Shown piece after piece: positions 1 to 64,000 of a stretch of 64,000 nt of DNA; within the stretch, counting starts at the first letter, position 1, and every line of letters starts with the position of its first letter. The position numbers were made by a program, and so were the translations under genes. A model generated the notes under the pieces. That model was not told where the DNA came from, ran no database searches, and saw only the letters and a program-made list of their open reading frames with translations. Origin of the DNA: Parabacteroides distasonis ATCC 8503 (lineage in GTDB: Bacteria; Bacteroidota; Bacteroidia; Bacteroidales; Tannerellaceae); contig NC_009615.1 of the NCBI RefSeq assembly GCF_000012845.1, positions 2,571,501-2,635,500 of the forward strand. The letters run 5' to 3'.

Positions 1-700
1 TATAGATTAGGAAAATAGTAGGCTTCTTGCTCAGATCGGGAACTTTACCCGCCCATTCCTTGACCGGGCGAGTATGGATATACTCATCCTCACAGGTTAT
101 ATTCGAGGCGATACACAGTTTCGTAGACGGACGGCACGTACGGATCAACTCCTCGGCCAGTTTATTATTCCGGTAAGGAGTCTCGATAAACAATTGCGTC
201 TGATGCTCGGAATAGATCCTTCCCTCCAATTTCTTGATCGTGTTCGTTCGCTCGGAAGCATCAATCGGCAGATAACCGTGAAAAGCGAAACTCTGTCCGT
301 TAAAGCCCGATCCCATCACCGACATCAAGATAGACGAAGGCCCCACCAACGGTACCACCGGATAATCCTTCCGTTGGGCGATAGCTACTACGTCAGCACC
401 CGGATCAGCGATCGCCGGACAACCCGCCTCCGAGATCACGCCTACGCTCTCGCCTTTCGCCAAAGGAGCCAGATAACCAGCTACTTGTTCCGGGGAGGTA
501 TGTTTATTCAGCTCATAAAATGTCAAGTCATCGATCACGATCCCCGGCTCCACCTTTTTCAAGAAACGGCGTGCCGTACGCACGTTTTCCACGATAAAAT
601 GCCGGATGGATAAGATCACGTCACGGTTGTACTCTGGTAAAACACGGCGATGTTCCGTATCGCCCAAGGTAACTGGTATAAGGAAAAGAGATGCTCGCAT
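1..700 (-). CDS. SAM-dependent methyltransferase, RsmI / tetrapyrrole methylase family (partial)
   Basis: Read from the ATG at 700-698, the minus strand stays open to the window edge, so the 3' end is missing (about 233 codons seen). The product carries the family's glycine/proline motifs: a GVISEAGCPAIADPG block matching the RsmI 'DAGTPGISDPG' block, then VPLVGPSSILMSVMGSGFNG and FHGYLP. RsmI methylates the ribose of C1402 in 16S rRNA using SAM. The N-terminus (LFLIPVTLGDTEHRR) differs from the usual 'TPIGNLeD' of true RsmI, so this is probably the Bacteroidales paralogue rather than the orthologue, and its substrate is uncertain. Its start lies only 53 bp from the divergent rRNA methyltransferase start, so the two genes share an upstream region. 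Confidence 0.85.
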   Translation of the reverse strand, partial: MRASLFLIPVTLGDTEHRRVLPEYNRDVILSIRHFIVENVRTARRFLKKVEPGIVIDDLTFYELNKHTSPEQVAGYLAPLAKGESVGVISEAGCPAIADPGADVVAIAQRKDYPVVPLVGPSSILMSVMGSGFNGQSFAFHGYLPIDASERTNTIKKLEGRIYSEHQTQLFIETPYRNNKLAEELIRTCRPSTKLCIASNITCEDEYIHTRPVKEWAGKVPDLSKKPTIFLIY

Positions 701-704
701 ACTG

Positions 705-732
705 TTTGTTTTCCGCGAAAGTAGTATTTTTG
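705..732 (+). promoter_or_regulatory. Bacteroidetes-type promoter for the RsmF-like gene
   Basis: A perfect -7 box TATTTTTG (TAnnTTTG) lies at 725-732, with TTTG at 705-708 as -33 box. The spacing of 16 is slightly short of the usual 19 or so. It places transcription start near 739 and supports translation from 754 rather than from the upstream in-frame ATG at 691. Confidence 0.5.
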
Positions 733-753
733 CCGCAAACTAACAGAATAATC

Positions 754-2151
754 ATGGCACTTCCTATTGATTTTATTACCCGTACACGGGCTTTACTTGG
801 CGAGGAGTTCGATCGTTTAGAGGCAGCGTTAAGCGCTGATGTTCCCGTAAGTATCCGTATCAACCCGATGAAAGGGACTCCCGCTCCCAAAGCAGGTGCT
901 CCAGTCGCTTGGTGCGAGAGCGGTTTTTATTTGCCGGAACGGTTGTCTTTCACCTTCGATCCTCTATTCCATGCGGGGGCCTATTACGTGCAGGAAGCGT
1001 CTTCCATGTTTCTGGAACAAGCGATCAAGGCATACGTGAAAGAGCCGGTACGTTGCCTGGATTTATGCGCCGCCCCGGGTGGCAAGTCCACGCATCTGGC
1101 GAGCTTATTGCCGGATGGAAGCCTGTTAGTGAGCAATGAGGTGATCCGCAGCCGGAGTTATGTATTGGCCGAGAATATCGCTAAATGGGGCCACCCGGAC
1201 ACGATCGTTATCAATAATGACCCGGAGGAGATCGGAGAGGCATTGCCTCATCTGTTCGACGTGATCGTCACCGACGTACCTTGTTCCGGTGAGGGCATGT
1301 TCCGGAAAGATACGGATAGCACAGGCGAATGGAGCGTAGATAACGTACGGCTTTGCGCCTCCCGTGGGCGGCGCATCATCCATGATATCTGGAACGCCTT
1401 GAAACCCGGAGGTATCTTGATCTACAGTACATGTACCTATAATACGGAAGAGGATGAGGAGAACATACATTATATAATAGAGGAGCTGGGAGCCGAGGCA
1501 TTGCCTATCCCTACCCAAGAGGAATGGCAGATCACCGGCGCCCTCCGGTTTGAACATCCGGTTTACCGCTTCTTCCCGCATAAGACACGGGGCGAAGGCT
1601 TTTTCCTCGCCGCCCTCCGGAAAGCGGAAGGCGAGATCGAGGAGATTCGTGTCAAGTCCAAAGGGAAAAAAGAGCGGGGAAAAGCCGCTCCGTCCATCCC
1701 ACAGGAGGCCCGTCTGTTCCTTTCGGATGAAACTTCGTTTTCTCTCGAATGGAACGGCAGTTTCCTTCGAGCGTATCCCAAAGCCCATTCGGATCTATTT
1801 TCACTCATCAATGCCAAGCCTTTACGGGTACTTTCCGCCGGTATTTGCCTAGGAGAAGCGAAAGGGAAAGACTTTATCCCGTCTCAAGAGCTGGCTTTAA
1901 GTACTGCCTTAACTCCCAACGCATTTCCATCCGTGGAACTGGAATGGGAAGACGCTATTAAATTCTTAAAGAAAGAGGCGCTCGTCTTACCCTCCGGCAT
2001 AGATAAAGGATATGTGTTGGTACGCTACCAAAGACTTCCGCTAGGTTTTGTAAAGAACCTTGGCAACCGGGCCAATAACCTGTATCCGCAAGAGTGGCGT
2101 ATACGGACGGGATATATTCCGGAGGAAATCAAACTATTTTTAGGACGATAA
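754..2151 (+). CDS. RsmF/NOL1-NOP2-Sun family rRNA cytosine-C5 methyltransferase
   Basis: 465-residue SAM-dependent RNA m5C methyltransferase, expected to modify 16S rRNA in the cytoplasm. The SAM-binding motif DLCAAPGGKSTHL starts near residue 103. DVPCSGEGMFRK contributes one conserved cysteine (about C177) and YSTCTYNTEEDEEN the second (about C226); these are the release and nucleophile cysteines of the RsmF/RsmB family. A C-terminal PUA-like region (RYQRLPLGFVKNLGNRANN) is typical of the Bacteroidetes RsmF-like group. The start at 754 (MALPIDFITRTR) is chosen because the upstream ATG at 691 precedes the promoter box. It is convergent with the DUF4837 gene and separated from it by a palindromic repeat array. 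Confidence 0.93.
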   Translation: MALPIDFITRTRALLGEEFDRLEAALSADVPVSIRINPMKGTPAPKAGAPVAWCESGFYLPERLSFTFDPLFHAGAYYVQEASSMFLEQAIKAYVKEPVRCLDLCAAPGGKSTHLASLLPDGSLLVSNEVIRSRSYVLAENIAKWGHPDTIVINNDPEEIGEALPHLFDVIVTDVPCSGEGMFRKDTDSTGEWSVDNVRLCASRGRRIIHDIWNALKPGGILIYSTCTYNTEEDEENIHYIIEELGAEALPIPTQEEWQITGALRFEHPVYRFFPHKTRGEGFFLAALRKAEGEIEEIRVKSKGKKERGKAAPSIPQEARLFLSDETSFSLEWNGSFLRAYPKAHSDLFSLINAKPLRVLSAGICLGEAKGKDFIPSQELALSTALTPNAFPSVELEWEDAIKFLKKEALVLPSGIDKGYVLVRYQRLPLGFVKNLGNRANNLYPQEWRIRTGYIPEEIKLFLGR

Positions 2152-2258
2152 GACCACTATATAGGCATAAAGCCACACGTATATACGTATAAGACCACAC
2201 TTACGTACGTGTAGGCCGATGCGTATATACGCATGAGGTTACGCCTATATACGTGAGA
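2152..2258. repeat. Five degenerate ~21-22 bp palindromic units
   Basis: The gap between two convergent genes is filled by five related units, each beginning roughly G(A/C)C(C/A) and carrying a palindromic core. The clearest cores are ACGTATATACGT (2177-2188), ACACTTACGTACGTGT (2197-2212, one mismatch) and the perfect 16-mer ATGCGTATATACGCAT (2219-2234). CTATATAG at 2157-2164 and CGCCTATATACG near 2242-2253 mark weaker outer units. Each unit could form a short hairpin on either strand. A bidirectional terminator or a protein-binding array are both possible. Confidence 0.6.
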
Positions 2259-2267
2259 GAATCAATC

Positions 2268-3272
2268 CTAATCCACGAATCGCAACGTAAACAAGGCGGC
2301 CTCCATCCGGCGGATCAAGTTCGCCTTTTTTGATTCCGGGGCATAGACAAAGCTTTCCGCTACAATAACCCGCCCTTTTTTCTTGTCGAGCAGGGCATGG
2401 CTGACAAACGGGCCGCCCATCTTATCTCCTTCCATACGCCAAAGACCACGCAATACGCCGCGGTATTCGCCACGGTAGGTGATCGGCTCGTAAGAAAGCT
2501 CGAAGCGCTTCTCTGTCTTCATATAAGAATTCGGGAAAGAGCCCGGTACGTTCCGCCTCACTACAGAATCACGCATAGCGACCAGATAATCTTCGGTAAA
2601 TGCCTCTTGAGCCGTATAGGGAAAACTATATACCAAGATATCAGTCCGTCCCCGATTTGCGTTATTCGAGCCCCAAAAGAAATCGGTCTCTTCCTTATAG
2701 GCCGACATATCTTCCGGCACGAACAGCGAGATACCGAAACGGGACTTCAACTTCTCATTGATCCAACTGCTATGGCTCTTAGAAAGTCCAACTATCCAAC
2801 GTTCCCTTTCCACTCGATTGAAATGGTTGACCAACCGTCCTTCATTTAATAAAAGGAACTCGGTTAAAGCAGCGGTAGTCGGAGCATACAGAGTCACAAC
2901 ATTCTGACCGCTGGCCCATTCATCGGGACTCTCTCTTGTTCCAGCTTTCGTATACCGGTTAGGATCTACGGATACGATCAAGATATTTCGTACGTATCGT
3001 AATAAACCGGAAAAGCCCGATGGCTCCGAATAGGTGACACGCATAGATGCTTCCGCTTGAGGCAAAGCAGGTATCGGCGCTCGCAATTGTTCTTGCAGCA
3101 ACTCCCCCACCTCACCATTCCATGCGTCTCGATCCATTACAACCACCACCTCGAAAGGCCATCCGGTAGCCCGCCGTAGCGAGGCCACCGGAGAGGACGA
3201 AGTCCAATCACAAGCGGAAAGCCCCACCATTAGGCTAAGGCTGATCCATAGTAGTACAGTTTGTGTTCTCAT
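2268..3272 (-). CDS. DUF4837 family lipoprotein
   Basis: 334-residue exported protein. The N-terminus is a lipoprotein signal (hydrophobic LLWISLSLMVGLSAC with a lipobox cysteine at about 21), so it should be anchored in the envelope facing the periplasm. The mature part begins with the motif WPFEVVVVMDRDAWNGEVGE, which together with the length marks the Bacteroidetes DUF4837 family. The function of this family is unknown and no catalytic motif is visible. It is preceded on the minus strand by a TACTTTTG -7 box, about 40 bp upstream. Confidence 0.8.
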   Translation of the reverse strand: MRTQTVLLWISLSLMVGLSACDWTSSSPVASLRRATGWPFEVVVVMDRDAWNGEVGELLQEQLRAPIPALPQAEASMRVTYSEPSGFSGLLRYVRNILIVSVDPNRYTKAGTRESPDEWASGQNVVTLYAPTTAALTEFLLLNEGRLVNHFNRVERERWIVGLSKSHSSWINEKLKSRFGISLFVPEDMSAYKEETDFFWGSNNANRGRTDILVYSFPYTAQEAFTEDYLVAMRDSVVRRNVPGSFPNSYMKTEKRFELSYEPITYRGEYRGVLRGLWRMEGDKMGGPFVSHALLDKKKGRVIVAESFVYAPESKKANLIRRMEAALFTLRFVD

Positions 3273-3315
3273 AGCATTCCTGATTATTCGTTCTTAAAAA
3301 TTAAATCACACACCG

Positions 3316-3323
3316 CAAAAGTA
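3316..3323 (-). promoter_or_regulatory. -7 promoter box for the DUF4837 gene
   Basis: On the minus strand the sequence is TACTTTTG, a perfect TAnnTTTG. No good TTTG -33 box is visible at the expected spacing. Confidence 0.35.
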
Positions 3324-3469
3324 CAGGAAGGATCGTAAAGAGGAAAGAAATGGTACCGGACAAAACAAGCGAACATCAAACAACTAATAATCACACATAT
3401 AAACCACGCAATGGGAGATAAACGGATAATATTGCCGGACAATCACGACAAACAAAATAACTTTAAGCT

Positions 3470-4153
3470 TTATAATAAACGGACATAGGCATCCAAATCC
3501 GTCTTTTCATCCAAGCCTAGACGTTTTTTTAAACGGCCTTTCGATTTGGTTAACGCATCCGGAGTATTATTAAACACGGCTAGTTGCTCCTTTCGGGAGA
3601 AATTCCATTTGATCAAGCAACATATTTCCTGCTCATGGCGGGTAATACTGTATTTATTTCTCAGATCGGTTAAGAAGTTATTAAACAGAAGATCGGTCAT
3701 ACCAATAATCTCAGCCCATTCCTCTTTACTTGGATTCACATGGAGAGGATCATCTTTAAGGGCACATAAAAGCTTAGGTACATCCACATCTACTTTTCCG
3801 GTAGCATTGTCCAATAAGTTATTATCGCCGGAAAGAACAAGGATCTCTCTCTCCAACTGCTCCATCTTCTGGCGATAGGCCGTCAGCTCCGTCTCGATCC
3901 GGTCATAAGCCTCCGAGCGGATGACCAGAGAATCCCGTTCCCGCTCCAAGCGTACGACTTGCTCTTGATAGGAGGCTAATTGTTGTTTATAGCGATACAT
4001 ATTCGCTTTATTCTGCCGAATGCGAGAACGGACAGATTCATTTCTCTCCCGGATACGTCCCGTACGTACTCCCAACAAAAAGCTAAATACCACCGCCACG
4101 CTCAAGGCTAAGCAACCAGCCCCCCAATCAACAAATCCCCAAAACTCCCCCAT
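3470..4153 (-). CDS. Membrane-anchored coiled-coil protein with C-terminal HTH
   Basis: 227 residues. One membrane segment near the N-terminus (ALSVAVVFSFLLGV) is followed by a long charged coiled coil (about residues 35-110, rich in R, E, Q and L heptads). The C-terminal region resembles LuxR/sigma-4-type helix-turn-helix ends: SITRHEQEICCLIKWNFS, then TPDALTKSKGRLKKRLGL. Similar C-termini occur in Bacteroidetes TPR-HTH regulators. The gene starts 5 bp after the stop of ppk on the same strand, so the two are almost certainly co-transcribed. A regulatory role linked to polyphosphate or envelope stress is inference; no specific family is recognised. Confidence 0.65.
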   Translation of the reverse strand: MGEFWGFVDWGAGCLALSVAVVFSFLLGVRTGRIRERNESVRSRIRQNKANMYRYKQQLASYQEQVVRLERERDSLVIRSEAYDRIETELTAYRQKMEQLEREILVLSGDNNLLDNATGKVDVDVPKLLCALKDDPLHVNPSKEEWAEIIGMTDLLFNNFLTDLRNKYSITRHEQEICCLIKWNFSRKEQLAVFNNTPDALTKSKGRLKKRLGLDEKTDLDAYVRLL

Positions 4154-4158
4154 CCCGG

Positions 4159-6237
4159 TTACCGTATGGATTTATTTCTCAAATAATCATAGATAGCCAA
4201 TTGCGAACGCACTTTTACCGGATTATCATCACACTTAAAATTATTACGTAACTCGCCATCCAAATAACAAGCTTTCACGTTGTCACTTAGCTGGATATTC
4301 AAGATATCGATTATCTCCCTCTTCAGATCCGGATCGAGGATCGGGAAAGCCGTCTCGATCCGTCGGTTCAAATTCCGACGCATCCAATCAGCCGAGGTAA
4401 GGAAAAGATCCTCCTGACCATCATTCAGAAAATACCAAACCCGTGAATGCTCCAAAAACATATCCACGATACGAGTAACCCGGATGTTAGCGCTATAAGG
4501 TTGGTTCGGTACCAGGCAACAAATCCCCCGAACAATCAGATCGATCTCTACCCCCGCCTCACTCGCATGATAGAGTTCCTCGATCATATGTTGGTCATGC
4601 AGTCCGTTCATCTTTAATATGATCCGTCCTTTTCGGCCTTCCCGCACATGCTCGATCTCCCGCCGAATCCTACCTGTCAATTCCGAGACCATATTGAAAC
4701 GGGCCACCAACAAATGGCGGAAAGTAGGTTCTTTCATACGCCCTTCCAAAACAGCGAATACTTTATTGATATCCGTAATAATCTCCGTATTCGAAGTCAA
4801 TAACGCCATATCCGAATAGATCTTGGCCGTCTTCTCATTGAAATTACCGGTACTCAAATAGGCAAAATCACGCCGTTTAAGTCCCTCGGACGTATCCTTC
4901 CGAAGAATGACCGCGACCTTCGCATGTACTTTCAAGCCCGGAATACTATAAATGATACGAATACCGGCCTGCTCCATACGCTCTGCCGTACTCATATTAT
5001 TCTCCTCGTCGAAACGGGCTTTCAATTCCACGAATACCGTCACTTTCTTACCATTCTGGGCAGCGCTGACCAGCGTATTAATCACGGCCGAATTCTCTGC
5101 CACTCGATACTGGGTAATCTTGATCTCATCCACCTTCGGATCAAAGGCCGCCTCCATCAAAAAGCGGATCAAATAATCGAATGACTCATAAGGGAAATGC
5201 AATAAGATATCCCGCTTCTTCACGGCCTTGAATACCGACCCCATCTCATCGAGGAAAGGCACACGCATAGGCACCGGTGGCTGCTGCTCCAAATGCTTTC
5301 CTGCCGGATTCGGCAATTTCATCAAGTCCTGCAAATTATTATATCGTCCACCTAACACCAAGTCCTCCGACGTAATACCAAAGGCATCGCAAACAAAAGC
5401 CAGAAAATCATCCGGCATCGCTTGATCATACATAAAACGGCTCAAGGCTCCGATCTTGCGCTTCTTCACCTTCTTACGGATATTCTCCACGATATTCGCC
5501 CGGCTCTCATCATCCAAATAAATATCCGCATCCCGGGAAATCTTGATGCTGTAACAGCCATCAATAATATAACCGGGAAAAACATTCTGTAAATTCGCAC
5601 GGATAATGTCGTCGATAAACATGATATAATATTTCCCGTCATGCGGAGGCAACTCGATAAAACGGGGAACTTTCGCATAAGGAATCTTCATCAACGCATA
5701 ATGATACTCGGGTACGAAGCCCGGCTCATTCATCCGCTTGCTCCGCTTAATCATACGGATCACAAGGTAAAGCCGACGATCCCGGATGAACGTACGTATA
5801 TCACCGGCTTGAATCATGACCGGCGACAGGAATGGGAAAACCTCCTCATTAAAGAAATTATGGACAAACTCTTCATGGAAAGGTTCCGGCTTCTCATTCT
5901 GGTATAAGTAAACATTCTGGCGATTCAATTCCGGCAATATCTTTTCCGAGAAAATACGGTAATAGTCCCGTTGCTGGCGGTTAACCTCCCGGGTGATAGC
6001 CGCCAAGGTCTCTTCCGCCTCAGCTGCGCTCTCCTCCGAATAATTCTTTTTCATGATTACCCCCCGATGTTCCGCAACCCGGATCTCATAAAATTCTTCC
6101 AGATTCGAGGAATAGATAGAAAGGAACTTAATACGCTCATAAATAGGCAGCGTATCATCTTCCGCTTCCAGCAAGACACGGTAGTTAAACGACAACCAGC
6201 TTAAGTCCCGTTTAAAATATTGATATGAATTCTCCAT
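4159..6237 (-). CDS. ppk: Polyphosphate kinase 1
   Basis: 692-residue full-length PPK1, which reversibly transfers the terminal phosphate of ATP to inorganic polyphosphate. The N domain begins RDLSWLSFNYRVLLEAEDD and SSNLEEFYEIRVAEHRG, both family hallmarks. The phosphorylated histidine sits in GLKVHAKVAVI at about residue 438, close to His435 of the E. coli enzyme. The second conserved histidine is in FLEHSRVWYF at about 597. It forms a two-gene unit with the membrane HTH protein downstream. The start is preceded by an AT-rich gap of about 58 bp shared with the divergent phosphodiesterase gene. Confidence 0.97.
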   Translation of the reverse strand: MENSYQYFKRDLSWLSFNYRVLLEAEDDTLPIYERIKFLSIYSSNLEEFYEIRVAEHRGVIMKKNYSEESAAEAEETLAAITREVNRQQRDYYRIFSEKILPELNRQNVYLYQNEKPEPFHEEFVHNFFNEEVFPFLSPVMIQAGDIRTFIRDRRLYLVIRMIKRSKRMNEPGFVPEYHYALMKIPYAKVPRFIELPPHDGKYYIMFIDDIIRANLQNVFPGYIIDGCYSIKISRDADIYLDDESRANIVENIRKKVKKRKIGALSRFMYDQAMPDDFLAFVCDAFGITSEDLVLGGRYNNLQDLMKLPNPAGKHLEQQPPVPMRVPFLDEMGSVFKAVKKRDILLHFPYESFDYLIRFLMEAAFDPKVDEIKITQYRVAENSAVINTLVSAAQNGKKVTVFVELKARFDEENNMSTAERMEQAGIRIIYSIPGLKVHAKVAVILRKDTSEGLKRRDFAYLSTGNFNEKTAKIYSDMALLTSNTEIITDINKVFAVLEGRMKEPTFRHLLVARFNMVSELTGRIRREIEHVREGRKGRIILKMNGLHDQHMIEELYHASEAGVEIDLIVRGICCLVPNQPYSANIRVTRIVDMFLEHSRVWYFLNDGQEDLFLTSADWMRRNLNRRIETAFPILDPDLKREIIDILNIQLSDNVKACYLDGELRNNFKCDDNPVKVRSQLAIYDYLRNKSIR

Positions 6238-6295
6238 AATATTCTTATCTTAGGCGTGTAAATATAGATACTTTCGAGCAATAAAAGAAATTGTT

Positions 6296-6796
6296 ATGAT
6301 TAAAGTTGGATTGCTTTCAGACACCCATGCGTACTGGGATGATAAGTACGCCGAATATTTTAAAGATTGCGATGAAATCTGGCATGCGGGCGATATAGGC
6401 TCCGATCTTTTGGCCGCGAAATTCGAGGCTTTGAAACCTTTCAAAGCCGTATACGGAAATATAGACGGACAAGCCATTCGCCTGCAATATCCTAAAGTAG
6501 CTCATTTCAAGGTAGAAGACGTGAACGTTATGATGACTCATATCGGAGGTTATCCGGGCCGCTACAATCCCGAGATCCGCAAAGAATTATACGATACACG
6601 GCCAAATCTATTCATCTCCGGACATTCGCATATCCTGAAAGTAGTATTCGATCGAAGCTTGAAGTGTCTGCATATGAATCCGGGAGCGGCTGGAAAAAGT
6701 GGCTTTCATCAAGTACGTACCTTATTACGTTTCGTTATTGAGGGAAAGGATATCAAAGATTTGGAAGTTATAGAGCTAGGGAATCGGGCATTATAA
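6296..6796 (+). CDS. YfcE/MJ0936-type metallophosphodiesterase
   Basis: 166-residue calcineurin-like phosphoesterase. The metal-binding motifs appear in order: SDTHAYWDD (D-x-H), HAGDIGSD (GD), VYGNIDG (GN[I/H]D), MMTHIGG (H) and SGHSHI (GHSH). Proteins of this family are small, soluble and Mn- or Ni-dependent and hydrolyse phosphodiesters in vitro; the physiological substrate is usually unknown. It is divergent from ppk and convergent with the membrane-Nudix gene, with only 5 bp between the stop codons. Confidence 0.9.
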   Translation: MIKVGLLSDTHAYWDDKYAEYFKDCDEIWHAGDIGSDLLAAKFEALKPFKAVYGNIDGQAIRLQYPKVAHFKVEDVNVMMTHIGGYPGRYNPEIRKELYDTRPNLFISGHSHILKVVFDRSLKCLHMNPGAAGKSGFHQVRTLLRFVIEGKDIKDLEVIELGNRAL

Positions 6797-6801
6797 GATG
6801 A

Positions 6802-7920
6802 TTAGTTACCGCAACAGAAACTCTCGGCGAAAAGAATCGTATTTTGCAAATAAGCGAACTCTTTCTCAAAATATTCGCTAAATACCCCGGAACTCAAGTT
6901 CTCCTCGATTTGTTTCGCTGTCCAAAGCTTTCCGCTACGGCGCTTACATTGATTTAATTGCTCTTCCGTACGTAAACAAATAACATAGAGAGATACCAAA
7001 TGTTTCACCTTCTCGTTCTCAAATGTATAACGGATCAGGAAGCGTGGAGCAATTGATTTATCTTGCGCCAAACTTCCGAGAGTCTCTTTGACCGTGCTAT
7101 CTATACTATGTCGGAAGAGCACGTAATTATGGAACGGATAATCCATCGTATCCGGAGAGACAAACTCATCCTTACTTCGTCTCACCAGATATAACATACC
7201 ATTATAAACAACGGCGATACGCACGATCGGATGATAGTATTTCTTCGGTAAAGAGCGGCTGACCGAACGTGCGATACAACCGATCACCTTCCCATTGTCA
7301 TTCAATACGGGAACCCACATTTCCTTTTTCAAGCTACCTTGCATCAAGGACAAACGTATTTGCTCATAAACAATGACCAAAACACCGATTACCAATCCCA
7401 ACTCCCGGTATAAGAAACGTTCGGTACGCATATTCTGCATCGTTTCCGGCAAGATGCTATATAACAAGATGATGAAAAGATGCAACGTGTACAGGTTCTG
7501 TACCAACTGAGCGAGGAAATAAAATTCGTTCAAGGTAGTACGAAGCAAAGTACGTTTAAAAGAGGGACGTTTCGAATCGCGTATACGTTGTATGACCGTT
7601 CTCCTCGTGAACCCCACGATCGCTAACGCCACGACCAGTAATACTTCCGTGATAAGAGGAGAGTATATAAACAACACAGGTTCAAGCTTGAGACAAAGAA
7701 ATACGGAATATAAGACCAATGTGCCCGCCGATGGCAGAAGCATAAATTGGTACACCTTATCCTTACTCAACACTTGAAACAAAAAAATACAAACAAAACA
7801 GAAAGTAACCCCAATTATAAAGGATAATAAATAAGAAAAATAATTGTCCAAAAACATGAACAACAACAACGGCAATAAACCTATCGCCTGATTATCTAGA
7901 CCTTTCTTTACTCTGTTCAT
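6802..7920 (-). CDS. Membrane protein with C-terminal Nudix-like domain
   Basis: 372 residues. The first ~200 contain several hydrophobic stretches (LLPLLLFMFLDNYF, LLSFIIGVTFCFVCIFLF, LITEVLLVVALAIVGF, LVIGVLVIVYEQIRL), consistent with a five- to six-segment membrane domain. From about residue 205 (VPVLNDNGKVIGCIARS) the C-terminal part looks like a Nudix fold that receives a cytoplasmic substrate, with LYLVRRS and an acidic downstream region. The canonical GX5EX7REUXEEXGU box is not clearly intact, so catalysis is doubtful. A Bacteroidetes conserved protein; function unknown. Confidence 0.65.
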   Translation of the reverse strand: MNRVKKGLDNQAIGLLPLLLFMFLDNYFSYLLSFIIGVTFCFVCIFLFQVLSKDKVYQFMLLPSAGTLVLYSVFLCLKLEPVLFIYSPLITEVLLVVALAIVGFTRRTVIQRIRDSKRPSFKRTLLRTTLNEFYFLAQLVQNLYTLHLFIILLYSILPETMQNMRTERFLYRELGLVIGVLVIVYEQIRLSLMQGSLKKEMWVPVLNDNGKVIGCIARSVSRSLPKKYYHPIVRIAVVYNGMLYLVRRSKDEFVSPDTMDYPFHNYVLFRHSIDSTVKETLGSLAQDKSIAPRFLIRYTFENEKVKHLVSLYVICLRTEEQLNQCKRRSGKLWTAKQIEENLSSGVFSEYFEKEFAYLQNTILFAESFCCGN

Positions 7921-7983
7921 TCCTTCCCCCCCTTTAGTCCACTTTTATATTAATAACAACAAAGATTGTCAAAAGTTCATGAA

Positions 7984-8829
7984 TCATATATGCTTTTCCG
8001 CATGGTACGACGAGCGCACCAGCGGAGCGCTCTCTACTTTCTTAAAACCTTTGTTAACGGCCTGTTGTCTATAATATTCAAAGCGTTCAGGAGTCACATA
8101 TTCAGAGACGGGAATATTCTTGCGAGAGGGCTGTAAATACTGCCCGATTGTCAAAACAGAAACACCCGCCTGCAAAACATCATCCATTAATTCAAGCACC
8201 TCATCCTCAGTCTCCCCCAGTCCGACCATGATACCAGTCTTGGCTACCACACCCCGCTCAGCGATTCGTCGCAAAACGGATAAGCTCACGTCATACTTAG
8301 CGGCGCTACGCACTTGCGGACTGATACGGCGTACAGTCTCCATATTATGGGAGATAATCTCAGGCGCCGCATCCACGACCTGATCAACCAGATCCAATCG
8401 TCCTTGAAAATCCGGGATTAAGACTTCCACGGTCGTTTGAGGATTCACCTCTTTGATCGTACGGATCGTATTTACCCAATGAGAAGCGCCTAAGTCTGGT
8501 AAGTCATCACGATCAACGGACGTGATCACCGCATGCTTGAGATTCATTAAACGGATGCTCTCCGCTACATTCGCAGGCTCTTTCGGGTCCAACGGAAGAG
8601 GTTTACCCGTTAGCGTATTACAAAAACGACAAGAGCGAGTACAGATCTCACCACCGATCATGAATGTAGCTGTTCCCCGGCTCCAACATTCACCCATATT
8701 CGGGCATTTACCACTTGTGCATATTGTGTGAAGGCAATGAGATTCAACAATACTTTTTGTCTTCGTGAATTGCTCATTTCCGCCAAGCCGGATCTTCAAC
8801 CAATCCGGCTTTCTTAAATGCTGCGCCAT
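7984..8829 (-). CDS. lipA: Lipoyl synthase
   Basis: 281-residue radical SAM enzyme that inserts two sulphurs into octanoyl groups on lipoyl domains. The auxiliary iron-sulphur cluster ligands are C37, C42 and C48 (CTSGKCPNMGECW). The radical SAM CX3CX2C motif is C63, C67, C70 (CTRSCRFC). The C-terminal RSSYHAEKH supplies the conserved serine ligand motif RSSYHA. It starts 3 bp after the stop of the upstream DPP IV gene, so the pair is translated from one message. Confidence 0.97.
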   Translation of the reverse strand: MAQHLRKPDWLKIRLGGNEQFTKTKSIVESHCLHTICTSGKCPNMGECWSRGTATFMIGGEICTRSCRFCNTLTGKPLPLDPKEPANVAESIRLMNLKHAVITSVDRDDLPDLGASHWVNTIRTIKEVNPQTTVEVLIPDFQGRLDLVDQVVDAAPEIISHNMETVRRISPQVRSAAKYDVSLSVLRRIAERGVVAKTGIMVGLGETEDEVLELMDDVLQAGVSVLTIGQYLQPSRKNIPVSEYVTPERFEYYRQQAVNKGFKKVESAPLVRSSYHAEKHI

Positions 8830-8832
8830 GTC

Positions 8833-11007
8833 TTACAAATTATTGAATAAATAATTAGCCATCTTCGTATACAAATGGTAACGGGTATTACCACCATATA
8901 TGCTATGATTCCGATCTTTATAAACATGCATATCGAACTGCTTATTGGCTTGAACCAAAGCCTCGGCATATTCCATTGTTTGCATAAAATGAACATTATC
9001 ATCGGCGGTTCCATGAACCAGCAATAACTTGCCTTGTAAGTCTTTCACCCGGCGTAACGGAGAGGTAGCCGCATAGCCCTCGAAATTCTCTTGCGGGGTA
9101 CGCATGAAACGCTCCGTATAAACGGAGTCATAATATTTCCAGTCCGTCGGAGGAGCTACAGCGATACCCACCTTAAACGTTCCGTTTCCGGTACTCAAGG
9201 CCATCAACGTGTTATAACCTCCGAAACTCCAACCCCAGATCGCGATACGATCCTTATCGATATAAGGTAACTTGCCTAACGCTTGCGCAGCCTCCACTTG
9301 GTCTCTGGATTCCAGCTCGCCCATTCTCAAATAAGTACATTTACGGAATGCCTCACCACGGGCACCGGTTCCACGACCATCCACACATACCACGATAATA
9401 CCATTTGAGGCCAGATATTGCTCCCAATCGAAACCGTATTGATCCAATACTTGCTGGGAGTTAGGGCCACTATATTGCGTCATCATCACCGGATATTTCT
9501 TCGACGGGTCAAAATCAGCGGGTTTTACGATCCAAGCGTTGAACTCATAGTCCGAGGCCGTATGTACCTTCATGAACTCCTTCTTGGCAAAAGCATATTC
9601 CTTCAGTTTACTCTTCAACGCAGCGTTATCTTGCAGGACACGTAGTTCCTTTTTGGTCTTCGTCTCATTCACTGTAATCTTCGCCGGGGTATTCGCGTTG
9701 GAATAGGTATTCACGAAATAAGCGAAATTGTCACTAAAGACCGCCTTGTTCATACCCTCTTCCGTGGAGAGTTTTGTCTTCACGCCTTTCGCGTCGATCT
9801 TATAGATAGAGCGGCGGATCGGGCTTTCCTCGGCAGACTCGTAATAGAAAGTCTTCGTATTCTCATCCACGCCCAAGAACTTCGTGACATCCCAGTTCCC
9901 TTGAGTTACCTGACGTTGCATAACACCTGTCGGGGAATACAAATAAATATGGGAATAGCCATCTTGTTCGCTCACATAGGTAAACCCATTGTTCAAGAAC
10001 TGGATGGAAGTCAACCAATCAGAATCCACGTAGCATTTATTTTCCTCACGCAAGATCAAACGGAACACACCGCTCTTCGGATTTGCATAATACATATTGA
10101 ATACATTCTGCTGGCGGTTCAATGTCATGATAGCCAACTGATCCGGATTCTGCGTGAAAGTAATGCGGGGAATATAGAAGTCGCCTTCTACCGGGACCTT
10201 CATCTCTTTCGTGTCTTTGGTGACTACGCTATAAGAATGTACGGAGACCTTTGAATTCTTCTGCCCGGCCTTCGGATATTTATATTCGTAATACCCCGGA
10301 TAAAGTCCCTCACCATACATCTGCATAGAATATTCGGGCACCTCGGACTCGTCAAAACGGACAAAGGCCAGATACTCGCTATCGGGAGACCACGCCATTA
10401 GATTTGTCACCGCGAATTCTTCCTCATACACCCAATCCGTGATACCATTCAATATCTTATTCAACTCACCGTCCTTGGTAACTTGTACCTCGGTATCAAA
10501 ATCAAACTTACGTATCCAAATATTATTATCCCGTACATAAGCGCACATACGACCATCCGGCGAGAATGTCGGGATCATTTGCTTACCCTTGGCATCGGAA
10601 ATAGGCTTCACATAATTACGACGTACGTCATAATCATAAACCACAGCCTTGGTAGAGCGACGATAAATAGACTCCGTATCCCTCCAAACCAAGATATGAT
10701 GCCCGGTGCTGCTGATTGTATATCCATCAAAATCCGTAAAGGTACATTCACGAGCTTTACGGGCATTAAACAATGTATCCACAGGATTTCCCGTACGATA
10801 GGAATATTTAATGATCATACTCTTATCGGCGTTCATGGCTGTGTAGTGTTCTCCATCCGGCAGGGATCGCATCTCTCCGATAGCCGTCACTTGACGAAAT
10901 TTCCCATCGGTTATTTCTTTTAAGTCAACATGCTTGCTTCCGGTTTGTGCGGCCACACTTCCGAATACGGCCAACGAAAGCAATAAACTAAAACCTAATC
11001 GTTTCAT
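8833..11007 (-). CDS. Dipeptidyl peptidase IV, S9 family
   Basis: 724-residue exported serine peptidase that removes X-Pro or X-Ala dipeptides from peptide N-termini, probably periplasmic. It has a signal peptide (LGFSLLLSLAVFGSVAAQ), a DPP4 beta-propeller N-terminal region including WVYEEEFAVTN, the double-Glu motif that binds the substrate N-terminus, and a C-terminal alpha/beta hydrolase. The catalytic serine is in GWSFGGYN at about S594, the aspartate in TADDNVHF and the histidine in DRNHSIYGG. Upstream is a TAACTTCG -7-like box. lipA follows directly. Confidence 0.95.
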   Translation of the reverse strand: MKRLGFSLLLSLAVFGSVAAQTGSKHVDLKEITDGKFRQVTAIGEMRSLPDGEHYTAMNADKSMIIKYSYRTGNPVDTLFNARKARECTFTDFDGYTISSTGHHILVWRDTESIYRRSTKAVVYDYDVRRNYVKPISDAKGKQMIPTFSPDGRMCAYVRDNNIWIRKFDFDTEVQVTKDGELNKILNGITDWVYEEEFAVTNLMAWSPDSEYLAFVRFDESEVPEYSMQMYGEGLYPGYYEYKYPKAGQKNSKVSVHSYSVVTKDTKEMKVPVEGDFYIPRITFTQNPDQLAIMTLNRQQNVFNMYYANPKSGVFRLILREENKCYVDSDWLTSIQFLNNGFTYVSEQDGYSHIYLYSPTGVMQRQVTQGNWDVTKFLGVDENTKTFYYESAEESPIRRSIYKIDAKGVKTKLSTEEGMNKAVFSDNFAYFVNTYSNANTPAKITVNETKTKKELRVLQDNAALKSKLKEYAFAKKEFMKVHTASDYEFNAWIVKPADFDPSKKYPVMMTQYSGPNSQQVLDQYGFDWEQYLASNGIIVVCVDGRGTGARGEAFRKCTYLRMGELESRDQVEAAQALGKLPYIDKDRIAIWGWSFGGYNTLMALSTGNGTFKVGIAVAPPTDWKYYDSVYTERFMRTPQENFEGYAATSPLRRVKDLQGKLLLVHGTADDNVHFMQTMEYAEALVQANKQFDMHVYKDRNHSIYGGNTRYHLYTKMANYLFNNL

Positions 11008-11034
11008 TTATACTCTTTATTTCAGATTGAAACG

Positions 11035-11062
11035 CGAAGTTAGCATAAAAAAGTGATTCAAA
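11035..11062 (-). promoter_or_regulatory. Promoter candidate for the DPP IV-lipA operon
   Basis: On the minus strand, TTTG (11062-11059) is followed after 16 nt by TAACTTCG (11042-11035), one base off the TAnnTTTG box. It sits 27 bp before the start codon. Confidence 0.4.
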
Positions 11063-11075
11063 TTGCGAGAAATCG

Positions 11076-11083
11076 TATCTTTG
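11076..11083 (+). promoter_or_regulatory. -7 box immediately before the TIGR01212 gene
   Basis: TATCTTTG is a perfect TAnnTTTG box and ends only 4 nt before the ATG at 11088. If used, transcription would start at or near the start codon, giving a leaderless message. No clear -33 box is seen. Confidence 0.4.
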
Positions 11084-11087
11084 TCTT

Positions 11088-12014
11088 ATGAAAAAAACTA
11101 AACGATATTATGAATTTGGGGATTTTCTACGGGATCTATTCAAATTCAAGGTTCAGAAGATTTCCATAAACGCAGGCTTCACCTGCCCGAACCGAGACGG
11201 GTCTAAAGGATGGGGCGGTTGCACCTATTGTAATAACCAAACATTCAGTCCAGAATACTGTCATACGGAGAAAAGCGTTACCGAGCAATTAGAGGAAGGC
11301 GTACGTTTTTTTTCCCGCAAATATCCGGATATGCGGTATCTGGCCTACTTCCAAGCCTACACGAATACATACGACCGATTAGACTCTCTTATTCTCAAAT
11401 ATGAGGAAGCGCTTGCCTATCCCGGAGTAGAAGGATTGATTGTCGGCACTCGTCCGGACTGTATGCCGGAAGGTTTATTGGATTATTTTGCGGAGCTTTC
11501 CCAGCGAAAATTCGTCATGATTGAATATGGATTGGAAAGTACGCTTGATAAGACCTTAGTCCGCATAAACAGAGGGCATACCCATGAAGAATCGGAATCC
11601 GCTATCCGTCGTACGGCGGCAAAAGGTATTTACACCGGGGCACACCTGATACTCGGACTACCGGGAGAAAGTAGGGATGAAACATTACACCATGCGGATG
11701 TCTTATCACGCCTCCCGATCACGACACTTAAACTGCACCAATTGCAGCTAATCAAGAATACCCGCATGGCGAAAGAGTTCAAGGAAGATCCTTCTGATTT
11801 CCATTTATATACGGCTGATGAATATATCGAATTAGTGATTGACTTCATAGAACGACTGAACCCCTCTATCGTAGTAGAGAGGTTCGTATCACAATCCCCC
11901 AAAGAGCTACTGATCGCACCGGATTGGGGTTTAAAGAATTTCGAATTTACCGCTAAGGTAAATAAGCGGATCGAGGAAAGAGATACACGGCAAGGACGAC
12001 TATTTCAAGTCTAA
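11088..12014 (+). CDS. TIGR01212 family radical SAM protein (YhcC-like)
   Basis: 308 residues. The radical SAM cluster cysteines lie in NAGFTCPNRDGSKGWGG and the following CTYC, with the long first spacing that characterises TIGR01212. Other family marks are YFQAYTNTY, EYGLES and HLILGLPGES. The family is broadly conserved in bacteria; its exact reaction is not established. The 3' end overlaps the convergent DUF4251 gene by 15 bp. Confidence 0.92.
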   Translation: MKKTKRYYEFGDFLRDLFKFKVQKISINAGFTCPNRDGSKGWGGCTYCNNQTFSPEYCHTEKSVTEQLEEGVRFFSRKYPDMRYLAYFQAYTNTYDRLDSLILKYEEALAYPGVEGLIVGTRPDCMPEGLLDYFAELSQRKFVMIEYGLESTLDKTLVRINRGHTHEESESAIRRTAAKGIYTGAHLILGLPGESRDETLHHADVLSRLPITTLKLHQLQLIKNTRMAKEFKEDPSDFHLYTADEYIELVIDFIERLNPSIVVERFVSQSPKELLIAPDWGLKNFEFTAKVNKRIEERDTRQGRLFQV

Positions 12015-12494
12015 GGCGACATCACCATAAAAGGTAATAGCCTGTTTATTCACGGGTGTCACATTGATTGTCACCGAGCCATTCGGATAGACTTCCACCC
12101 GAAACATGTATACATCCTCTTTGGTCTTTACACGGAACTTGATTTCGGAACTACCTTTCTTTTCAGAGGTTTGCTCCTTCTCTGTCGCCACTTCTTTAAA
12201 CGTCAAGCCCTCTCCACCACCATAAGGAGCAGAGTAAGCACGTCCAAAGTAAGGAAGATAAGACAGGATCGAGTCACCATGTATTTCCAATGAGTAGGGG
12301 GAAGTAAGATTGACGGATCTCCCGGCCATCGGTACGGCACGATCCACATCGATCTTAATACGACCGCTATCCACGATCTCCCTCACTACTCTCTCTTTTT
12401 GCTCCTTCCGCTCTTGCTTACTTTGAGCAAAAAGGGATTGCCCTGCACAAAAAAGGACAATCCCTAAAAATCCAACTAACCTTGTTAATCTCAT
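12000..12494 (-). CDS. DUF4251 domain protein, exported
   Basis: 164 residues with a cleavable signal peptide (VGFLGIVLFCAGQSLFAQ). The mature part has a charged linker (SKQERKEQKERVVREIVDSG) and then the DUF4251 core: VNLTSPYSLEIHGDSILSYL, PYFGRAYSAPYGGGEGL and a C-terminal beta-rich end. The family is widespread in Bacteroidales, usually as periplasmic or lipoprotein forms, and its function is unknown. Confidence 0.85.
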   Translation of the reverse strand: MRLTRLVGFLGIVLFCAGQSLFAQSKQERKEQKERVVREIVDSGRIKIDVDRAVPMAGRSVNLTSPYSLEIHGDSILSYLPYFGRAYSAPYGGGEGLTFKEVATEKEQTSEKKGSSEIKFRVKTKEDVYMFRVEVYPNGSVTINVTPVNKQAITFYGDVALDLK

Positions 12495-12608
12495 AACCTT
12501 AATAAACTAAACACACTATTAATCACTCTATATAGTAAAGACAATCCTTCGGGTGAATAGTTTAATCTAAAAAGGTCAAATTAAGGCTGTTTATATTTCA
12601 TTATCATA

Positions 12609-13583
12609 TTAACGCAAATTATCCAAGATATAATCCTGTACGGTAAAATCTTTCCGTACGATCGTATCACCGGGAACACGTTCGTCTGTCGTGATCGCTA
12701 AATTCTCATCGCCTAAGACTTGACGGCTCAAGAAGCTCATGATATCGTATTGGTTCCGGGACATAGGGAGCCCAGAGATCTCATGCCCCGCATTCTCTAC
12801 CTTATAAAAATAATAGGAAGCTTGAAGATTTTCCAGACTTTTCGCTACAGCGGATGATCCCCATAAACCGCCGAGGTTCTCCATAGCGGCTTGTTCAAAA
12901 GGAACGGTTTTATCCGCATCGCCATGGAATAGCATAATCGGACAAGGCATCTTTTCCCAATGTGGAGGAAGCACACCAGAGACCGCACCGGCATATGAGA
13001 TCACACCGGCATAGTTGAAACCTGCCGGTAGCCTTTTCGCCAACTCATGTCCGTTACATAAATCATACTCTGCCTGCAATACCGTAATCGCCCCGGCACT
13101 CGAACCGCTCGCTACGATCTGCTCCACATCGATGTTCCAATCCGAGCTTTGGTTGATCACAAAACCGGTAGCATCATAAAAATCCTCTACCGCCGTATCG
13201 ATCGCATGCTGCAAGGCCGCGATAAAGTCCATCGGAGAAGAGACTTTAGAAGGATCCAGATTCTTCAAGGTGGTACGATAATCCGTAGAAACGACCACAA
13301 ATCCGTTTCGGGCGAGGAACTCGAAATAGGGAATATATCCTTTATCCGCCTTATCTCCCCCTTTAAACCCACCGCCAAAAGCAAAAATCATCACAGGCTT
13401 TTTTGAGGCGGGCGATATAGAAGGCAACTCATACTTGTCCAAGGACAATGTGTCTGTCCCTTTTATAGAGAATACGAAATTCTCTTTCTGAACTTCCACA
13501 TTCGCCACAGGTTTAGGCTGCGTACAAGCGAACGAGCAGACGATCCATAAAGCAAATAGCGAATACACCCAATTTCTGTTCAT
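12609..13583 (-). CDS. Alpha/beta hydrolase (esterase/lipase type) lipoprotein
   Basis: 324 residues. The N-terminus WVYSLFALWIVCSFAC is a lipoprotein signal with the acylated cysteine at about 20. The esterase features are an HGGG-like oxyanion loop (FAFGGGFKGG), the nucleophile elbow GSSAGA, an acidic residue in HGDADKTVPF and the histidine in ENAGHEIS. This is the order expected for BD-FAE/Aes-type carboxylesterases. The substrate is unknown. Twenty bases separate it from the upstream small lipoprotein gene on the same strand, so they probably form an operon. Confidence 0.85.
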   Translation of the reverse strand: MNRNWVYSLFALWIVCSFACTQPKPVANVEVQKENFVFSIKGTDTLSLDKYELPSISPASKKPVMIFAFGGGFKGGDKADKGYIPYFEFLARNGFVVVSTDYRTTLKNLDPSKVSSPMDFIAALQHAIDTAVEDFYDATGFVINQSSDWNIDVEQIVASGSSAGAITVLQAEYDLCNGHELAKRLPAGFNYAGVISYAGAVSGVLPPHWEKMPCPIMLFHGDADKTVPFEQAAMENLGGLWGSSAVAKSLENLQASYYFYKVENAGHEISGLPMSRNQYDIMSFLSRQVLGDENLAITTDERVPGDTIVRKDFTVQDYILDNLR

Positions 13584-13602
13584 CTTATTTTCGTATTAGA
13601 GG

Positions 13603-13938
13603 TTATTTTGTTCCTTCCTTCAAACCATCCAAGAACTTATCCACTTTCTTGGCAGCGTCTTTCACGCCCGCTTTCATTTTCAATCCGGCGTATGTCGCTT
13701 GCAATTTAATGATCTCCGCTTTCTCATCAGCGTTTAACTCTTCCTCGAACTTGGCGTAAAGATTCGTGGATAGATCCGAGAATTTCAGATCCGCCTTCTT
13801 CCAGTCCTTATCGGTATAATCAGCGGCCTCCATTTCCACCTTATCTACAAAATCACTAAACTCCTTCACATATGAATCCTTTGATTGGCAGGCGCTCAAA
13901 GCGAACATAACCAATAACATGAATAGTACTTTCTTCAT
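13603..13938 (-). CDS. Small lipoprotein (DUF6565-like)
   Basis: 111 residues. The signal VLFMLLVMFALSAC gives a lipobox cysteine at about 17. The mature part is short, helical and charged (VEMEAADYTDKDWKKADLKF and a lysine-rich C-terminus). It resembles the small Bacteroidales lipoproteins grouped as DUF6565, an assignment from memory of the pattern. Function unknown. It is the first gene of a likely pair with the esterase. Confidence 0.7.
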   Translation of the reverse strand: MKKVLFMLLVMFALSACQSKDSYVKEFSDFVDKVEMEAADYTDKDWKKADLKFSDLSTNLYAKFEEELNADEKAEIIKLQATYAGLKMKAGVKDAAKKVDKFLDGLKEGTK

Positions 13939-14060
13939 CTTTTAATTAAAAATTAATTTGTTATACAACACAAATATATGCAAAAAGGTTAAACCCTTGT
14001 ATATGTCGTATAACTTTACGTAATTTGCTATCCTATTTTCTTAATCAGATTAATAAATTT

Positions 14061-16739
14061 ATGGAGAAAAAACATCAGTACCGAGGATTAACCAAACAAG
14101 AAGTAGAAGAGAGCAGGCGCCTTCACGGCGAGAATGTACTTACCCCGCCCCAGAAAGCTTCGTTATGGAGCCAATTCTTGGAGAAATTCGAAGATCCTAT
14201 TATTCGTATATTATTAGTGGCATGGCTCTTGTCCATGATAATCGCTGGCGTACATTGCTGGGGACCTGAGGCGAAAGGTTTTACGGCCTTCTTGGAGCCG
14301 ATCGGCATTTTCTTCGCTATCATGCTTGCCAGTTGCGTGGGCTTTTTCTTCGAGGTGAAAGCGAACAAGGCATTCGATATCTTGAATACAGTCAATGATG
14401 ATATTTTAGTGAAGGTAATCCGTGACGGGAATATCTGCCAAATACCGAAAAAAGAGGTCGTCGTAGGCGATATCGTTGTTTTGGAGACAGGTGAGGAAAT
14501 TCCCGCAGATGGACATTTGCTTGAAGCCATTTCCCTACAGATCAACGAATCCACACTAACCGGTGAACCGATTATTAGCAAGACAACAAACGAGGCGGAT
14601 TTCGATACGGAAGCGACTTATCCGTCCAATGTAGTCATGCGAGGAACGACGGTCGTGGACGGACATGGCGTCATGCAAGTGGAAAAAGTGGGTGATGCTA
14701 CCGGATACGGTAAGGTCTACGAAGGCTCGCAAATCGAGAGCGATGTAGAGACTCCCTTACAGATCCAATTGAAAGGTTTGGCCGGAGTGATCAGCAAAGC
14801 CGGATATACGATCGCCGGAGTGACGTTCATCGCCTTGACCGTAAAATTCCTTTTATCGGATAGCTTCCCCGGGATGCCGGCGATGGACATCATCGCCCAT
14901 ATCCTCAACTACTTTATGGTAGCGGTTACGTTGATCGTGGTATCCGTTCCGGAAGGATTACCGATGAGTGTCACGCTAAGTTTGGCCCTAAGCATGAACC
15001 GTATGTTGAAGACGAATAATCTTGTCCGCAAAATGCATGCCTGCGAGACCATGGGAGCAACTACCGTAATTTGTACGGACAAAACCGGAACGTTGACACA
15101 GAATCAAATGCAAGTCTACCAAACGAATTTCTACAACCTGAAAGAACAAAAGCTTGGGGAGGATGAGTTAAGTAACCTGATCAAAGAAGGTATCTCCACG
15201 AACTCCACGGCATTCCTCGATTTCTCGGAAGAAAAGGTAAAAACCCTTGGAAACCCGACGGAGGCCGCCCTTTTACTCTGGTTGAACGGACAACACCAAA
15301 ATTATCTGGAATTAAGAGAGAACGCTACGATTCTAGATCAATTGACCTTCTCTACGGAACGGAAATATATGGCTACAATCGTACAATCACCGTTACTCGG
15401 CAAGAAGGTACTTTACGTGAAAGGTGCTCCCGAAATCGTACTGGCCAAAAGTAACCGGGTGGCGATAGACGGAACTTGCAAACCGGTGGCGGAATGTAAA
15501 GCCGGCATCGAAAAACAATTATTGGATTACCAGAACCAAGCGATGCGTACGCTTGGCTTCGCTTACCAAATTATCGAGGATGGAAAGGATGAGACTTTCT
15601 TCGTAGAGGGTCGTTTGCATGATACAGATTTAACGTATTTAGGTATTGTAGCGATCTCCGATCCGGTACGTGCGGACGTGCCGCCCGCTGTTCAAAGTTG
15701 CTTGAACGCAGGTATCAACGTGAAGATCGTTACGGGAGATACACCGGGTACGGCCAAAGAAATCGGACGGCAGATCGGTACGTGGAAAACGGATGATAGC
15801 GACAGGAACATTATAACAGGTCCCGCATTCGAGGCGCTTAGCGACCAAGAGGCCTTGGAGCGTGTCTTAGACTTGAAGATCATGTGTCGTGCCCGTCCTA
15901 CGGACAAACAGCGTTTGGTACAATTATTACAGCAAAAAGGCGCTGTGGTAGCGGTTACCGGCGACGGGACAAACGATGCCCCAGCCTTGAAAGCTGCTCA
16001 AGTCGGCCTCTCCATGGGAGACGGTACTTCCGTCGCCAAGGAAGCCAGCGACATCACGATTATCGATAACTCGTTCAGTAGCATTACCCGTGCGGTGATG
16101 TGGGGACGTTCCTTGTACCGGAATATCCAGAAATTCCTGTTATTCCAATTGACCATCAATGTTGCCGCTTGTCTGATCGTATTATTAGGTTCCTTATTAG
16201 GTACGGAATCACCTTTGACCATCACGCAGATGTTATGGGTAAACTTGATCATGGATACATTCGCAGCCGGAGCATTGGCCTCTCTCCCACCGAATGAACG
16301 AGTGATGAAAGATAAACCTCGCCGGAGCGGTAAGGATGGAGATTTCATTATCACTCGCCCGATGGCTTACAATATTTTCGGTGTCGGATTCGCATTTGTC
16401 GTAATCTTGATGGGCTTGTTGTTCTATTTCCATGCGCAAGACGGCTTAACGCCACACGACTTATCATGGTTCTTCAGCTTCTTCGTGATGCTACAGTTCT
16501 GGAATATGTTTAACGCGAAGGCTTTTATGGAAGGACGTTCCGCTTTCGCCAATTTAAAGGATAGTAAAAGTTTCTTGCTAGTTGCATTACTGATTTTGAT
16601 CGGTCAATACCTGATCGTCACTTTTGGAGGCGAGATGTTTAGCGTAATACCTTTGTCCTTGAGAGATTGGGCGATTATTATCGGATCTTCCTCTCTAGTT
16701 TTATGGATCGGTGAGTTATTCAGGTTATCCAAAAGATAA
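14061..16739 (+). CDS. Calcium-translocating P-type ATPase, PMCA type
   Basis: 892-residue P2B-type pump, predicted to export Ca2+ at the cost of ATP. The phosphorylated aspartate is in CTDKTGTLT at about D340, the actuator motif is NESTLTGEP, the fourth membrane segment carries VVSVPEGLPMS, and the hinge is VTGDGTNDAPALK from about residue 632. About ten membrane segments are visible. I chose the ATG at 14061 (MEKKHQYRGLTKQEVEES) over the in-frame ATG at 14025: the family's N-terminus starts with the 'GLT..EV..SR..HG.N' region and the extra 12 residues look like leader. Confidence 0.93.
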   Translation: MEKKHQYRGLTKQEVEESRRLHGENVLTPPQKASLWSQFLEKFEDPIIRILLVAWLLSMIIAGVHCWGPEAKGFTAFLEPIGIFFAIMLASCVGFFFEVKANKAFDILNTVNDDILVKVIRDGNICQIPKKEVVVGDIVVLETGEEIPADGHLLEAISLQINESTLTGEPIISKTTNEADFDTEATYPSNVVMRGTTVVDGHGVMQVEKVGDATGYGKVYEGSQIESDVETPLQIQLKGLAGVISKAGYTIAGVTFIALTVKFLLSDSFPGMPAMDIIAHILNYFMVAVTLIVVSVPEGLPMSVTLSLALSMNRMLKTNNLVRKMHACETMGATTVICTDKTGTLTQNQMQVYQTNFYNLKEQKLGEDELSNLIKEGISTNSTAFLDFSEEKVKTLGNPTEAALLLWLNGQHQNYLELRENATILDQLTFSTERKYMATIVQSPLLGKKVLYVKGAPEIVLAKSNRVAIDGTCKPVAECKAGIEKQLLDYQNQAMRTLGFAYQIIEDGKDETFFVEGRLHDTDLTYLGIVAISDPVRADVPPAVQSCLNAGINVKIVTGDTPGTAKEIGRQIGTWKTDDSDRNIITGPAFEALSDQEALERVLDLKIMCRARPTDKQRLVQLLQQKGAVVAVTGDGTNDAPALKAAQVGLSMGDGTSVAKEASDITIIDNSFSSITRAVMWGRSLYRNIQKFLLFQLTINVAACLIVLLGSLLGTESPLTITQMLWVNLIMDTFAAGALASLPPNERVMKDKPRRSGKDGDFIITRPMAYNIFGVGFAFVVILMGLLFYFHAQDGLTPHDLSWFFSFFVMLQFWNMFNAKAFMEGRSAFANLKDSKSFLLVALLILIGQYLIVTFGGEMFSVIPLSLRDWAIIIGSSSLVLWIGELFRLSKR

Positions 16740-16755
16740 ATATATATTGTACAAC

Positions 16756-16787
16756 TTGTAGAGACGGGACACGCTCCGTCTCTACAA
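16756..16787. repeat. Perfect 12-bp-stem hairpin, GTAGAGACGG repeat
   Basis: TTGTAGAGACGG (16756-16767) and its exact complement CCGTCTCTACAA (16776-16787) flank an 8-nt loop. It starts 17 bp after the ATPase stop codon and could act as a terminator, but there is no T-run. The GTAGAGACG...CGTCTCTAC type is known as a dispersed small palindrome in several phyla including Bacteroidetes. Confidence 0.7.
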
Positions 16788-16887
16788 CTGAAAATAGTAC
16801 ACCTATATAATATATCAACCTAGCTATAAATAGCTATTTCCTTATTCCATTTCTTTTTTTAACTTCGCATCCCAAATTATTTAAATC

Positions 16888-17475
16888 ATGGAACATCTAT
16901 TAGAATTAGCGAAAAGAAACCAAGAAAGAGCTTGGGAAGTGATCCGGCAAACCGACATTATAAATATCTGGAAATCTGTCGGGGCGGAAATAAACTTAGT
17001 AGGCTCCTTAAATATGGGACTACTCATGAAACATAAGGATATCGACTTCCATATTTACACCTCTCCCTTCCGTATATCCGACAGCTTCCAAGCGATGGCC
17101 CGGCTAGCGGAGAACCCGCTCATTAAACGAATCGAATACGGAAACTCGCTCGATACGGAAGAACGATGTGTAGAATGGCACGCATGGTTCCAAGATCCGA
17201 ATAACGAACTCTGGCAAATTGATATGATCCATATCGTAAAAGGTTCCCGTTATGACGGTTATTTCGAGAAAATGGCCGAACGTATAACCGCCGTACTGAC
17301 TGACGAGACTCGACAGGCCATCTTAAAACTGAAATATGAGACACCGGATACAGCGAAAATCATGGGCGTGGAATATTACCTAGCAGTCATTCAAGACGGC
17401 GTGCGTACGTATGCAGAATTAGAGGACTGGAAAAAACAACATCCAGTCACAGGCGTTATCGAATGGATTCCATAA
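16888..17475 (+). CDS. Nucleotidyltransferase-fold protein, unknown substrate
   Basis: 195 residues, soluble. The motif GSLNMGLLMKHKDIDFHIY fits the nucleotidyltransferase signature (GS followed about ten residues later by D-x-D), and a third acidic residue may be in WQIDMIHI. The C-terminal part (ILKLKYETPDTAKIMGVEYY) is helical. Such stand-alone proteins occur in Bacteroidetes with no assigned role. A TAACTTCG box (16860-16867) lies 20 bp upstream as a possible promoter. It is the last backbone gene before the capsule locus. Confidence 0.7.
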   Translation: MEHLLELAKRNQERAWEVIRQTDIINIWKSVGAEINLVGSLNMGLLMKHKDIDFHIYTSPFRISDSFQAMARLAENPLIKRIEYGNSLDTEERCVEWHAWFQDPNNELWQIDMIHIVKGSRYDGYFEKMAERITAVLTDETRQAILKLKYETPDTAKIMGVEYYLAVIQDGVRTYAELEDWKKQHPVTGVIEWIP

Positions 17476-17866
17476 GAACATTATTGACCAAACCGTGAAG
17501 AATCGATCTCTTTCTTATTCTTCCGGTTCATCTTGCCCAATGTATACTTTAAATTCTTATCTTATTGACAGATTGATTTGAAAGACAAACGCTTATAGAA
17601 GTTTTAAAAAGTTTCGGGTAACGATTTGGAGATTGTGCTAATTTCAATATTTTACAGCCTCATACTCATGAGTATAACTCTTCTTTGAACAAAGGTAAGA
17701 ATATTTTTTGGATTAAAGAAAAATCCCGAAGGGAAAAATAAAAAATATTTGGGAGAAAGGATTGGAAAAATTCAAGAGAGGGAGGTTGAGGGATTAAGTG
17801 AGGGAAATCGCATAATCGATTTGTAGTTACCGAAAAAGGCGTATTCGAAATCCCTGTATATTGCTT

Positions 17867-18118
17867 CTACCGGCGATTACACGACCGGAAATTATATAAA
17901 AAATGACCCCAATCAAGAAGTATTTTATGTTTCTCGGTTGGGGTATAAAGGTTATTTGAATTGTAGCCATACTTCATATATTCAAGCTGCCTTCCTTTAA
18001 AGGAATATGCAGTGACGATTTCATTTCCATGTCTGCGAAACTTGGTAACAACATCTTTTAAAGGTGTCTGGAATTGCTGGCAGTTATGTACATATCCGAA
18101 TTCTGATTTTATGCGTGT
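17867..18118 (-). pseudogene. Possible remnant open frame downstream of the capsule operon
   Basis: Minus-strand frame open for 83 codons between a TAA (18121-18119) and a TAG (17869-17867). The translation has ordinary protein composition (for example VVTKFRRHGNEIVTAYSFKG and RQLEYMKYGYNSNN) but no start codon near its beginning. It may be the 3' remnant of a gene lost when the locus was rearranged. It overlaps the terminator candidate. No family is recognised. Confidence 0.25.
17891..17944 (-). terminator. Rho-independent terminator candidate of the capsule operon
   Basis: A stem of up to 15 pairs (17906-17920 with 17930-17944, ACCCCAA/TTGGGGT plus an extension with one mismatch and wobbles) is followed on the minus strand by a T-rich tract (17905-17891, CATTTTTTATATAAT). 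It lies about 220 bp past the last gene. Confidence 0.6.
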
Positions 18119-18162
18119 TTACTCATAAAATTAGACTCTATATCTGCTTGCACAGGTTATCA

Positions 18163-18687
18163 CTATACTATTTCCTGTAAATAACATTTGGGAATATAAT
18201 TGGTGGCGACCAATATCAGCAAGCCTTCAAAAGGAATAACCAGCCGCTTGTTCTTTTTGATACGTCTGTAATATCCCACTACTCCGGCATATTCCCCACC
18301 TGTCACCCGGTATTTTTCGGCGTTCTTCACGAGATTGTCATCATACGGTATCTGTTCGAAACCGTCCTCCATGGAAGAAGTGAGCATGATGAACATGTCC
18401 ATCTCTTCATCCGGAATGGAAGCTGGAATCTGGGTACCGGGACGATGATACACCATGGCTTTCTCATCGAGAATCGAATTCAAGGAAGAGATATAGTCAT
18501 CATCGCAACGCAGGAACATCAACATGGCGACAAGCGGAACCCGCCTGATCACGACTTCCCCATCCGGTTGCGGATAGCTTCTGGTTTTCATCGGGATATA
18601 ACTCTCAATCCCGTCACGTGACAATGTGGCCTTGATTTCCGAAAAACGGTTATAGAAAACCTTCAGGGCATACCATTTTTTCATCAT
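18163..18687 (-). CDS. NusG-like / UpxY-family antiterminator at the distal end of the capsule operon
   Basis: 174 residues. The N-terminal NGN-type domain starts KKWYALKVFYNRFSEIKATL, and the C-terminal part has a KOW-like segment (KYRVTGGEYAGVVGYYRRI). UpxY proteins are NusG paralogues that travel with RNA polymerase on the leader of their own capsule operon and prevent early termination. This copy is last in the operon, 19 bp after manC, and only distantly similar to the upxY at the front. It could act on another locus or serve a later step; that is inference. Confidence 0.8.
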   Translation of the reverse strand: MMKKWYALKVFYNRFSEIKATLSRDGIESYIPMKTRSYPQPDGEVVIRRVPLVAMLMFLRCDDDYISSLNSILDEKAMVYHRPGTQIPASIPDEEMDMFIMLTSSMEDGFEQIPYDDNLVKNAEKYRVTGGEYAGVVGYYRRIKKNKRLVIPFEGLLILVATNYIPKCYLQEIV

Positions 18688-18706
18688 GACCTATTGATTC
18701 CTTTTT

Positions 18707-20053
18707 TTATGATTTCCAGTTCCAATCGAACCTTTCGACATCCTCCTCCACGAGCAGATCTCCTGACTGTACCTCAATAAAGAGCAGATCGGTCATGGCC
18801 TTGACGGCATGTCTCATGCCCTTCCTGATACAGACGGTGTCTCCACGGCCGATTCTAGTCATTTTCCCATCAAGAGCCAGCATACCCTCGCCATCAATGA
18901 ATGTCCAGACTTCATCGCGATAGCGGTGAGCCTGATAGCTTATGCTCTTACCGGCTTTTATCTTTAACTGCCTGGTAAGGGTCTCATATCCGTCAGGAAA
19001 ACTCACCGTATCGATAACCTTATATTCTCCCCAGCGACGCTCCTCGTACATCGGGCGGCATTGCAAGCGGTCCGCATATGTCTTGATGTGCTCGCTCCTG
19101 CCTTTCTCTGAAACCAGGATGCCATCGCATGAAGCGGCTATTACCATGTCTTTGGCACCGATGCACATGACAGGTATTTCCAATTCGTTGATCACATGGG
19201 TGTTTTCAGATTTCTCGTCCATCACCACGTTACCGATGCAACGCTCTTTCAGTTCATCGGTAAGCACGTTCCATGTGCCGAGATCTTTCCATTCCCCGTC
19301 GTATGGAACGACAGCCAGAGACTTCGCTTTCTCCACCACCTCGTAGTCAAAGCTGATCTTTGGCAGTTCCTCATATCGGAGGCGTACCTCCTCAAAAGTA
19401 TCGTATGCGAGATAGCTCTTTACGATGTCAATCATATATCCGAGACAGAAAGCGAACACGCCGCCGTTCCAAAATGCGCCATCTGCGATAAATCTTTCAG
19501 CAGTGGCGACATCCGGCTTTTCCATAAAACGCTCCACTTCATATATTCCGTCTGTTTTGCGATGCTTTTGAGGTATCACATAACCGTATTTGGCGGACGG
19601 ATAGGTGGGCTTTATGCCCATCAGTACAAGATCAGCCACATTATTCTGCACTGCTTCCGCCATTTCCGCTATAGTTTGAAAATAACGCTCTTCCGTATAC
19701 GGGTCGCATGGCATAACAATGACTGTTTCATTCTTGTCGCATTTCGCTGTTTTCTCCAAATAGGCGGAAGCGAGACAGATTGCGGGGAAGGTATCCCTAC
19801 GGCTAGGTTCGGTGACGACAGTCACATCCTCACCGAGCTGATTGGTGATGGCATCCTTTTGGAATACACTTGTAGCGATTGTAACCGGGCAGGAAAGTCC
19901 CGATTCCTTGATCTGTCGTATGACACGCTGTACCATAGATTCCCTGCCTCCGTCCGGGGAAGGAAGCAGTCTGAGAAATTGTTTGGAGCGGGATTCGTTT
20001 GAAAGCGGCCACAGCCTTTTACCTGAACCGCCGGATAAGAGTATGATTTGCAT
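18707..20053 (-). CDS. manC: Mannose-1-phosphate guanylyltransferase with C-terminal cupin
   Basis: 448 residues. It makes GDP-mannose from mannose-1-phosphate and GTP. The nucleotide-binding signature LSGGSGKRLWPLSNE is at residue 5 onward, the sugar-binding FMEKPD is present, and a C-terminal cupin (LKIKAGKSISYQAHRYRDE, FIDGEGM) is of the kind that gives mannose-6-phosphate isomerase activity in bifunctional homologues. With gmd and fcl just upstream it completes the route to GDP-L-fucose for the capsule. Confidence 0.93.
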   Translation of the reverse strand: MQIILLSGGSGKRLWPLSNESRSKQFLRLLPSPDGGRESMVQRVIRQIKESGLSCPVTIATSVFQKDAITNQLGEDVTVVTEPSRRDTFPAICLASAYLEKTAKCDKNETVIVMPCDPYTEERYFQTIAEMAEAVQNNVADLVLMGIKPTYPSAKYGYVIPQKHRKTDGIYEVERFMEKPDVATAERFIADGAFWNGGVFAFCLGYMIDIVKSYLAYDTFEEVRLRYEELPKISFDYEVVEKAKSLAVVPYDGEWKDLGTWNVLTDELKERCIGNVVMDEKSENTHVINELEIPVMCIGAKDMVIAASCDGILVSEKGRSEHIKTYADRLQCRPMYEERRWGEYKVIDTVSFPDGYETLTRQLKIKAGKSISYQAHRYRDEVWTFIDGEGMLALDGKMTRIGRGDTVCIRKGMRHAVKAMTDLLFIEVQSGDLLVEEDVERFDWNWKS

Positions 20054-20069
20054 GATTATGTTGTGAAAG

Positions 20070-21011
20070 TTATCTTTCCGCCCTCATCGGGTTGTTTAAG
20101 AAATCCTCGTAGGAAAGACGGATGCCTTCCTCCAGTTCCGTCTTGTATGTCCATCCGAGCGAAGTCGCTTTCGAAACGTCAAGCAGCTTGCGGGGGGTAC
20201 CGTTCGGCCGTGAGGTGTCCCAGCGTATCTCGCCGGTGTAGCCGATTATCTTTGCCACTAATTCTGTCAGTGCCTTTATGGTCAGTTCCTTTCCTGTTCC
20301 GGCGTTTACTGTCTCGTACCCCGAATAGTTGTTCATCAAGAATACGCAGAGATTGGCCAAATCATCCACATAGAGAAACTCTCGCAACGGGCTACCGTCA
20401 CCCCAGCAGGTCACCTCTTTCAAGCCCGCTTCCTTCGCCTCATGAAAGCGGCGGATAAGCGCCGGTAACACGTGGCTGTGCTCGGGGTGGTAGTTGTCAT
20501 TCGGCCCATAGAGATTGGTGGGCATCACGCTGATATAGTCCGTGCCGTACTGGCGGTTGAGAAACTCGCAGTATTTCAATCCAGAGATTTTTGCCAATGC
20601 GTATGCCTCGTTGGTCTTTTCCAGTTCGGAGGTTAGCAGGCAGCTTTCAGGCATCGGCTGGGGTGCCATACGCGGGTATATGCACGATGAACCGAGAAAC
20701 TCCAGCTTCCTGCAACCATTGCGCCATGCCGAGTGGATGACATTCATCTCCAGTATCATGTTCTCGTACATGAAGTCCGCCAATGCCGATTGGTTGGCGA
20801 TGATACCGCCCACCTTTGCTGCGGCGAGGAATACATATTCGGGCTTTTCTTCGGCGAAGAAGCGTTCCACGGCTTCCTGGCGAGTCAAGTCCAATTCTTT
20901 GTGCGTGCGTGTGATGATATTCGTATATCCCTGGCGTTGCAGTTCCCGTACAATGGCAGAGCCTACCATTCCACGGTGTCCTGCTACATAGATTTTTGCG
21001 TTCTTCTCCAT
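20070..21011 (-). CDS. fcl: GDP-L-fucose synthase
   Basis: 313-residue extended SDR enzyme. It epimerises and reduces GDP-4-keto-6-deoxymannose to GDP-L-fucose using NADPH. The N-terminal Rossmann motif is GHRGMVGSAI, and the catalytic Tyr-x3-Lys is in AYALAKISGLKYC. SCIYPRMAPQPMPE and the PTNLYGPNDNYHPEHSHV block are diagnostic of Fcl. It follows gmd by 11 bp. Confidence 0.96.
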   Translation of the reverse strand: MEKNAKIYVAGHRGMVGSAIVRELQRQGYTNIITRTHKELDLTRQEAVERFFAEEKPEYVFLAAAKVGGIIANQSALADFMYENMILEMNVIHSAWRNGCRKLEFLGSSCIYPRMAPQPMPESCLLTSELEKTNEAYALAKISGLKYCEFLNRQYGTDYISVMPTNLYGPNDNYHPEHSHVLPALIRRFHEAKEAGLKEVTCWGDGSPLREFLYVDDLANLCVFLMNNYSGYETVNAGTGKELTIKALTELVAKIIGYTGEIRWDTSRPNGTPRKLLDVSKATSLGWTYKTELEEGIRLSYEDFLNNPMRAER

Positions 21012-21022
21012 TGTTTTCTCGA

Positions 21023-22111
21023 TTATTTTACGATTCCTTTTTCGAGATATTCGGCAAGGTTGGTTCTTACCTGTTGCGATGCACGCTCCACGGCCACTTT
21101 TGCCAGATCGGCATCCACCATGATTTTTACAAGTTGCTCAAACGATGTCTTCTGCGGATTCCAACCCAGTTCACGTTTCGCTTTCGACGGGTCTCCCAAA
21201 AGATTTACCACATCGGTTGGGCGGTAGAAGTCGGGAGAAACCTCGACAAGTACTTTACCGCTCTTGCAGTCGATGCCTTTTTCGTTTTCACCTTCACCCT
21301 CAAAACACAGTTCGATTCCGGCATAACGGAAAGCCAATTGGCAGAACTCACGTACCGAATGCTGCTCGCCGGTGGCAATGACAAAATCTTCCGGCTTGTC
21401 GTTTTGGAGGATCAGCCACATGCATTCCACGTAATCCTTGGCATAGCCCCAGTCACGGAGCGATGACAAATTACCTAAATATAATTTATCCTGTTTGCCT
21501 TGGGCAATACGTGCAGCGGCGAGGGTTATCTTACGGGTAACGAACGTTTCTCCGCGGCGTTCCGACTCGTGGTTGAACAGAATACCTGAACAGCAGAACA
21601 TGTTGTACGCTTCGCGGTATTCTTTGGTAATCCAGAACCCATACTGTTTTGCTACGGCATAGGGAGAGTAGGGATGAAAAGGAGTATTCTCATTCTGGGG
21701 TACTTCTTCCACCTTGCCGTATAGTTCTGACGTGGAAGCCTGATAGATACGGCAGGTTTCAGTCAGATCGCACTGTCGTACAGCTTCCAAAATGCGTAGT
21801 ACGCCAGTGGCATCGACATCAGCGGTAAACTCCGGAGAGTCAAACGACACCTGTACATGACTCTGTGCGGCGAGGTTGTATATTTCGTTTGGCTTTACTT
21901 TTTTCACCACCTGTAAGATGCTCATCGAGTCGCCCAGGTCGGCATAGTGGAGATGGAAGTTAGGATGCCCTTCCAAATGTGCGATACGCTCACGGAAGTC
22001 TACCGATGAACGACGTATAGTACCATGCACGTCATATCCTTTTTCTAAAAGCAATTCAGCAAGATATGAGCCGTCCTGTCCGGTGATACCGGTAATTAAA
22101 GCTGTCTTCAT
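21023..22111 (-). CDS. gmd: GDP-mannose 4,6-dehydratase
   Basis: 362 residues from the ATG at 22111. [19 protein letters not shown] is the NADP-binding start of Gmd, preceded in frame by 19 extra codons that overlap the upstream glycosyltransferase gene and are unlikely to be translated. The catalytic triad region ([18 protein letters not shown], then [12 protein letters not shown]) is intact. It converts GDP-mannose to GDP-4-keto-6-deoxymannose, the first committed step to fucose. Confidence 0.96.
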
Positions 22112-22118
22112 ATAAATA

Positions 22119-22907
22119 TCAAATTTGCGATGTATTATTTCGTGAAACTTTAGTTTCGAAGATCTCATATATTTTGTAAATGTATCTCAACGATTCCAGC
22201 AAAACATTACTGTAAACTCCACTATCCTTGAATGCCCGTTGGTGATCTCGTAAAATTTGTTTATGACTGGATAATCCGCTGGTCGATGCTCCCCCTGTAC
22301 GCATTGTTACAAAATCCATTGGGATGTATCGGAGCCGTATTTTATGGACGAATATGAATCGCAACAGACATTCAAAATCAGCAGCAATTTTATATGACAA
22401 ATTGAAGCCTCCGTATCTCTCATATATTTCTTTGCGGCAATAAAAACTCGGATGGGCGGGCATAAAGCCGAGACGCATCCAACGGCGATGAAAAAGTTTC
22501 GAGGAGTAATAACGGGTACATTTTTGCAAGTCATTGTCTTGTACATAATGTATATCGCCATAAACAGCATCTATGTTACCGTCTTCAAATGCGGATGCCA
22601 CTGTTGAAAGCACAATATCGCTGGTATAAAAATCATCGCTATTAAGTATTCCTATGATATCGCCTGTCGCCATTGCGATACCTTTATTCATGGCATCGTA
22701 TATTCCTTTGTCTTTCCCGCTAATGTAACGTAATTTGCCTTGATATTCAGATTCTAATTCATGTACAATTTCCATTGTGCCATCAGTTGAACCGCCATCC
22801 ACGATGATATGCTCTATATTCGGATAAGATTGTGATAATACACTTCGCATTGTGTAACGCAAAGTCGCACCGCTATTCCATGTAGCAGTGATTATTGATA
22901 TTTTCAT
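22119..22907 (-). CDS. Glycosyltransferase family 2 (WcaA/WcaE-like)
   Basis: 262 residues. GT-A fold beginning [20 protein letters not shown], with the nucleotide-sugar motif [14 protein letters not shown] and the metal-binding DxD region GILNSDDFY. Start at 22907 chosen because the GT2 fold begins there; the in-frame ATG at 22961 would overlap the acetyltransferase gene. Expected to add one sugar to the lipid-linked repeat unit at the cytoplasmic face. Confidence 0.88.
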
Positions 22908-22950
22908 CAGATTAAATTGAATTAATTTTTGGTGAAGGTGAAGAGTTTGT

Positions 22951-23508
22951 TTACGATTCAATCATTACCCGTTCTGCGACTTTGACCGCAGGATTCCCGC
23001 GATATATCGAATATGACATTAAGTCTTTAGAGGCTATGGAACCGACAGCAAGAACACTATGTGAATGCATTGTTACTCCGGGACAAACAGTGGACTGGGC
23101 ACCGACCCATGCACCATCTTCAATAACAATAGATTTTACTATAAGATCGAAAGTTTGTCTTTTATAATTATGGTTACCACACAACAACATAGCCCCTTGG
23201 CTTATGCAGACATTGGAACCGATGGTTACTCGAACTAAATTGTCTATCCATACATTTTCTCCAATCCAAGAGTAATCACCGATTGATAAATTCCATGGAT
23301 ATTTAATATTGACCCCGGGCTTTATTACAACTCCCTTACCTATATCTGCTCCAAAAATCCGTAGTAGTCTTACCTTTAGCCCCGATGATGGGTTCCAACT
23401 ACAATTTAAAAATAAAGCATTGATAAAATACCAAGTGACAGCTTTCAATCGTCTGGCACCAATATGGAACCATGAATTATCATACTTGGAAAGATCTGTT
23501 TGTACCAT
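22951..23508 (-). CDS. WcaF-like O-acetyltransferase (left-handed beta-helix)
   Basis: 185 residues. Hexapeptide repeats (IGKGVVIKPGVNIKYP, IGENVWIDNLVRVTIGSN, IEDGAWVGAQSTVCPGVTM) form a left-handed beta-helix, and the conserved NH of the active site is in LLCGNHNYK. WcaF-type enzymes transfer acetyl from acetyl-CoA to a sugar of the repeat unit, so the capsule is predicted to be O-acetylated. It starts 5 bp after the preceding gene. Confidence 0.88.
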   Translation of the reverse strand: MVQTDLSKYDNSWFHIGARRLKAVTWYFINALFLNCSWNPSSGLKVRLLRIFGADIGKGVVIKPGVNIKYPWNLSIGDYSWIGENVWIDNLVRVTIGSNVCISQGAMLLCGNHNYKRQTFDLIVKSIVIEDGAWVGAQSTVCPGVTMHSHSVLAVGSIASKDLMSYSIYRGNPAVKVAERVMIES

Positions 23509-23513
23509 TCTTA

Positions 23514-24647
23514 TTATAATTGAAACATATTCAGATAGCGTTTTTGGGTTTCGTCATTGCTAAGATATGCACTGATAAAAGCTATAACACAACTTCTCAT
23601 CTGCAAATACTCATTATTGTCCATACATGAAAGGTGGTCTATAACCGATGCATATAGATTTTCATCTAAAGGCAAGTCCCAACCAATATTTTTTTTCTCC
23701 AAATCCAGCCATGGTGTTTTGTTACTAATCACAACCGGACATCCATTCATAAAACTTTCTAAAATAGCATGGCCATAGTTTTCACCAGTAGAAGGAAGAT
23801 ACAGGGCATGATAATGGGTGTATATTTTCTGCATGTCGTGAGGAGAAACACAACCTTTATATTCGACAGTAACATTCGTTGGCAATTCAGCTATTGCCTT
23901 TTGGCATTCCTGCCAATAGATTTCTGAATTTATCTGCCCATAGATATGATACACAACTTTCTCTTTACATTTTCTCAATGCTTTTAATGCAAACAATGTG
24001 TTTTTCTCCGACGATATACGTGCAAAACTCACTAATCGAACCTCACCCTTTACCTTGACACATCCATTTGCCTGCAAGTCCATCTTTCGGGGAAGATTTT
24101 CGGCTACATCCACAATGTTTTTCTTAGATATAGCAGATTGTATATATCCCTTCTCTTCTTCATTCGTGGCGTGAAAAATGACATTCATGTAAAGATTTAT
24201 AGTCTTAGCTAAAGTCAAAAAGATCTTTTTACTTACTGATTTTACAGCCAAAGCATGAGGAGACAACATACCTCTGGCACAAACGATCACTTTCTTTGGT
24301 TTTAGAATCTTCGCAAGCAACAACGGATATAGGCTATAATACCGTGAATACATACCATTGATGTACCAAACATCGCAAGCAGCTTCCTCAACAGCCTTTT
24401 TCAATATTTTCCACGATAAACAAGACGGATTGATATACATGACTTTTGCTCCTTGCCAATCAACCCACTTATTTTCCTGAATATTTTTATAGGGTGCCGT
24501 TGCATGATAGTCGAAACTGCTTGTTATTACATAAAAATCTAATTTATCCGACAGGTGCTCCACGATATTTACATTGGATGTAATCGGACCTCCCGCCTTA
24601 TATCCCGGAGCAAACCAATCAATAAAAATCAATACTTTACTCATCAC
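23514..24647 (-). CDS. Glycosyltransferase family 4
   Basis: 377 residues, GT-B fold. N-terminal glycine loop (FIDWFAPGYKAGGP) and the GT4 C-terminal E-x7-E region (STGENYGHAILESFMNGCPV). The start codon overlaps the end of the upstream glycosyltransferase by 11 bp, which indicates coupled translation in the operon. Sugar specificity cannot be read from the sequence. Confidence 0.88.
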   Translation of the reverse strand: MMSKVLIFIDWFAPGYKAGGPITSNVNIVEHLSDKLDFYVITSSFDYHATAPYKNIQENKWVDWQGAKVMYINPSCLSWKILKKAVEEAACDVWYINGMYSRYYSLYPLLLAKILKPKKVIVCARGMLSPHALAVKSVSKKIFLTLAKTINLYMNVIFHATNEEEKGYIQSAISKKNIVDVAENLPRKMDLQANGCVKVKGEVRLVSFARISSEKNTLFALKALRKCKEKVVYHIYGQINSEIYWQECQKAIAELPTNVTVEYKGCVSPHDMQKIYTHYHALYLPSTGENYGHAILESFMNGCPVVISNKTPWLDLEKKNIGWDLPLDENLYASVIDHLSCMDNNEYLQMRSCVIAFISAYLSNDETQKRYLNMFQL

Positions 24648-25611
24648 TCAATTCTTTATAAACTTCGTTGTATTTTTCAGCAATTGCTTTCGGAGAAAAA
24701 CGTTCTATATTCTTCAATCCCTTTGCTATCAATTCCTTCCTGTATTCGTCATGTTCTATCACTTTGACAAAGCCACTTCTGATACTATCAACACTATATG
24801 GATTTACAAAACAAGCTGCATCATTAGCCACTTCATGCAATACAGGAATATCTCCGGCAATAATCGGTCTGCCAGCTGCATTTGCCTCCAATATCGGCAC
24901 TCCAAATCCTTCATAAACGGAAGGGAAACTCACTATATCACATCTTTGATAACATCGGACTATCTCTTCATAGCCAACATCATAATGGTTTTCATAATCG
25001 ATAGTAGAACTTTCCAATAACAACAATTGCTTCTCGCTCATTTTACCCACAATGATTAACAAGCAATCCATTCCCTTCAACGCTTCTACCACACGTTCAA
25101 GATTTTTGTTGGGCTTTGTACCCATGTGAAGAATAACAGGGCGGTTATCCTTTATTTTTTTTACATACTTTATTGTCGGATTAAATGCATTATGAACAAC
25201 AAGTATCTTATTCTTTGCAAAGGGAATGATTTTTGAGAGCTCGTTTTTTGTAAATTCTGAAATTACAGTGATACGCCTTACCATCAATGCCGGTAGCCAA
25301 AACCAAAACAATTTAACATATAAACGTTTCAGAGGATTATTGATTTGCAATGCCGATTGCACATCGTGAACGGTTAAGACAGTGTTTCTTCCCAGCCCTA
25401 AAGCTATATAATGAGCATCCCCTGTTATATGGTTAATCTTCGCTTTGTTCCGATGGGCAAAAAGAATATTCCCAAATAAAACTTTAGGAGATGCCCCTTC
25501 GTAGGGCAATTGAATAGAAGTATGCAACGGCAATAGGCTCTCAATCGTTGAAAATACCATTTCAATACTGTTGACCCCTTCGCGTTTCTTTCGAAAAAAA
25601 CATGTTATCAT
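24637..25611 (-). CDS. Glycosyltransferase family 4
   Basis: 324 residues, GT-B fold. Typical GT4 features are a HMGTKPNKNLERVVEAL nucleotide-binding start of the C-terminal domain and the donor-binding segment SVYEGFGVPILEANAAGRPI. The start codon shares a base with the stop of the upstream polymerase gene (TAATG overlap). It probably transfers a hexose from a nucleotide sugar to the growing repeat unit. Confidence 0.88.
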   Translation of the reverse strand: MITCFFRKKREGVNSIEMVFSTIESLLPLHTSIQLPYEGASPKVLFGNILFAHRNKAKINHITGDAHYIALGLGRNTVLTVHDVQSALQINNPLKRLYVKLFWFWLPALMVRRITVISEFTKNELSKIIPFAKNKILVVHNAFNPTIKYVKKIKDNRPVILHMGTKPNKNLERVVEALKGMDCLLIIVGKMSEKQLLLLESSTIDYENHYDVGYEEIVRCYQRCDIVSFPSVYEGFGVPILEANAAGRPIIAGDIPVLHEVANDAACFVNPYSVDSIRSGFVKVIEHDEYRKELIAKGLKNIERFSPKAIAEKYNEVYKELSDE

Positions 25612-26990
25612 TATTCTCCAAAATATATATCATCGTCTTCTTTTTCAACTATTGGTTGCAACTGCATAACCAAATGGCGCAGTAAATAAATTACAACCCC
25701 TACAAATAGTACTGATTTTACTGTCCAATTCAGAACTGACATCATGCTTATTTCAGCTTTAATCAAATTGAAACAAATAATGGGAAGGAACATAATCCAC
25801 AAAAAATCCTTCATGGACAATCTATCTATGAAAGATATAAACTTGGCTATAAATACCCCCCAAATGAACATGAAAACAGCCCCTCCTAAAAGACCGAAAT
25901 TTCCGTAAGATTCACCTAAAATGCTTAATCCCATTGATGTCCCTCTTGATAAATGATAACCTGTCATTTCTATAAAATCTTCCCTTGACTGTGCACCTGC
26001 ACCTTTTTTGTTTGGAAATAAAAATCGAGGTAAAATAGCAGAATTAAGAGCCTCCACATAAGTTCGTCCTCCTAAAAAATCATGATTTTGCGGAATATTG
26101 TTATATATACGACTGATTATCCATCCTTGATTGTAACGAGCAATAGTTGTTTCTTCTTTTTCCGACCGGACTTCATTTATATTTATGGCATTATTAACCA
26201 GTAAAGAGAAGAATAATTCCACTTTACTTCCTGTGTAACCATTGTACCATATAGCTTGGCGATAAGAAGCTTTTACTGTTTGCAATAAAAAAATACCCAC
26301 AAATGACATGATAAAAATAAATATCCTTTTTTTAAGTGGAACTTCATTAACATTAAACCATGTCATAATCATAAAAATGCCCCAAATTAGCAGTTCGTGA
26401 AACATTCCTGCCCGAATACTATTTAACAATTGTATGCCTAATCCAAGCAACAAATACATTGTAGATTTTTCGGGATTCACATACATTCGTATAATAAAGC
26501 CAATAAAGAAAAGATAAGAAGCCAATGTTTTAATAAACAATAATGCGGAAATCGATGCAGGTAAAAATATAAATAACAGACCAATACATACAAGTATAGT
26601 ACTCAGTTTTTCAGCAGTACTACAATATTTTATCAAATCTATCCTGCTTAGTAGCAACGAAGGTCTGAATACATAATAACCTATCAAAAATGCAATATAC
26701 ATAGGAACGGTGTACATCATATATTCGTTACAAGGCTGTGACATACTATACACATTATTTTCTGTCATATATGAGAAAAATGGAGAAATTACCCACTGTA
26801 GTCCACCTAATAACAAAGCCAATTCTCCTATGGGCAACCAAACTTTTTTTTGGGTAATAAAGTCATATACAACAAATCCGACAGCACCAACGCCCAAACT
26901 TCCGAAGATACCTCCTTGAGTATAAGCCCAATATACACATATAATTATAATAAGATAACCAAGTCCCTTATCTATAGTCATTCTATTCAA
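25611..26990 (-). CDS. wzy: O-antigen/capsule polymerase (Wzy-like)
   Basis: 459 residues, about ten to twelve hydrophobic segments and one long hydrophilic loop (about residues 255-340, including YNQGWIISRIYNNIP and GAGAQSREDFIEMTGYH), the usual layout of Wzy polymerases. These link repeat units on the periplasmic face. Wzy proteins share little sequence, so the call rests on topology and on being the only such gene in the operon besides the Wzx flippase. AT-rich like its neighbours. Confidence 0.8.
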   Translation of the reverse strand: MNRMTIDKGLGYLIIIICVYWAYTQGGIFGSLGVGAVGFVVYDFITQKKVWLPIGELALLLGGLQWVISPFFSYMTENNVYSMSQPCNEYMMYTVPMYIAFLIGYYVFRPSLLLSRIDLIKYCSTAEKLSTILVCIGLLFIFLPASISALLFIKTLASYLFFIGFIIRMYVNPEKSTMYLLLGLGIQLLNSIRAGMFHELLIWGIFMIMTWFNVNEVPLKKRIFIFIMSFVGIFLLQTVKASYRQAIWYNGYTGSKVELFFSLLVNNAININEVRSEKEETTIARYNQGWIISRIYNNIPQNHDFLGGRTYVEALNSAILPRFLFPNKKGAGAQSREDFIEMTGYHLSRGTSMGLSILGESYGNFGLLGGAVFMFIWGVFIAKFISFIDRLSMKDFLWIMFLPIICFNLIKAEISMMSVLNWTVKSVLFVGVVIYLLRHLVMQLQPIVEKEDDDIYFGE

Positions 26991-27014
26991 TTTTAAAATT
27001 TATTCATGCTAATA

Positions 27015-28127
27015 TTAGTCTTGTTGCTTATCCAAAAATTTCATAAAAGACTCATACACCTTTTCACTAAACTTATCATATGAAGAGTTATCAACCTCTC
27101 TTGGCGATAACTCTAATTTAGGAAATATTCCCTGAGCAATATCCATCTCTATTATTTGCGGAGCAAACATACGTTTATCCATTTCATGAAGAAGAGTCAT
27201 TTCTTTGGGATACCACACATCCAAGCCACAAATGAGATACTCGTAGAATTTATTGGTTTCGTTATATTTAAAGTTCATAGAGCTTGCTTTGTATAGCAAT
27301 ACCCCCACATCATATAGGTCAAACAAATCAGGTATCTCTGAGTATTTTATACCCTCTTTGTGAAATTCAATATACGGACATTGAAGTTTCTCTATGGCAT
27401 CAAGCGTATTCTTATGGAAATTGAATGAATAAATATCAAACTGTACCTTGCCATGTTGTTCTGCTATCCATTGGCAGAACTCCAATACGTAAGTGTTCTT
27501 CAAAGATAACGAACCAACATATACACACTTCACAACCTCGTTGGTGTGCTGCTTTTCCTTTCTAAACCATTTTTGGGGAGGATAGTTAGGCAAAAGGCTG
27601 CATGAAACTTTGGATACATCGGGATAATCTTGCATAAAGAACTCTCTACGATATTCATTGGTTTGGGAAATCCATGTTGCCGTACGGTATAAATAGGAAA
27701 TTTCGAATTTATGATTAGTCTTAGCCAATCTCATCCCAGGTCTATCATACTCGGAAGGTGTTATGTATTCGTGGTAGTGAATGCAGAGTTTTACCTTACG
27801 ACAAATGAAGCGTTTGTAAAAATAAGCCGGAAAAGCCGAAATTGATTCGTAATAAAGCACCACATCAGGCTTCTACCGTATAAGTTGAAACAGCGTAAAT
27901 AAGCTAAAGAGGATATACTGAGCCAAGACAAAGAGAGAACCTCTCTTTTTGTTTTCCTTGAAGCGGCGATAAATCTTTGCTCTTTTACTGCTGTATTCAG
28001 TCAATGTGTTTGACTTTTGCAAAGTCGATACACTTATATCTACTTTGTCTTCCAGTGCATCAATTAGATTCATCACCGGAGGGAAATAATCTATCGGGAA
28101 ATAATGCATAATAGACAGTTTATCCAT
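27015..28127 (-). pseudogene. Glycosyltransferase split by an in-frame amber codon
   Basis: Two frames of 84 and 282 codons lie in the same reading frame and are separated only by TAG (27875-27873) plus three codons (K, P, D). Read through, the sequence runs LFTLFQLIR-stop-KPDVVLYYESISAFP, exactly the 'KPDVVhhh' strand of GT-B glycosyltransferases, with MDKLSIMHYFPIDYFPP as a normal N-terminus. The downstream part could restart only at tandem GTG codons (27863). A single base change would restore a 370-codon gene. It may be a nonsense mutation, a sequencing error, or a low-level suppressed codon. Confidence 0.85.
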
Positions 28128-28156
28128 AAAGCGAACAAATGTAGATTGTACTATAA

Positions 28157-29146
28157 TTAATGTAATAACTTTACTACCTGTTTATATAGTATTGGGCTGA
28201 AATTTAATATTTTAGTCAAAAAAATCTGTCTGCAAATAAATGACATTGGTAATGGAAGAAGATTATATCGCTTTAGTTCTGAAATGCAAAGTTCATACCC
28301 TGTATTATCATTATTTTTCACTAATCTCCTTAAATTAAATTGCACGATACCATTCATAAAATCATTTATCCAAAGCCGTAAATCGTTATCTTTTGAGGTT
28401 GCAAATGTATCGTTGAGTAGTGCCGCTACTTTCATACCATCCAATGAGCGTTTTCTTTTTTTTAGCATATCTCTCGTCACAGAATTTGATCGTATCAAAT
28501 AGTTATATGCACATATAGGATAATATTGTACTCTCTTACATTTGTACAGACATTGAAGCGTGTATACAATATCTTGCATTATTATACCATCAAAAAAAAG
28601 GATATTGTTCTTAATAAGAAAATCTTTACGAAATATAAACTGCCACACCATGCCTGAATGGTTAAATGCCTTTTTAATAAAGTCTATCCCAGACATTATA
28701 TCAGTAGGAACATGTTTTTTGCAGTCGGCCTGTGGCAATGGCAATAAGTTGTAATTTTCATCTACGTGTTGATGGTCAAACCAAAGCATATCCAGTTGGT
28801 TGTCAATGGCTGTATATAAAATTTCAGATATGGTGTTATCTACAAAAAAGTCATCACTATCTAAATATAAAATATATTTCCCATGTGCATATTCCAACCC
28901 ATGATTGCGTGCTCTGGATTGTCCGGCATTTTTTTGTGTAAGAATTTGCATATGTAGTTGTGGATTATTGTGTGCAAATTCATGTAAGATATTCAGAGTG
29001 TTGTCTTCACTTCCGTCATCAATTGCTATGATTTCAAAAGTATTATAATCAAGTCTTTGATTCAAACAACTTTCAAGGCATTTATGGATATACTTTTCCG
29101 CATTATAACATGGAATTATAATAGATGTCAATAATTCTGTATTCAT
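28157..29146 (-). CDS. Glycosyltransferase family 2
   Basis: 329 residues. GT-A start SIIIPCYNAEKYIHKCLESC, nucleotide-binding IIAIDDGSEDNTL and DxD motif YLDSDDFF. It overlaps the upstream gene by 4 bp (ATGA). AT-rich codon use like the rest of the operon's variable middle. Function beyond sugar transfer cannot be assigned. Confidence 0.9.
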   Translation of the reverse strand: MNTELLTSIIIPCYNAEKYIHKCLESCLNQRLDYNTFEIIAIDDGSEDNTLNILHEFAHNNPQLHMQILTQKNAGQSRARNHGLEYAHGKYILYLDSDDFFVDNTISEILYTAIDNQLDMLWFDHQHVDENYNLLPLPQADCKKHVPTDIMSGIDFIKKAFNHSGMVWQFIFRKDFLIKNNILFFDGIIMQDIVYTLQCLYKCKRVQYYPICAYNYLIRSNSVTRDMLKKRKRSLDGMKVAALLNDTFATSKDNDLRLWINDFMNGIVQFNLRRLVKNNDNTGYELCISELKRYNLLPLPMSFICRQIFLTKILNFSPILYKQVVKLLH

Positions 29147-30153
29147 ATTATTTTTGTTAGCAAATTTCTTATAATTGATTCGTAATCAAATCCACCGGTC
29201 TGTACTTTTTGATAGCCTTTCTCAATAAGAGTTTTAAGTTCCAGCGGATGTTCGTTATAGTATTTTACTTTCGATATCAAATTTTCAATTCCGTCATAAT
29301 AGATAACTTCGTCTTCGGCAAAGAATCCTTCAATCTCATCGTTGCGCTCAGTGAGCAAAGCGGTTTTGCAGGCAGGTATCTCGAATGTGCGTGTAGTATG
29401 CTTCTCAGGGAACCATTTTGATATGGATCCCCAAGCGTAGAGACTGCTACTAATGGCATGTACATAGTCATCTCCGAATATTCCAGAACCCAGATAATTC
29501 AGATGTTCAGATGGATGTAATTTTGCAAATTTCTCCCAACCTGGGCCGGCTAATGTTATGTTAATACCATTTTGCAACAAAACATCAATGGATTCTCGAC
29601 GGTTATCTTCATAACGTCCAATAAATGCAATTCCTTTTTTATGCTTCCATTCCACTATGGGTCGATGTAGATTTTTATTAAATCCTTGAGTAACGTACAA
29701 AACTTTATTGTTATTGCCCATTGCATGAATATAATCCTCCATCTCAAAACTTTTTGTTGTTACCATATAATCATATAATGGCATACTATTGTAGAAATTT
29801 ATAGAGCGGTTGTAGCTAAAAGCTGTATCGGGAGTATAATGTACTAATTTGCCGGTATATTTGCGGAGAACTTGAGTCGTTTTTGGGGTCAAATATATAG
29901 CTTTGTCTATCCATATCAAATCATAGTATTTTTTACAAAGGTTCTCCAATACATATTTATTAATTTTACTAACTAAGGGCCCTTTTTTATATCGAGCTCC
30001 AATAGATTGCCACAATCGCCCCATATTTCGTTTGGGTATATCCGTGTTTATCACATCCATTTCCCAATCGGATAGTATTTCATTGATTATGTCTGCCCTC
30101 ATCTTAGATGTAGAGCCGTCGTTATAGATTCCTATGTATAATATACGTTTCAT
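29143..30153 (-). CDS. CgeB-like glycosyltransferase (GT-B, group 1)
   Basis: 336 residues. N-terminal half (YIGIYNDGSTSKMRADIINE, YDLIWIDKAIYL, VHYTPDTAF) and C-terminal half (AFIGRYEDNRRESIDVLL, ITLAGPGWEKF, FEIPACKTALLTERNDEIEG) match the CgeB / Glyco_trans_1_2 layout. These enzymes are found in capsule and spore-surface loci. Stop and start overlap with the following GT2 gene by 4 bp. Confidence 0.8.
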   Translation of the reverse strand: MKRILYIGIYNDGSTSKMRADIINEILSDWEMDVINTDIPKRNMGRLWQSIGARYKKGPLVSKINKYVLENLCKKYYDLIWIDKAIYLTPKTTQVLRKYTGKLVHYTPDTAFSYNRSINFYNSMPLYDYMVTTKSFEMEDYIHAMGNNNKVLYVTQGFNKNLHRPIVEWKHKKGIAFIGRYEDNRRESIDVLLQNGINITLAGPGWEKFAKLHPSEHLNYLGSGIFGDDYVHAISSSLYAWGSISKWFPEKHTTRTFEIPACKTALLTERNDEIEGFFAEDEVIYYDGIENLISKVKYYNEHPLELKTLIEKGYQKVQTGGFDYESIIRNLLTKII

Positions 30154-30171
30154 GTAAAATAGTGTTATTAT

Positions 30172-31128
30172 TTACTTTTTGAATAGCAATTTGCGTAAAG
30201 TCATGAAGTTGTCAAAACCTATTATTTGAGATATTTGTTTCACTCGATGTGGCACGTGTTTAAGAACATATCCCGTATTTAAAGACTTGATTTCTTGTTT
30301 TGCTAAATTATAAAGATGGGGATATAAGTTTCCATAAATATAAATGAAATTTGTATATTTCATGCTGAGTATAGAGCGAGTTCTTTTACTGTTTTCATAC
30401 GTGAAGATAGTATTTCGATAGCTGCATAATGTATAAAGTATAGAAGATGCAGCTGCTTCACTCATATTTCTGCTCACACTCGCATAATTCCCAGTACGGT
30501 AATATACTTTAACGTCTGGTACATATTTAACATCTTTTGATAAAACTAAAACACGAGAAAAAAAATCACCATCTTGATTTTTGATTACAGATTCGTCCCA
30601 GCCACCTGATTGTATTACCAACTTACGAGGAGTCATGTAACATGAGGTTTGAAGCATTACACCTCTATCCCACATATCAAGTAGCAAGTCAAAGCCATGA
30701 GGATAATCTCTGTATATTCCTATGTCAAAAAAGTTACATTTATCCGTACTATTAGCGAATTTTCCCCATGAACAAAAACTCATGCAATTACCGTCGGTTT
30801 TTCTTAAAACAGAAATATGTTGCTCAACGAATTGCGTACTGATGAGGTCATCTGCATCTAAATAAATAACATAATCACCCACACTTTTCTCAAAAGCAAA
30901 ATTTCTTGCACGACAAGCTCCTGAATTAACTTGCTTATATATTTTAACCTGAGGATGGCTTTTGCTATACTCCATTGCTATTGCATAGGAATTATCTTTA
31001 CTTTCATCATCAACTACAATAACCTCAATGTTTTTGTATGTTTGATTAACACAACATTCGAGGGTCTCGATGATAAAATCTTCGGCATTATATAGTGGAA
31101 TAAGTATTGAAACTAATGGGGATTTCAT
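30172..31128 (-). CDS. Glycosyltransferase family 2
   Basis: 318 residues. SILIPLYNAEDFIIETLECC, VVVDDESKDNSYA and VIYLDADDLIS give the GT-A nucleotide-binding and metal motifs. The C-terminal part has no recognised domain. Same strand as its neighbours, 18 bp from the CgeB-like gene; the gap to the upstream GT2 gene is 57 bp. Confidence 0.9.
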   Translation of the reverse strand: MKSPLVSILIPLYNAEDFIIETLECCVNQTYKNIEVIVVDDESKDNSYAIAMEYSKSHPQVKIYKQVNSGACRARNFAFEKSVGDYVIYLDADDLISTQFVEQHISVLRKTDGNCMSFCSWGKFANSTDKCNFFDIGIYRDYPHGFDLLLDMWDRGVMLQTSCYMTPRKLVIQSGGWDESVIKNQDGDFFSRVLVLSKDVKYVPDVKVYYRTGNYASVSRNMSEAAASSILYTLCSYRNTIFTYENSKRTRSILSMKYTNFIYIYGNLYPHLYNLAKQEIKSLNTGYVLKHVPHRVKQISQIIGFDNFMTLRKLLFKK

Positions 31129-31185
31129 ATGCTTTTTTAATGCAATTGTTTATCTATATTGCTAGATTATAGTAATTTTCGTATA

Positions 31186-32163
31186 TTATTTCAATTTATT
31201 GTATAGCATATATGCCAAATAAACAATTGTACTATTATGAATCTTGAGCAAAGTCCGTTCTTTATTACTTAAATTCAGATGTTGTAACACTATAGTGTTT
31301 ATTATATTGGATATCTCTTTGCGCCATCTACACTTTTTGACGATCGGAATATCGGCTGTAACTGAACGTTGCCAAATATTTAACAGCAATTTGAGAGTTT
31401 TTGCCCGAAAAGCGTTTTTATATCCATTAGGCAAAGAGTTGGCAAATCTTAAAAAATCACAGGAAAGTTGCAATTCCTGTTGTAGTTCCCTTTCTCTTAA
31501 TGTTTTCATAATACTTCCGGCACGCGACCTGTAAAAATATAACGGGGAAGTAATGTATGCTGCTTTTTTCAAAACAGGATAATAATGGAAATAGAATAGA
31601 TTTTCTTCGTACAATCTATTTGATGGAAAACGGAAATCAGCAAAAACTTCTTTTCTGAAAAGTTTGGACCATAACGATGTTTGCAGTTGATGTGAGGCAA
31701 ATCTTTTTAAAAATTCATCTTTCCCTCCAATAGCATATTCTATATTGTCAATTTTGATGTTGTCAAACAATTGGGAATTAAAATCTTGGCCTGATACACA
31801 TTGGCACTCTACAAAATCAGCCTCCGTTTTACATAGAATGTCATACATGGTATTTATAAAACTATGATGGTATATATCGTCAGAATCGCACCATGCAATA
31901 AACTCTCCGTTTGCATTGTCAAGACCGGTGTTGCGTGCATTGGCAATTCCACCATTTTCTTTTAGGTCAATAATCCGTATACGAGAATCTTGTTCTTGAA
32001 ATTGATAAACAATTGTCCGTCCATTATCGGTTGAGGCATCATTGATTACCAGAATATCAAGATTGGTGTATGTCTGGCTTATTATACTTTTTATGCACTC
32101 AGCGATATATTTCTCTGTGTTATATAGAGGAACTATTACAGAAATCAATGGTGAAGTTTTCAT
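31186..32163 (-). CDS. Glycosyltransferase family 2
   Basis: 325 residues. SVIVPLYNTEKYIAECIKSI, LVINDASTDNGRTI and FIAWCDSDDIYH are the GT-A motifs, the last holding the DxD. A third copy of the same type of GT2 enzyme in this stretch, diverged enough that each probably adds a different residue. It begins 11 bp after the dehydrogenase stop. Confidence 0.9.
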   Translation of the reverse strand: MKTSPLISVIVPLYNTEKYIAECIKSIISQTYTNLDILVINDASTDNGRTIVYQFQEQDSRIRIIDLKENGGIANARNTGLDNANGEFIAWCDSDDIYHHSFINTMYDILCKTEADFVECQCVSGQDFNSQLFDNIKIDNIEYAIGGKDEFLKRFASHQLQTSLWSKLFRKEVFADFRFPSNRLYEENLFYFHYYPVLKKAAYITSPLYFYRSRAGSIMKTLRERELQQELQLSCDFLRFANSLPNGYKNAFRAKTLKLLLNIWQRSVTADIPIVKKCRWRKEISNIINTIVLQHLNLSNKERTLLKIHNSTIVYLAYMLYNKLK

Positions 32164-32174
32164 CTATATCAAAA

Positions 32175-33422
32175 TTAATCTCTTTTGAAAATGTCTCGGG
32201 TATAAACAAGTTCCTTGATATCGTCTAAACAATTATCATAACGGTTGGCAATAATGGCCTGGGATTGTGCTTTAAAAGCTGTGAGATCATTTACTACTTT
32301 GCTACCAAAGAAAGTGCTGCCGTCTTCAAGTGTAGGTTCATATATTATTACCTCAGCTCCTTTTGCCTTAATTCGTTTCATCACACCCTGTATGCTACTC
32401 TGACGGAAGTTGTCGCTGTTGGATTTCATTGTCAGGCGATATACTCCAATGGTGCAATGTCTTTCGTTCATTGGATTGAAATCGCCACGGTTGTAGTAAT
32501 CGTAATAACCGGCTTTCCGAAGCACTTGGTCGGCAATGAAATCTTTACGAGTTCGATTACTTTCCACAATTGCACCAATGAGATTTTCTGGGACATCCAC
32601 ATAGTTGGCCAGAAGCTGTTTTGTATCTTTCGGTAGACAATAACCACCATAACCAAAACTTGGATTGTTGTAGTGTGTGCCTATGCGTGGGTCAAGGCTG
32701 ATACCATCGATAATAGCTTTTGTATCCAGTCCTTTCATCTCAGCATACGTATCTAATTCATTGAAGTAGGAGACTCGTAGAGCCAAGTAGGTATTTGCAA
32801 ACAATTTAACCGCTTCAGCCTCGGTTAACCCCATAAACAATGTGTCTATATTTTCTTTTATAGCCCCTTCTTGTAGCAATGTTGCAAATGTATGGGCTGC
32901 ATCATCAAGGCGTGTATCATTCTCGGGACGACCGACAATAATACGGCTCGGATATAGGTTGTCATATAGCGCTTTACTTTCTCGCAGAAACTCGGGTGAG
33001 AACAAGACATTCTCGGTATTCAAGTTCTTTCTGATTTTTTCAGTAAAACCTACAGGAATAGTACTTTTAATAATCATGATTGCCGTAGGATTCACTTGTT
33101 TTACTAGTTTGATTACCTCTTCTACATGAGATGTATCGAAGTAGTTTTTTGCTGAGTCGTAATTGGTAGGGGTGGCAATAACGACAAAATCGGCATTTTT
33201 GTAGGCTTCTGATCCATCTAACGTAGCAGTTAAATCCAATGGTTTCTCGGTCAAATATTTTTCGATATATTCGTCTTGTATGGGTGATTTCCTTTGGTTG
33301 ATAGCATCTACTTTAGATTGGATTACATCTACTGCAAATACCTGATTGTGCTGCGCCAACAAAGTAGCAATACTGAGACCGACGTAACCTGTTCCAGCTA
33401 CAGCTATTTTATACTTTTTCAT
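32175..33422 (-). CDS. ugd: UDP-glucose 6-dehydrogenase-type nucleotide-sugar dehydrogenase
   Basis: 415 residues. N-terminal NAD-binding [21 protein letters not shown]-binding and catalytic region with the cysteine in [15 protein letters not shown], and the PTPTNYD motif region ([15 protein letters not shown]). It oxidises UDP-glucose to UDP-glucuronate with two NAD+. This pathway together with the second dehydrogenase in the operon suggests acidic sugars in the capsule. Confidence 0.9.
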
Positions 33423-33487
33423 AACAATTAATTATATCTATATGATTGACATTTTGCTAAATATATATAGTTCTATTGGCAAGTTAC

Positions 33488-34738
33488 CTATCGTTTAACG
33501 CTTAGCATTTTCATAAATTCTACCCTGTTTTTATTGGAATTGTAATTATTTGACCACTTATTATATGCATTATTGCAGATTGTATCATAAAGCTCTGCAT
33601 TATTAATGTATTTTGTCAATTTAGAAATAAGTTCGTTTGATGTTGGTTCAGGCGATAATAGAATTCCATTTGATTCATCAACAACTTCAGGCAAACCACC
33701 AACGTTGGTCACTATTACAGGTATTTTATATGCAAGTTGTTCACAAACAGAAATACTTAACCCCTCCGACTCACTAAGTAATATCCCCCAATCTATATGT
33801 TTTTTTGAATAGATTTTATGTACCTCTTCATTAGACTTTGCTCCACAAAGACTTACCGTAAAATTTGGTACGTGATTTTGGACAATGAGTGTTTCTAATT
33901 TACTGCGTTCATCTCCTTCACCTATAATCTGCCAACAGACATGTATGTCTTTAAAATATTTTGCAACATCTGCCAATATGTTGTAGGTCATAGGCAGCCG
34001 CTTTACTGAATGAAGTCTGGCACATGTGAAAAATGTAATAGTTTTATGATCTTCTGATGTGGGATTGAATGTATTATATATCTTTTCGCATCCCAAATAT
34101 GAAACAGATATTTTTTCGTTGTAGGTAGGATATTGCTTTTTCATATAATTCCAGCCTTGTTCTGAACATGGGTATACATGTAGTATCTTACTTAGTGTAT
34201 ATGCTCTGATTGCATGGGAACGGAATACGACTCTTTCATCATATAAATCGTATCCATGCGCTCTGCAAGAAAAAGTCAAATGATATTTATCGCATAGCAT
34301 TGCTAACGCAAAGGTAATTTCTGAAAACCAAAATGAATAGAAAACAGTATTTTGGGAGTCAATTTCTCCATTTATCAATAATCTATTAATATATGCTTTA
34401 TAAAAAAGCGCCTTGTTGATATATCTAAGAAAAGAAAAGAATTGATACCTGTTTTTTATTCGTTTTTTTTCTTTGAATAACAATTGCAGGACAAATGGCT
34501 TGAACAAATGTCGTAAAAGGATTAAATTATTGCATGACAAGTCTTGATTGCAGAAAGTTTGGTCTATACAGAACTTCTCCGGTAAATTGACTTTTTCTCC
34601 ATTGGAGGCTTTGTTTTCCGGAAGTATTGTGATTCTATCAAACGATTTATCCATCACTTGTATTTCCGGCAATATAAAGGAGGGCTCTGTTAAACCACTT
34701 AAGGGAAATGTATCTGTAAAAAAAAGCAATGACTTCAT
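33488..34738 (-). CDS. Glycosyltransferase family 4
   Basis: 416 residues, GT-B. The C-terminal half has FFTCARLHSVKRLPMTYNIL and IGEGDERSKLETLI, and the donor site SESEGLSISVCEQLAYKIPV with the E-x7-E pattern. The N-terminal region lacks a clear glycine loop. A 65-bp gap separates it from the dehydrogenase that follows. Confidence 0.88.
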   Translation of the reverse strand: MKSLLFFTDTFPLSGLTEPSFILPEIQVMDKSFDRITILPENKASNGEKVNLPEKFCIDQTFCNQDLSCNNLILLRHLFKPFVLQLLFKEKKRIKNRYQFFSFLRYINKALFYKAYINRLLINGEIDSQNTVFYSFWFSEITFALAMLCDKYHLTFSCRAHGYDLYDERVVFRSHAIRAYTLSKILHVYPCSEQGWNYMKKQYPTYNEKISVSYLGCEKIYNTFNPTSEDHKTITFFTCARLHSVKRLPMTYNILADVAKYFKDIHVCWQIIGEGDERSKLETLIVQNHVPNFTVSLCGAKSNEEVHKIYSKKHIDWGILLSESEGLSISVCEQLAYKIPVIVTNVGGLPEVVDESNGILLSPEPTSNELISKLTKYINNAELYDTICNNAYNKWSNNYNSNKNRVEFMKMLSVKR

Positions 34739-34746
34739 GAATGAAT

Positions 34747-35637
34747 CTATGTTAGTAAATTAAGACCTAATTTTGCTTCGGAAAAAGAGCCACCATCAGA
34801 TGGTATACGATTAAGCATGATACTGTTATGGAAGTTTGTACCGCCATTATGGAGTACTATGCTTAAATTCAGGTTTAAAGCGATTGAAACTGCATCATTG
34901 TTCCAATCATTTGGTTTTCCAAATGGAAAAGCTATAACAGGGACATAATTGGGATGTTCTTTAAGAATTGTGTAATTACGTTTAATATTCTGCTCATTCC
35001 ACTCACGACTCATCATACCGAACCTTTCGTGTTCAGCTCCATGTAGGCCTATACTGAATAGCGTATCGTTTATTCCGAAAAGTTGCGCAGTTGTCAAATA
35101 TTTTGATAGATTTAATCCAAATGAATTGTAATATTCCTCAACGATAGTTCTATATTTGTTATATTCGTTTACATTTACTGTGTTACGTAACAAGTTCAAA
35201 CCTTTTATAACTTCCTGAGGGGCGTCAATCTTGTTTTGTTTATAATATGTCAGGGCATCGACCCAGCTATATTGGGCATCATCCAAGTAATCTGTGTTTA
35301 TAAAAAATGTTGCGGGAATTTGCATCTTTTTCAATATAGGCATCACTTCAAGTAACGAAGAATCCCCATCATCAAAAGTAAGTACTGCATAATTCTTGTC
35401 CAATGTATTCTTAAGACAGGCTTGTGCTTCTGAAAGTGATATGAACTCATAGCGATTTGATAAGTATCTCATGGCTTTTATAAACTTATCTAAAGAAGTC
35501 CATGTTGTAGTTAAATGTCTTTTTGGATCAAAAGCAGCACTGACTTGATGAAAATTGAAAATTGTTACACTATGCTTTATATGACTGATATATCGATAAA
35601 TTGTACTACGTATTAAAGAATGGATTAATTGTTTCAT
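34747..35637 (-). CDS. Polysaccharide deacetylase (NodB-like)
   Basis: 296 residues, carbohydrate esterase 4 type. The catalytic and metal motifs are VLTFDDGDSS (TFDDG) and SIGLHGAEHERF (H-x3-H), with AFPFGKPND as the third conserved block. Such enzymes remove N-acetyl groups from the glycan. No signal peptide is obvious, so it may act on lipid-linked or nucleotide-bound intermediates in the cytoplasm, or be membrane-associated. It overlaps the flippase gene by 4 bp. Confidence 0.87.
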   Translation of the reverse strand: MKQLIHSLIRSTIYRYISHIKHSVTIFNFHQVSAAFDPKRHLTTTWTSLDKFIKAMRYLSNRYEFISLSEAQACLKNTLDKNYAVLTFDDGDSSLLEVMPILKKMQIPATFFINTDYLDDAQYSWVDALTYYKQNKIDAPQEVIKGLNLLRNTVNVNEYNKYRTIVEEYYNSFGLNLSKYLTTAQLFGINDTLFSIGLHGAEHERFGMMSREWNEQNIKRNYTILKEHPNYVPVIAFPFGKPNDWNNDAVSIALNLNLSIVLHNGGTNFHNSIMLNRIPSDGGSFSEAKLGLNLLT

Positions 35638-37094
35638 TGGGCAAAATAGCTATTCCAGAATTTTCGAATCAAAGACCAACATATATGTAAACCATCGTTT
35701 TTTAACAATAAGTTTACCAAAATATAAATAATAAAAAATAGACCTCCTTTCAGAACGATATTAAACACATAATACCCTGTATTAAAATCAATAAATTTCC
35801 ATGAAAGCAAAATTAGAACAAATGGTACAGCATATCTAAGTATCGCTTCTAACTGTTTAATCACTGATAGTTTAATACAGGCAGTTGTAGAAAATAATGT
35901 AGGAATTATTTTGACAACACTCGCTATTGATACAGCCCAAATATAGCCCATTAAACCATAATGAAGTCCAATTGAAACTGCAATAAAAGTAATAATATTT
36001 GATACTATATTTATCCAAAGGTATAAAGTCATTCTATTTGTTGCCGTCATTACAGTGTCGAATACTACTGGTAAACATAATGAAATTGAAAATAGACCTA
36101 TTATCTTGAATATTTCAATCGCATCTACCCATTTGTCTCCGTAGAGTAATAGAATGATATCAGAGGCACAAATATACATTACTCCAGACATTAGAAATGT
36201 TAGGAAACAAATTACATTTATTAATTTCAAAACAGAGTATCGCATAGCTGGGAAATCGTCTTGCAGCTTACTTAACGAAGGAAGCATAACTCCTCGAATG
36301 GATGAAAAAGAATAGTCAACTACTAAATGATTTAATGACTGAGCTCTATTAAAGAGTCCCAAAGATGATGCTGTAAAGCTTTTTCCGATAATAAATGTGT
36401 CAAGTTGGCGAATGACCCTACTCATGAATGTTGCCAATGTCATCTTCCATCCAAATGTTACCATATCTGATACAGCCTTGAGTTGGAAGACGAGTTTGGG
36501 TCTCCAAAAGGACATAAACCATATTGAGATGGAATAGAGCAACCAACCGGAAAGATTTGAGAATACAAGTGCCCATACCCCAAAATCACACAATGCGAGT
36601 GTTATTCCCAAAATACCGGAAAAGATTCCAGAAATAAGTTTAGCGACAAAAGGCTTACGAAAATTCAATTCCCGTTGAAACAATGCGGTTTGCAGGGTTC
36701 CGAAAGAGCTGACAAAAAATGATAATGAGGTCACATAAACAATACTTTTCAGAGCCGGCATATCATAAAACCAAGCAAATACAGGAGCACAGCCAAAAAC
36801 GAGGAGAGAACAAAGGGCTCCTACAGAGATATTTATCCAAAAGATAGTAGAAGTTTCTATAATGGAAATGCTTTTTTTACGAATTACAGCACTGCTAAAG
36901 CCGAAATCCACCAAAAAATCAAGGATTGAATTGAGTACCATAGCCATACTTACCAAACCGAAATCGGCGGGGGTAAGTAATCTGGCAAGTACTAACGAAA
37001 CAATGAAATTCCTTAATTGATTCACCATTATATTAAGGAAATTCCAACTTGTCGCTTTCAGCCCTTTTGCTTTTAATTCAGAAACATTTGCCAT
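35634..37094 (-). CDS. wzx: Repeat-unit flippase (Wzx, MOP superfamily)
   Basis: 486 residues with about 12-14 membrane segments. N-terminal SWNFLNIMVNQLRNFIVSLV and LLTPADFGLVSMAMVL, VDFGFSSAVIRK, and SLTRHE-like loops place it in the polysaccharide transporter branch of the MOP superfamily. It should flip undecaprenyl-linked repeat units to the periplasm for the Wzy polymerase. The 84-bp gap to the TviB-type dehydrogenase has nothing recognisable. Confidence 0.92.
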   Translation of the reverse strand: MANVSELKAKGLKATSWNFLNIMVNQLRNFIVSLVLARLLTPADFGLVSMAMVLNSILDFLVDFGFSSAVIRKKSISIIETSTIFWINISVGALCSLLVFGCAPVFAWFYDMPALKSIVYVTSLSFFVSSFGTLQTALFQRELNFRKPFVAKLISGIFSGILGITLALCDFGVWALVFSNLSGWLLYSISIWFMSFWRPKLVFQLKAVSDMVTFGWKMTLATFMSRVIRQLDTFIIGKSFTASSLGLFNRAQSLNHLVVDYSFSSIRGVMLPSLSKLQDDFPAMRYSVLKLINVICFLTFLMSGVMYICASDIILLLYGDKWVDAIEIFKIIGLFSISLCLPVVFDTVMTATNRMTLYLWINIVSNIITFIAVSIGLHYGLMGYIWAVSIASVVKIIPTLFSTTACIKLSVIKQLEAILRYAVPFVLILLSWKFIDFNTGYYVFNIVLKGGLFFIIYILVNLLLKNDGLHICWSLIRKFWNSYFAQ

Positions 37095-37177
37095 GTATTG
37101 ACGTTTTAGTTGCTGTCAGTGGATTGAGTCACATAAAATGCAATTTTATCACTTGTATGACGGCAAGCCTTTATCTA

Positions 37178-38443
37178 TTACAATCGTCCGTCCACAATAT
37201 CACGGGGCAATAAGCCTTTAACATCGTAGATTACACCACCTTCTTTGACAAGCGATTTCACGTCTAGTTCAAGGAACTGCTTGTGGGCTACACCCAGAAT
37301 AACAGCATCGAATTTTTCGATGGGAAGTTCGGTGGTTATATCTATGCCATATTCATGTTTTACCACATCGGCATTGGCCCAAGGATCGTACACCGTAACA
37401 TTGTTGGTATACTCCTGCAAAGTAGTATAAATATCTACAATTTTGGTGTTGCGCACATCGGGGCAGTTTTCTTTGAAGGTAACACCCATCAGCAATATCT
37501 TGGCATTTTTCACCATCACACCCTTTTTGTTCATGCACTTGATGGTTTGGTTAGCCACGTATGCACCCATACCATCATTCAAGCGGCGAGCAGAAAACAT
37601 AATGCGTGGAAGTACACCATATACCTGTGCTTTTTGAATGAGATAATAAGGGTCAACACTGATACAATGACCACCTACGAGTCCAGGGTTGAGCTTAATA
37701 AAGTTCCACTTGCTTGCTGCTGCTTCAATCACATCATGCGTATCAATACCCATAGCATTGAAAATCTTGGCAAGCTCGTTCATAAAGGCAATGTTCACAT
37801 CGCGCTGTGAATTTTCGATAATTTTCGAAGCTTCGGCCACTTTGATTGAAGGGGCTTTATGCGTTCCATTTACCAATACAGCATTGTACACACTATCTAC
37901 AATATCAGCTATTTCCGGAGTAGAACCGGAAGTCACTTTTTTGATTTTCTCCACCGTGTGCTCCTTGTCTCCCGGATTGATACGTTCGGGCGAATAACCG
38001 GCAAAAAAATCTTCATTAAATTTCAGACCCGATATGCGCTCTACAACGGGAAGACACTCTTCTTCGGTTACACCGGGATAAACTGTTGATTCGTAAACTA
38101 CAATGTCGCCTTTCGAAATGACCTTTCCTACAGTTTCACTGGCACCCCAAAGCGGCTTTAAATCGGGACGATTGTTATCGTCAACCGGAGTGGGAACTGC
38201 TACCACGTAGAAATTACAATCGCGAATTTCTTCCAAATCAGTTGTACACTTGAAGCCATTTGCAATAGCATCCTGAAGCAAACAATCATCAACTTCGAGA
38301 GTTGCATCATGACCGGTCATCAAAGCATCTACACGTGCCTGGTTCATATCGAAGCCAACAGTGGCAAACTTAGTTGAAAACAGTCGGGCAAGAGGAAGTC
38401 CTACGTAACCCAAGCCTATTACGGCGATTTTTATGTTGTCCAT
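37178..38443 (-). CDS. UDP-N-acetylhexosamine dehydrogenase (TviB/WbpA type)
   Basis: 421 residues. Rossmann start AVIGLGYVGLPLARLFSTKF, substrate region VAVPTPVDDNNRPDLKPL, and the catalytic cysteine in GLVGGHCISVDPYYL. These features, notably VDPYYL after the cysteine, mark the TviB/WbpA branch that makes UDP-N-acetylhexosaminuronate, as distinct from the UDP-glucose type enzyme elsewhere in the operon. The likely product is an amino-uronic acid building block. Confidence 0.9.
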   Translation of the reverse strand: MDNIKIAVIGLGYVGLPLARLFSTKFATVGFDMNQARVDALMTGHDATLEVDDCLLQDAIANGFKCTTDLEEIRDCNFYVVAVPTPVDDNNRPDLKPLWGASETVGKVISKGDIVVYESTVYPGVTEEECLPVVERISGLKFNEDFFAGYSPERINPGDKEHTVEKIKKVTSGSTPEIADIVDSVYNAVLVNGTHKAPSIKVAEASKIIENSQRDVNIAFMNELAKIFNAMGIDTHDVIEAAASKWNFIKLNPGLVGGHCISVDPYYLIQKAQVYGVLPRIMFSARRLNDGMGAYVANQTIKCMNKKGVMVKNAKILLMGVTFKENCPDVRNTKIVDIYTTLQEYTNNVTVYDPWANADVVKHEYGIDITTELPIEKFDAVILGVAHKQFLELDVKSLVKEGGVIYDVKGLLPRDIVDGRL

Positions 38444-38549
38444 CTTTAATAAATTGGTTTAATTATTATCTCTAATTCTTAGCTCATACCTATACAAATT
38501 GATGCAAGAACCATCATTTTTATTTTCAACCACCCATAAAAGAATCAGC

Positions 38550-39215
38550 TCACCTGAATCTTTTTGTCAGGACCACAGCTGCTAACTGAGGGCGATGAGC
38601 TATAAAACTCAAACCCATTAGCGCTACATCTACAAAAAAATCTTGGACTTGCTTACTATGGGATTTCCCAGTTTTACACCAGCTAACAAAATGTTCACAA
38701 TTATTGCTTACAAGATTGTATTCGCCAAAATCTATAAAGCCTGCAAACACTAACAAAGCCCTATTCCGAGCAATAATCCTGCTATTTAAATCTTCATGCT
38801 TAGAATCTACTCTTTTAAGCTTACTATTCCACTTCTGAAATGCCCGATTGCTTACTTCATGTAAGTCTTCCTTTATTATATGTGGAACAGATAGAGTATC
38901 ACCTCTAGAGAAATGAATAACATGTTCTTCTTCGATAACTATCAAATGATGCATAGCAGGAAAGAGACCACCTATCATAAACCGATGCTGGTATTGTTGT
39001 CCTATTTTAGATTGATGAAACATTTTAAAAAAAGTTTCGTTGCCAACCATGCAAATCAAAGCAAAATCGTCACCAAAAACACTTCGTAATTCAACTAGTG
39101 CTGGCATTGCTTTACCTTTTCCTTTACTATAGAAATAAGAGGCATTATTATAAGCAATAGACCTATTCATAATTAAACTGTGGCGTGTATTCATATATCT
39201 CTGCATTGATTGCAA
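38550..39215 (-). CDS. LRAT-like (NlpC/P60 superfamily) protein
   Basis: 221 residues. The last ~140 contain an LRAT-type pattern: AMHHLIVIEEEHVIHFSRGD (His followed by the 'VIHF' strand) and, 80 residues later, VSNNCEHFVSWCKTG with the NCEHFV nucleophile motif. Known members are thiol acyltransferases or hydrolases. The first ~80 residues are of unknown type. The ORF start overlaps the upstream small ORF by 53 bp; later ATGs (such as MNTRH) could be the true start. AT-rich; sits between the phosphatase and the TviB-type gene. Confidence 0.65.
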   Translation of the reverse strand: MQSMQRYMNTRHSLIMNRSIAYNNASYFYSKGKGKAMPALVELRSVFGDDFALICMVGNETFFKMFHQSKIGQQYQHRFMIGGLFPAMHHLIVIEEEHVIHFSRGDTLSVPHIIKEDLHEVSNRAFQKWNSKLKRVDSKHEDLNSRIIARNRALLVFAGFIDFGEYNLVSNNCEHFVSWCKTGKSHSKQVQDFFVDVALMGLSFIAHRPQLAAVVLTKRFR

Positions 39216-39420
39216 ATCTTTTAACTGAAACCTTCTCTATACTAAAGAATATCAAAGAAGCCATTTTGAAACATCGTTGAAATATTACTTCTCCCTCAGC
39301 ATATATAGCAAATTGATACCTGTTGGATGAATATTTTGCAACAATAGGAGTTCCAAAAGCAATATGCTGCAATGAAGATTTATTAATCATTTCATGATTC
39401 CTCAAAAAATCACCAAACAT
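39163..39420 (-). CDS. Small LRAT-N-terminal-like protein
   Basis: 85 residues. HIAFGTPIVAKYSSNRYQFA followed by IYAEGEVIFQR resembles the first strands of an LRAT fold (G-x-hydrophobic entry, then 'hxhIYhGdGxVIHF'), but the catalytic histidine is replaced by glutamine (YQF). It overlaps the full LRAT-like gene in another frame. It could be a partner, a degenerate first domain separated by a frameshift, or chance. Confidence 0.4.
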   Translation of the reverse strand: MFGDFLRNHEMINKSSLQHIAFGTPIVAKYSSNRYQFAIYAEGEVIFQRCFKMASLIFFSIEKVSVKRFAINAEIYEYTPQFNYE

Positions 39421-39445
39421 AAGAATAGTTTAAAATACATCAATT

Positions 39446-39803
39446 AGGCGCACTCCGCATGGCAGACATCGACCGCTACCATCGCTCCCTCGGTTGGCTG
39501 GGCTGCGGCTACCATTATGTGATTCCTACAGACGGCACCATCGAAGCGGGCAGACCCGAAGAAATGATTGGAGCACATTGCAAGAACCATAACCGTCATT
39601 CCATCGGGGTATGCTATATCGGTGGTTTGGCTGCCGATGGCAAAACTCCTATGGACACCCGAACACCTGCCCAAAAGAAGGCTTTGGAACGGTTGCTTGC
39701 GGACTTGCACCGCAGATTCCCTAAAGCATTGATTGTGGGTCATCACGATTTGGAACCTACAAAAGCATGCCCCTGTTTTTCAGTGGCAAGTCTTCGATTT
39801 TAG
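39446..39803 (+). pseudogene. Truncated N-acetylmuramoyl-L-alanine amidase
   Basis: Open frame on the strand opposite the operon. It matches the middle of T7-lysozyme-type amidases used in Bacteroidales: ADIDRYHRSLGWLGCGYHYV, RPEEMIGAHCKNHNRHSIGV, DTRTPAQKKAL and VGHHDLEPTKACPCF. The start of the enzyme, including the 'IIIHCSAT' zinc-ligand block, is missing; the frame opens at about 39446 after an unrelated stop. The end diverges right after ACPCF, where it overlaps the phosphatase 3' end. Zinc ligand and catalysis are therefore lost. Confidence 0.75.
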
Positions 39804-40530
39804 TTGACTTCCTCGCTATGGTTGTTTCCCAAGCTGCAAGACAATGAGTGTCACTGCCAGTCAAGTAATAGAAGCCGTTCTTCAACAGCCATTCGGCTTT
39901 CTTTTTGACTTCCGACCCGTAGCCACCAACGATGCTGGACAAATTGAGCTGGAAGAGTACGTTCATCCCTTTCAGTTGCCGGTAATCACTTTCATCCATA
40001 TACACATACCGTTCGGGATGTGCCAGGACGGGGACATAGCCTTTCGACTTGATGCGGAGCAGGATGTTGTTCAACCCCATCGGTGGGTTAAAATAAGAGG
40101 TTTCCACCAACAGGTGTTTCCCTTCCTTCCCCAAAGGAAGCAGGTCATTCTTCGCGAGCCGCTCTTCAAACAGGTTGTCGAGCATGTTTTCCGCAGCAAG
40201 GTGAAGAGTGATTTTGCCTTGATAGGCGGCATTCAGTTCCATAAACCGTTGTTTCAAATCCTCCGTACGGTTCGAAATGTCCTCCATGATGTGGGGTGTC
40301 AGCCAAACCTCGCTGATACCCAACTCCTCATAATGGGAGAGAACTTGCAAGGATTCCTGCATCGTCTGCACCCCGTCGTCCACACCCGGCAGGATGTGCG
40401 AATGCCAGTCGGTAAACCCCTCGAATATACCGCTATCTTTCAGTGGGATACGTTTCCTAAAACACCACACGACAATGTCTGTTTTTTGTATAGGATATCT
40501 ATTTTTTTTAATTATTTGACAACCAACCAT
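39757..40530 (-). CDS. CpsB/CapC-type tyrosine phosphatase
   Basis: 257 residues, PHP-fold metal-dependent phosphatase. FTDWHSHILPGVDDGVQT provides the first metal ligands, VWLTPHIMED, HLAAENMLDN, VLAHPERYVYM and LTGSDTHCLA the rest. It is expected to dephosphorylate the C-terminal tyrosines of the Wzc-like kinase, its direct upstream neighbour, thereby controlling chain length or export. Its C-terminus (IEDLPLKNRGMLL) reads into the truncated amidase, so the end may not be original. Confidence 0.9.
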   Translation of the reverse strand: MVGCQIIKKNRYPIQKTDIVVWCFRKRIPLKDSGIFEGFTDWHSHILPGVDDGVQTMQESLQVLSHYEELGISEVWLTPHIMEDISNRTEDLKQRFMELNAAYQGKITLHLAAENMLDNLFEERLAKNDLLPLGKEGKHLLVETSYFNPPMGLNNILLRIKSKGYVPVLAHPERYVYMDESDYRQLKGMNVLFQLNLSSIVGGYGSEVKKKAEWLLKNGFYYLTGSDTHCLAAWETTIARKSTKIEDLPLKNRGMLL

Positions 40531-42951
40531 TTACCCCCCCCGTTTTTTATCCGAGCCATAATGGTATCCCGAACCGTAACCGTAGTGATAACCATAGCGG
40601 TAGCCGTAACGGTATCCGTAGCGACCACCGCTTCCCTCGGTTCCATTCAGGATCAGGGACATGTTCTTGTATTTCTTCTCCTCGTAGATTTTCTCCAGTT
40701 CAGCAAGCATACTCCGTTCAAGTAATCCTGCACGAACCACGAAAATGGTACGGTCTGCCAGCTTCTCGATAATCTGCGTGTCGGCCACCAGTTCGATGGG
40801 CGGACAGTCGATCAGCACATAGTCGTATTGCCCCCTTACGGTATCTATCACCTGCTTCAGGCGTTCGTCGAACAATAGTTCCGTTGGGTTGGGAGGAATC
40901 GTCCCCACGGGTAGTATATCCATAGATTTTTGCTTCGGATCGGATACGATGATTTCGTTCAGGTTATCGATACTGCCTCCCAAATAGTCGCTCAATCCCC
41001 TGGCAGGAGAGTCGATATAGGATGACGCAGATCCGTGACGCAGGTCACCGTCGATTACCAGCACTTTCTTCCCTTTGATGGCAAAGCTCACGGCGATGTT
41101 CATGGTCAGGAACGATTTGCCGCTGCCCGGATTGAACGAGGTCACGATAATGACATTCGATGTCTTGTCCTTGCCGGTCATAAACTCCAGGTTGGTACGC
41201 AATACGCGGAATGCCTCGTTGATGATGTCACGGCTACCCTCCTTGACGACAACGGCCTTGACTTCCTGTGGCTTCTTTCCGAATATCCCTTTCTTCTTTC
41301 TTGTGAACAGCGGAATCTCACCGATGAACGGCACGGTCACGTTTTCCAGGTCTTTTCTTCCCCGTACACGGGTATTCATGTTCTCGCGCATGAAGATGAT
41401 GACTACCGGAATGAGCAGCCCCAGAGCAAATGCGACCATAAAGATGTTTTTGCGTACAGGAGATGTCGGCAACATACTGCCGTGCGGTGGAGTGACAATG
41501 CGGGTATTATAGGCCGTAAATGCTTGCGAGAGTTCGTTCTCCTCGCGTTTTTGCAGCAGGAACAGGTAAAGAGCCTCCTTTACCTTCTGCTGGCGTTCCA
41601 CCGAAAGCAGGTATTTGGCCTGTGTAGGGTTGGCCGCTATACGTGATGTTGTCTGTTGCTCCGTCTGCCGCAAACTTTTTATCTGCGAATTCAAGGTTAC
41701 TATCTGATTGTCGATAGACCTGATTATCGCCCCACGCATGGATGCCAGAGCCTGATCCATATCCACGACCAGCGGATTTTCTGCGCTGCTGTTCGCAACC
41801 AGGCTGTTACGCTGCAACAGTTGTTTGTTGTATTCGGCGATCTGCGATTCAATATTGGCACTTTCTATGCCGGAGTTGGCCGGAAGCAATTGAGTGCGGT
41901 TGGCATCGTTGGCTAAATAGTTCCGGATATAGCGGGTCATGTAGAGCTGGTTGTTCAAGGCCAGGATCTGTGCGTTGGTCTGACTACTCTGCGCCATGTA
42001 CATGCTCGATGCCGCCTGCACGTCGGGTAACAGGTGTTCTGACTTGTAGGAGGAAATATCCTCGTCCACGTTCCCCAGCTCCTGTTCGATTACGCCCAGA
42101 CGCTCATTGATGAACATTGAGGTACTGACAGCGATCTGGTTCTTGTCCTTCACCCAGTTCTCGTTATAAACGGAAATCAACATGCTCAATACATCTTCCG
42201 CCCGCTGAGTGGAGTTATCCTTTAGGGACAAGTCTATAACCGACGCTTTCTCATTATTCAATGAAATGGACAGATTGGACGAGTAGGAGTTTACAGCATT
42301 ATACAAACTGGATTTGCTTATATACAATATATATGCCTCGCCTTTCACGTAATTGGGTGTTGTATGGATAATGATTTTTCCCAATGGTGTAGGAATGGAG
42401 TCAAGCAAGCTTCCCTTTATATCCTTTCCGTCAAGCTCCGTCCCGTTACGTGTGAAGTCGGATAGGAATAACGTGCCGTCCGGCTGTACTTCCAGCGTAA
42501 AACCGGCTGATTCATTTTCAGGCAAGTCACTTATCGTTACATCCACTGGTAATGTCAGTCCATAGGCCACCTTACGGTGGAATTTTCCCGGAACGAAGTA
42601 ATTCATATCCAAACGCAACCGTTTAACCACCTCGGTCATTAAAGCCGGCGACTGAAAGGTGATGAGTTCGTTATTCACATTTGTTCCGGATTGGAACAGC
42701 CCAAACTCCGAGAAGGATTCCAGATCCGAGGAAACCGACTTGCCTTTGGAATCTTCCTTGATCAATACCGAAGCGGTACGTGTATATACGGCAGGGGTAC
42801 GTAACAGATGGACGGTAGCGGCACCGACCGTTACCACTAAAGACAAGACGAACCACTGCCACTTCGCAAGGCACAGGAACAACAGATCCTGTATCCGCAG
42901 GAAATCATCTTGCTGTCCCGGTTTTGTATTTTTTGGGTTTATAGTCATCAT
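40531..42951 (-). CDS. wzc: Wzc-like polysaccharide copolymerase / tyrosine autokinase
   Basis: 806 residues: an N-terminal Wzz domain with a first membrane helix (WFVLSLVVTVGAATVHLL), a long periplasmic coiled-coil region, a second membrane helix (FMVAFALGLLIPVVIIFM) near 510 and a cytoplasmic kinase. The kinase has Walker A SFNPGSGKSFLTMN, Walker A' VLVIDGDLRHGS and Walker B VLIDCPP. The C-terminus is a tyrosine cluster (YGYRYGYRYGYHYGYGSGYH), the usual autophosphorylation tail. It is followed directly by the phosphatase gene. Confidence 0.94.
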   Translation of the reverse strand: MMTINPKNTKPGQQDDFLRIQDLLFLCLAKWQWFVLSLVVTVGAATVHLLRTPAVYTRTASVLIKEDSKGKSVSSDLESFSEFGLFQSGTNVNNELITFQSPALMTEVVKRLRLDMNYFVPGKFHRKVAYGLTLPVDVTISDLPENESAGFTLEVQPDGTLFLSDFTRNGTELDGKDIKGSLLDSIPTPLGKIIIHTTPNYVKGEAYILYISKSSLYNAVNSYSSNLSISLNNEKASVIDLSLKDNSTQRAEDVLSMLISVYNENWVKDKNQIAVSTSMFINERLGVIEQELGNVDEDISSYKSEHLLPDVQAASSMYMAQSSQTNAQILALNNQLYMTRYIRNYLANDANRTQLLPANSGIESANIESQIAEYNKQLLQRNSLVANSSAENPLVVDMDQALASMRGAIIRSIDNQIVTLNSQIKSLRQTEQQTTSRIAANPTQAKYLLSVERQQKVKEALYLFLLQKREENELSQAFTAYNTRIVTPPHGSMLPTSPVRKNIFMVAFALGLLIPVVIIFMRENMNTRVRGRKDLENVTVPFIGEIPLFTRKKKGIFGKKPQEVKAVVVKEGSRDIINEAFRVLRTNLEFMTGKDKTSNVIIVTSFNPGSGKSFLTMNIAVSFAIKGKKVLVIDGDLRHGSASSYIDSPARGLSDYLGGSIDNLNEIIVSDPKQKSMDILPVGTIPPNPTELLFDERLKQVIDTVRGQYDYVLIDCPPIELVADTQIIEKLADRTIFVVRAGLLERSMLAELEKIYEEKKYKNMSLILNGTEGSGGRYGYRYGYRYGYHYGYGSGYHYGSDKKRGG

Positions 42952-42964
42952 ATCTGATTCTATG

Positions 42965-43756
42965 TTATTTTACGATCAACACGGTAATGGTGGTCAGCAA
43001 TGAGGCCAACGACATCCAGAAGGAGGCAGAACGGACGTTATTGCCGTTGACAGTCGCCTGCCGTGCTTTCATCGAGTTGGGTTCCACATAAACGATATCG
43101 TTCTGCTGCAGATAATACACGGGAGAGGCATAAAGGTCATATCCCGAATTCAGGTTGACCTGATACAAGGTCTGTTTGCCGTTTTCCTCCCGTTGTACCA
43201 AGACATTCTCCCGTTTCCCGTAGACGGTAAGGTCTCCGGCCATGCTTAAAGCGTCCAAAAGCGTCAGCTTGTCCTTGTCGATATTGAAACGTCCGGGGTT
43301 GGCAACCTCACCCAACACGGAAACGGTCAGGTTCATGAACTCAACTGTAACAACGGGGTCTTTCACGAGATTCTTCGAAACCAGTTCCTCTTTTATATAC
43401 GAGGCGATTTCCTCGCGTGTCATTCCCGCCACATGGATATGCCCCAACACTGGAAAATCGATATCTCCATCCTTGTTGATCGTATATCCTGATATCCCCT
43501 GGCTATTGGATGTTCCCGATGCCGTACCGATCTGCCTGGATATGATCGGAAGATTGAAAAGGTTCATCAACAAGGGGTCCTTGCTGTTGACCAGTATTGA
43601 GATCTTGTCTTCGGGACGCACCCGGATTTCCAGCGGGTTCAAGACTTGCTCTGCGGTACCCGGTTTCAGGTCCGTGAAATAAGCGACTTCCGGTGTGGCA
43701 CATGATCCCAGCAGGAAAGCCACGGTCAATAAGAATAAAATGTATCTGATTTTCAT
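42965..43756 (-). CDS. wza: Wza-like polysaccharide export lipoprotein
   Basis: 263 residues. Lipoprotein signal ILFLLTVAFLLGSC (lipobox cysteine at about 19), a polysaccharide export domain (NPLEIRVRPEDKISILVNSK, YTINKDGDIDFPVLGHIHVA) and an SLBB part (VSVLGEVANPGRFNIDKDKL). It is much shorter than E. coli Wza, the common Bacteroidetes form. It should form the outer membrane channel partner for the Wzc-like protein. Confidence 0.93.
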   Translation of the reverse strand: MKIRYILFLLTVAFLLGSCATPEVAYFTDLKPGTAEQVLNPLEIRVRPEDKISILVNSKDPLLMNLFNLPIISRQIGTASGTSNSQGISGYTINKDGDIDFPVLGHIHVAGMTREEIASYIKEELVSKNLVKDPVVTVEFMNLTVSVLGEVANPGRFNIDKDKLTLLDALSMAGDLTVYGKRENVLVQREENGKQTLYQVNLNSGYDLYASPVYYLQQNDIVYVEPNSMKARQATVNGNNVRSASFWMSLASLLTTITVLIVK

Positions 43757-43769
43757 ATTTTATTGATTT

Positions 43770-44891
43770 TTATTTGTTGGTTTTCTGTTCCGATTGAAGT
43801 TGTCCGATAGATTTCGTCAGCCTGATGTTGGCAAGAGTCCATATCAGGATATCGCCCAGCACGATCCAGTTCACATTGAGATAAAGGGACAGAAGAATAT
43901 TGAACAGTATGAATATAGTTGACACGGAAACAATGATAATCATGGCATTGCGCTGCTTTATTCCGAGAGCAAGCAGCTTATGGTGGATATGATTCTTGTC
44001 CGGCAGGAACGGGTTCTTCCCGTTGCGTACCCGATGCAGGTAGACTCGGACCACGTCGCAGCAAGGAGCCAGCAGGGGTGAGAAAGCCAGCACCATCGGG
44101 TTTATATATCCTGTATTATCATCCGTTCCGCACATAATTAGTTTGAGACTGAGAAAACAGAGCATCATGCCGACGGTCAGGCTACCCGTGTCGCCCATGA
44201 AGATCTTCCGGCCATGTTCGGGATTTCCGAAAACATTGTAATAGAAGAACGATACCAACACTCCCAATGTGGCGAACGCCAGTATGGCATAGACATACTG
44301 GTGGAGCATGAAAAAAGTCAGACCGTAAAACAGGCAGGCGACACCGCATAGCCCGGAAGCCAATCCGTCAATGCCGTCAATCAGATTGATGGCATTGATG
44401 ATGAAGACCACGATTAAAATGGTCAAGGGATACCCTAACCATAACGGCACCACATGAATGCCTAGGATACCGTATAGGTTGTTGATATATACCCCACCGG
44501 CGATAAGCATCACGCCGCACAGAATCTGGATGACAAACTTGGCACGATAACGGATGCCGATCAGGTCATCGGCCATGCCAACCAGATATAGTACCATGAT
44601 GGAGCAGAAAGCAAAAGCCAAAGGCCGTACATCGTTTCCGATTTCAGACAACATTTCCGAATGTCCCAGTACCATATTGATTCCCAGTAATAAGGCTATT
44701 GTGAAAAAGACTACCGGCTTGAACGCGATACCACCCAATCGGGGCACCGCACAATGATGTATCTTCCGTTCATCGGGAAGGTCGAACAGCTGTTTGCGAA
44801 AAGCGATTAGCAGAATCTGGGGAATGACGATACCCGCACAGAGAACACAAAGCAAAAATGCCAGTGAACAATTTACAATCCAAAAATACAT
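43770..44891 (-). CDS. WecA/MraY-like undecaprenyl-phosphate sugar-phosphate transferase
   Basis: 373 residues with about ten membrane segments. Conserved polar motifs of the polyprenyl-phosphate glycosyltransferase family 4: DERKIHHCAVPRLGGIAF, GMADDLIGIRYR (DD), INLIDGIDGLASG, FMGDTGSLTVG and PDKNHIHHKLLALG (HIHH). It should start each repeat unit by moving a sugar-1-phosphate onto undecaprenyl phosphate. Second gene of the operon, 62 bp after upxY. Confidence 0.93.
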   Translation of the reverse strand: MYFWIVNCSLAFLLCVLCAGIVIPQILLIAFRKQLFDLPDERKIHHCAVPRLGGIAFKPVVFFTIALLLGINMVLGHSEMLSEIGNDVRPLAFAFCSIMVLYLVGMADDLIGIRYRAKFVIQILCGVMLIAGGVYINNLYGILGIHVVPLWLGYPLTILIVVFIINAINLIDGIDGLASGLCGVACLFYGLTFFMLHQYVYAILAFATLGVLVSFFYYNVFGNPEHGRKIFMGDTGSLTVGMMLCFLSLKLIMCGTDDNTGYINPMVLAFSPLLAPCCDVVRVYLHRVRNGKNPFLPDKNHIHHKLLALGIKQRNAMIIIVSVSTIFILFNILLSLYLNVNWIVLGDILIWTLANIRLTKSIGQLQSEQKTNK

Positions 44892-44953
44892 ATATTCAGA
44901 TATTGTTTTTTATTTGCGTAAAACCGTGAATGAGGATTCCAGACTTTTCCATA

Positions 44954-45514
44954 TCAGGAAATGACTTCAATCAAATCGGGATGAACCTCAGCCGATATCC
45001 CCATAATCCCCTCAAGCATTACGACCACTCGGCGGTTGCGTTTCCCTTTTACCCGCATAAACACACCCTTAACTCCATCAAGCTTGCCGCCGTGAATACA
45101 TACACGGGTACCTTTCCGTACGTCGATTTCATCCGGCTTATAATAGGCCGTATCCTTCTCATGCAGGGAAGCTATTTGGATGAAACTGTCCATCTGGTCG
45201 TCCGGCACGGTGATATATTCCATACCCGTGCTTTTTTCCCACATGGCGAATTGCAGGAAGTTGTACCGTTTCTTGAATTCGGTGATCTGCGAGTGGCTGG
45301 CGTGGACGAAAACCAGACTCGGTATGACCGGCACTAGCCTTGTCGACTTCACCCCGTGGTAAGTCCTTACGGCGTAATGTTTCGGAATGAAATATTCTAG
45401 ACCGTATTCCTTGTCCTTCAGCCTGTCCTCCGCCATTTTCTCATTCTTGTAGGCGCGCATGACGAACCAGCGGACCTGCTTTTTTTCTTCCGCCGTAGAA
45501 AAACTCATACCCAT
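44954..45514 (-). CDS. upxY: UpxY-family transcription antiterminator
   Basis: 186 residues. NGN domain start RWFVMRAYKNEKMAEDRLKD, followed by LEYFIPKHYAVRTYHG and a conserved SLVFVHASH strand; the C-terminal KOW segment is RKGTRVCIHGGKLDGVKGVF. UpxY proteins prevent premature termination in the leader of their own capsule operon. It is the promoter-proximal gene, as in Bacteroides. No upxZ-like gene follows it. The leader between the first inverted repeat and the start codon is 168 bp. Confidence 0.93.
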   Translation of the reverse strand: MGMSFSTAEEKKQVRWFVMRAYKNEKMAEDRLKDKEYGLEYFIPKHYAVRTYHGVKSTRLVPVIPSLVFVHASHSQITEFKKRYNFLQFAMWEKSTGMEYITVPDDQMDSFIQIASLHEKDTAYYKPDEIDVRKGTRVCIHGGKLDGVKGVFMRVKGKRNRRVVVMLEGIMGISAEVHPDLIEVIS

Positions 45515-45682
45515 ATTGCCGGGACTATTTTATAGGTGAGGATATACCCCTAGTTCATGCCAATTCGTATATTGGTATGTATTACAACGGATTACATTTC
45601 CTTTATTCATAATATCCACTGTCAGTCCCATACTTTTGACAAAGTGTACAGACCTCATTTCCGGGGCTTCTGCCGCTACTTC

Positions 45683-45890
45683 TCTTGGCAAGAGAAATAT
45701 ACGGGGATCATATTTTACGTAAATGACTGACGGACAGATAGAAATACGGAACGGCATTATGATACTTATCCGACATATGTTAAGCAAATACACTCTGTAT
45801 GAATGTTTTGGTTAATTTTATTACCCGTTTTCTATTGTTTTTTCAATATTTTACGTAACTTTGCGCATTGTAATATTTCTCTTGCCAAGA
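45683..45890. repeat. Invertible cassette 1: 18-bp perfect inverted repeats
   Basis: TCTTGGCAAGAGAAATAT (45683-45700) and its exact complement ATATTTCTCTTGCCAAGA (45873-45890) flank 172 bp. Each repeat is itself near-palindromic: TTCTC-TTGGCAA-GAGAA on the left, TTCTC-TTGCCAA-GAAAA on the right. Arms around a 7-nt spacer are what a tyrosine recombinase needs, and only the central base sets the direction. Confidence 0.85.
45834..45863 (+). promoter_or_regulatory. Promoter in cassette 1 (faces right, OFF)
   Basis: Perfect -7 box TAACTTTG at 45856-45863; ATTG at 45834-45837 as -33 element, 18 nt apart. It points away from upxY. Inversion between the repeats would move the box to about 45717-45710 on the minus strand, giving an upxY leader of about 190 nt. 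Confidence 0.8.
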
Positions 45891-46041
45891 AAACGAGCCG
45901 TATGCTCAACAATTTTTATTGTATTACAAAACGCCTTCAAAATCCATTTTTAAAAACATCCGGTTTTAAATTGTCAATAAGAATATCTCCAACGGTATCC
46001 TGCCGCTGTATTGACAGTTCATGGATCTTTTCCGGTACTTT

Positions 46042-46237
46042 TCTTTTTAAGAGAAATATCGGGAAGGGATAGCATCTGACAATCAGAATTATATATAAAT
46101 CCTGAAAGTGATCTGTTCAACAATCATGCCGGCATTTGAAACATTTTCCTTTGGAGAAAACAGTTTTTTATCATACGGACGGGTACTTTCCCATATTTTG
46201 ATTATCTTTGCAATGTGTAATATTTCTCTTAAAAAGA
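46042..46237. repeat. Invertible cassette 2: 18-bp perfect inverted repeats
   Basis: TCTTTTTAAGAGAAATAT (46042-46059) and its complement ATATTTCTCTTAAAAAGA (46220-46237) flank 160 bp. The arms and the AAATAT flank are the same as in cassette 1, but the spacer is TTTTTAA instead of TTGGCAA. The right side, GTAATATTTCTCTT, is identical in both cassettes. Confidence 0.85.
46203..46210 (+). promoter_or_regulatory. Promoter box in cassette 2 (faces right, OFF)
   Basis: Perfect -7 box TATCTTTG, ending 9 nt before the right repeat, exactly as in cassette 1. The -33 element is weak. Inversion would place the box at about 46076-46069 on the minus strand. Confidence 0.7.
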
Positions 46238-46292
46238 GAAGCAGGAACGGCACAGCCTTTGTCCGTTATTCTACGTGCCGCATCCGTCCCCG

Positions 46293-47507
46293 TTATAAGG
46301 ATTTGAGTATGATGTCGTTTGCCTTGTCCACTTGTGAGGTGTCCAGCGAGGCGAGGTAGATTCTGGTCGTGTTTTCCGAATCATGTCCCATCGCCTCGCT
46401 GATGGTTGCCAGCGGCACATTCTTGCTTCTGGCAATACTCGCCCATGCATGGCGCGCTACATACATGGTGAGCGGCATGCCGAGCCCGAGCCGTTTCCCG
46501 AGTTCCTTGAGTTTTCCGTTGATGAAATGCGCTGCGCTCCTGTACTGCCGCACGGCATCCTTGGCCGTATCCCTGATGACCGGAAAAAGGTAGGGGCTGT
46601 CATTGTGGCCATACCTGTCCAGGATCTCCTGCATGGGCTTCTCCCATTTAATGGACAGACGCCGGCCGGTCTTCCGCCTGCGGTAGGTCAGCACGCCGCT
46701 CTTCAGATCTGCCTTTTTCAGGTAGGCGATGTCGACGAACGACATGCCCCGAGTATAAAAGCTCAGCATGAACATGTCCCTGGCGTATTCCATGCCCGGG
46801 GAAAGGCGCAGGTCCAGGTCACGTATCATGCGGACCGCTTTCAATGGAACAGCACGTTTTACGGTCTTGTCTATTCCGGTGTAGACATGCTTGAAAGGGC
46901 TGCGCTGTACCGTCAGTTCCCTGTCCACCGCACGGTTGTAGACGGCACGCAGGTTCCGCATGTAATAGGAGGTGCTGTTCGGACATATCCCCTTGTCCTT
47001 CAGCCATGCCTCGTATTCCAGCATGAGGGTGGAGCCGATATCCTCCAGCGGGATGTCGCCGTCCCTGCCCCGGAAGTGCGTGAAGCTGTTCAGTACGGTG
47101 GTGTACCTCTCGGCGGTGCGCTTCTTGCCGACACGCTCCAGTTCCTCCACGAGCCTCTTTCCGAAGGCCATGAAATTATGGCTGTCCTCAGGGGGCGGGT
47201 TGTGAAAAAGTTCGACAACCCTGCCGGCGGGATAGGTACCGCCGGAACGTTCCAGTCCGGCGATGATACTTTCCAGACGGCGGATGTCTTTTTCCATCCG
47301 CTCCTTTAACGCGAGCAGGAGGCTTCTTCTGGCATCACCGGATACCGGCAGTATGATTTCCGACGTGCGTCCGTCCCATTCCGAAGGGAACAGCCTGTAA
47401 CCGGTGTTTATCTGGCGCGCCACCCTTCCGTGGATGACCTGGAAATAGAGCGTCCCCTCCCTGCCTTCCACGGACGAGGACCTGAATTTGGTTTTGATTG
47501 TTGCCAT
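46293..47507 (-). CDS. Tyrosine site-specific recombinase (Tsr / integrase)
   Basis: 404 residues from the ATG at 47507 (MATIKTKFRSSSVEGREG), chosen because the longer frame runs into the upstream gene. N-terminal arm-binding domain, SAM-like core-binding domain (MAFGKRLVEELERVGKKRTA) and catalytic domain with Arg in FYTRGMSFVDIA (about R253), YVARHAWASIA, the GHDSENTT histidine and the nucleophile in TRIYLAS (about Y384). The usual His of H-x2-R is Tyr, as in many Bacteroidetes members. It ends 55 bp from cassette 2 and begins 7 bp after the mobilization gene upstream. It may be the capsule invertase, the element's integrase, or both. Confidence 0.9.
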   Translation of the reverse strand: MATIKTKFRSSSVEGREGTLYFQVIHGRVARQINTGYRLFPSEWDGRTSEIILPVSGDARRSLLLALKERMEKDIRRLESIIAGLERSGGTYPAGRVVELFHNPPPEDSHNFMAFGKRLVEELERVGKKRTAERYTTVLNSFTHFRGRDGDIPLEDIGSTLMLEYEAWLKDKGICPNSTSYYMRNLRAVYNRAVDRELTVQRSPFKHVYTGIDKTVKRAVPLKAVRMIRDLDLRLSPGMEYARDMFMLSFYTRGMSFVDIAYLKKADLKSGVLTYRRRKTGRRLSIKWEKPMQEILDRYGHNDSPYLFPVIRDTAKDAVRQYRSAAHFINGKLKELGKRLGLGMPLTMYVARHAWASIARSKNVPLATISEAMGHDSENTTRIYLASLDTSQVDKANDIILKSL

Positions 47508-47514
47508 AGTGCAG

Positions 47515-48276
47515 TCATTTTGAATTAGGATTGTCCAGTTGCTTCCTGATTTCCTGTGCCTCCCTGAACAGCCGGTGCGCCAGACTGTCCTTGTAGGCCG
47601 CCATTTCATGGTTACGGATGCGGTTCCTGACCGAGTCCTCAAAAGCGGTCACCAGCCTTTCCACACGCCGGATCTTTTCCTCGTCTCGCTCGATGGTGAA
47701 ATGCTTCTCAAGGAAGGCGATGTCGGGATCATCTCCCGGCAGGCAGATCCTGATGGCTCGGTATTTCAAATCGGCATCCTTCAAAAGCCGGTTCGTGCGG
47801 TACTGGTTGCAGTTGGCCCAGACGGAAACGACCAGTGCCAGGATCAGTGCTGAAGCTGTCGTTACCACCGCCTTGGATGCGCTTTCCAGACGGTAGGTCA
47901 CCAGTTTGTGCTCCGGTTCCTTTTTTAACAGGACCATTCTCTCATCCAGCCGTCTTACCGTTTCCTTTACCGCCTGGCTGTCCTGCCGCAGGCAGTCCCT
48001 TGTCTTTTCCATTTCCCCGGCAAACGTTTCGGCAGACAACGGCCTGCCTTCCGACAACCGGGCGGTATGGCTACGTACCGCTGCTATTTCCGAACTGTTT
48101 TTCTCCACTGCGGATTGCAGGCGTTCCAGACGGATTTTCAGTTCCGCAATCCCTTCCGGGGAAATGGTCCGGTTTTCAACTGTGGGGCTTGTGCCTTCCA
48201 CGGGCAGCGCCTCCACTTTCTTCTCGATCCTTTCAAGGCATCCGTAGATGCCTTCCAGATAGTTTTCCTGTTTCAT
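47515..48276 (-). CDS. Mobilization-associated coiled-coil membrane protein
   Basis: 253 residues. A long helical region rich in E, K and R (about residues 5-120), one membrane segment (VVTTASALILALVVSVWANC, about 135-155), then a charged cytoplasmic or periplasmic tail. Genes of this form follow relaxase genes in many Bacteroidales mobilizable elements, but no function is established. It lies between the relaxase (31 bp) and the recombinase (7 bp) in one operon. Confidence 0.75.
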   Translation of the reverse strand: MKQENYLEGIYGCLERIEKKVEALPVEGTSPTVENRTISPEGIAELKIRLERLQSAVEKNSSEIAAVRSHTARLSEGRPLSAETFAGEMEKTRDCLRQDSQAVKETVRRLDERMVLLKKEPEHKLVTYRLESASKAVVTTASALILALVVSVWANCNQYRTNRLLKDADLKYRAIRICLPGDDPDIAFLEKHFTIERDEEKIRRVERLVTAFEDSVRNRIRNHEMAAYKDSLAHRLFREAQEIRKQLDNPNSK

Positions 48277-48307
48277 CTTTCAAAGTTTTTTCGTTATACA
48301 TACTAGT

Positions 48308-49240
48308 TTACAAACTCCTTCCTTTCCTGCGCTTCTTCTTTTTCCGCAGGCGTTCCGCCTCTTTCTCGTCCTCCGTCGGTGCCACCGACGGCATGAACAC
48401 GCCACCCGTACCGGTGACTTCGACCAGGTTATCAATAATAGAACCATGACTTTGTTCATGGTACGGTTGCTTTTGGGAAACGTCATTTTCCAGGGACGTG
48501 ACATGGTTATGCTCCAATGCCGCATCCAGCCTTGACCAGCAGAAACTGCGGTCAATCTCACTTCCCTTGAATGACAGACCGTCCTTTATAAAGCGGATGC
48601 CCTGCACCTCACTGGTATTTCCCTTGTACTTGAATTCCATTTCCACGCCCATTTTTAAGAGCTTATTTTGAAATTCCTTCCATGTATTTGCACTTCTCAA
48701 AGCTTCCTTAACCGCACGATATATCTCGTATTTCACCCTTTCGGAAGCGTGCAGTTTTTCCGTTTTAACGGCCTGTTTGCCTTCGGAATAGGTGAGCGAA
48801 TACTTCTCCTTGAGCATTTTCGTCACCCTCTCGTTGCGCCTGAAATCGTTGCTGTCGGAAATCACCTTCCCGTCGAAGTCCACCCGGTTGAAGACGATGT
48901 GGCAGTGCGGGTTGTCCGTCCCGTGATGCCTCACCACGATGAACTGCGTGTTCCGTATCCCCATCAGCTCCAGGTATTCCTCCGCCACCCTTGCCATAAA
49001 GGCATCGGTCAGCTTCGGTGCGTCCTCCGGCTTGAAGCTGAGCGCGATGTGCCCCACCGGCTTCGTCACGTCCGGATTCAGCAGGCATTGCCACCGGAAA
49101 CTTCGCGCCATCTCTTCTGCCGTTCCCAGCAGCACGCCTTCCGAGGCGATGATTTTCGCGTCGTCCTTCTGCGTCACGTAGCGTATGCAGCCGCCGAACG
49201 AGCGGCCTTTTTTGATCTTTCCTATCATGAGGCTATCCAC
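48308..49240 (-). CDS. Relaxase / mobilization protein MobA (MobP-like)
   Basis: 310 residues. Relaxase signs: MIGKIKKGRSFGGCIRYVTQ at the start, where a Tyr often acts as nucleophile, and a histidine triad region (VVRHHGTDNPHCHIVFNRVD) for metal binding. It should nick oriT and pilot the strand during transfer. Overlaps mobC by 8 bp. Confidence 0.92.
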   Translation of the reverse strand: MDSLMIGKIKKGRSFGGCIRYVTQKDDAKIIASEGVLLGTAEEMARSFRWQCLLNPDVTKPVGHIALSFKPEDAPKLTDAFMARVAEEYLELMGIRNTQFIVVRHHGTDNPHCHIVFNRVDFDGKVISDSNDFRRNERVTKMLKEKYSLTYSEGKQAVKTEKLHASERVKYEIYRAVKEALRSANTWKEFQNKLLKMGVEMEFKYKGNTSEVQGIRFIKDGLSFKGSEIDRSFCWSRLDAALEHNHVTSLENDVSQKQPYHEQSHGSIIDNLVEVTGTGGVFMPSVAPTEDEKEAERLRKKKKRRKGRSL

Positions 49241-49637
49241 CTTTAGGCCTGTAATCGTCCATGATCCGCTTCAGCTTTCCCAGCAGCCCGTCTATCAGCA
49301 GCCTTGTCCTGTAAAAGCCTGTCTGGTGCGAGAGCTTTGTCAGCTGGTTCAGGTTGTTCGCCATTCCCGCCAGGCTGCGCAGCAGCGCGTTCTCTTCAGG
49401 CGTATGCCTTGCCGTAACGGTGGCCGCCAGTGCCGCCTCCCTGATATAGACCGCCAGACTCCGGCCGGACTTCCCTGCCCTGAACCTGAGAGCCTCGTAG
49501 CTGACGGGGGAGAACTTCACTGTCACTCCCTTGGTCAGCTTCCGCGTCCTGCCCAGTGCCGGACGGCCGCGTTTTTTCTTCATCCCATTCATATCCTTTG
49601 TCATATGTTTTTTCTTTTTCGTCCGTACTTCTTTCAT
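49233..49637 (-). CDS. MobC-type relaxosome protein
   Basis: 134 residues. A basic N-terminus (KKKRGRPALGRTRK) followed by a ribbon-helix-helix-like segment (VTVKFSPVSYEALRFRAGKS, SLAVYIREAAL) and the MobC domain end (LRSLAGMANNLNQLTKLSHQ). It helps the relaxase melt oriT. The start may be at any of several ATGs in the N-terminus. The oriT candidate lies just upstream. Confidence 0.88.
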   Translation of the reverse strand: MKEVRTKKKKHMTKDMNGMKKKRGRPALGRTRKLTKGVTVKFSPVSYEALRFRAGKSGRSLAVYIREAALAATVTARHTPEENALLRSLAGMANNLNQLTKLSHQTGFYRTRLLIDGLLGKLKRIMDDYRPKGG

Positions 49638-49667
49638 TCCAAAATCTGCGACCGGCGGGAGTGGATT

Positions 49668-49760
49668 TGCCCTCCCTGCAACCGCCGGGCGCGGGGGAGC
49701 AAGGGTTTTCGGGAATCCGGAAACATAACCTTGCTATTACTTTGCAGTAATAATGACCGG
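49668..49760. other. oriT candidate upstream of mobC
   Basis: GC-rich segment with clustered inverted repeats: TATTACT-TTGC-AGTAATA (49735-49752) and GGTTTTCGGGAATCC near 49704. On the minus strand it reads TATTACTGCAAAGTAATAG, then GCAAGGTTATGTTTCCGGA and CCCTTGCTCCCCCGC. oriT regions usually sit just before mobC in these elements, so position and structure agree. The nick site cannot be placed. Confidence 0.4.
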
Positions 49761-49835
49761 TTTCCATTACATGTCAACCGATCACGACACATAGCCGTGT
49801 CAAAGCCATAAGTTGATTCTTAAAAATTATATATT

Positions 49836-49981
49836 GTAAGCAGCTACAGGGTGAACAAAATAACCTTCGAGGTGAAAGACCCATGGGAGCATTTGTCCCT
49901 GTAGCCGGCTTACATCCGTTGCCCAGAACACAGTTAGGATTTGAGACTTCGGGTCTGTTAATAGCTTTAGTCATGAGCAAC
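49836..49981 (+). ncRNA. Bridge-RNA candidate of the IS110 element
   Basis: Two stem-loops lie just upstream of the transposase. Domain 1 pairs GTAAGC (49836-49841) with GCTTAC (49908-49913) and GCTACAGGG (49843-49851) with CCCTGTAGC (49897-49905), around a 45-nt loop with an inner ACCT-TCG-AGGT hairpin. Domain 2 closes with GTTGC/GCAAC (49918-49922/49977-49981) and an inner AGAC-TTCGG-GTCT. IS110-group elements carry a bridge RNA with a target-binding and a donor-binding loop in this position. Confidence 0.65.
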
Positions 49982-50011
49982 CATTATTAATCTTATTAAA
50001 TCATTAATTTT

Positions 50012-51025
50012 ATGCTGGTCAAAGATTTATCAACCAAGATTCATGTCGGAATTGATGTATCCAAACTGACACTGGATGCCTTTATCCTGGAACGCAAGCT
50101 TCACAGGAAGTTCAAGAACAATTCCAAAGGTTTCACCTCGCTCTTCCAGTGGGTGAAAAAACAGTCTCGTACCGCCCCTGACACCATCCTGTTCTGTTTT
50201 GAACATACCGGTCTGTATTCCTTGCTGCTGGCCCTTTTCCTTGAGGAGAACGGCCTGTTTTATTCCATGATCCCGCCATTGGAAATCAAGAACTCGTTAG
50301 GCCTGACCAGAGGCAAGAACGACATGGTCGACTCCATGCGCATTGCGGATTTCTCACTCCGTTATGAAGACAAACTCCATATTAGCAGACTGCCAGCCCG
50401 GAAAATACGCAATTTGCATTCCCTGCTGACTCTCAGGGACAAACTTGCCAAGAACATGCGTGGATACATCATTACCTACAATGAATCCCTGAGGGTCATG
50501 CAACCCGATGATTTCCCGGAACTCTTCTGCGGCTACAGGAATACGATTGCCAAGCTTAAAGAGGAAATCGGGAATGTGGAGAGATCATTAAAGGCCATCC
50601 TAAAGAGCGATACCAGGCTATGGACCACTTATAAGCTCGTGACCGGCATAAAGGGGATCGGTCTTATTGTTGCGTCCTACATGATAGTGTACACCCATAA
50701 TTTTACTCGCTTTGATACCTGGCGTAAGTTTGCGTGCTTCTCCGGCATTGCGCCTTTCGACCATGAGTCCGGAACGAGCGTGAAGGGGAAGACCAAGGTC
50801 AGTCCTATAGCCAACAAGCGGCTTAAGACCATGCTGCACCTGTCCGCTATCTGTGCGATCCATACCGATACGGAGTTGAAGGAGTACTATCACCGCAGAC
50901 TGGCTGAAGGAAAGCCTAAAATGTCTGTTATCAACATAATCAGAAACAAGCTTGTATCCCGTGCTTTTGCCGTTGTCAAACGAGGCACGCCGTTTGTTGA
51001 CATTAAAAGATATATGGACGTTTAA
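50012..51025 (+). CDS. IS110-family transposase (DEDD type)
   Basis: 337 residues. N-terminal RuvC-like DEDD domain: HVGIDVSKLTLDAFIL (first D), FCFEHTGLY (E), TRGKNDMVDSMRIADF (D, D). C-terminal Transposase_20 domain with LVTGIKGIGLIVASY and the conserved serine in DHESGTSVKGKTKVSP. The protein works with a guide RNA to recombine target and donor. Intact from start to stop, so likely active. Confidence 0.95.
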   Translation: MLVKDLSTKIHVGIDVSKLTLDAFILERKLHRKFKNNSKGFTSLFQWVKKQSRTAPDTILFCFEHTGLYSLLLALFLEENGLFYSMIPPLEIKNSLGLTRGKNDMVDSMRIADFSLRYEDKLHISRLPARKIRNLHSLLTLRDKLAKNMRGYIITYNESLRVMQPDDFPELFCGYRNTIAKLKEEIGNVERSLKAILKSDTRLWTTYKLVTGIKGIGLIVASYMIVYTHNFTRFDTWRKFACFSGIAPFDHESGTSVKGKTKVSPIANKRLKTMLHLSAICAIHTDTELKEYYHRRLAEGKPKMSVINIIRNKLVSRAFAVVKRGTPFVDIKRYMDV

Positions 51026-51332
51026 TTCTCTCCCATAAAAGATCATCGGTCGGGGAACGCCTGAGCGGCAAGGGGCGGGACCACCCGTCCCGACGAGCGG
51101 AAAAATTCCATTCCGTGATGTTCCAAATGGACCTGTAAACTCCCTTTTTAGGGGAGTCCGGACTGTTTTATGCCTATTTTTTGCACCTGTTTGCATTTTT
51201 TCTTCGTTTTTTCTTGCACATGAACTTAGGATGCTCCCCCCACAGAAAAATCCCCCCGCATTTTCCACATTGAAGCGGGTATACAGGGAACGGTGCATAC
51301 ATCGGGTATACTCCACGCCCGGTAACAGGCTG
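51026..51332. other. Gap after the IS110 transposase
   Basis: Non-coding on both strands. Probably contains the IS right end and then element backbone. A GC-rich inverted repeat occurs around 51075-51105 (GGGCGGG...CCCGTCCC) and a 6-bp hairpin ACTCCC-TTTTTAG-GGGAGT at 51139-51157. The tract from about 51231 (ATGCTCCCCCC) is discussed as a possible target half-site. Confidence 0.4.
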
Positions 51333-51827
51333 TCAGATTTTTCTCCACTGCTCGATGTCCCCACGGTAGGCGGCAAGATGCTCCCTGGCAAGGTTCTCCA
51401 GCAGTCCGGAAACGCTCATGCCACGCCCGCCGAGCCTGCGGACGACAGCGTCCAGTTCGTCCCTCACATCCTCACTGACGAACACCGTCTTGCGGTTCCT
51501 GATCTTCGGGACGGTGAGGTACGTTTCCCGGTACTCCTCCAGCGAGGCCCTGCGCTGCCTGCCGCTCGTCCTTCTTCTCACGGGGTCTTCCGGTTCCGGC
51601 GGGGTGTCCTTTCTTCCCGCCTCCCCGGACACCTCCTCCGCATCAGTCCCGGATGGAATCACCGGTTCCGCATCCATACCGGTGGATTCCCCCAGACCGG
51701 GTTCCATCATGAGTCTTTCCCACCACTCGTCGTGGCCGGGCTCGGGACTACGGCCGTTCTTTCTGTCTGCGGTTTCGGATACCGCCGTTTTCTTTCTTCT
51801 CGGTTTTTCAGTCGGTTCACTTTTCAT
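51333..51827 (-). CDS. DUF3408 domain protein
   Basis: 164 residues. Long acidic/proline-rich N-terminal linker, then the DUF3408 core (SLEEYRETYLTVPKIRNRKT, VFVSEDVRDELDAVVRRLG, and SVSGLLENLAREHL). The core resembles a ribbon-helix-helix fold. Found next to ParA/TraA genes in Bacteroides conjugative transposons; here the ParA partner is absent. Role in transfer or partition is inferred. Confidence 0.88.
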   Translation of the reverse strand: MKSEPTEKPRRKKTAVSETADRKNGRSPEPGHDEWWERLMMEPGLGESTGMDAEPVIPSGTDAEEVSGEAGRKDTPPEPEDPVRRRTSGRQRRASLEEYRETYLTVPKIRNRKTVFVSEDVRDELDAVVRRLGGRGMSVSGLLENLAREHLAAYRGDIEQWRKI

Positions 51828-52304
51828 TGTACATGGATTTTAGATGGTTGATACTGTGGGCACGGTCTACCCGTTTGCCCGGTTGTCGGAAGCAAATAAA
51901 ACGATAATAACAGACGGTGTGAAACGGACGGGTCCGATTGGCGGGGTTTGCCGCGTTATTCATATTGTTGGATCAGTCTGACGGTGATGACTTCACAAAT
52001 ATACGCACCGGAAATTTTCCACTCTTCGGGAACGGATCTGAACGTCTGTTTACTAAAAGCAAATGAATGTTAAAATCAGACTTCCATGACATCTGATGAC
52101 ATATAATGACATCTGATGAAGGGCCGGAACCATATCCGGGAACAATCATTTACTTTGCGGATGAAACAAGTACGCATATGGTGTCAAAGGTAGTCATCCT
52201 GTCTTGAAATTCAGGATGTTCCGCCGGAATTCACTAAATTGCGGCACGGAATCCGGATCCGAAAAGAGAATGAAACAGATGTCAAACCTGAAATTACATT
52301 AATT
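51828..52304. promoter_or_regulatory. Divergent intergenic region with paired direct repeats
   Basis: Between the DUF3408 gene and the HTH gene. No gene seen. Two perfect 14-bp direct repeats, ATGACATCTGATGA, at 52086-52099 and 52106-52119 have a period of 20 bp, about two DNA turns, and would sit on one face of the helix. They may be operators for one of the HTH proteins next door. Confidence 0.5.
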
Positions 52305-52616
52305 ATGGAAATAGTGAACATTGAAGCAAGGACCTTCGAGGCGATGCTCTCGGCCTTCCGGACGTTTGCGGACCGGCTGGACACCCTTTGCCGGCTGTAC
52401 GGTGACATGGAAGAGAAGAAATGGCTGGACAACCAGGAGGTGTGCCTGCTGCTGAAGGTCAGCCCGAGAACCCTGCAGACCCTGCGTGACAACGGCACGC
52501 TGGCATATACACAGATCTGCCATAAGACTTATTACAAGCCCGGGGACGTGGAAAGCATCATCCGGATAGTGGAGGAGCGCCGCAAGCGGGCTGAAAGCAT
52601 GGGAAAATCAATTTGA
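52305..52616 (+). CDS. Excisionase-type HTH protein
   Basis: 103 residues from the ATG at 52305 (MEIVNIEARTFEAML). A helical N-terminal half (AFRTFADRLDTLCRLYG) precedes a MerR/excisionase-type winged helix (WLDNQEVCLLLKVSPRTLQT, then LRDNGTLAYTQ). It is the first of two paralogues in the same small operon. Proteins like this control excision or regulation of Bacteroidales mobile elements. Confidence 0.85.
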   Translation: MEIVNIEARTFEAMLSAFRTFADRLDTLCRLYGDMEEKKWLDNQEVCLLLKVSPRTLQTLRDNGTLAYTQICHKTYYKPGDVESIIRIVEERRKRAESMGKSI

Positions 52617-52622
52617 AAAGCC

Positions 52623-52904
52623 ATGGGAAACGAAAGGATGATACTTTCTCCCGGCAGTCTGGCAGGCGGCTGGGAAAGTCTGGACGGCAGTCCCGATTTC
52701 TACATCTTCAGGGATTCCAGCGGGGACTACCGCCTGCTGGCCTACAGCCGTGACGCGGAGTACGGGCGGGGAAGCTTCTCGCTCTACAGGATAGACGGGG
52801 AGGGATGCCATATCCGTATCGGTACGAAAGAGTGCCGGTTCATGTCGGAGGGATGCCCCCATACCCTCCATGTCATGGGGTGGGGCCGATATATGAGAAA
52901 CTGA
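52623..52904 (+). CDS. Small protein, DUF3876-like
   Basis: 93 residues, 6 bp after the HTH gene. FYIFRDSSGDYRLLAYSRD and the beta-rich remainder (GSFSLYRIDGEGCHIRIG) resemble the DUF3876 proteins that sit between two HTH genes in Bacteroides elements; the name is from memory of this arrangement. No active-site motif. Function unknown. Confidence 0.65.
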   Translation: MGNERMILSPGSLAGGWESLDGSPDFYIFRDSSGDYRLLAYSRDAEYGRGSFSLYRIDGEGCHIRIGTKECRFMSEGCPHTLHVMGWGRYMRN

Positions 52905-52931
52905 AAAAGTAAATGTCAAACCAACAAACAG

Positions 52932-53264
52932 ATGAGATTTATGATGAATACCGATAACCGTCTGCTCACCCGTGAGAGCAGCGAGCATATAAGAGAGTTC
53001 TTCTCCACCGTCGAACGTCTCTCCGTTTCCATGGAGCGTCTCTTTGCCGGCAGGTCACCGGCGATGGCGGGCGAGAACTTCTATACGGACCGCGAACTGG
53101 CTGAAAAGCTGAAAGTGAGCCGCCGCAGCCTGCAACAGTACCGTGACAGCGGCCTGCTTGCCTTCACCCGGCTGGGCGGCAAGATACTGTACCGTTCGTC
53201 CGACATCGAAAAGTTGCTTGACAGTTGCTACAGGGAGGCGAGAACCAGGCCGGAGGAACTTTAG
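52932..53264 (+). CDS. Excisionase-type HTH protein, second paralogue
   Basis: 110 residues. Helical N-terminus (ESSEHIREFFSTVERLSVSM) and winged-helix part YTDRELAEKLKVSRRSLQQY with RDSGLLAFTRLGGKILY, the helix-turn-helix and beta wing of the excisionase family. Same organisation as the first HTH protein, so a tandem duplication with divergence is likely. The operon ends in a hairpin terminator. Confidence 0.85.
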   Translation: MRFMMNTDNRLLTRESSEHIREFFSTVERLSVSMERLFAGRSPAMAGENFYTDRELAEKLKVSRRSLQQYRDSGLLAFTRLGGKILYRSSDIEKLLDSCYREARTRPEEL

Positions 53265-53289
53265 AAATGTTCCGTACGGGATCGTGAAT

Positions 53290-53338
53290 GAAGGGGCGGT
53301 CGGTTGTCATACCGGTCGCCCCTTCGTTTTCTTTCCAT
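53290..53338 (+). terminator. Terminator of the HTH operon
   Basis: GAAGGGGCG (53290-53298) pairs with CGCCCCTTC (53317-53325), with an extra CGGT/ACCG inner match, followed by the T-rich GTTTTCTTTCC. A strong Rho-independent terminator about 25 bp after the stop codon. Confidence 0.75.
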
Positions 53339-53694
53339 CGGATGAACGACTTTAATTTGCTCATAAAGTATTTATACACAGAGTATTTCTCTTTATGAAT
53401 TATGATCCGATGACAACATTGGCATAACATGGCGGGACATGGAAACATTTTTCCGGTATGGCAATAAGATACGGGGATTCCATTATAAAAAAAGACCCTT
53501 ATTTTATTATGTCATTATGTTATTCTGAAATTGGGGCGGGTCGTTCGTGTACCGGTGGGACGATCCATTCCCGTAATGGCGGCACATTCCGTACCGGTAT
53601 CATTATCCTCCGGCAATGCCGTTTCCCGGTCTTTTCGGAGTGACCTTATGCCGGCCGGTGACAACCGCATGTCCGTGTGTAAACATGACGGCAC

Positions 53695-53743
53695 ATAAAA
53701 ACAGGCACATCCTCCGGGCTTTTGTCCCGTCGGATGCGCCTGT
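53695..53743 (-). terminator. Terminator of the minus-strand regulator gene
   Basis: ACAGGC (53701-53706) pairs with GCCTGT (53738-53743), with inner ATCC/GGAT and CGGG/CCCG matches, and on the minus strand is followed by TTTTTATG (53701-53694). It lies about 45 bp after the stop of the small protein gene that precedes it. Confidence 0.7.
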
Positions 53744-53786
53744 CTCCGTCATGTCATATACAGCCGGACTCCTCCGGTCCATGTCT

Positions 53787-54179
53787 CTATCTGAGTATCG
53801 GATTCGAGAGCAGTATCTTGTAATAGGCCACTCCGCCAATCTCTACCGGCATCCTCGCCATCATGAACTGCACGCTCTTCCTCTCCACCTTCGCCTGCCG
53901 CATGAGCCTCTGCACGATAAACCCCGCCGAGAACCTTGCGCATCTTTTGTCCTTCCAGACGATGAACCCCTCGCTGTCGTCGGCCCGGCAGATATACCAG
54001 TCACCCGTCTCGTCGTCGTGGGCGAAGTTCACCCGTCCGCCGCCGAGGATTCCCAATTCGATTGACATCGTCTTTGACAGATAGACAGTCCCCCTGCTGT
54101 CAAGGTTGATGGTCCGCTTACCCTTGTATGTGACTTCCTGCGGACGGGAATTTTCCCTGTTGTATACTATCAGTGCCAT
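53787..54179 (-). CDS. Hypothetical protein of mobilizable elements
   Basis: 130 residues from the ATG at 54179 (MALIVYNRENSRPQEV); the longer frame overlaps the sigma-like gene. The segment KRTINLDSRGTVYLSK followed by ELGILGGGRVNFAHDD looks like a small beta-rich DNA-binding or AbrB-like fold, but I cannot assign a family. Its stop is followed by a good terminator. It is downstream of, and probably co-transcribed with, the sigma-like gene. Confidence 0.55.
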   Translation of the reverse strand: MALIVYNRENSRPQEVTYKGKRTINLDSRGTVYLSKTMSIELGILGGGRVNFAHDDETGDWYICRADDSEGFIVWKDKRCARFSAGFIVQRLMRQAKVERKSVQFMMARMPVEIGGVAYYKILLSNPILR

Positions 54180-54217
54180 AATTATCCTTCTTTTATCGGT
54201 TAAACTGTTTTCGTTTT

Positions 54218-54805
54218 TCAATACATGAAGCTTTCCACCGCCAGCATCTGACTTCTCCATGCGAAACCGCTGTGGGTACGTACTGCGTCCACTATCCTGC
54301 ATACTTTCTGCGATATGGCCGATGCCGAGATACCCATGCATTCCGCCAGCGCCTTGAACGAGAACTGCGCTTCATAGAACCTGAGCATGAACATCCGGTA
54401 TTCCTCGTAGGAGAACTTCTGCCTTACGAAACGCAGTATGTCTCTCACCAGCCGCTCGCACCCGTTCAGGTCGTCCTCGGAAAGGAATTTTGCCTCCTCG
54501 CCACATCGGAGGAAGAAATCATCTTCAGGGTGTGCATACCGGTTCTCCCTTTTAATCTTTACCAGGGCCGCCTTTTTGTAGCATCCGATGAAATACGCGT
54601 CATAGTCCGTTATGTCCTTTCCGGGAACCAGCACCTGCCTTCTTACGAAAAGGTAGGTGTCATGGAAATTGTCCTCGTCCAGCATTCCGTACCGGCGTAA
54701 CGTTCCTCTCAACCTGTCATAGGATTTTGTGAACCACTCGTTGAACAGTCTTTCCTTTTCTGCGCTCTTGTCTGCCATAGCCTTATATTTTTTGGAGTTA
54801 TACAT
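54218..54805 (-). CDS. Sigma-70-like factor encoded on the mobile element
   Basis: 195 residues. Region-2-like start (FNEWFTKSYDRLRGTLRRYG, FHDTYLFVRR) and a C-terminal region-4 HTH (YEEYRMFMLRFYEAQFSF, ALAECMGISASAISQKVCRI). The order and length fit an ECF-type sigma factor or sigma-like phage regulator. It is preceded by a 125-bp nested hairpin. It may switch on the element's own genes; no anti-sigma gene is seen. The ATG at 54778 (MADKSAEKE) is an alternative start. Confidence 0.7.
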   Translation of the reverse strand: MYNSKKYKAMADKSAEKERLFNEWFTKSYDRLRGTLRRYGMLDEDNFHDTYLFVRRQVLVPGKDITDYDAYFIGCYKKAALVKIKRENRYAHPEDDFFLRCGEEAKFLSEDDLNGCERLVRDILRFVRQKFSYEEYRMFMLRFYEAQFSFKALAECMGISASAISQKVCRIVDAVRTHSGFAWRSQMLAVESFMY

Positions 54806-54849
54806 GGCCTACACGGGTAGGCATTCTTATTTCTTGTGCTTCCTCCAGT

Positions 54850-54973
54850 TTGTTTTTCGGCGGTCTCCGGCAAGGCTTGCCGTGAAAAAATACGCTCACG
54901 CGAAGCGTGAGGAAGATTTTTTCACGAGCAACCAGCCCGCAGGGCCGCCTTGCGGGACCGGCCTGAAAAACAA
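54850..54973. repeat. Large nested inverted repeat upstream of the sigma-like gene
   Basis: Three nested arm pairs: TTGTTTTTC (54850-54858) with GAAAAACAA (54965-54973); GTGAAAAAAT (54882-54891) with ATTTTTTCAC (54916-54925); and inner CTCACGC-GAA-GCGTGAG (54895-54911). A further imperfect pair (GGCGGTCTCCGGCAAGG against CCTTGCGGGACCGGCC) lies between the first two. It could form a long cruciform or RNA hairpin. Confidence 0.75.
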
Positions 54974-55098
54974 CTATTTTTGCCGCAAGAAATGAGGATG
55001 ACGGATTCCTTCTGTCTATTGCCTGTCCGGTGAGAATCTAAAATACCATGCAGCTTTTCTGTCTTCGGCATGCTTGGAGAAATATTCAAGGATATGGA

Positions 55099-55374
55099 AT
55101 GAGAACGGCAATACGTGATATTGCAGAAGGAGCGGAAATGGGATTGGAAACAGGAAGCGTGTCCGGGCTTTCATGCAGTTTATACGGCAGTGTTGATTTT
55201 GGGGAGGATTACAGGGAAGTGACAGGAAGGTTGACCGTTCCGGAGAAATTGTATGTGTACGTTGTTCCTTTCGAAATACGGAGTCCTTTAAAATCATGGA
55301 AGACCTCATTCGGGAATGTGTTCCGGACAATACCCCGCCACGGAACGGTTATGACACTTGATATCAGGCCGTAA
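55099..55374 (+). CDS. Hypothetical protein
   Basis: 91 residues from the ATG at 55099 (MRTAIRDIAEGAEMG). The composition is ordinary (LTVPEKLYVYVVPFEIRSPL), with no membrane segment or motif I recognise. It is the only plus-strand frame here with protein-like content and it ends 110 bp before the stop of the KilA-N gene. The in-frame ATG at 55048 is an alternative start. Could be spurious. Confidence 0.3.
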   Translation: MRTAIRDIAEGAEMGLETGSVSGLSCSLYGSVDFGEDYREVTGRLTVPEKLYVYVVPFEIRSPLKSWKTSFGNVFRTIPRHGTVMTLDIRP

Positions 55375-55484
55375 GCCGTTCCGTAGCTTCAGTATCCCAT
55401 ATCCCATGCATGAATGTGGATCAGGCGGCATTTCACCTCCTTGCCCCGTTTACGGACATGCCGATGCGTTGCCTGCCGGAATTC

Positions 55485-56288
55485 TCATTCAAGCAGTTTT
55501 CGTCCGCCATCATCTTCCAGCACACGCATTTGCTGGATGGCTATCCGGTTCAGTCTCACGAGCCGTTCGCCCTGCGGTATGCCCTGGTCTATGAATACGG
55601 CGTTCAGGTTTTCCATATTGGAGAGGCAGATCAGTTCATTGATGGAGGCATAGTCACGGATATTGCCCTTCAGACCGGGATTTTGCTCACGCCACATCCT
55701 GGCGGTCATCCCGAACATGGCTACGTTGAGCACGTCCGCCTCTTCCGCATAGATGATGCCGGCCTGTGCGGGGGTGACTTCCACCGGTATCAGGTTCTGC
55801 CTGATGGCATCGGTATGTATGCGGTAGTTGATCTTTGACAGTTCCCGTTTCGCACTCCAGCCGAGCTGGGCCTGCTCCTCCTCTTTCAACCGCTGGAACT
55901 CTTTCAGCAGGTACAGCTTGAATTGAGGGGATACCCACGTGGCGAACTCGAACGCGATATCCTTGTGTGCGTAAGTCCCTCCATAGCGTCCGGCCTTGGC
56001 GATGATACCTTTGGAGTTGGTCTTTTCCACCCATTGTTTGACGGAAAGGATGAAACGGTTCAATCCGGCCTCGTTTTTAATTCCCTCGAATTCGGGGGAA
56101 TTAAAATCCGGATTGTACATCTCCTCCCATATGCCCAGAAACTCGACGGTATTCTTGTTACGCAACCACTTTTCAATAAGGGCGGGACCGTTTTCCATAT
56201 TGCGGACCATGTCGGTCAGGGAGATATAATCCTTGTCATTGTACGTGATGACTGTCACTTCTGTATTCTGGACTTTAATTTTAGCCAT
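55485..56288 (-). CDS. KilA-N domain protein
   Basis: 267 residues. The KilA-N DNA-binding domain begins YISLTDMVRNMENGPALIEK and contains RYGGTYAHKDIAFEFATWVS, followed by a helical part (FQRLKEEEQAQLGWSAKREL). KilA-N proteins are common in phages and mobile elements; those in Bacteroidales are often near restriction or element-maintenance genes. No toxin-type catalytic motif is visible. It lies after the integrase with a hairpin between. Confidence 0.88.
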   Translation of the reverse strand: MAKIKVQNTEVTVITYNDKDYISLTDMVRNMENGPALIEKWLRNKNTVEFLGIWEEMYNPDFNSPEFEGIKNEAGLNRFILSVKQWVEKTNSKGIIAKAGRYGGTYAHKDIAFEFATWVSPQFKLYLLKEFQRLKEEEQAQLGWSAKRELSKINYRIHTDAIRQNLIPVEVTPAQAGIIYAEEADVLNVAMFGMTARMWREQNPGLKGNIRDYASINELICLSNMENLNAVFIDQGIPQGERLVRLNRIAIQQMRVLEDDGGRKLLE

Positions 56289-56780
56289 GTTCTTTTAACG
56301 GTTATTCGGTTATTATTGGTTCGATGTACAAATGTACGGTGTATTTTTCGGAATGTTCCTCCATATCCGGAAAAGTTTGTGTCACGCCGCCTGTTGCGAC
56401 AAGCCGTTTCTACCAAGGAAAGGGCAGGCAATACCGGCTGACGTGGATACAGGCGGAACAACCCGCATATGCAATGCAGAGGGAGCAGGAGAGCCTTCAC
56501 CACAGCCGGAGAGGAAAGCGGTCTCATGCCGGGGTACGGCATGAAAAGGGGCTCCCGGACAGTTCTTTTCCTTGTCGCACATGCACTACGTCGGTCGCAG
56601 TTTTCGCCTTCTGAATCCCTTTTACGTCCGTCCCTGCGCTTTCGGAGCGTTTTTCCGGTAGAAAATTTCACCATGCGGAAATTTTCTGCCGGAAACCGAA
56701 GGGAAAACGCGGAGTTCCGCAGGGACGGACGAACTTTGATGAGGAAGGGGAAAATCGTCCGTTTCATAAATACCATTTCC
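56289..56780. repeat. Gap between KilA-N and integrase genes with a long hairpin
   Basis: The gap carries a 107-nt palindromic structure: outer arms 56625-56638 and 56718-56731 (14 bp perfect, CGTCCGTCCCTGCG) and an inner 18-bp stem 56652-56669 with 56678-56695 (one G-T wobble) around an 8-nt loop. It lies past the integrase stop codon but lacks a T-run. Long opposite-strand frames in this gap are not convincing genes. Confidence 0.7.
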
Positions 56781-58028
56781 TCATATGGCATCGCATATTT
56801 CCTTCTCCATCTTTTCCAGCTTATGGGACAGGATTTCCATGTCGCTGCTGATCTTCTGGTTGGTTATCCGGGCATATATCTGGGTGGTTTTCAAATCCGT
56901 ATGCCCCAAAAGACGGCTTACGGTCTCGATGGGCACACCGTGCGAGAGCAGCACGGTGGTGGCGTTCGTATGTCGGGCAACATGATAGGTCAACCTTATC
57001 TTGAAACCGCACTGCCTGCCAAGTTCCTTCAATATGGTGTTGCATCTGCCGTTGCTCGGTACCGGAAATACATGATCGTCCTTGGACAGCCCCTTGTACT
57101 TCTCTATGATGCGCTTGGGAACGTCCAGCAGGCGGATGTTGGACTCGGTGTTTGTCTTGCGCCGGCGGGTGATGATCCAGAGGTTGCCGTCGAAGAAGGT
57201 CTGGAGCCGGTCGGTCGTCAGCGCCTTCACGTCCGCGTATGCCAGTCCGGTGAACACAGAGAAGATGAAGAGGTCGCGTACCAGTTCGCAGGTCCCGCTT
57301 TTCACCGGGGCCTCCATCAGCGTCTGTATCTCACGCTCTGTCAGGTAGCCCCGGTCAACGCTCTCGGGGGAGTTGATGTACCCGGCGAAGGGGTTGAAGG
57401 GAAGCGCACCGCTGTTGCGGGCGATGGAGATGACGTGCTTGAGCCCGATCATGTAACCCCATACGGTATTGGTGCGGCATTTCTTCTCCGTACGCAGGAA
57501 ATACTCGAAGTTGTTGATGAACGTCAGGTTGAGTTCCTTTAGGGGAATGTCGTCACGGCGGTATACTTTCGGGACGAACTCGCAAAGGTGCCTGTATATG
57601 GTACGGTAGCGGTTGTATGTTCCCTGCACGCGGCTGTGTCCCACTTTCTTGATGAACTCCCCGTTGTGCTGCTCGAAGAGTTTCAACAGCGTCTCGCGTT
57701 TCACGCCCAACCCGAGGCAGGCGTCCCTCAGCCTGGCGGCGGTGACATAGCCGTCGGACTGCATCAGTTCCTGGTAACGGCGGTTCACGTCCACGCGTAT
57801 CCGGTCAACCGCCGCATTGATTTTCTGCGCCTCGGCGCTCTTGCCCGTGGCACGTGCCGTTTTCACGTCCCAAAGTTTCGGAGGTACGTCCAGTTTACAA
57901 CTGAACTGCTTGATTTCACCGTCCACCGTAAGACGGCACATCAGGGGGAGATAGCCGTTGGCTCTCTCGCTGCCCTTCTTCACGTAGAAGAGGATTTTGA
58001 AAGTCGATCTGCTCATACTCGTTTTCAT
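56781..58028 (-). CDS. Tyrosine site-specific integrase
   Basis: 415 residues. Arm-binding N-terminal domain (STFKILFYVKKGSERANGYL), SAM-like domain (EFIKKVGHSRVQGTYNRYRT) and catalytic domain with R in SVFTGLAYADVKAL region, HVARHTNATTVLLSHGVP (H-x2-R), RLLGHTDLKTTQIYA (H and the nucleophile Y). This is the usual integrase type of Bacteroidales mobilizable and conjugative elements, and it is at the outer end, transcribed inward, the normal position for element integration. A TAACTTTG -7 box precedes it. Confidence 0.93.
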   Translation of the reverse strand: MKTSMSRSTFKILFYVKKGSERANGYLPLMCRLTVDGEIKQFSCKLDVPPKLWDVKTARATGKSAEAQKINAAVDRIRVDVNRRYQELMQSDGYVTAARLRDACLGLGVKRETLLKLFEQHNGEFIKKVGHSRVQGTYNRYRTIYRHLCEFVPKVYRRDDIPLKELNLTFINNFEYFLRTEKKCRTNTVWGYMIGLKHVISIARNSGALPFNPFAGYINSPESVDRGYLTEREIQTLMEAPVKSGTCELVRDLFIFSVFTGLAYADVKALTTDRLQTFFDGNLWIITRRRKTNTESNIRLLDVPKRIIEKYKGLSKDDHVFPVPSNGRCNTILKELGRQCGFKIRLTYHVARHTNATTVLLSHGVPIETVSRLLGHTDLKTTQIYARITNQKISSDMEILSHKLEKMEKEICDAI

Positions 58029-58044
58029 ACTTTTTTGATCGTTA

Positions 58045-58052
58045 CAAAGTTA
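58045..58052 (-). promoter_or_regulatory. -7 promoter box of the element integrase
   Basis: Minus strand reads TAACTTTG, a perfect TAnnTTTG, 17 bp before the start codon. No good -33 box is seen. Confidence 0.4.
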
Positions 58053-58284
58053 ATATCAAGCGAGTTGTCCTCAGGTATGAAAAACTGTGCAAATTGCTGA
58101 AATAGAACCCGTTGTGCCGTTTCTTATTCCCGTTATATCAGTAACGATATGGGAACTGAAGTCTTTCGCAGTTTTTATCGGACCTCCTTTTTCAGCTTAT
58201 GCAGTATTATGAGTTAAACACCTAACTGCTTAATAGACTGCATTTTTGCTGTATTATCATCAACCTTGCTTTTTCTTGCTGCGT

Positions 58285-60336
58285 TTACTTTAAAGTGAGC
58301 GATACTGAACGAGTATCCGAATAGATCGTCATATCACTCTTCTGGCTGGGATAATCAATATGCGTTTTCGCACGTAAGCCCTTTAACAAATCCTCACCTC
58401 GCAGCATTACACTTAACTTTTTCGGTATCGGATTCCAGACAAGCCCTGCCGATACATTATAATTACCATCCACATCATAGATACCTTGTATCGAAGGCGC
58501 ACTATAGCGAGCATTCACTTCCAGCGATAAGTTCTTCTTCTTTGATAAAGTAAACGTATTGAACAACATCAACTGCCCGAATAACTTTTTCCGATCAAAC
58601 GAAATATCGATAAACACTCCCTCATCTTGAATTAAGAAGCCCGATGCCACGAACCGTGAGCTAACCACCCCACCGATCCGAAACGGGATAACTGCCATCG
58701 CCCCGAAAGTATTATGCTTATCGAAATTAACCGATTGGTAATAGGCTCTCAACGCTTTCGTATCTTGATAATACAATTGGCGAATATAATTCACATGATG
58801 ATTGGCAAATAGTCCAAAAACATATTTCTTTTTCAAGATATAATTAGCCCTAGCCATATAAATACGTTCCGGTTCCAAATAAGGATTTCCCCGTACCTGA
58901 CTATACACATTCAAATAAGAAACATTCGAGCTCATGGCCCAATACGCCGGATACTTCTTATCGCTGGAAAAATTGACTTGAAGCATATTCGATGGATCGA
59001 TCGTATAACTCAAGTTCAATTGTGGATAGAGATTTACCCCAGACCATAAGGTCCACTTCCGGCCCGCCGAATCAATCACCGCCTTATTATACTCCGCCGA
59101 AAGAGAAGCGCTCAACACCAGTTTCTTGCCAAAACGCTTAGAGAAACCGGCATACAATCCCGCCGTATACTCTTTTTCTTTTTGGGCAAACGTAGCTGAC
59201 AGATCCTCCTGTTTATCTTGGTAGGTAAAGGAGCTATTATCCGTAAAGGATAACTGCACATTCGTGCCCGCGTTAATTTTCCATCCTTTTCCAAATACCC
59301 GTTCGTAGTTGACGAATACATTCGCCAAATGGATATTTTGCCGGGAGGTAGCCTCCACCTCTTGTTTCGTATCGGGATAATCCGAGATCATATATTGATC
59401 CCTGCGATCCTTATAATAGGTATAATCCACCCCTGCGCTCAAGTTCTTGGAATGTGCATAATTCAATCGTACATTTTGAAGATTCTTCGGGCCCGATAAC
59501 TTATTATTACTTTCCGCATTCTCAATACCCACAAATAGAGTGTTCGAATATCGTTTGGAATTAGAATCCGTTATCTTGGCATAATAAGAAATATCCACCT
59601 CACGCCCCTTATCCATAAACCAATTGGCACTCGCCCCAATCGTATGGTTCATAGAACGACCTACCGCCGTATTTTCTTGCAGGATCTCATAAGGGCGATC
59701 CTTCACGATAGGATAGGCGTTCATATCCTCGGTTGAACGGGAATGGTTATAATTAGCGGAATAAGATAGATCCAGACTATATTTCTTTTTGGAGTAGGAT
59801 AAATTCACTAATCCGGTTGGCGAGAAGTAGAAAGCTTGCTTTCCGGTCAAAGAGATATCGGCACTTAAATCCTCATTCACTTTCTTCTCCATAATGATAT
59901 TTATACTACCTCCTTTTACGCCATATTTTGGAGGAGAGCTATACAAAAGCTCTATACTCTTTACTTTGCTGGCCGAGGTAGATTTCAGAAGCTCTACAAT
60001 CTGGGACAATGACATTGAGCTTCTACGTCCGTTAATAATAATGTTCGTAGCAGGGACGCCGATGATACTAACGTTGTCCCCTTCTTTCACCAATCCGGGA
60101 ATCTCTCCTAAAATATCAAATGCAGTATTCACCGGTTTGGCCATGATCAAGTTAGGCACGTCGAAAGATAAGGCATCGTCCGTAACCGTAACCAAAGGAC
60201 GCTCGGAAGTAACGTAGACATCCGGCAATTTTACCGTAATACTATCTTTCACCAAGATAACAGAATCCTTAGTCTGTGCATTTACAGCGACAAGAACATT
60301 CAGAAGCAACAAGAAAGGAACAATGGCAGTCTTCAT
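58285..60336 (-). CDS. TonB-receptor-like outer membrane beta-barrel protein
   Basis: 683 residues from the ATG at 60336. Signal peptide TAIVPFLLLLNVLVAVNAQ; the 19 codons before it in frame are not part of it. A plug-like N-terminal region (DVYVTSERPLVTVTDDALSF, FDILGEIPGLVKEGDNVSII, TNIIINGRRSSMSLSQIVEL) is followed by a long beta-barrel rich in aromatic strands. It belongs to the OMP_b-brl_3-type barrels, with no SusC or TonB box evident. Ligand unknown. First backbone gene after the element. Confidence 0.88.
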   Translation of the reverse strand: MKTAIVPFLLLLNVLVAVNAQTKDSVILVKDSITVKLPDVYVTSERPLVTVTDDALSFDVPNLIMAKPVNTAFDILGEIPGLVKEGDNVSIIGVPATNIIINGRRSSMSLSQIVELLKSTSASKVKSIELLYSSPPKYGVKGGSINIIMEKKVNEDLSADISLTGKQAFYFSPTGLVNLSYSKKKYSLDLSYSANYNHSRSTEDMNAYPIVKDRPYEILQENTAVGRSMNHTIGASANWFMDKGREVDISYYAKITDSNSKRYSNTLFVGIENAESNNKLSGPKNLQNVRLNYAHSKNLSAGVDYTYYKDRRDQYMISDYPDTKQEVEATSRQNIHLANVFVNYERVFGKGWKINAGTNVQLSFTDNSSFTYQDKQEDLSATFAQKEKEYTAGLYAGFSKRFGKKLVLSASLSAEYNKAVIDSAGRKWTLWSGVNLYPQLNLSYTIDPSNMLQVNFSSDKKYPAYWAMSSNVSYLNVYSQVRGNPYLEPERIYMARANYILKKKYVFGLFANHHVNYIRQLYYQDTKALRAYYQSVNFDKHNTFGAMAVIPFRIGGVVSSRFVASGFLIQDEGVFIDISFDRKKLFGQLMLFNTFTLSKKKNLSLEVNARYSAPSIQGIYDVDGNYNVSAGLVWNPIPKKLSVMLRGEDLLKGLRAKTHIDYPSQKSDMTIYSDTRSVSLTLK

Positions 60337-60558
60337 AATATCAAGATTATGTTTATAATCCGCCAAATTAAAAAGAAAAAAGGAGATAAGCAACGAAACT
60401 ATCGAATATTTACGAACAAATCGTATACATATTCAAAATAAAGCAATTACACCACACCTACTTATACTATTAACCCGTTGGCGGAATTAAGTAACCGTGC
60501 CAAATCTTATAAAGATAAAAGTCAGATCAAACCAAATGTGCCTTTAGTCTGATAATAT

Positions 60559-61074
60559 TCATTCGACCTTATCCAAGGTAAAAGTAAAGATTAAAGTAGA
60601 ACCTCCGGGGATACCGCTATAATCTCCATATCCATAACCTAGCGAAGCCGGGATAATCGCCTCCACGGTCTCATCCAGATGGATATTCAATAAGACACCG
60701 CTTAAGCCCGGGATAATGCCGTTCATAGAAAAACTTGATCTATCCAGTTTCTTTTGAAAGACCTGTCCATCTATAAACTTCCCTTCCAGACCTAGCAAAT
60801 AGACCACGGAAGTCATCGTGGGTGTTGTTGTCCACTCATTTTCTTTCCGAATGATCCGGTATAAGGCGGTATCACCCCCTAGAACAACTTGCTTATATCT
60901 TAATTCACCCATCTCATCTTTCTCTGTTTTCTTTTCCCAGATGTATTCCTTGTTTTTGTTGATATAAGCCAATTGTTCTTCCGAGAATTGAAGCTCATCA
61001 TCATCCCCACAAGAAGTAAGTCCCATCATCATGATCACTAAAAGTGACCATACATACATTGAAAGTGCTTTCAT
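60559..61074 (-). CDS. FKBP-type peptidyl-prolyl isomerase lipoprotein
   Basis: 171 residues. Lipoprotein signal LLVIMMMGLTSCG with the lipobox cysteine at about 22. The C-terminal FKBP end is clear: AIIPASLGYGYGDYSGIPGG then STLIFTFTLDKVE. The N-terminal half of the FKBP domain is less conserved, as is common in these Bacteroidetes lipoproteins. It should help folding in the periplasm. A long non-coding gap to the barrel gene (60337-60558) has nothing obvious. Confidence 0.88.
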   Translation of the reverse strand: MKALSMYVWSLLVIMMMGLTSCGDDDELQFSEEQLAYINKNKEYIWEKKTEKDEMGELRYKQVVLGGDTALYRIIRKENEWTTTPTMTSVVYLLGLEGKFIDGQVFQKKLDRSSFSMNGIIPGLSGVLLNIHLDETVEAIIPASLGYGYGDYSGIPGGSTLIFTFTLDKVE

Positions 61075-61203
61075 TCCGATTTCTATATAAAATTAAATTA
61101 TAATTATTCTTGATTTCCGAGGCGCGAATATACAAATCCATTTTGTTATATCAACTAACTTTCCGTTCTTTGCATAAATATAGTAGTAACCAACTAATAC
61201 AAC

Positions 61204-63438
61204 ATGAAACTAAATAAATTAATAGCGATCGCCACGATCAGCCTTCTGTCGGGAGGTATAAGCATGGCACAAAAAGCGTTGAATCTTGAGGATATCGTTG
61301 CCGGTAACGTCATACAAACAAAAGGCATCGGAAGCATGACTTGGCTAAAAGACGGTGAACGTTATAGCCGCTTGGAAAATAATAAGCAAACCGGAGGCAC
61401 GGATATCGTCGCCTATCAAGCAAAAGATAACTCCCGTGAAGTCATTATCCCCTCATCCCTATTGACAGACAAATCTACAGGAAAGCCTATTCCCGCACGT
61501 AGTATCTCTTGGAGTGCGGATAATGAGAAAGTCTTGATTTATAACAATACCCAACGGGTATGGCGTTATGATACCCGGGGTGACTATTGGGTATTAAACC
61601 TAAAGGACGGCGCTTTACGTCAATTGGGAAAAGGAATGCCGGAATCCTCCATGATGTTCGCTAAATTCTCTCCGGATGGCACACGTGTGGCCTATGTTTC
61701 CAACAATAATATATATGTAGAAGATATAGACTCCGGGAAAATCACGCAGCTAACAAAAGACGGAAGCGATACGATTGTCAACGGAACTTTCGATTGGGTA
61801 TATGAGGAGGAGTTCAGTTGCCGGGATGGTTTCCGCTGGAGCCCGGACGGAAAGCATATCGCCTATTGGCAAAGCGATACGAAAGGAACGGGAGTGTTCG
61901 ACATTATTAATAATGTAGACTCCATCTACGCAAAGGTAATCCATTTCCCATACCCCAAGGCAGGAACCACCAATTCAGCCGTAAAAGTAGGCTACGTTTC
62001 CTCTACCGGCGGGAACACCACTTGGATCGCCATACCCGGAGATCCCCGGAACAACTACCTGCCCCGTATGGAATTCATCCCCGAAAGCGACGAGTTGTTC
62101 ATACAGCAACTAAACCGCCCGCAGAATACAAATAAGGTATGGATCGCCAAGATATCCGATAACTCGCTGAATAATATCTTCACTGATACGGATGCCGCAT
62201 GGCTGGACACGAATGATAACATACAATGGTTAAAGGACAACCGCTATTTCACATGGGAAAGCGAGCGTAGTGGCTGGCGACACTTATACCGGATAAGCCG
62301 GGACGGAAAAGAGATACAACCCATCACCAAAGGTGATTTTGATTATATCTCGCCGGTCGGGACCGATCTACAAAAGGGCTGGGTCTATTTCATCGCCTCC
62401 CCGGACAATTTCACCCAACGTTACTTGTACCGGGCTAAAGCATTCGGCAATGGGGAAGTGGAGCGTGTAAGCCCCATGGAACAATCCGGACAGCACCGCT
62501 ACAATATGTCACCCACCGGCAAATGGGCCATACATACGTATAGTAACGCCTCTACCCCATCCGTTATCGACATGGTTTCTTTCCCGAAACATCAATCCGT
62601 ACGCATGCTTGAGGATAATGCCCAAGCCAAGGACCAATACGCCGCCTTAGGATTAAACCCGAAAGAATTTATCAAGGTCAAGTCCGGCAATCTAACCTTG
62701 GACGCATGGATGATAAAACCTGTCGATTTCGACGCATCCAAGAAATACCCGGTTATCATAGAGGTATACGGCGAGCCGGCGAGCGCCACCGTACAAGATG
62801 TATGGGGTAACGGAGATTTATGGCAACAATATATGGCGAACCAAGGTTATATCGTGGTAAGTATCGAGAACCGGGGTGCGAATACTCCCCGTGGACGTGA
62901 ATGGCGGAAATGTATTTACGGGGAAGTGGGTACTTTCGCTTCCGAAGACCAGAGCAGGGGTATTCTGGATATGACCCGTCAATATCCGTTTATCGATGCC
63001 AACAGGATCGGTATTACCGGATGGAGCGGTGGTGGTAGCCAGACCTTAAACTGCATGTTCCGTTATCCGAAAATATTCCATACTGGTATAGCGATCGCTT
63101 TTGTAGCCGACCAACGTTTATACGACACGATCTACCAAGAACGTTACATGAATACTCCGCAGAACAATCCGGAAGGCTACCACAAAGGTTCCCCGATTAC
63201 CTATGCCGAGGGACTGGAAGGTAATCTGCTGCTTATTCATGGTACGGGAGATGATAACGTGCATTACCAAAATTGCGAGATGCTGGTGAACAAGTTGATC
63301 AAGAACGGAAAGATGTTTACGCAAATCAGTTACCCGATGCGTAGCCATAGCATCAACGAAAGGGAAGGAACAACTCTTCACCTACGTAAGACAATGGCTA
63401 AATACTGGCTGGAACATCTTCCGGCCGGTGGTAAATAG
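61204..63438 (+). CDS. S9 family dipeptidyl peptidase IV-type peptidase
   Basis: 744 residues. Signal peptide (LIAIATISLLSGGISMAQ) and DPP IV beta-propeller with WVYEEEFSCRDGF (double-Glu motif). Alpha/beta hydrolase with the serine in GWSGGGSQ at about S608, aspartate in GTGDDNVHYQN and histidine in MRSHSINER. Paralogue of the DPP IV gene at 8.8-11.0 kb but clearly diverged. A role in peptide nutrition is likely. The next gene follows 15 bp later. Confidence 0.95.
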   Translation: MKLNKLIAIATISLLSGGISMAQKALNLEDIVAGNVIQTKGIGSMTWLKDGERYSRLENNKQTGGTDIVAYQAKDNSREVIIPSSLLTDKSTGKPIPARSISWSADNEKVLIYNNTQRVWRYDTRGDYWVLNLKDGALRQLGKGMPESSMMFAKFSPDGTRVAYVSNNNIYVEDIDSGKITQLTKDGSDTIVNGTFDWVYEEEFSCRDGFRWSPDGKHIAYWQSDTKGTGVFDIINNVDSIYAKVIHFPYPKAGTTNSAVKVGYVSSTGGNTTWIAIPGDPRNNYLPRMEFIPESDELFIQQLNRPQNTNKVWIAKISDNSLNNIFTDTDAAWLDTNDNIQWLKDNRYFTWESERSGWRHLYRISRDGKEIQPITKGDFDYISPVGTDLQKGWVYFIASPDNFTQRYLYRAKAFGNGEVERVSPMEQSGQHRYNMSPTGKWAIHTYSNASTPSVIDMVSFPKHQSVRMLEDNAQAKDQYAALGLNPKEFIKVKSGNLTLDAWMIKPVDFDASKKYPVIIEVYGEPASATVQDVWGNGDLWQQYMANQGYIVVSIENRGANTPRGREWRKCIYGEVGTFASEDQSRGILDMTRQYPFIDANRIGITGWSGGGSQTLNCMFRYPKIFHTGIAIAFVADQRLYDTIYQERYMNTPQNNPEGYHKGSPITYAEGLEGNLLLIHGTGDDNVHYQNCEMLVNKLIKNGKMFTQISYPMRSHSINEREGTTLHLRKTMAKYWLEHLPAGGK

Positions 63439-63453
63439 TTAATCCACGATTCG

Positions 63454-64000
63454 ATGAAACAATTTTTATTGCGATTAGTGATCTTGGCAGGAATCAGTTT
63501 CCTGCCAACGGTGTCCAACGCCCAATTAAGGGAAAAGGCCGAAGAACTATTGTCTACGACATTAGGCAATGATCCGGAGGAACCAGTTACCCCAACCGAT
63601 ACGCTTTCGCTCGATGAGCAGCACCGGAAGGATTCCATCAAGATGCAGGAGCTAGCCCTCCAGTTGCAAGAGATGAAACTAAACGAGATCTTACTGAAAG
63701 ACGAGCTGGAAAGCACGAAAAACAGCAACGCTACCGCCGACTCCCTAAAAAGGTCCGAGCAACGAAACCGTATCGATTCCCTTCGGGCACTGACTCCCGG
63801 CGTACCTGTAGTCGTGGAGGGGGATACCTTATTTCACCTTTACGCCAAGCGCGGAGGCCGCACCCCGGTTGACCGGGCTGAGGACATCCTCAATATCATG
63901 GTAAAGATCGGGACCTCGCATTCCTTGAAGAAGGATTCCATCTATATCTATGACAGCGAATACGTAACGGATATCATGTACGGAGACAAGGTTATCCTAA
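63454..64000 (+). CDS. Probable mechanosensitive ion channel family protein (N-terminal part)
   Basis: 182 codons seen, cut by the window edge. Signal peptide (LLRLVILAGISFLPTVSNAQ), a charged coiled-coil stretch (about 60-110) and then PGVPVVVEGDTLFHLYAKRG, TPVDRAEDIL and DSEYVTDIMYGDKVIL. That last block resembles the periplasmic domain found before MscS membrane segments in Bacteroidetes. The channel domain itself is outside the window, so the call rests on this domain. Likely co-transcribed with the peptidase. Confidence 0.6.
   Translation, partial: MKQFLLRLVILAGISFLPTVSNAQLREKAEELLSTTLGNDPEEPVTPTDTLSLDEQHRKDSIKMQELALQLQEMKLNEILLKDELESTKNSNATADSLKRSEQRNRIDSLRALTPGVPVVVEGDTLFHLYAKRGGRTPVDRAEDILNIMVKIGTSHSLKKDSIYIYDSEYVTDIMYGDKVIL

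Follow-up and report, generated by a model that had tools for sequence, protein, structure and literature searches.

The window, which is the whole stretch of 64,000 nucleotides of Parabacteroides distasonis ATCC 8503 analysed here, contains two short segments flanked by inverted repeats, cassette 1 and cassette 2, in front of a capsule operon. The question raised by this locus is whether cassette 1 is a working promoter switch, and what its orientation in the assembly may tell about the capsule. From right to left, the locus is composed of a recombinase gene, cassette 2, cassette 1, upxY and the capsule genes, with every gene reading left; the features are listed in Table 1. Cassette 1 is most likely a real and active switch, a fellow of an already known switch type.

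Table 1. Features of the switch locus and of its surroundings, in window positions
Feature	Position	Strand	Remarks
Start of capsule operon downstream of upxY	38550-44891	-	WecA-like transferase, polysaccharide exporter, Wzc-like kinase, CpsB/CapC-like protein, LRAT-domain protein
upxY transcription antiterminator, gene 1 of capsule operon	44954-45514	-	NF033644, 152.5 bits (cut-off 100)
upxY leader, cassette 1 to gene	45515-45682	-	45628-45663 invariant in four copies (alignment)
Cassette 1, upxY-proximal arm	45683-45700	+	full site TTCTCTT-GGC-AAGAGAA, 45680-45696
Cassette 1, -7 box TAACTTTG	45856-45863	+	directed away from upxY
Cassette 1, recombinase-proximal arm	45873-45890	-	site TTTTCTT-GGC-AAGAGAA (minus strand), 45877-45893
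Terminator-like hairpin between cassettes, leftward transcription	45894-45908	-	outer half-site of cassette 1 supplies the T-run; weak
Cassette 2, upxY-proximal arm	46038-46059	+	spacer TTT, site 46039-46055
Cassette 2, -7 box TATCTTTG	46203-46210	+	directed away from upxY; homologous box faces upxY in G013 (L082)
Cassette 2, recombinase-proximal arm	46220-46241	-	spacer TTT, site 46224-46240
Tyrosine recombinase	46293-47507	-	404 aa from ATG; ORF 46293-47642 begins earlier, at TTG
Relaxase	48308-49240		MobB match below cut-off
Tyrosine integrase at segment end	56781-58028		

The earlier note, made from the sequence alone, had described cassette 1 as bounded by perfect 18-bp inverted repeats, with a TAACTTTG box directed away from upxY and no TAnnTTTG on the minus strand before this gene; all three observations hold. 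The two arms, of sequence TCTTGGCAAGAGAAATAT, are exact reverse complements over 18 bp and, when mismatches are permitted, the repeat extends to 26 nt at 88%. A chance origin of the repeats was ruled out by Markov resampling: perfect inverted repeats of at least 18 bp were found in none of 2000 resamples of the 778-nt intergenic stretch, while repeats of at least 15 occurred in 1 and of at least 12 in 51 of them. Similarly, in 100 resamples of the whole window no perfect inverted repeat reached 18, the longest being 15. A palindrome, TTACGTAA, is present near both ends of cassette 1, at 45715-45722 and 45851-45858, the second copy overlapping the -7 box; it may be regarded as a possible candidate operator.

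In its longer form, the -7 box of cassette 1 (TAACTTTGC, 45856-45864) fits the Bacteroidales pattern TAnnTTTG(Y). Its -33 region contains just a weak TTG (45835-45837), 18 nt upstream of the -7 box; neither cassette has a strong -33 element, and relatives vary in this respect. Between 45400 and 48400, exact TAnnTTTG boxes are found at 45631, outside both cassettes, at 45856 and at 46203, all on the plus strand, and none on the minus strand. The motif alone was rejected as evidence for a promoter, its count in the window being at chance level (55 matches, 51.4 expected). A sigma-70-like match pointing at upxY (45783-45756, minus strand) is also within what chance produces (7 matches, against a mean of 3.8, sd 2.0). 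The box of cassette 1 is nonetheless credible, because its distance to the recombination site is fixed across relatives, as reported below.

All four sites of the window fit the quasi-palindromic pattern TTYTCTT-NNN-AAGAGAA. When the genome, a single contig of 4,811,379 bp, was searched for TTYTCTTNNNAAGAGAA at zero mismatches, only nine distinct places were found in its 4.8 Mb. The window locus and a paralogous locus (3928548-3929109) contribute four each, and the ninth is a lone palindrome, at 3278519. Allowing one mismatch gave 14 matches per strand, versus 5 and 7 for the reversed control pattern. The two spacers of cassette 1 match each other (GGC/GGC); the spacer of cassette 2 is TTT. 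A similar pattern is seen among related switches: in 39 pairs of adjacent sites, spaced by 140-260 nt, the spacers match in 30, and every one of these lies within a cassette. The nine mismatched pairs comprise eight between the cassettes of a double switch and one odd pair in locus L175. Site pairs were located by the half-site pattern alone, and were then assigned by us as within or between cassettes from the repeats; some within-cassette pairs are omitted from the count, because of distance or a spurious site (for example cassette 2 of L082 and that of L031; L174; L075).

Double switches are found at the window and at L080, L082, L031, L033/L157, L170 and L177, the second cassette of the latter being without an exact box. 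Their two spacers always differ; these amount to only four independent cases, statistically not strong, and a difference between tandem cassettes would be common by chance if spacers drifted freely.

The position of the box relative to the site is likewise conserved. When the 15-nt site core is taken as reference, its outer edge and the 5' end of the -7 box are separated by 34-37 nt in 28 of the 30 spacer-matched cassettes (27 directed away, 1 toward the target); just two further exact boxes are found elsewhere in the 30 segments. With such a fixed distance, transcription is expected to begin at the site edge.

The recombinase gene adjacent to cassette 2 encodes Phage_int_SAM_5, Phage_integrase and Arm-DNA-bind_5 domains (Pfam), and full-length relatives were found; its frame is open, and 93-100% identical, across the four Parabacteroides double loci. 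It is likely to be the invertase of both cassettes. Its stop codon lies 54 nt from the first site; at many loci this gap stays within a few tens of nt (2 nt in L195, an overlap in L075), and it exceeds 350 nt in L177 and L178. Six matches to the recombinase at E up to 1e-60 are present in the genome, including itself and a near-identical copy, and at least one of the remaining ones (L161) adjoins sites with the same TCTCTT/AAGAGA half-sites: another enzyme could therefore act at the window switch. A second recombinase type was absent, at E up to 1e-70, from all the others of the 393 genomes of the order searched.

The double switch is present twice in this genome and in two congeners, G020 and G013; these copies are the only long matches found in the genome itself and in 58 relatives. 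Over the 693 nt of the switch region, identity is 97% with the paralogous locus and 90% with G020, and the orientation does not change anywhere; the match to G013 splits, at the repeats of cassette 2, into plus, minus and plus pieces. G020 and G013 agree at 100% over the inner 162 nt of cassette 2, which are inverted between them: markers on both sides confine the crossover to the shared 17-nt TCTTTTTAAGAGAAATA. Comparison of these two genomes thus reveals an inversion of cassette 2 directly. For cassette 1, a single orientation is shared by the four copies (window, paralogue, G020 and G013); its arms are perfect, and its TAnnTTTG is preserved, in each of them. Three of the copies carry the spacer GGC; in the paralogue it reads GGA, with both arms altered, a concerted change that is expected if the arms still recombine. 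A second natural inversion likely separates L162 from its counterpart L164, the two being 69.5% alike when one of them is inverted, and 49.7% otherwise.

Across the 393 genomes of the order, a sample to which G013 and G020 do not belong, switch DNA matched over only about 25-50 nt, except in the genome under study; in viral contigs, plasmids and phages nothing similar was found under the patterns used. Between a P. goldsteinii strain (L032) and Phocaeicola coprocola (L033), the upxY leader and the nearest cassette edge are identical over 303 nt, which points to a recent transfer of the switch.

Orientation was surveyed at 56 loci. Forty of them contain recombinase relatives, 20 from each of two partly overlapping listings (of 53 and 46); the 16 added loci are the window, its paralogue, G013, P. 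massiliensis, Phocaeicola coprocola, L075 and L077, which are loci of the same genome with recombinase relatives, and nine capsule loci, also of the same genome, with more distant recombinases. The exact rule (perfect arms of at least 11, exact box 20-50 nt from the arm edge) selected 44 cassettes in 38 loci: 42 of them face away from the target, toward the recombinase, and only L162 and cassette 2 of L082 (that is, G013) face the target. When cassettes are grouped into 25 sequence clusters, 23 are away only, one toward only and one mixed (binomial p ~2e-5, relatedness being only partly removed). Most of the clusters precede genes without a upxY match (tblastn).

Under laxer rules, allowing one mismatch or longer segments, 43 of 48 cassettes face away. 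The added ones are L067, L074 and L193, directed toward the target, and L188, directed away: L067 faces a upxY-like gene with the one-mismatch box TATATTCG, L074 does so with a 2.9-kb segment, and one-mismatch boxes are found in L193 and L188. The 18 loci without an exact-rule cassette were re-inspected. Left uncounted were L176 and L191 (toward; arms of just 8 nt, one-mismatch boxes), L165, L166, L167 and L196 (toward-facing box, repeats not found), L194 together with the second cassette of L157 (away; single arm on the contig), and L174 together with the second cassette of L177 (repeats present, exact box missing). In L074 (4644127-4647049 of the genome), inverted CTACT-type sites 2.9 kb apart flank genes, and a promoter-like box at the far end faces the upxY-like gene: this is possibly a large invertible segment.

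In the genome under study, all 12 exact-rule capsule cassettes, at 10 loci, face away; the first gene of these loci matches NF033644, mostly below its cut-off. That every switch of this genome is OFF was nevertheless rejected, as the capsule loci L067 and L074 face their upxY-like genes. As most cassettes face away in assemblies, this state is nothing particular to the isolate of the window, and an away-facing promoter in an assembly should not be taken as a property of the isolate. The prediction of the earlier note, that the capsule of this isolate is OFF at this switch, is supported in part. What stands is that the promoter in an invertible segment before a UpxY-type operon faces away, and that the capsule is OFF in the assembly, provided that the TAnnTTTG box is the promoter. 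An "OFF isolate", in contrast, is not shown: an assembly reports a single orientation for each locus, and not the share of cells that have it. Moreover, the state of the capsule hangs on two switches rather than one, and cassette 2 likewise faces away.

The identity of upxY, also proposed in the earlier note, is confirmed by its NF033644 score. The gene order, upxY first and then WecA-, exporter- and Wzc-like genes, is that of a UpxY-regulated capsule locus. A upxZ was not found as second gene: the gene following upxY, 62 nt off, is the WecA-like one (43770-44891), and upxZ is described as not coupled with upxY in P. distasonis (PMC9409006). An LRAT-domain protein is encoded within the operon, at 38550-39215. 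When the leader was folded together with the adjacent arm (45515-45700), it did not perform clearly better than its shuffles (z -1.04; 22 of 200 shuffles as good), and the Rfam search returned one match, far below the gathering score. The leader contains, at about 45540-45590 on the minus strand, the motif CCAAT-N6-RTTGG followed by NATGAACTANGGGTATATC, common to Parabacteroides and Phocaeicola upxY leaders; the motif is a candidate for a UpxY recognition hairpin. Terminator-like sites are about as many in the region as expected (4 found versus 3.3 expected, a weak signal).

The switch is part of a segment spanning about 41 kb (17545-58294), with the direct repeat TACTTTAAA at its borders; this repeat is 9 nt long here and 11 nt in the other two copies. 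On the basis of its integrase, relaxase and borders, the segment is a putative integrative mobilisable element, of which the capsule locus is the cargo. Two more copies, inserted between other sequences, are found at about 3.90-3.95 Mb of the same genome and in G013, with a mostly different capsule cargo. As the switch and the mobilisation genes are conserved, while most intervening capsule genes differ, the switch appears to travel with an exchangeable capsule cargo. The stretch 49735-51232 is missing from the other three copies compared and contains an IS110-family transposase gene (50012-51025), and is therefore probably a recent insertion.

Taken together, the best explanation, which we hold with high confidence, is that cassette 1 is a site-specific invertible promoter, most likely flipped by the local recombinase, and one of the two devices of a tandem. 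We infer its activity from the perfect arms, the paired change of the spacers, the intact recombinase gene next to the pair and the inversion seen, between two congeners, in cassette 2. The recombinase would bind the TTYTCTT-NNN-AAGAGAA sequences at both ends and exchange strands inside the sites, a cassette flipping when its two central spacers match; with spacers as different as TTT and GGC, the two cassettes should flip independently. In the ON orientation of cassette 1, transcription from the TAnnTTTG promoter would begin where the upxY-proximal arm has its edge, to produce a leader of about 180 nt followed by upxY and the capsule operon. As assembled, the promoter would be directed across cassette 2, in the direction of the recombinase gene and its 3' end. 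The operon would be OFF only with both cassettes facing away, and two alternative ON states may be predicted: the leader would contain one repeat arm when cassette 1 is ON, or three, along with the weak terminator-like hairpin, when it is cassette 2. If repeats between promoter and gene lower transcription here too, as described below for B. fragilis, cassette 2 ON should give less capsule than cassette 1 ON.

The picture would differ if cassette 1 were a frozen remnant, no longer inverting, with its repeats kept by descent and cassette 2 as the sole active switch. Its constant orientation in four out of four copies, whereas cassette 2 is inverted in one, fits with this; yet arms that are perfect in all four copies, a spacer that differs between paralogous loci while matching within each pair, and the site type and box distance shared with cassette 2 make a remnant very improbable. 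Just as little credit can be given to the idea that the ON/OFF label is wrong, upxY being driven by a constitutive or read-through promoter, for example by transcription of the recombinase gene through both cassettes, and not by TAnnTTTG. It would account for the away-facing state of 42 out of 44 cassettes, odd if these were always silent, and for the presence, in 44900-47700, of only a weak minus-strand terminator-like site between recombinase and upxY. It does not fit, however, with a box to site distance fixed in 28 out of 30 cassettes and a box kept in all four copies of cassette 1; the two capsule loci of the same genome that face upxY-like genes also show that silence is not universal. 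In addition, another upxY switch has been found in both orientations by PCR, and the legend describing it marks the -7 region in the ON orientation (PMC13114119).

Inversion may also be mainly due to a recombinase acting in trans, as for Mpi or Tsr19 of B. fragilis. Action in trans has been described (PMC4747536), a upxY switch with a defective neighbouring invertase is reported to still invert a little (PMC13114119), and the six genomic matches to the enzyme, two of them near-identical copies, as well as the half-sites adjoining its relatives, L161 included, offer possible actors. The mismatch-free 7-3-7 site, in contrast, is limited to the two double loci and one lone palindrome, and a near-identical recombinase adjoins each double locus; a trans-acting enzyme is considered unlikely, and the local one is preferred.

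Three causes may be proposed for the excess of away-facing cassettes: selection, an enzyme with a preferred direction, or a promoter that damps the recombinase gene which it faces. Selection, in the sense of a cost of surface structures in culture and not of a property of the switch, has about an even chance of being the explanation. A comparable OFF excess has been ascribed to fitness cost (PMC8748976). Mainly-ON switches also exist: one is PVR9 of B. intestinalis (PMC8375218), another a upxY promoter of P. vulgatus beside a defective invertase (PMC13114119), and both count against a universal OFF default. The excess spans, however, 25 sequence clusters, mostly upstream of genes lacking a upxY match, a spread that is compatible with selection too. 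Alternatively, OFF may be an actively held default: the promoter, about 36 nt from the site, would fire into the recombinase gene and damp it by antisense or convergent transcription, and a flip to ON would free the recombinase, which would soon revert the segment. Local Bacteroidales invertases would then share an orientational control of the fimE kind, and the tandem pair would act as a two-bit dial (off, weak via cassette 2, strong via cassette 1) served by one enzyme. This proposal, drawn by analogy, is a tentative one, and more probably wrong than right.

Several elements of the preferred reading, an invertible promoter flipped by the local recombinase, are already in print: invertible capsule promoters in P. 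distasonis (PMC12118408), tandem regions with an OFF excess (PMC8748976) and OFF assemblies of B. fragilis (PMC3090145). For the spacer pattern and the fixed box distance no earlier description was found in the literature searched, where subscription journals are thinly covered, so that this is no proof of novelty. A close counterpart is class IP-ARG-2 of Bacteroidales, in which two adjacent invertible regions lie downstream of one invertase (PMC8748976): tandem invertible promoters, the single invertase, similar repeats and the predominance of OFF are shared with the window, while the cargo consists of resistance genes instead of a capsule operon with upxY. The IP-ARG classes together are ON in just 4 of 96 cases, and their origin has been traced to glycan-synthesis loci on conjugative elements; the text sections of that paper on these regions mention neither the spacer pattern nor the box geometry (PMC8748976).

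The APCS2/PD capsule promoters of P. distasonis, with the repeat GCTACTYRGNRAGTAGC, also invert before capsule loci, and feature quasi-palindromic repeats and an upstream recombinase; their site sequence differs from that of the window, and a double cassette is absent from their description (PMC12118408). Their CTACT-type sites are found at other loci of the genome, many of them capsule loci, and not at the window locus. Capsule switching has been tied to phage resistance in gut Bacteroidales (PMC12118408). The Tsr19/BF2766 switch IVp-I of B. fragilis resembles the window in its local tyrosine recombinase and extracellular polysaccharide target. It is OFF in all three genome sequences, and its transcription is reported to correlate inversely with how many repeats lie between promoter and gene; IVp-I, however, multiplies repeats at the ends of one region, whereas the window has two complete cassettes with different spacers (PMC4747536, PMC3090145). 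Mpi promoters of B. fragilis share with the window the control of upxY capsule operons by invertible promoters (PMC4747536, PMC12632263). Mpi is a serine recombinase, and its repeats are ARACGTTCGT-like; the window locus features neither, its neighbouring enzyme being a tyrosine recombinase and its sites and arms TTYTCTTNNNAAGAGAA and TCTTGGCAAGAGAAATAT.

In the fimE-fimS-fimA locus of E. coli, the recombinase gene lies directly upstream of an invertible promoter and points into it, and the OFF promoter faces the recombinase. FimE acts mainly in the ON-to-OFF direction. By analogy, and with no homology of sites or promoter type implied, the window may be compared to this system for its layout, for an OFF direction toward the recombinase and for an ON-to-OFF excess. 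With two cassettes of different spacers, one neighbouring enzyme, a paralogue and a natural inversion between congeners, the locus is a clean comparative case, which makes both spacer-coded independence and orientation feedback directly testable.
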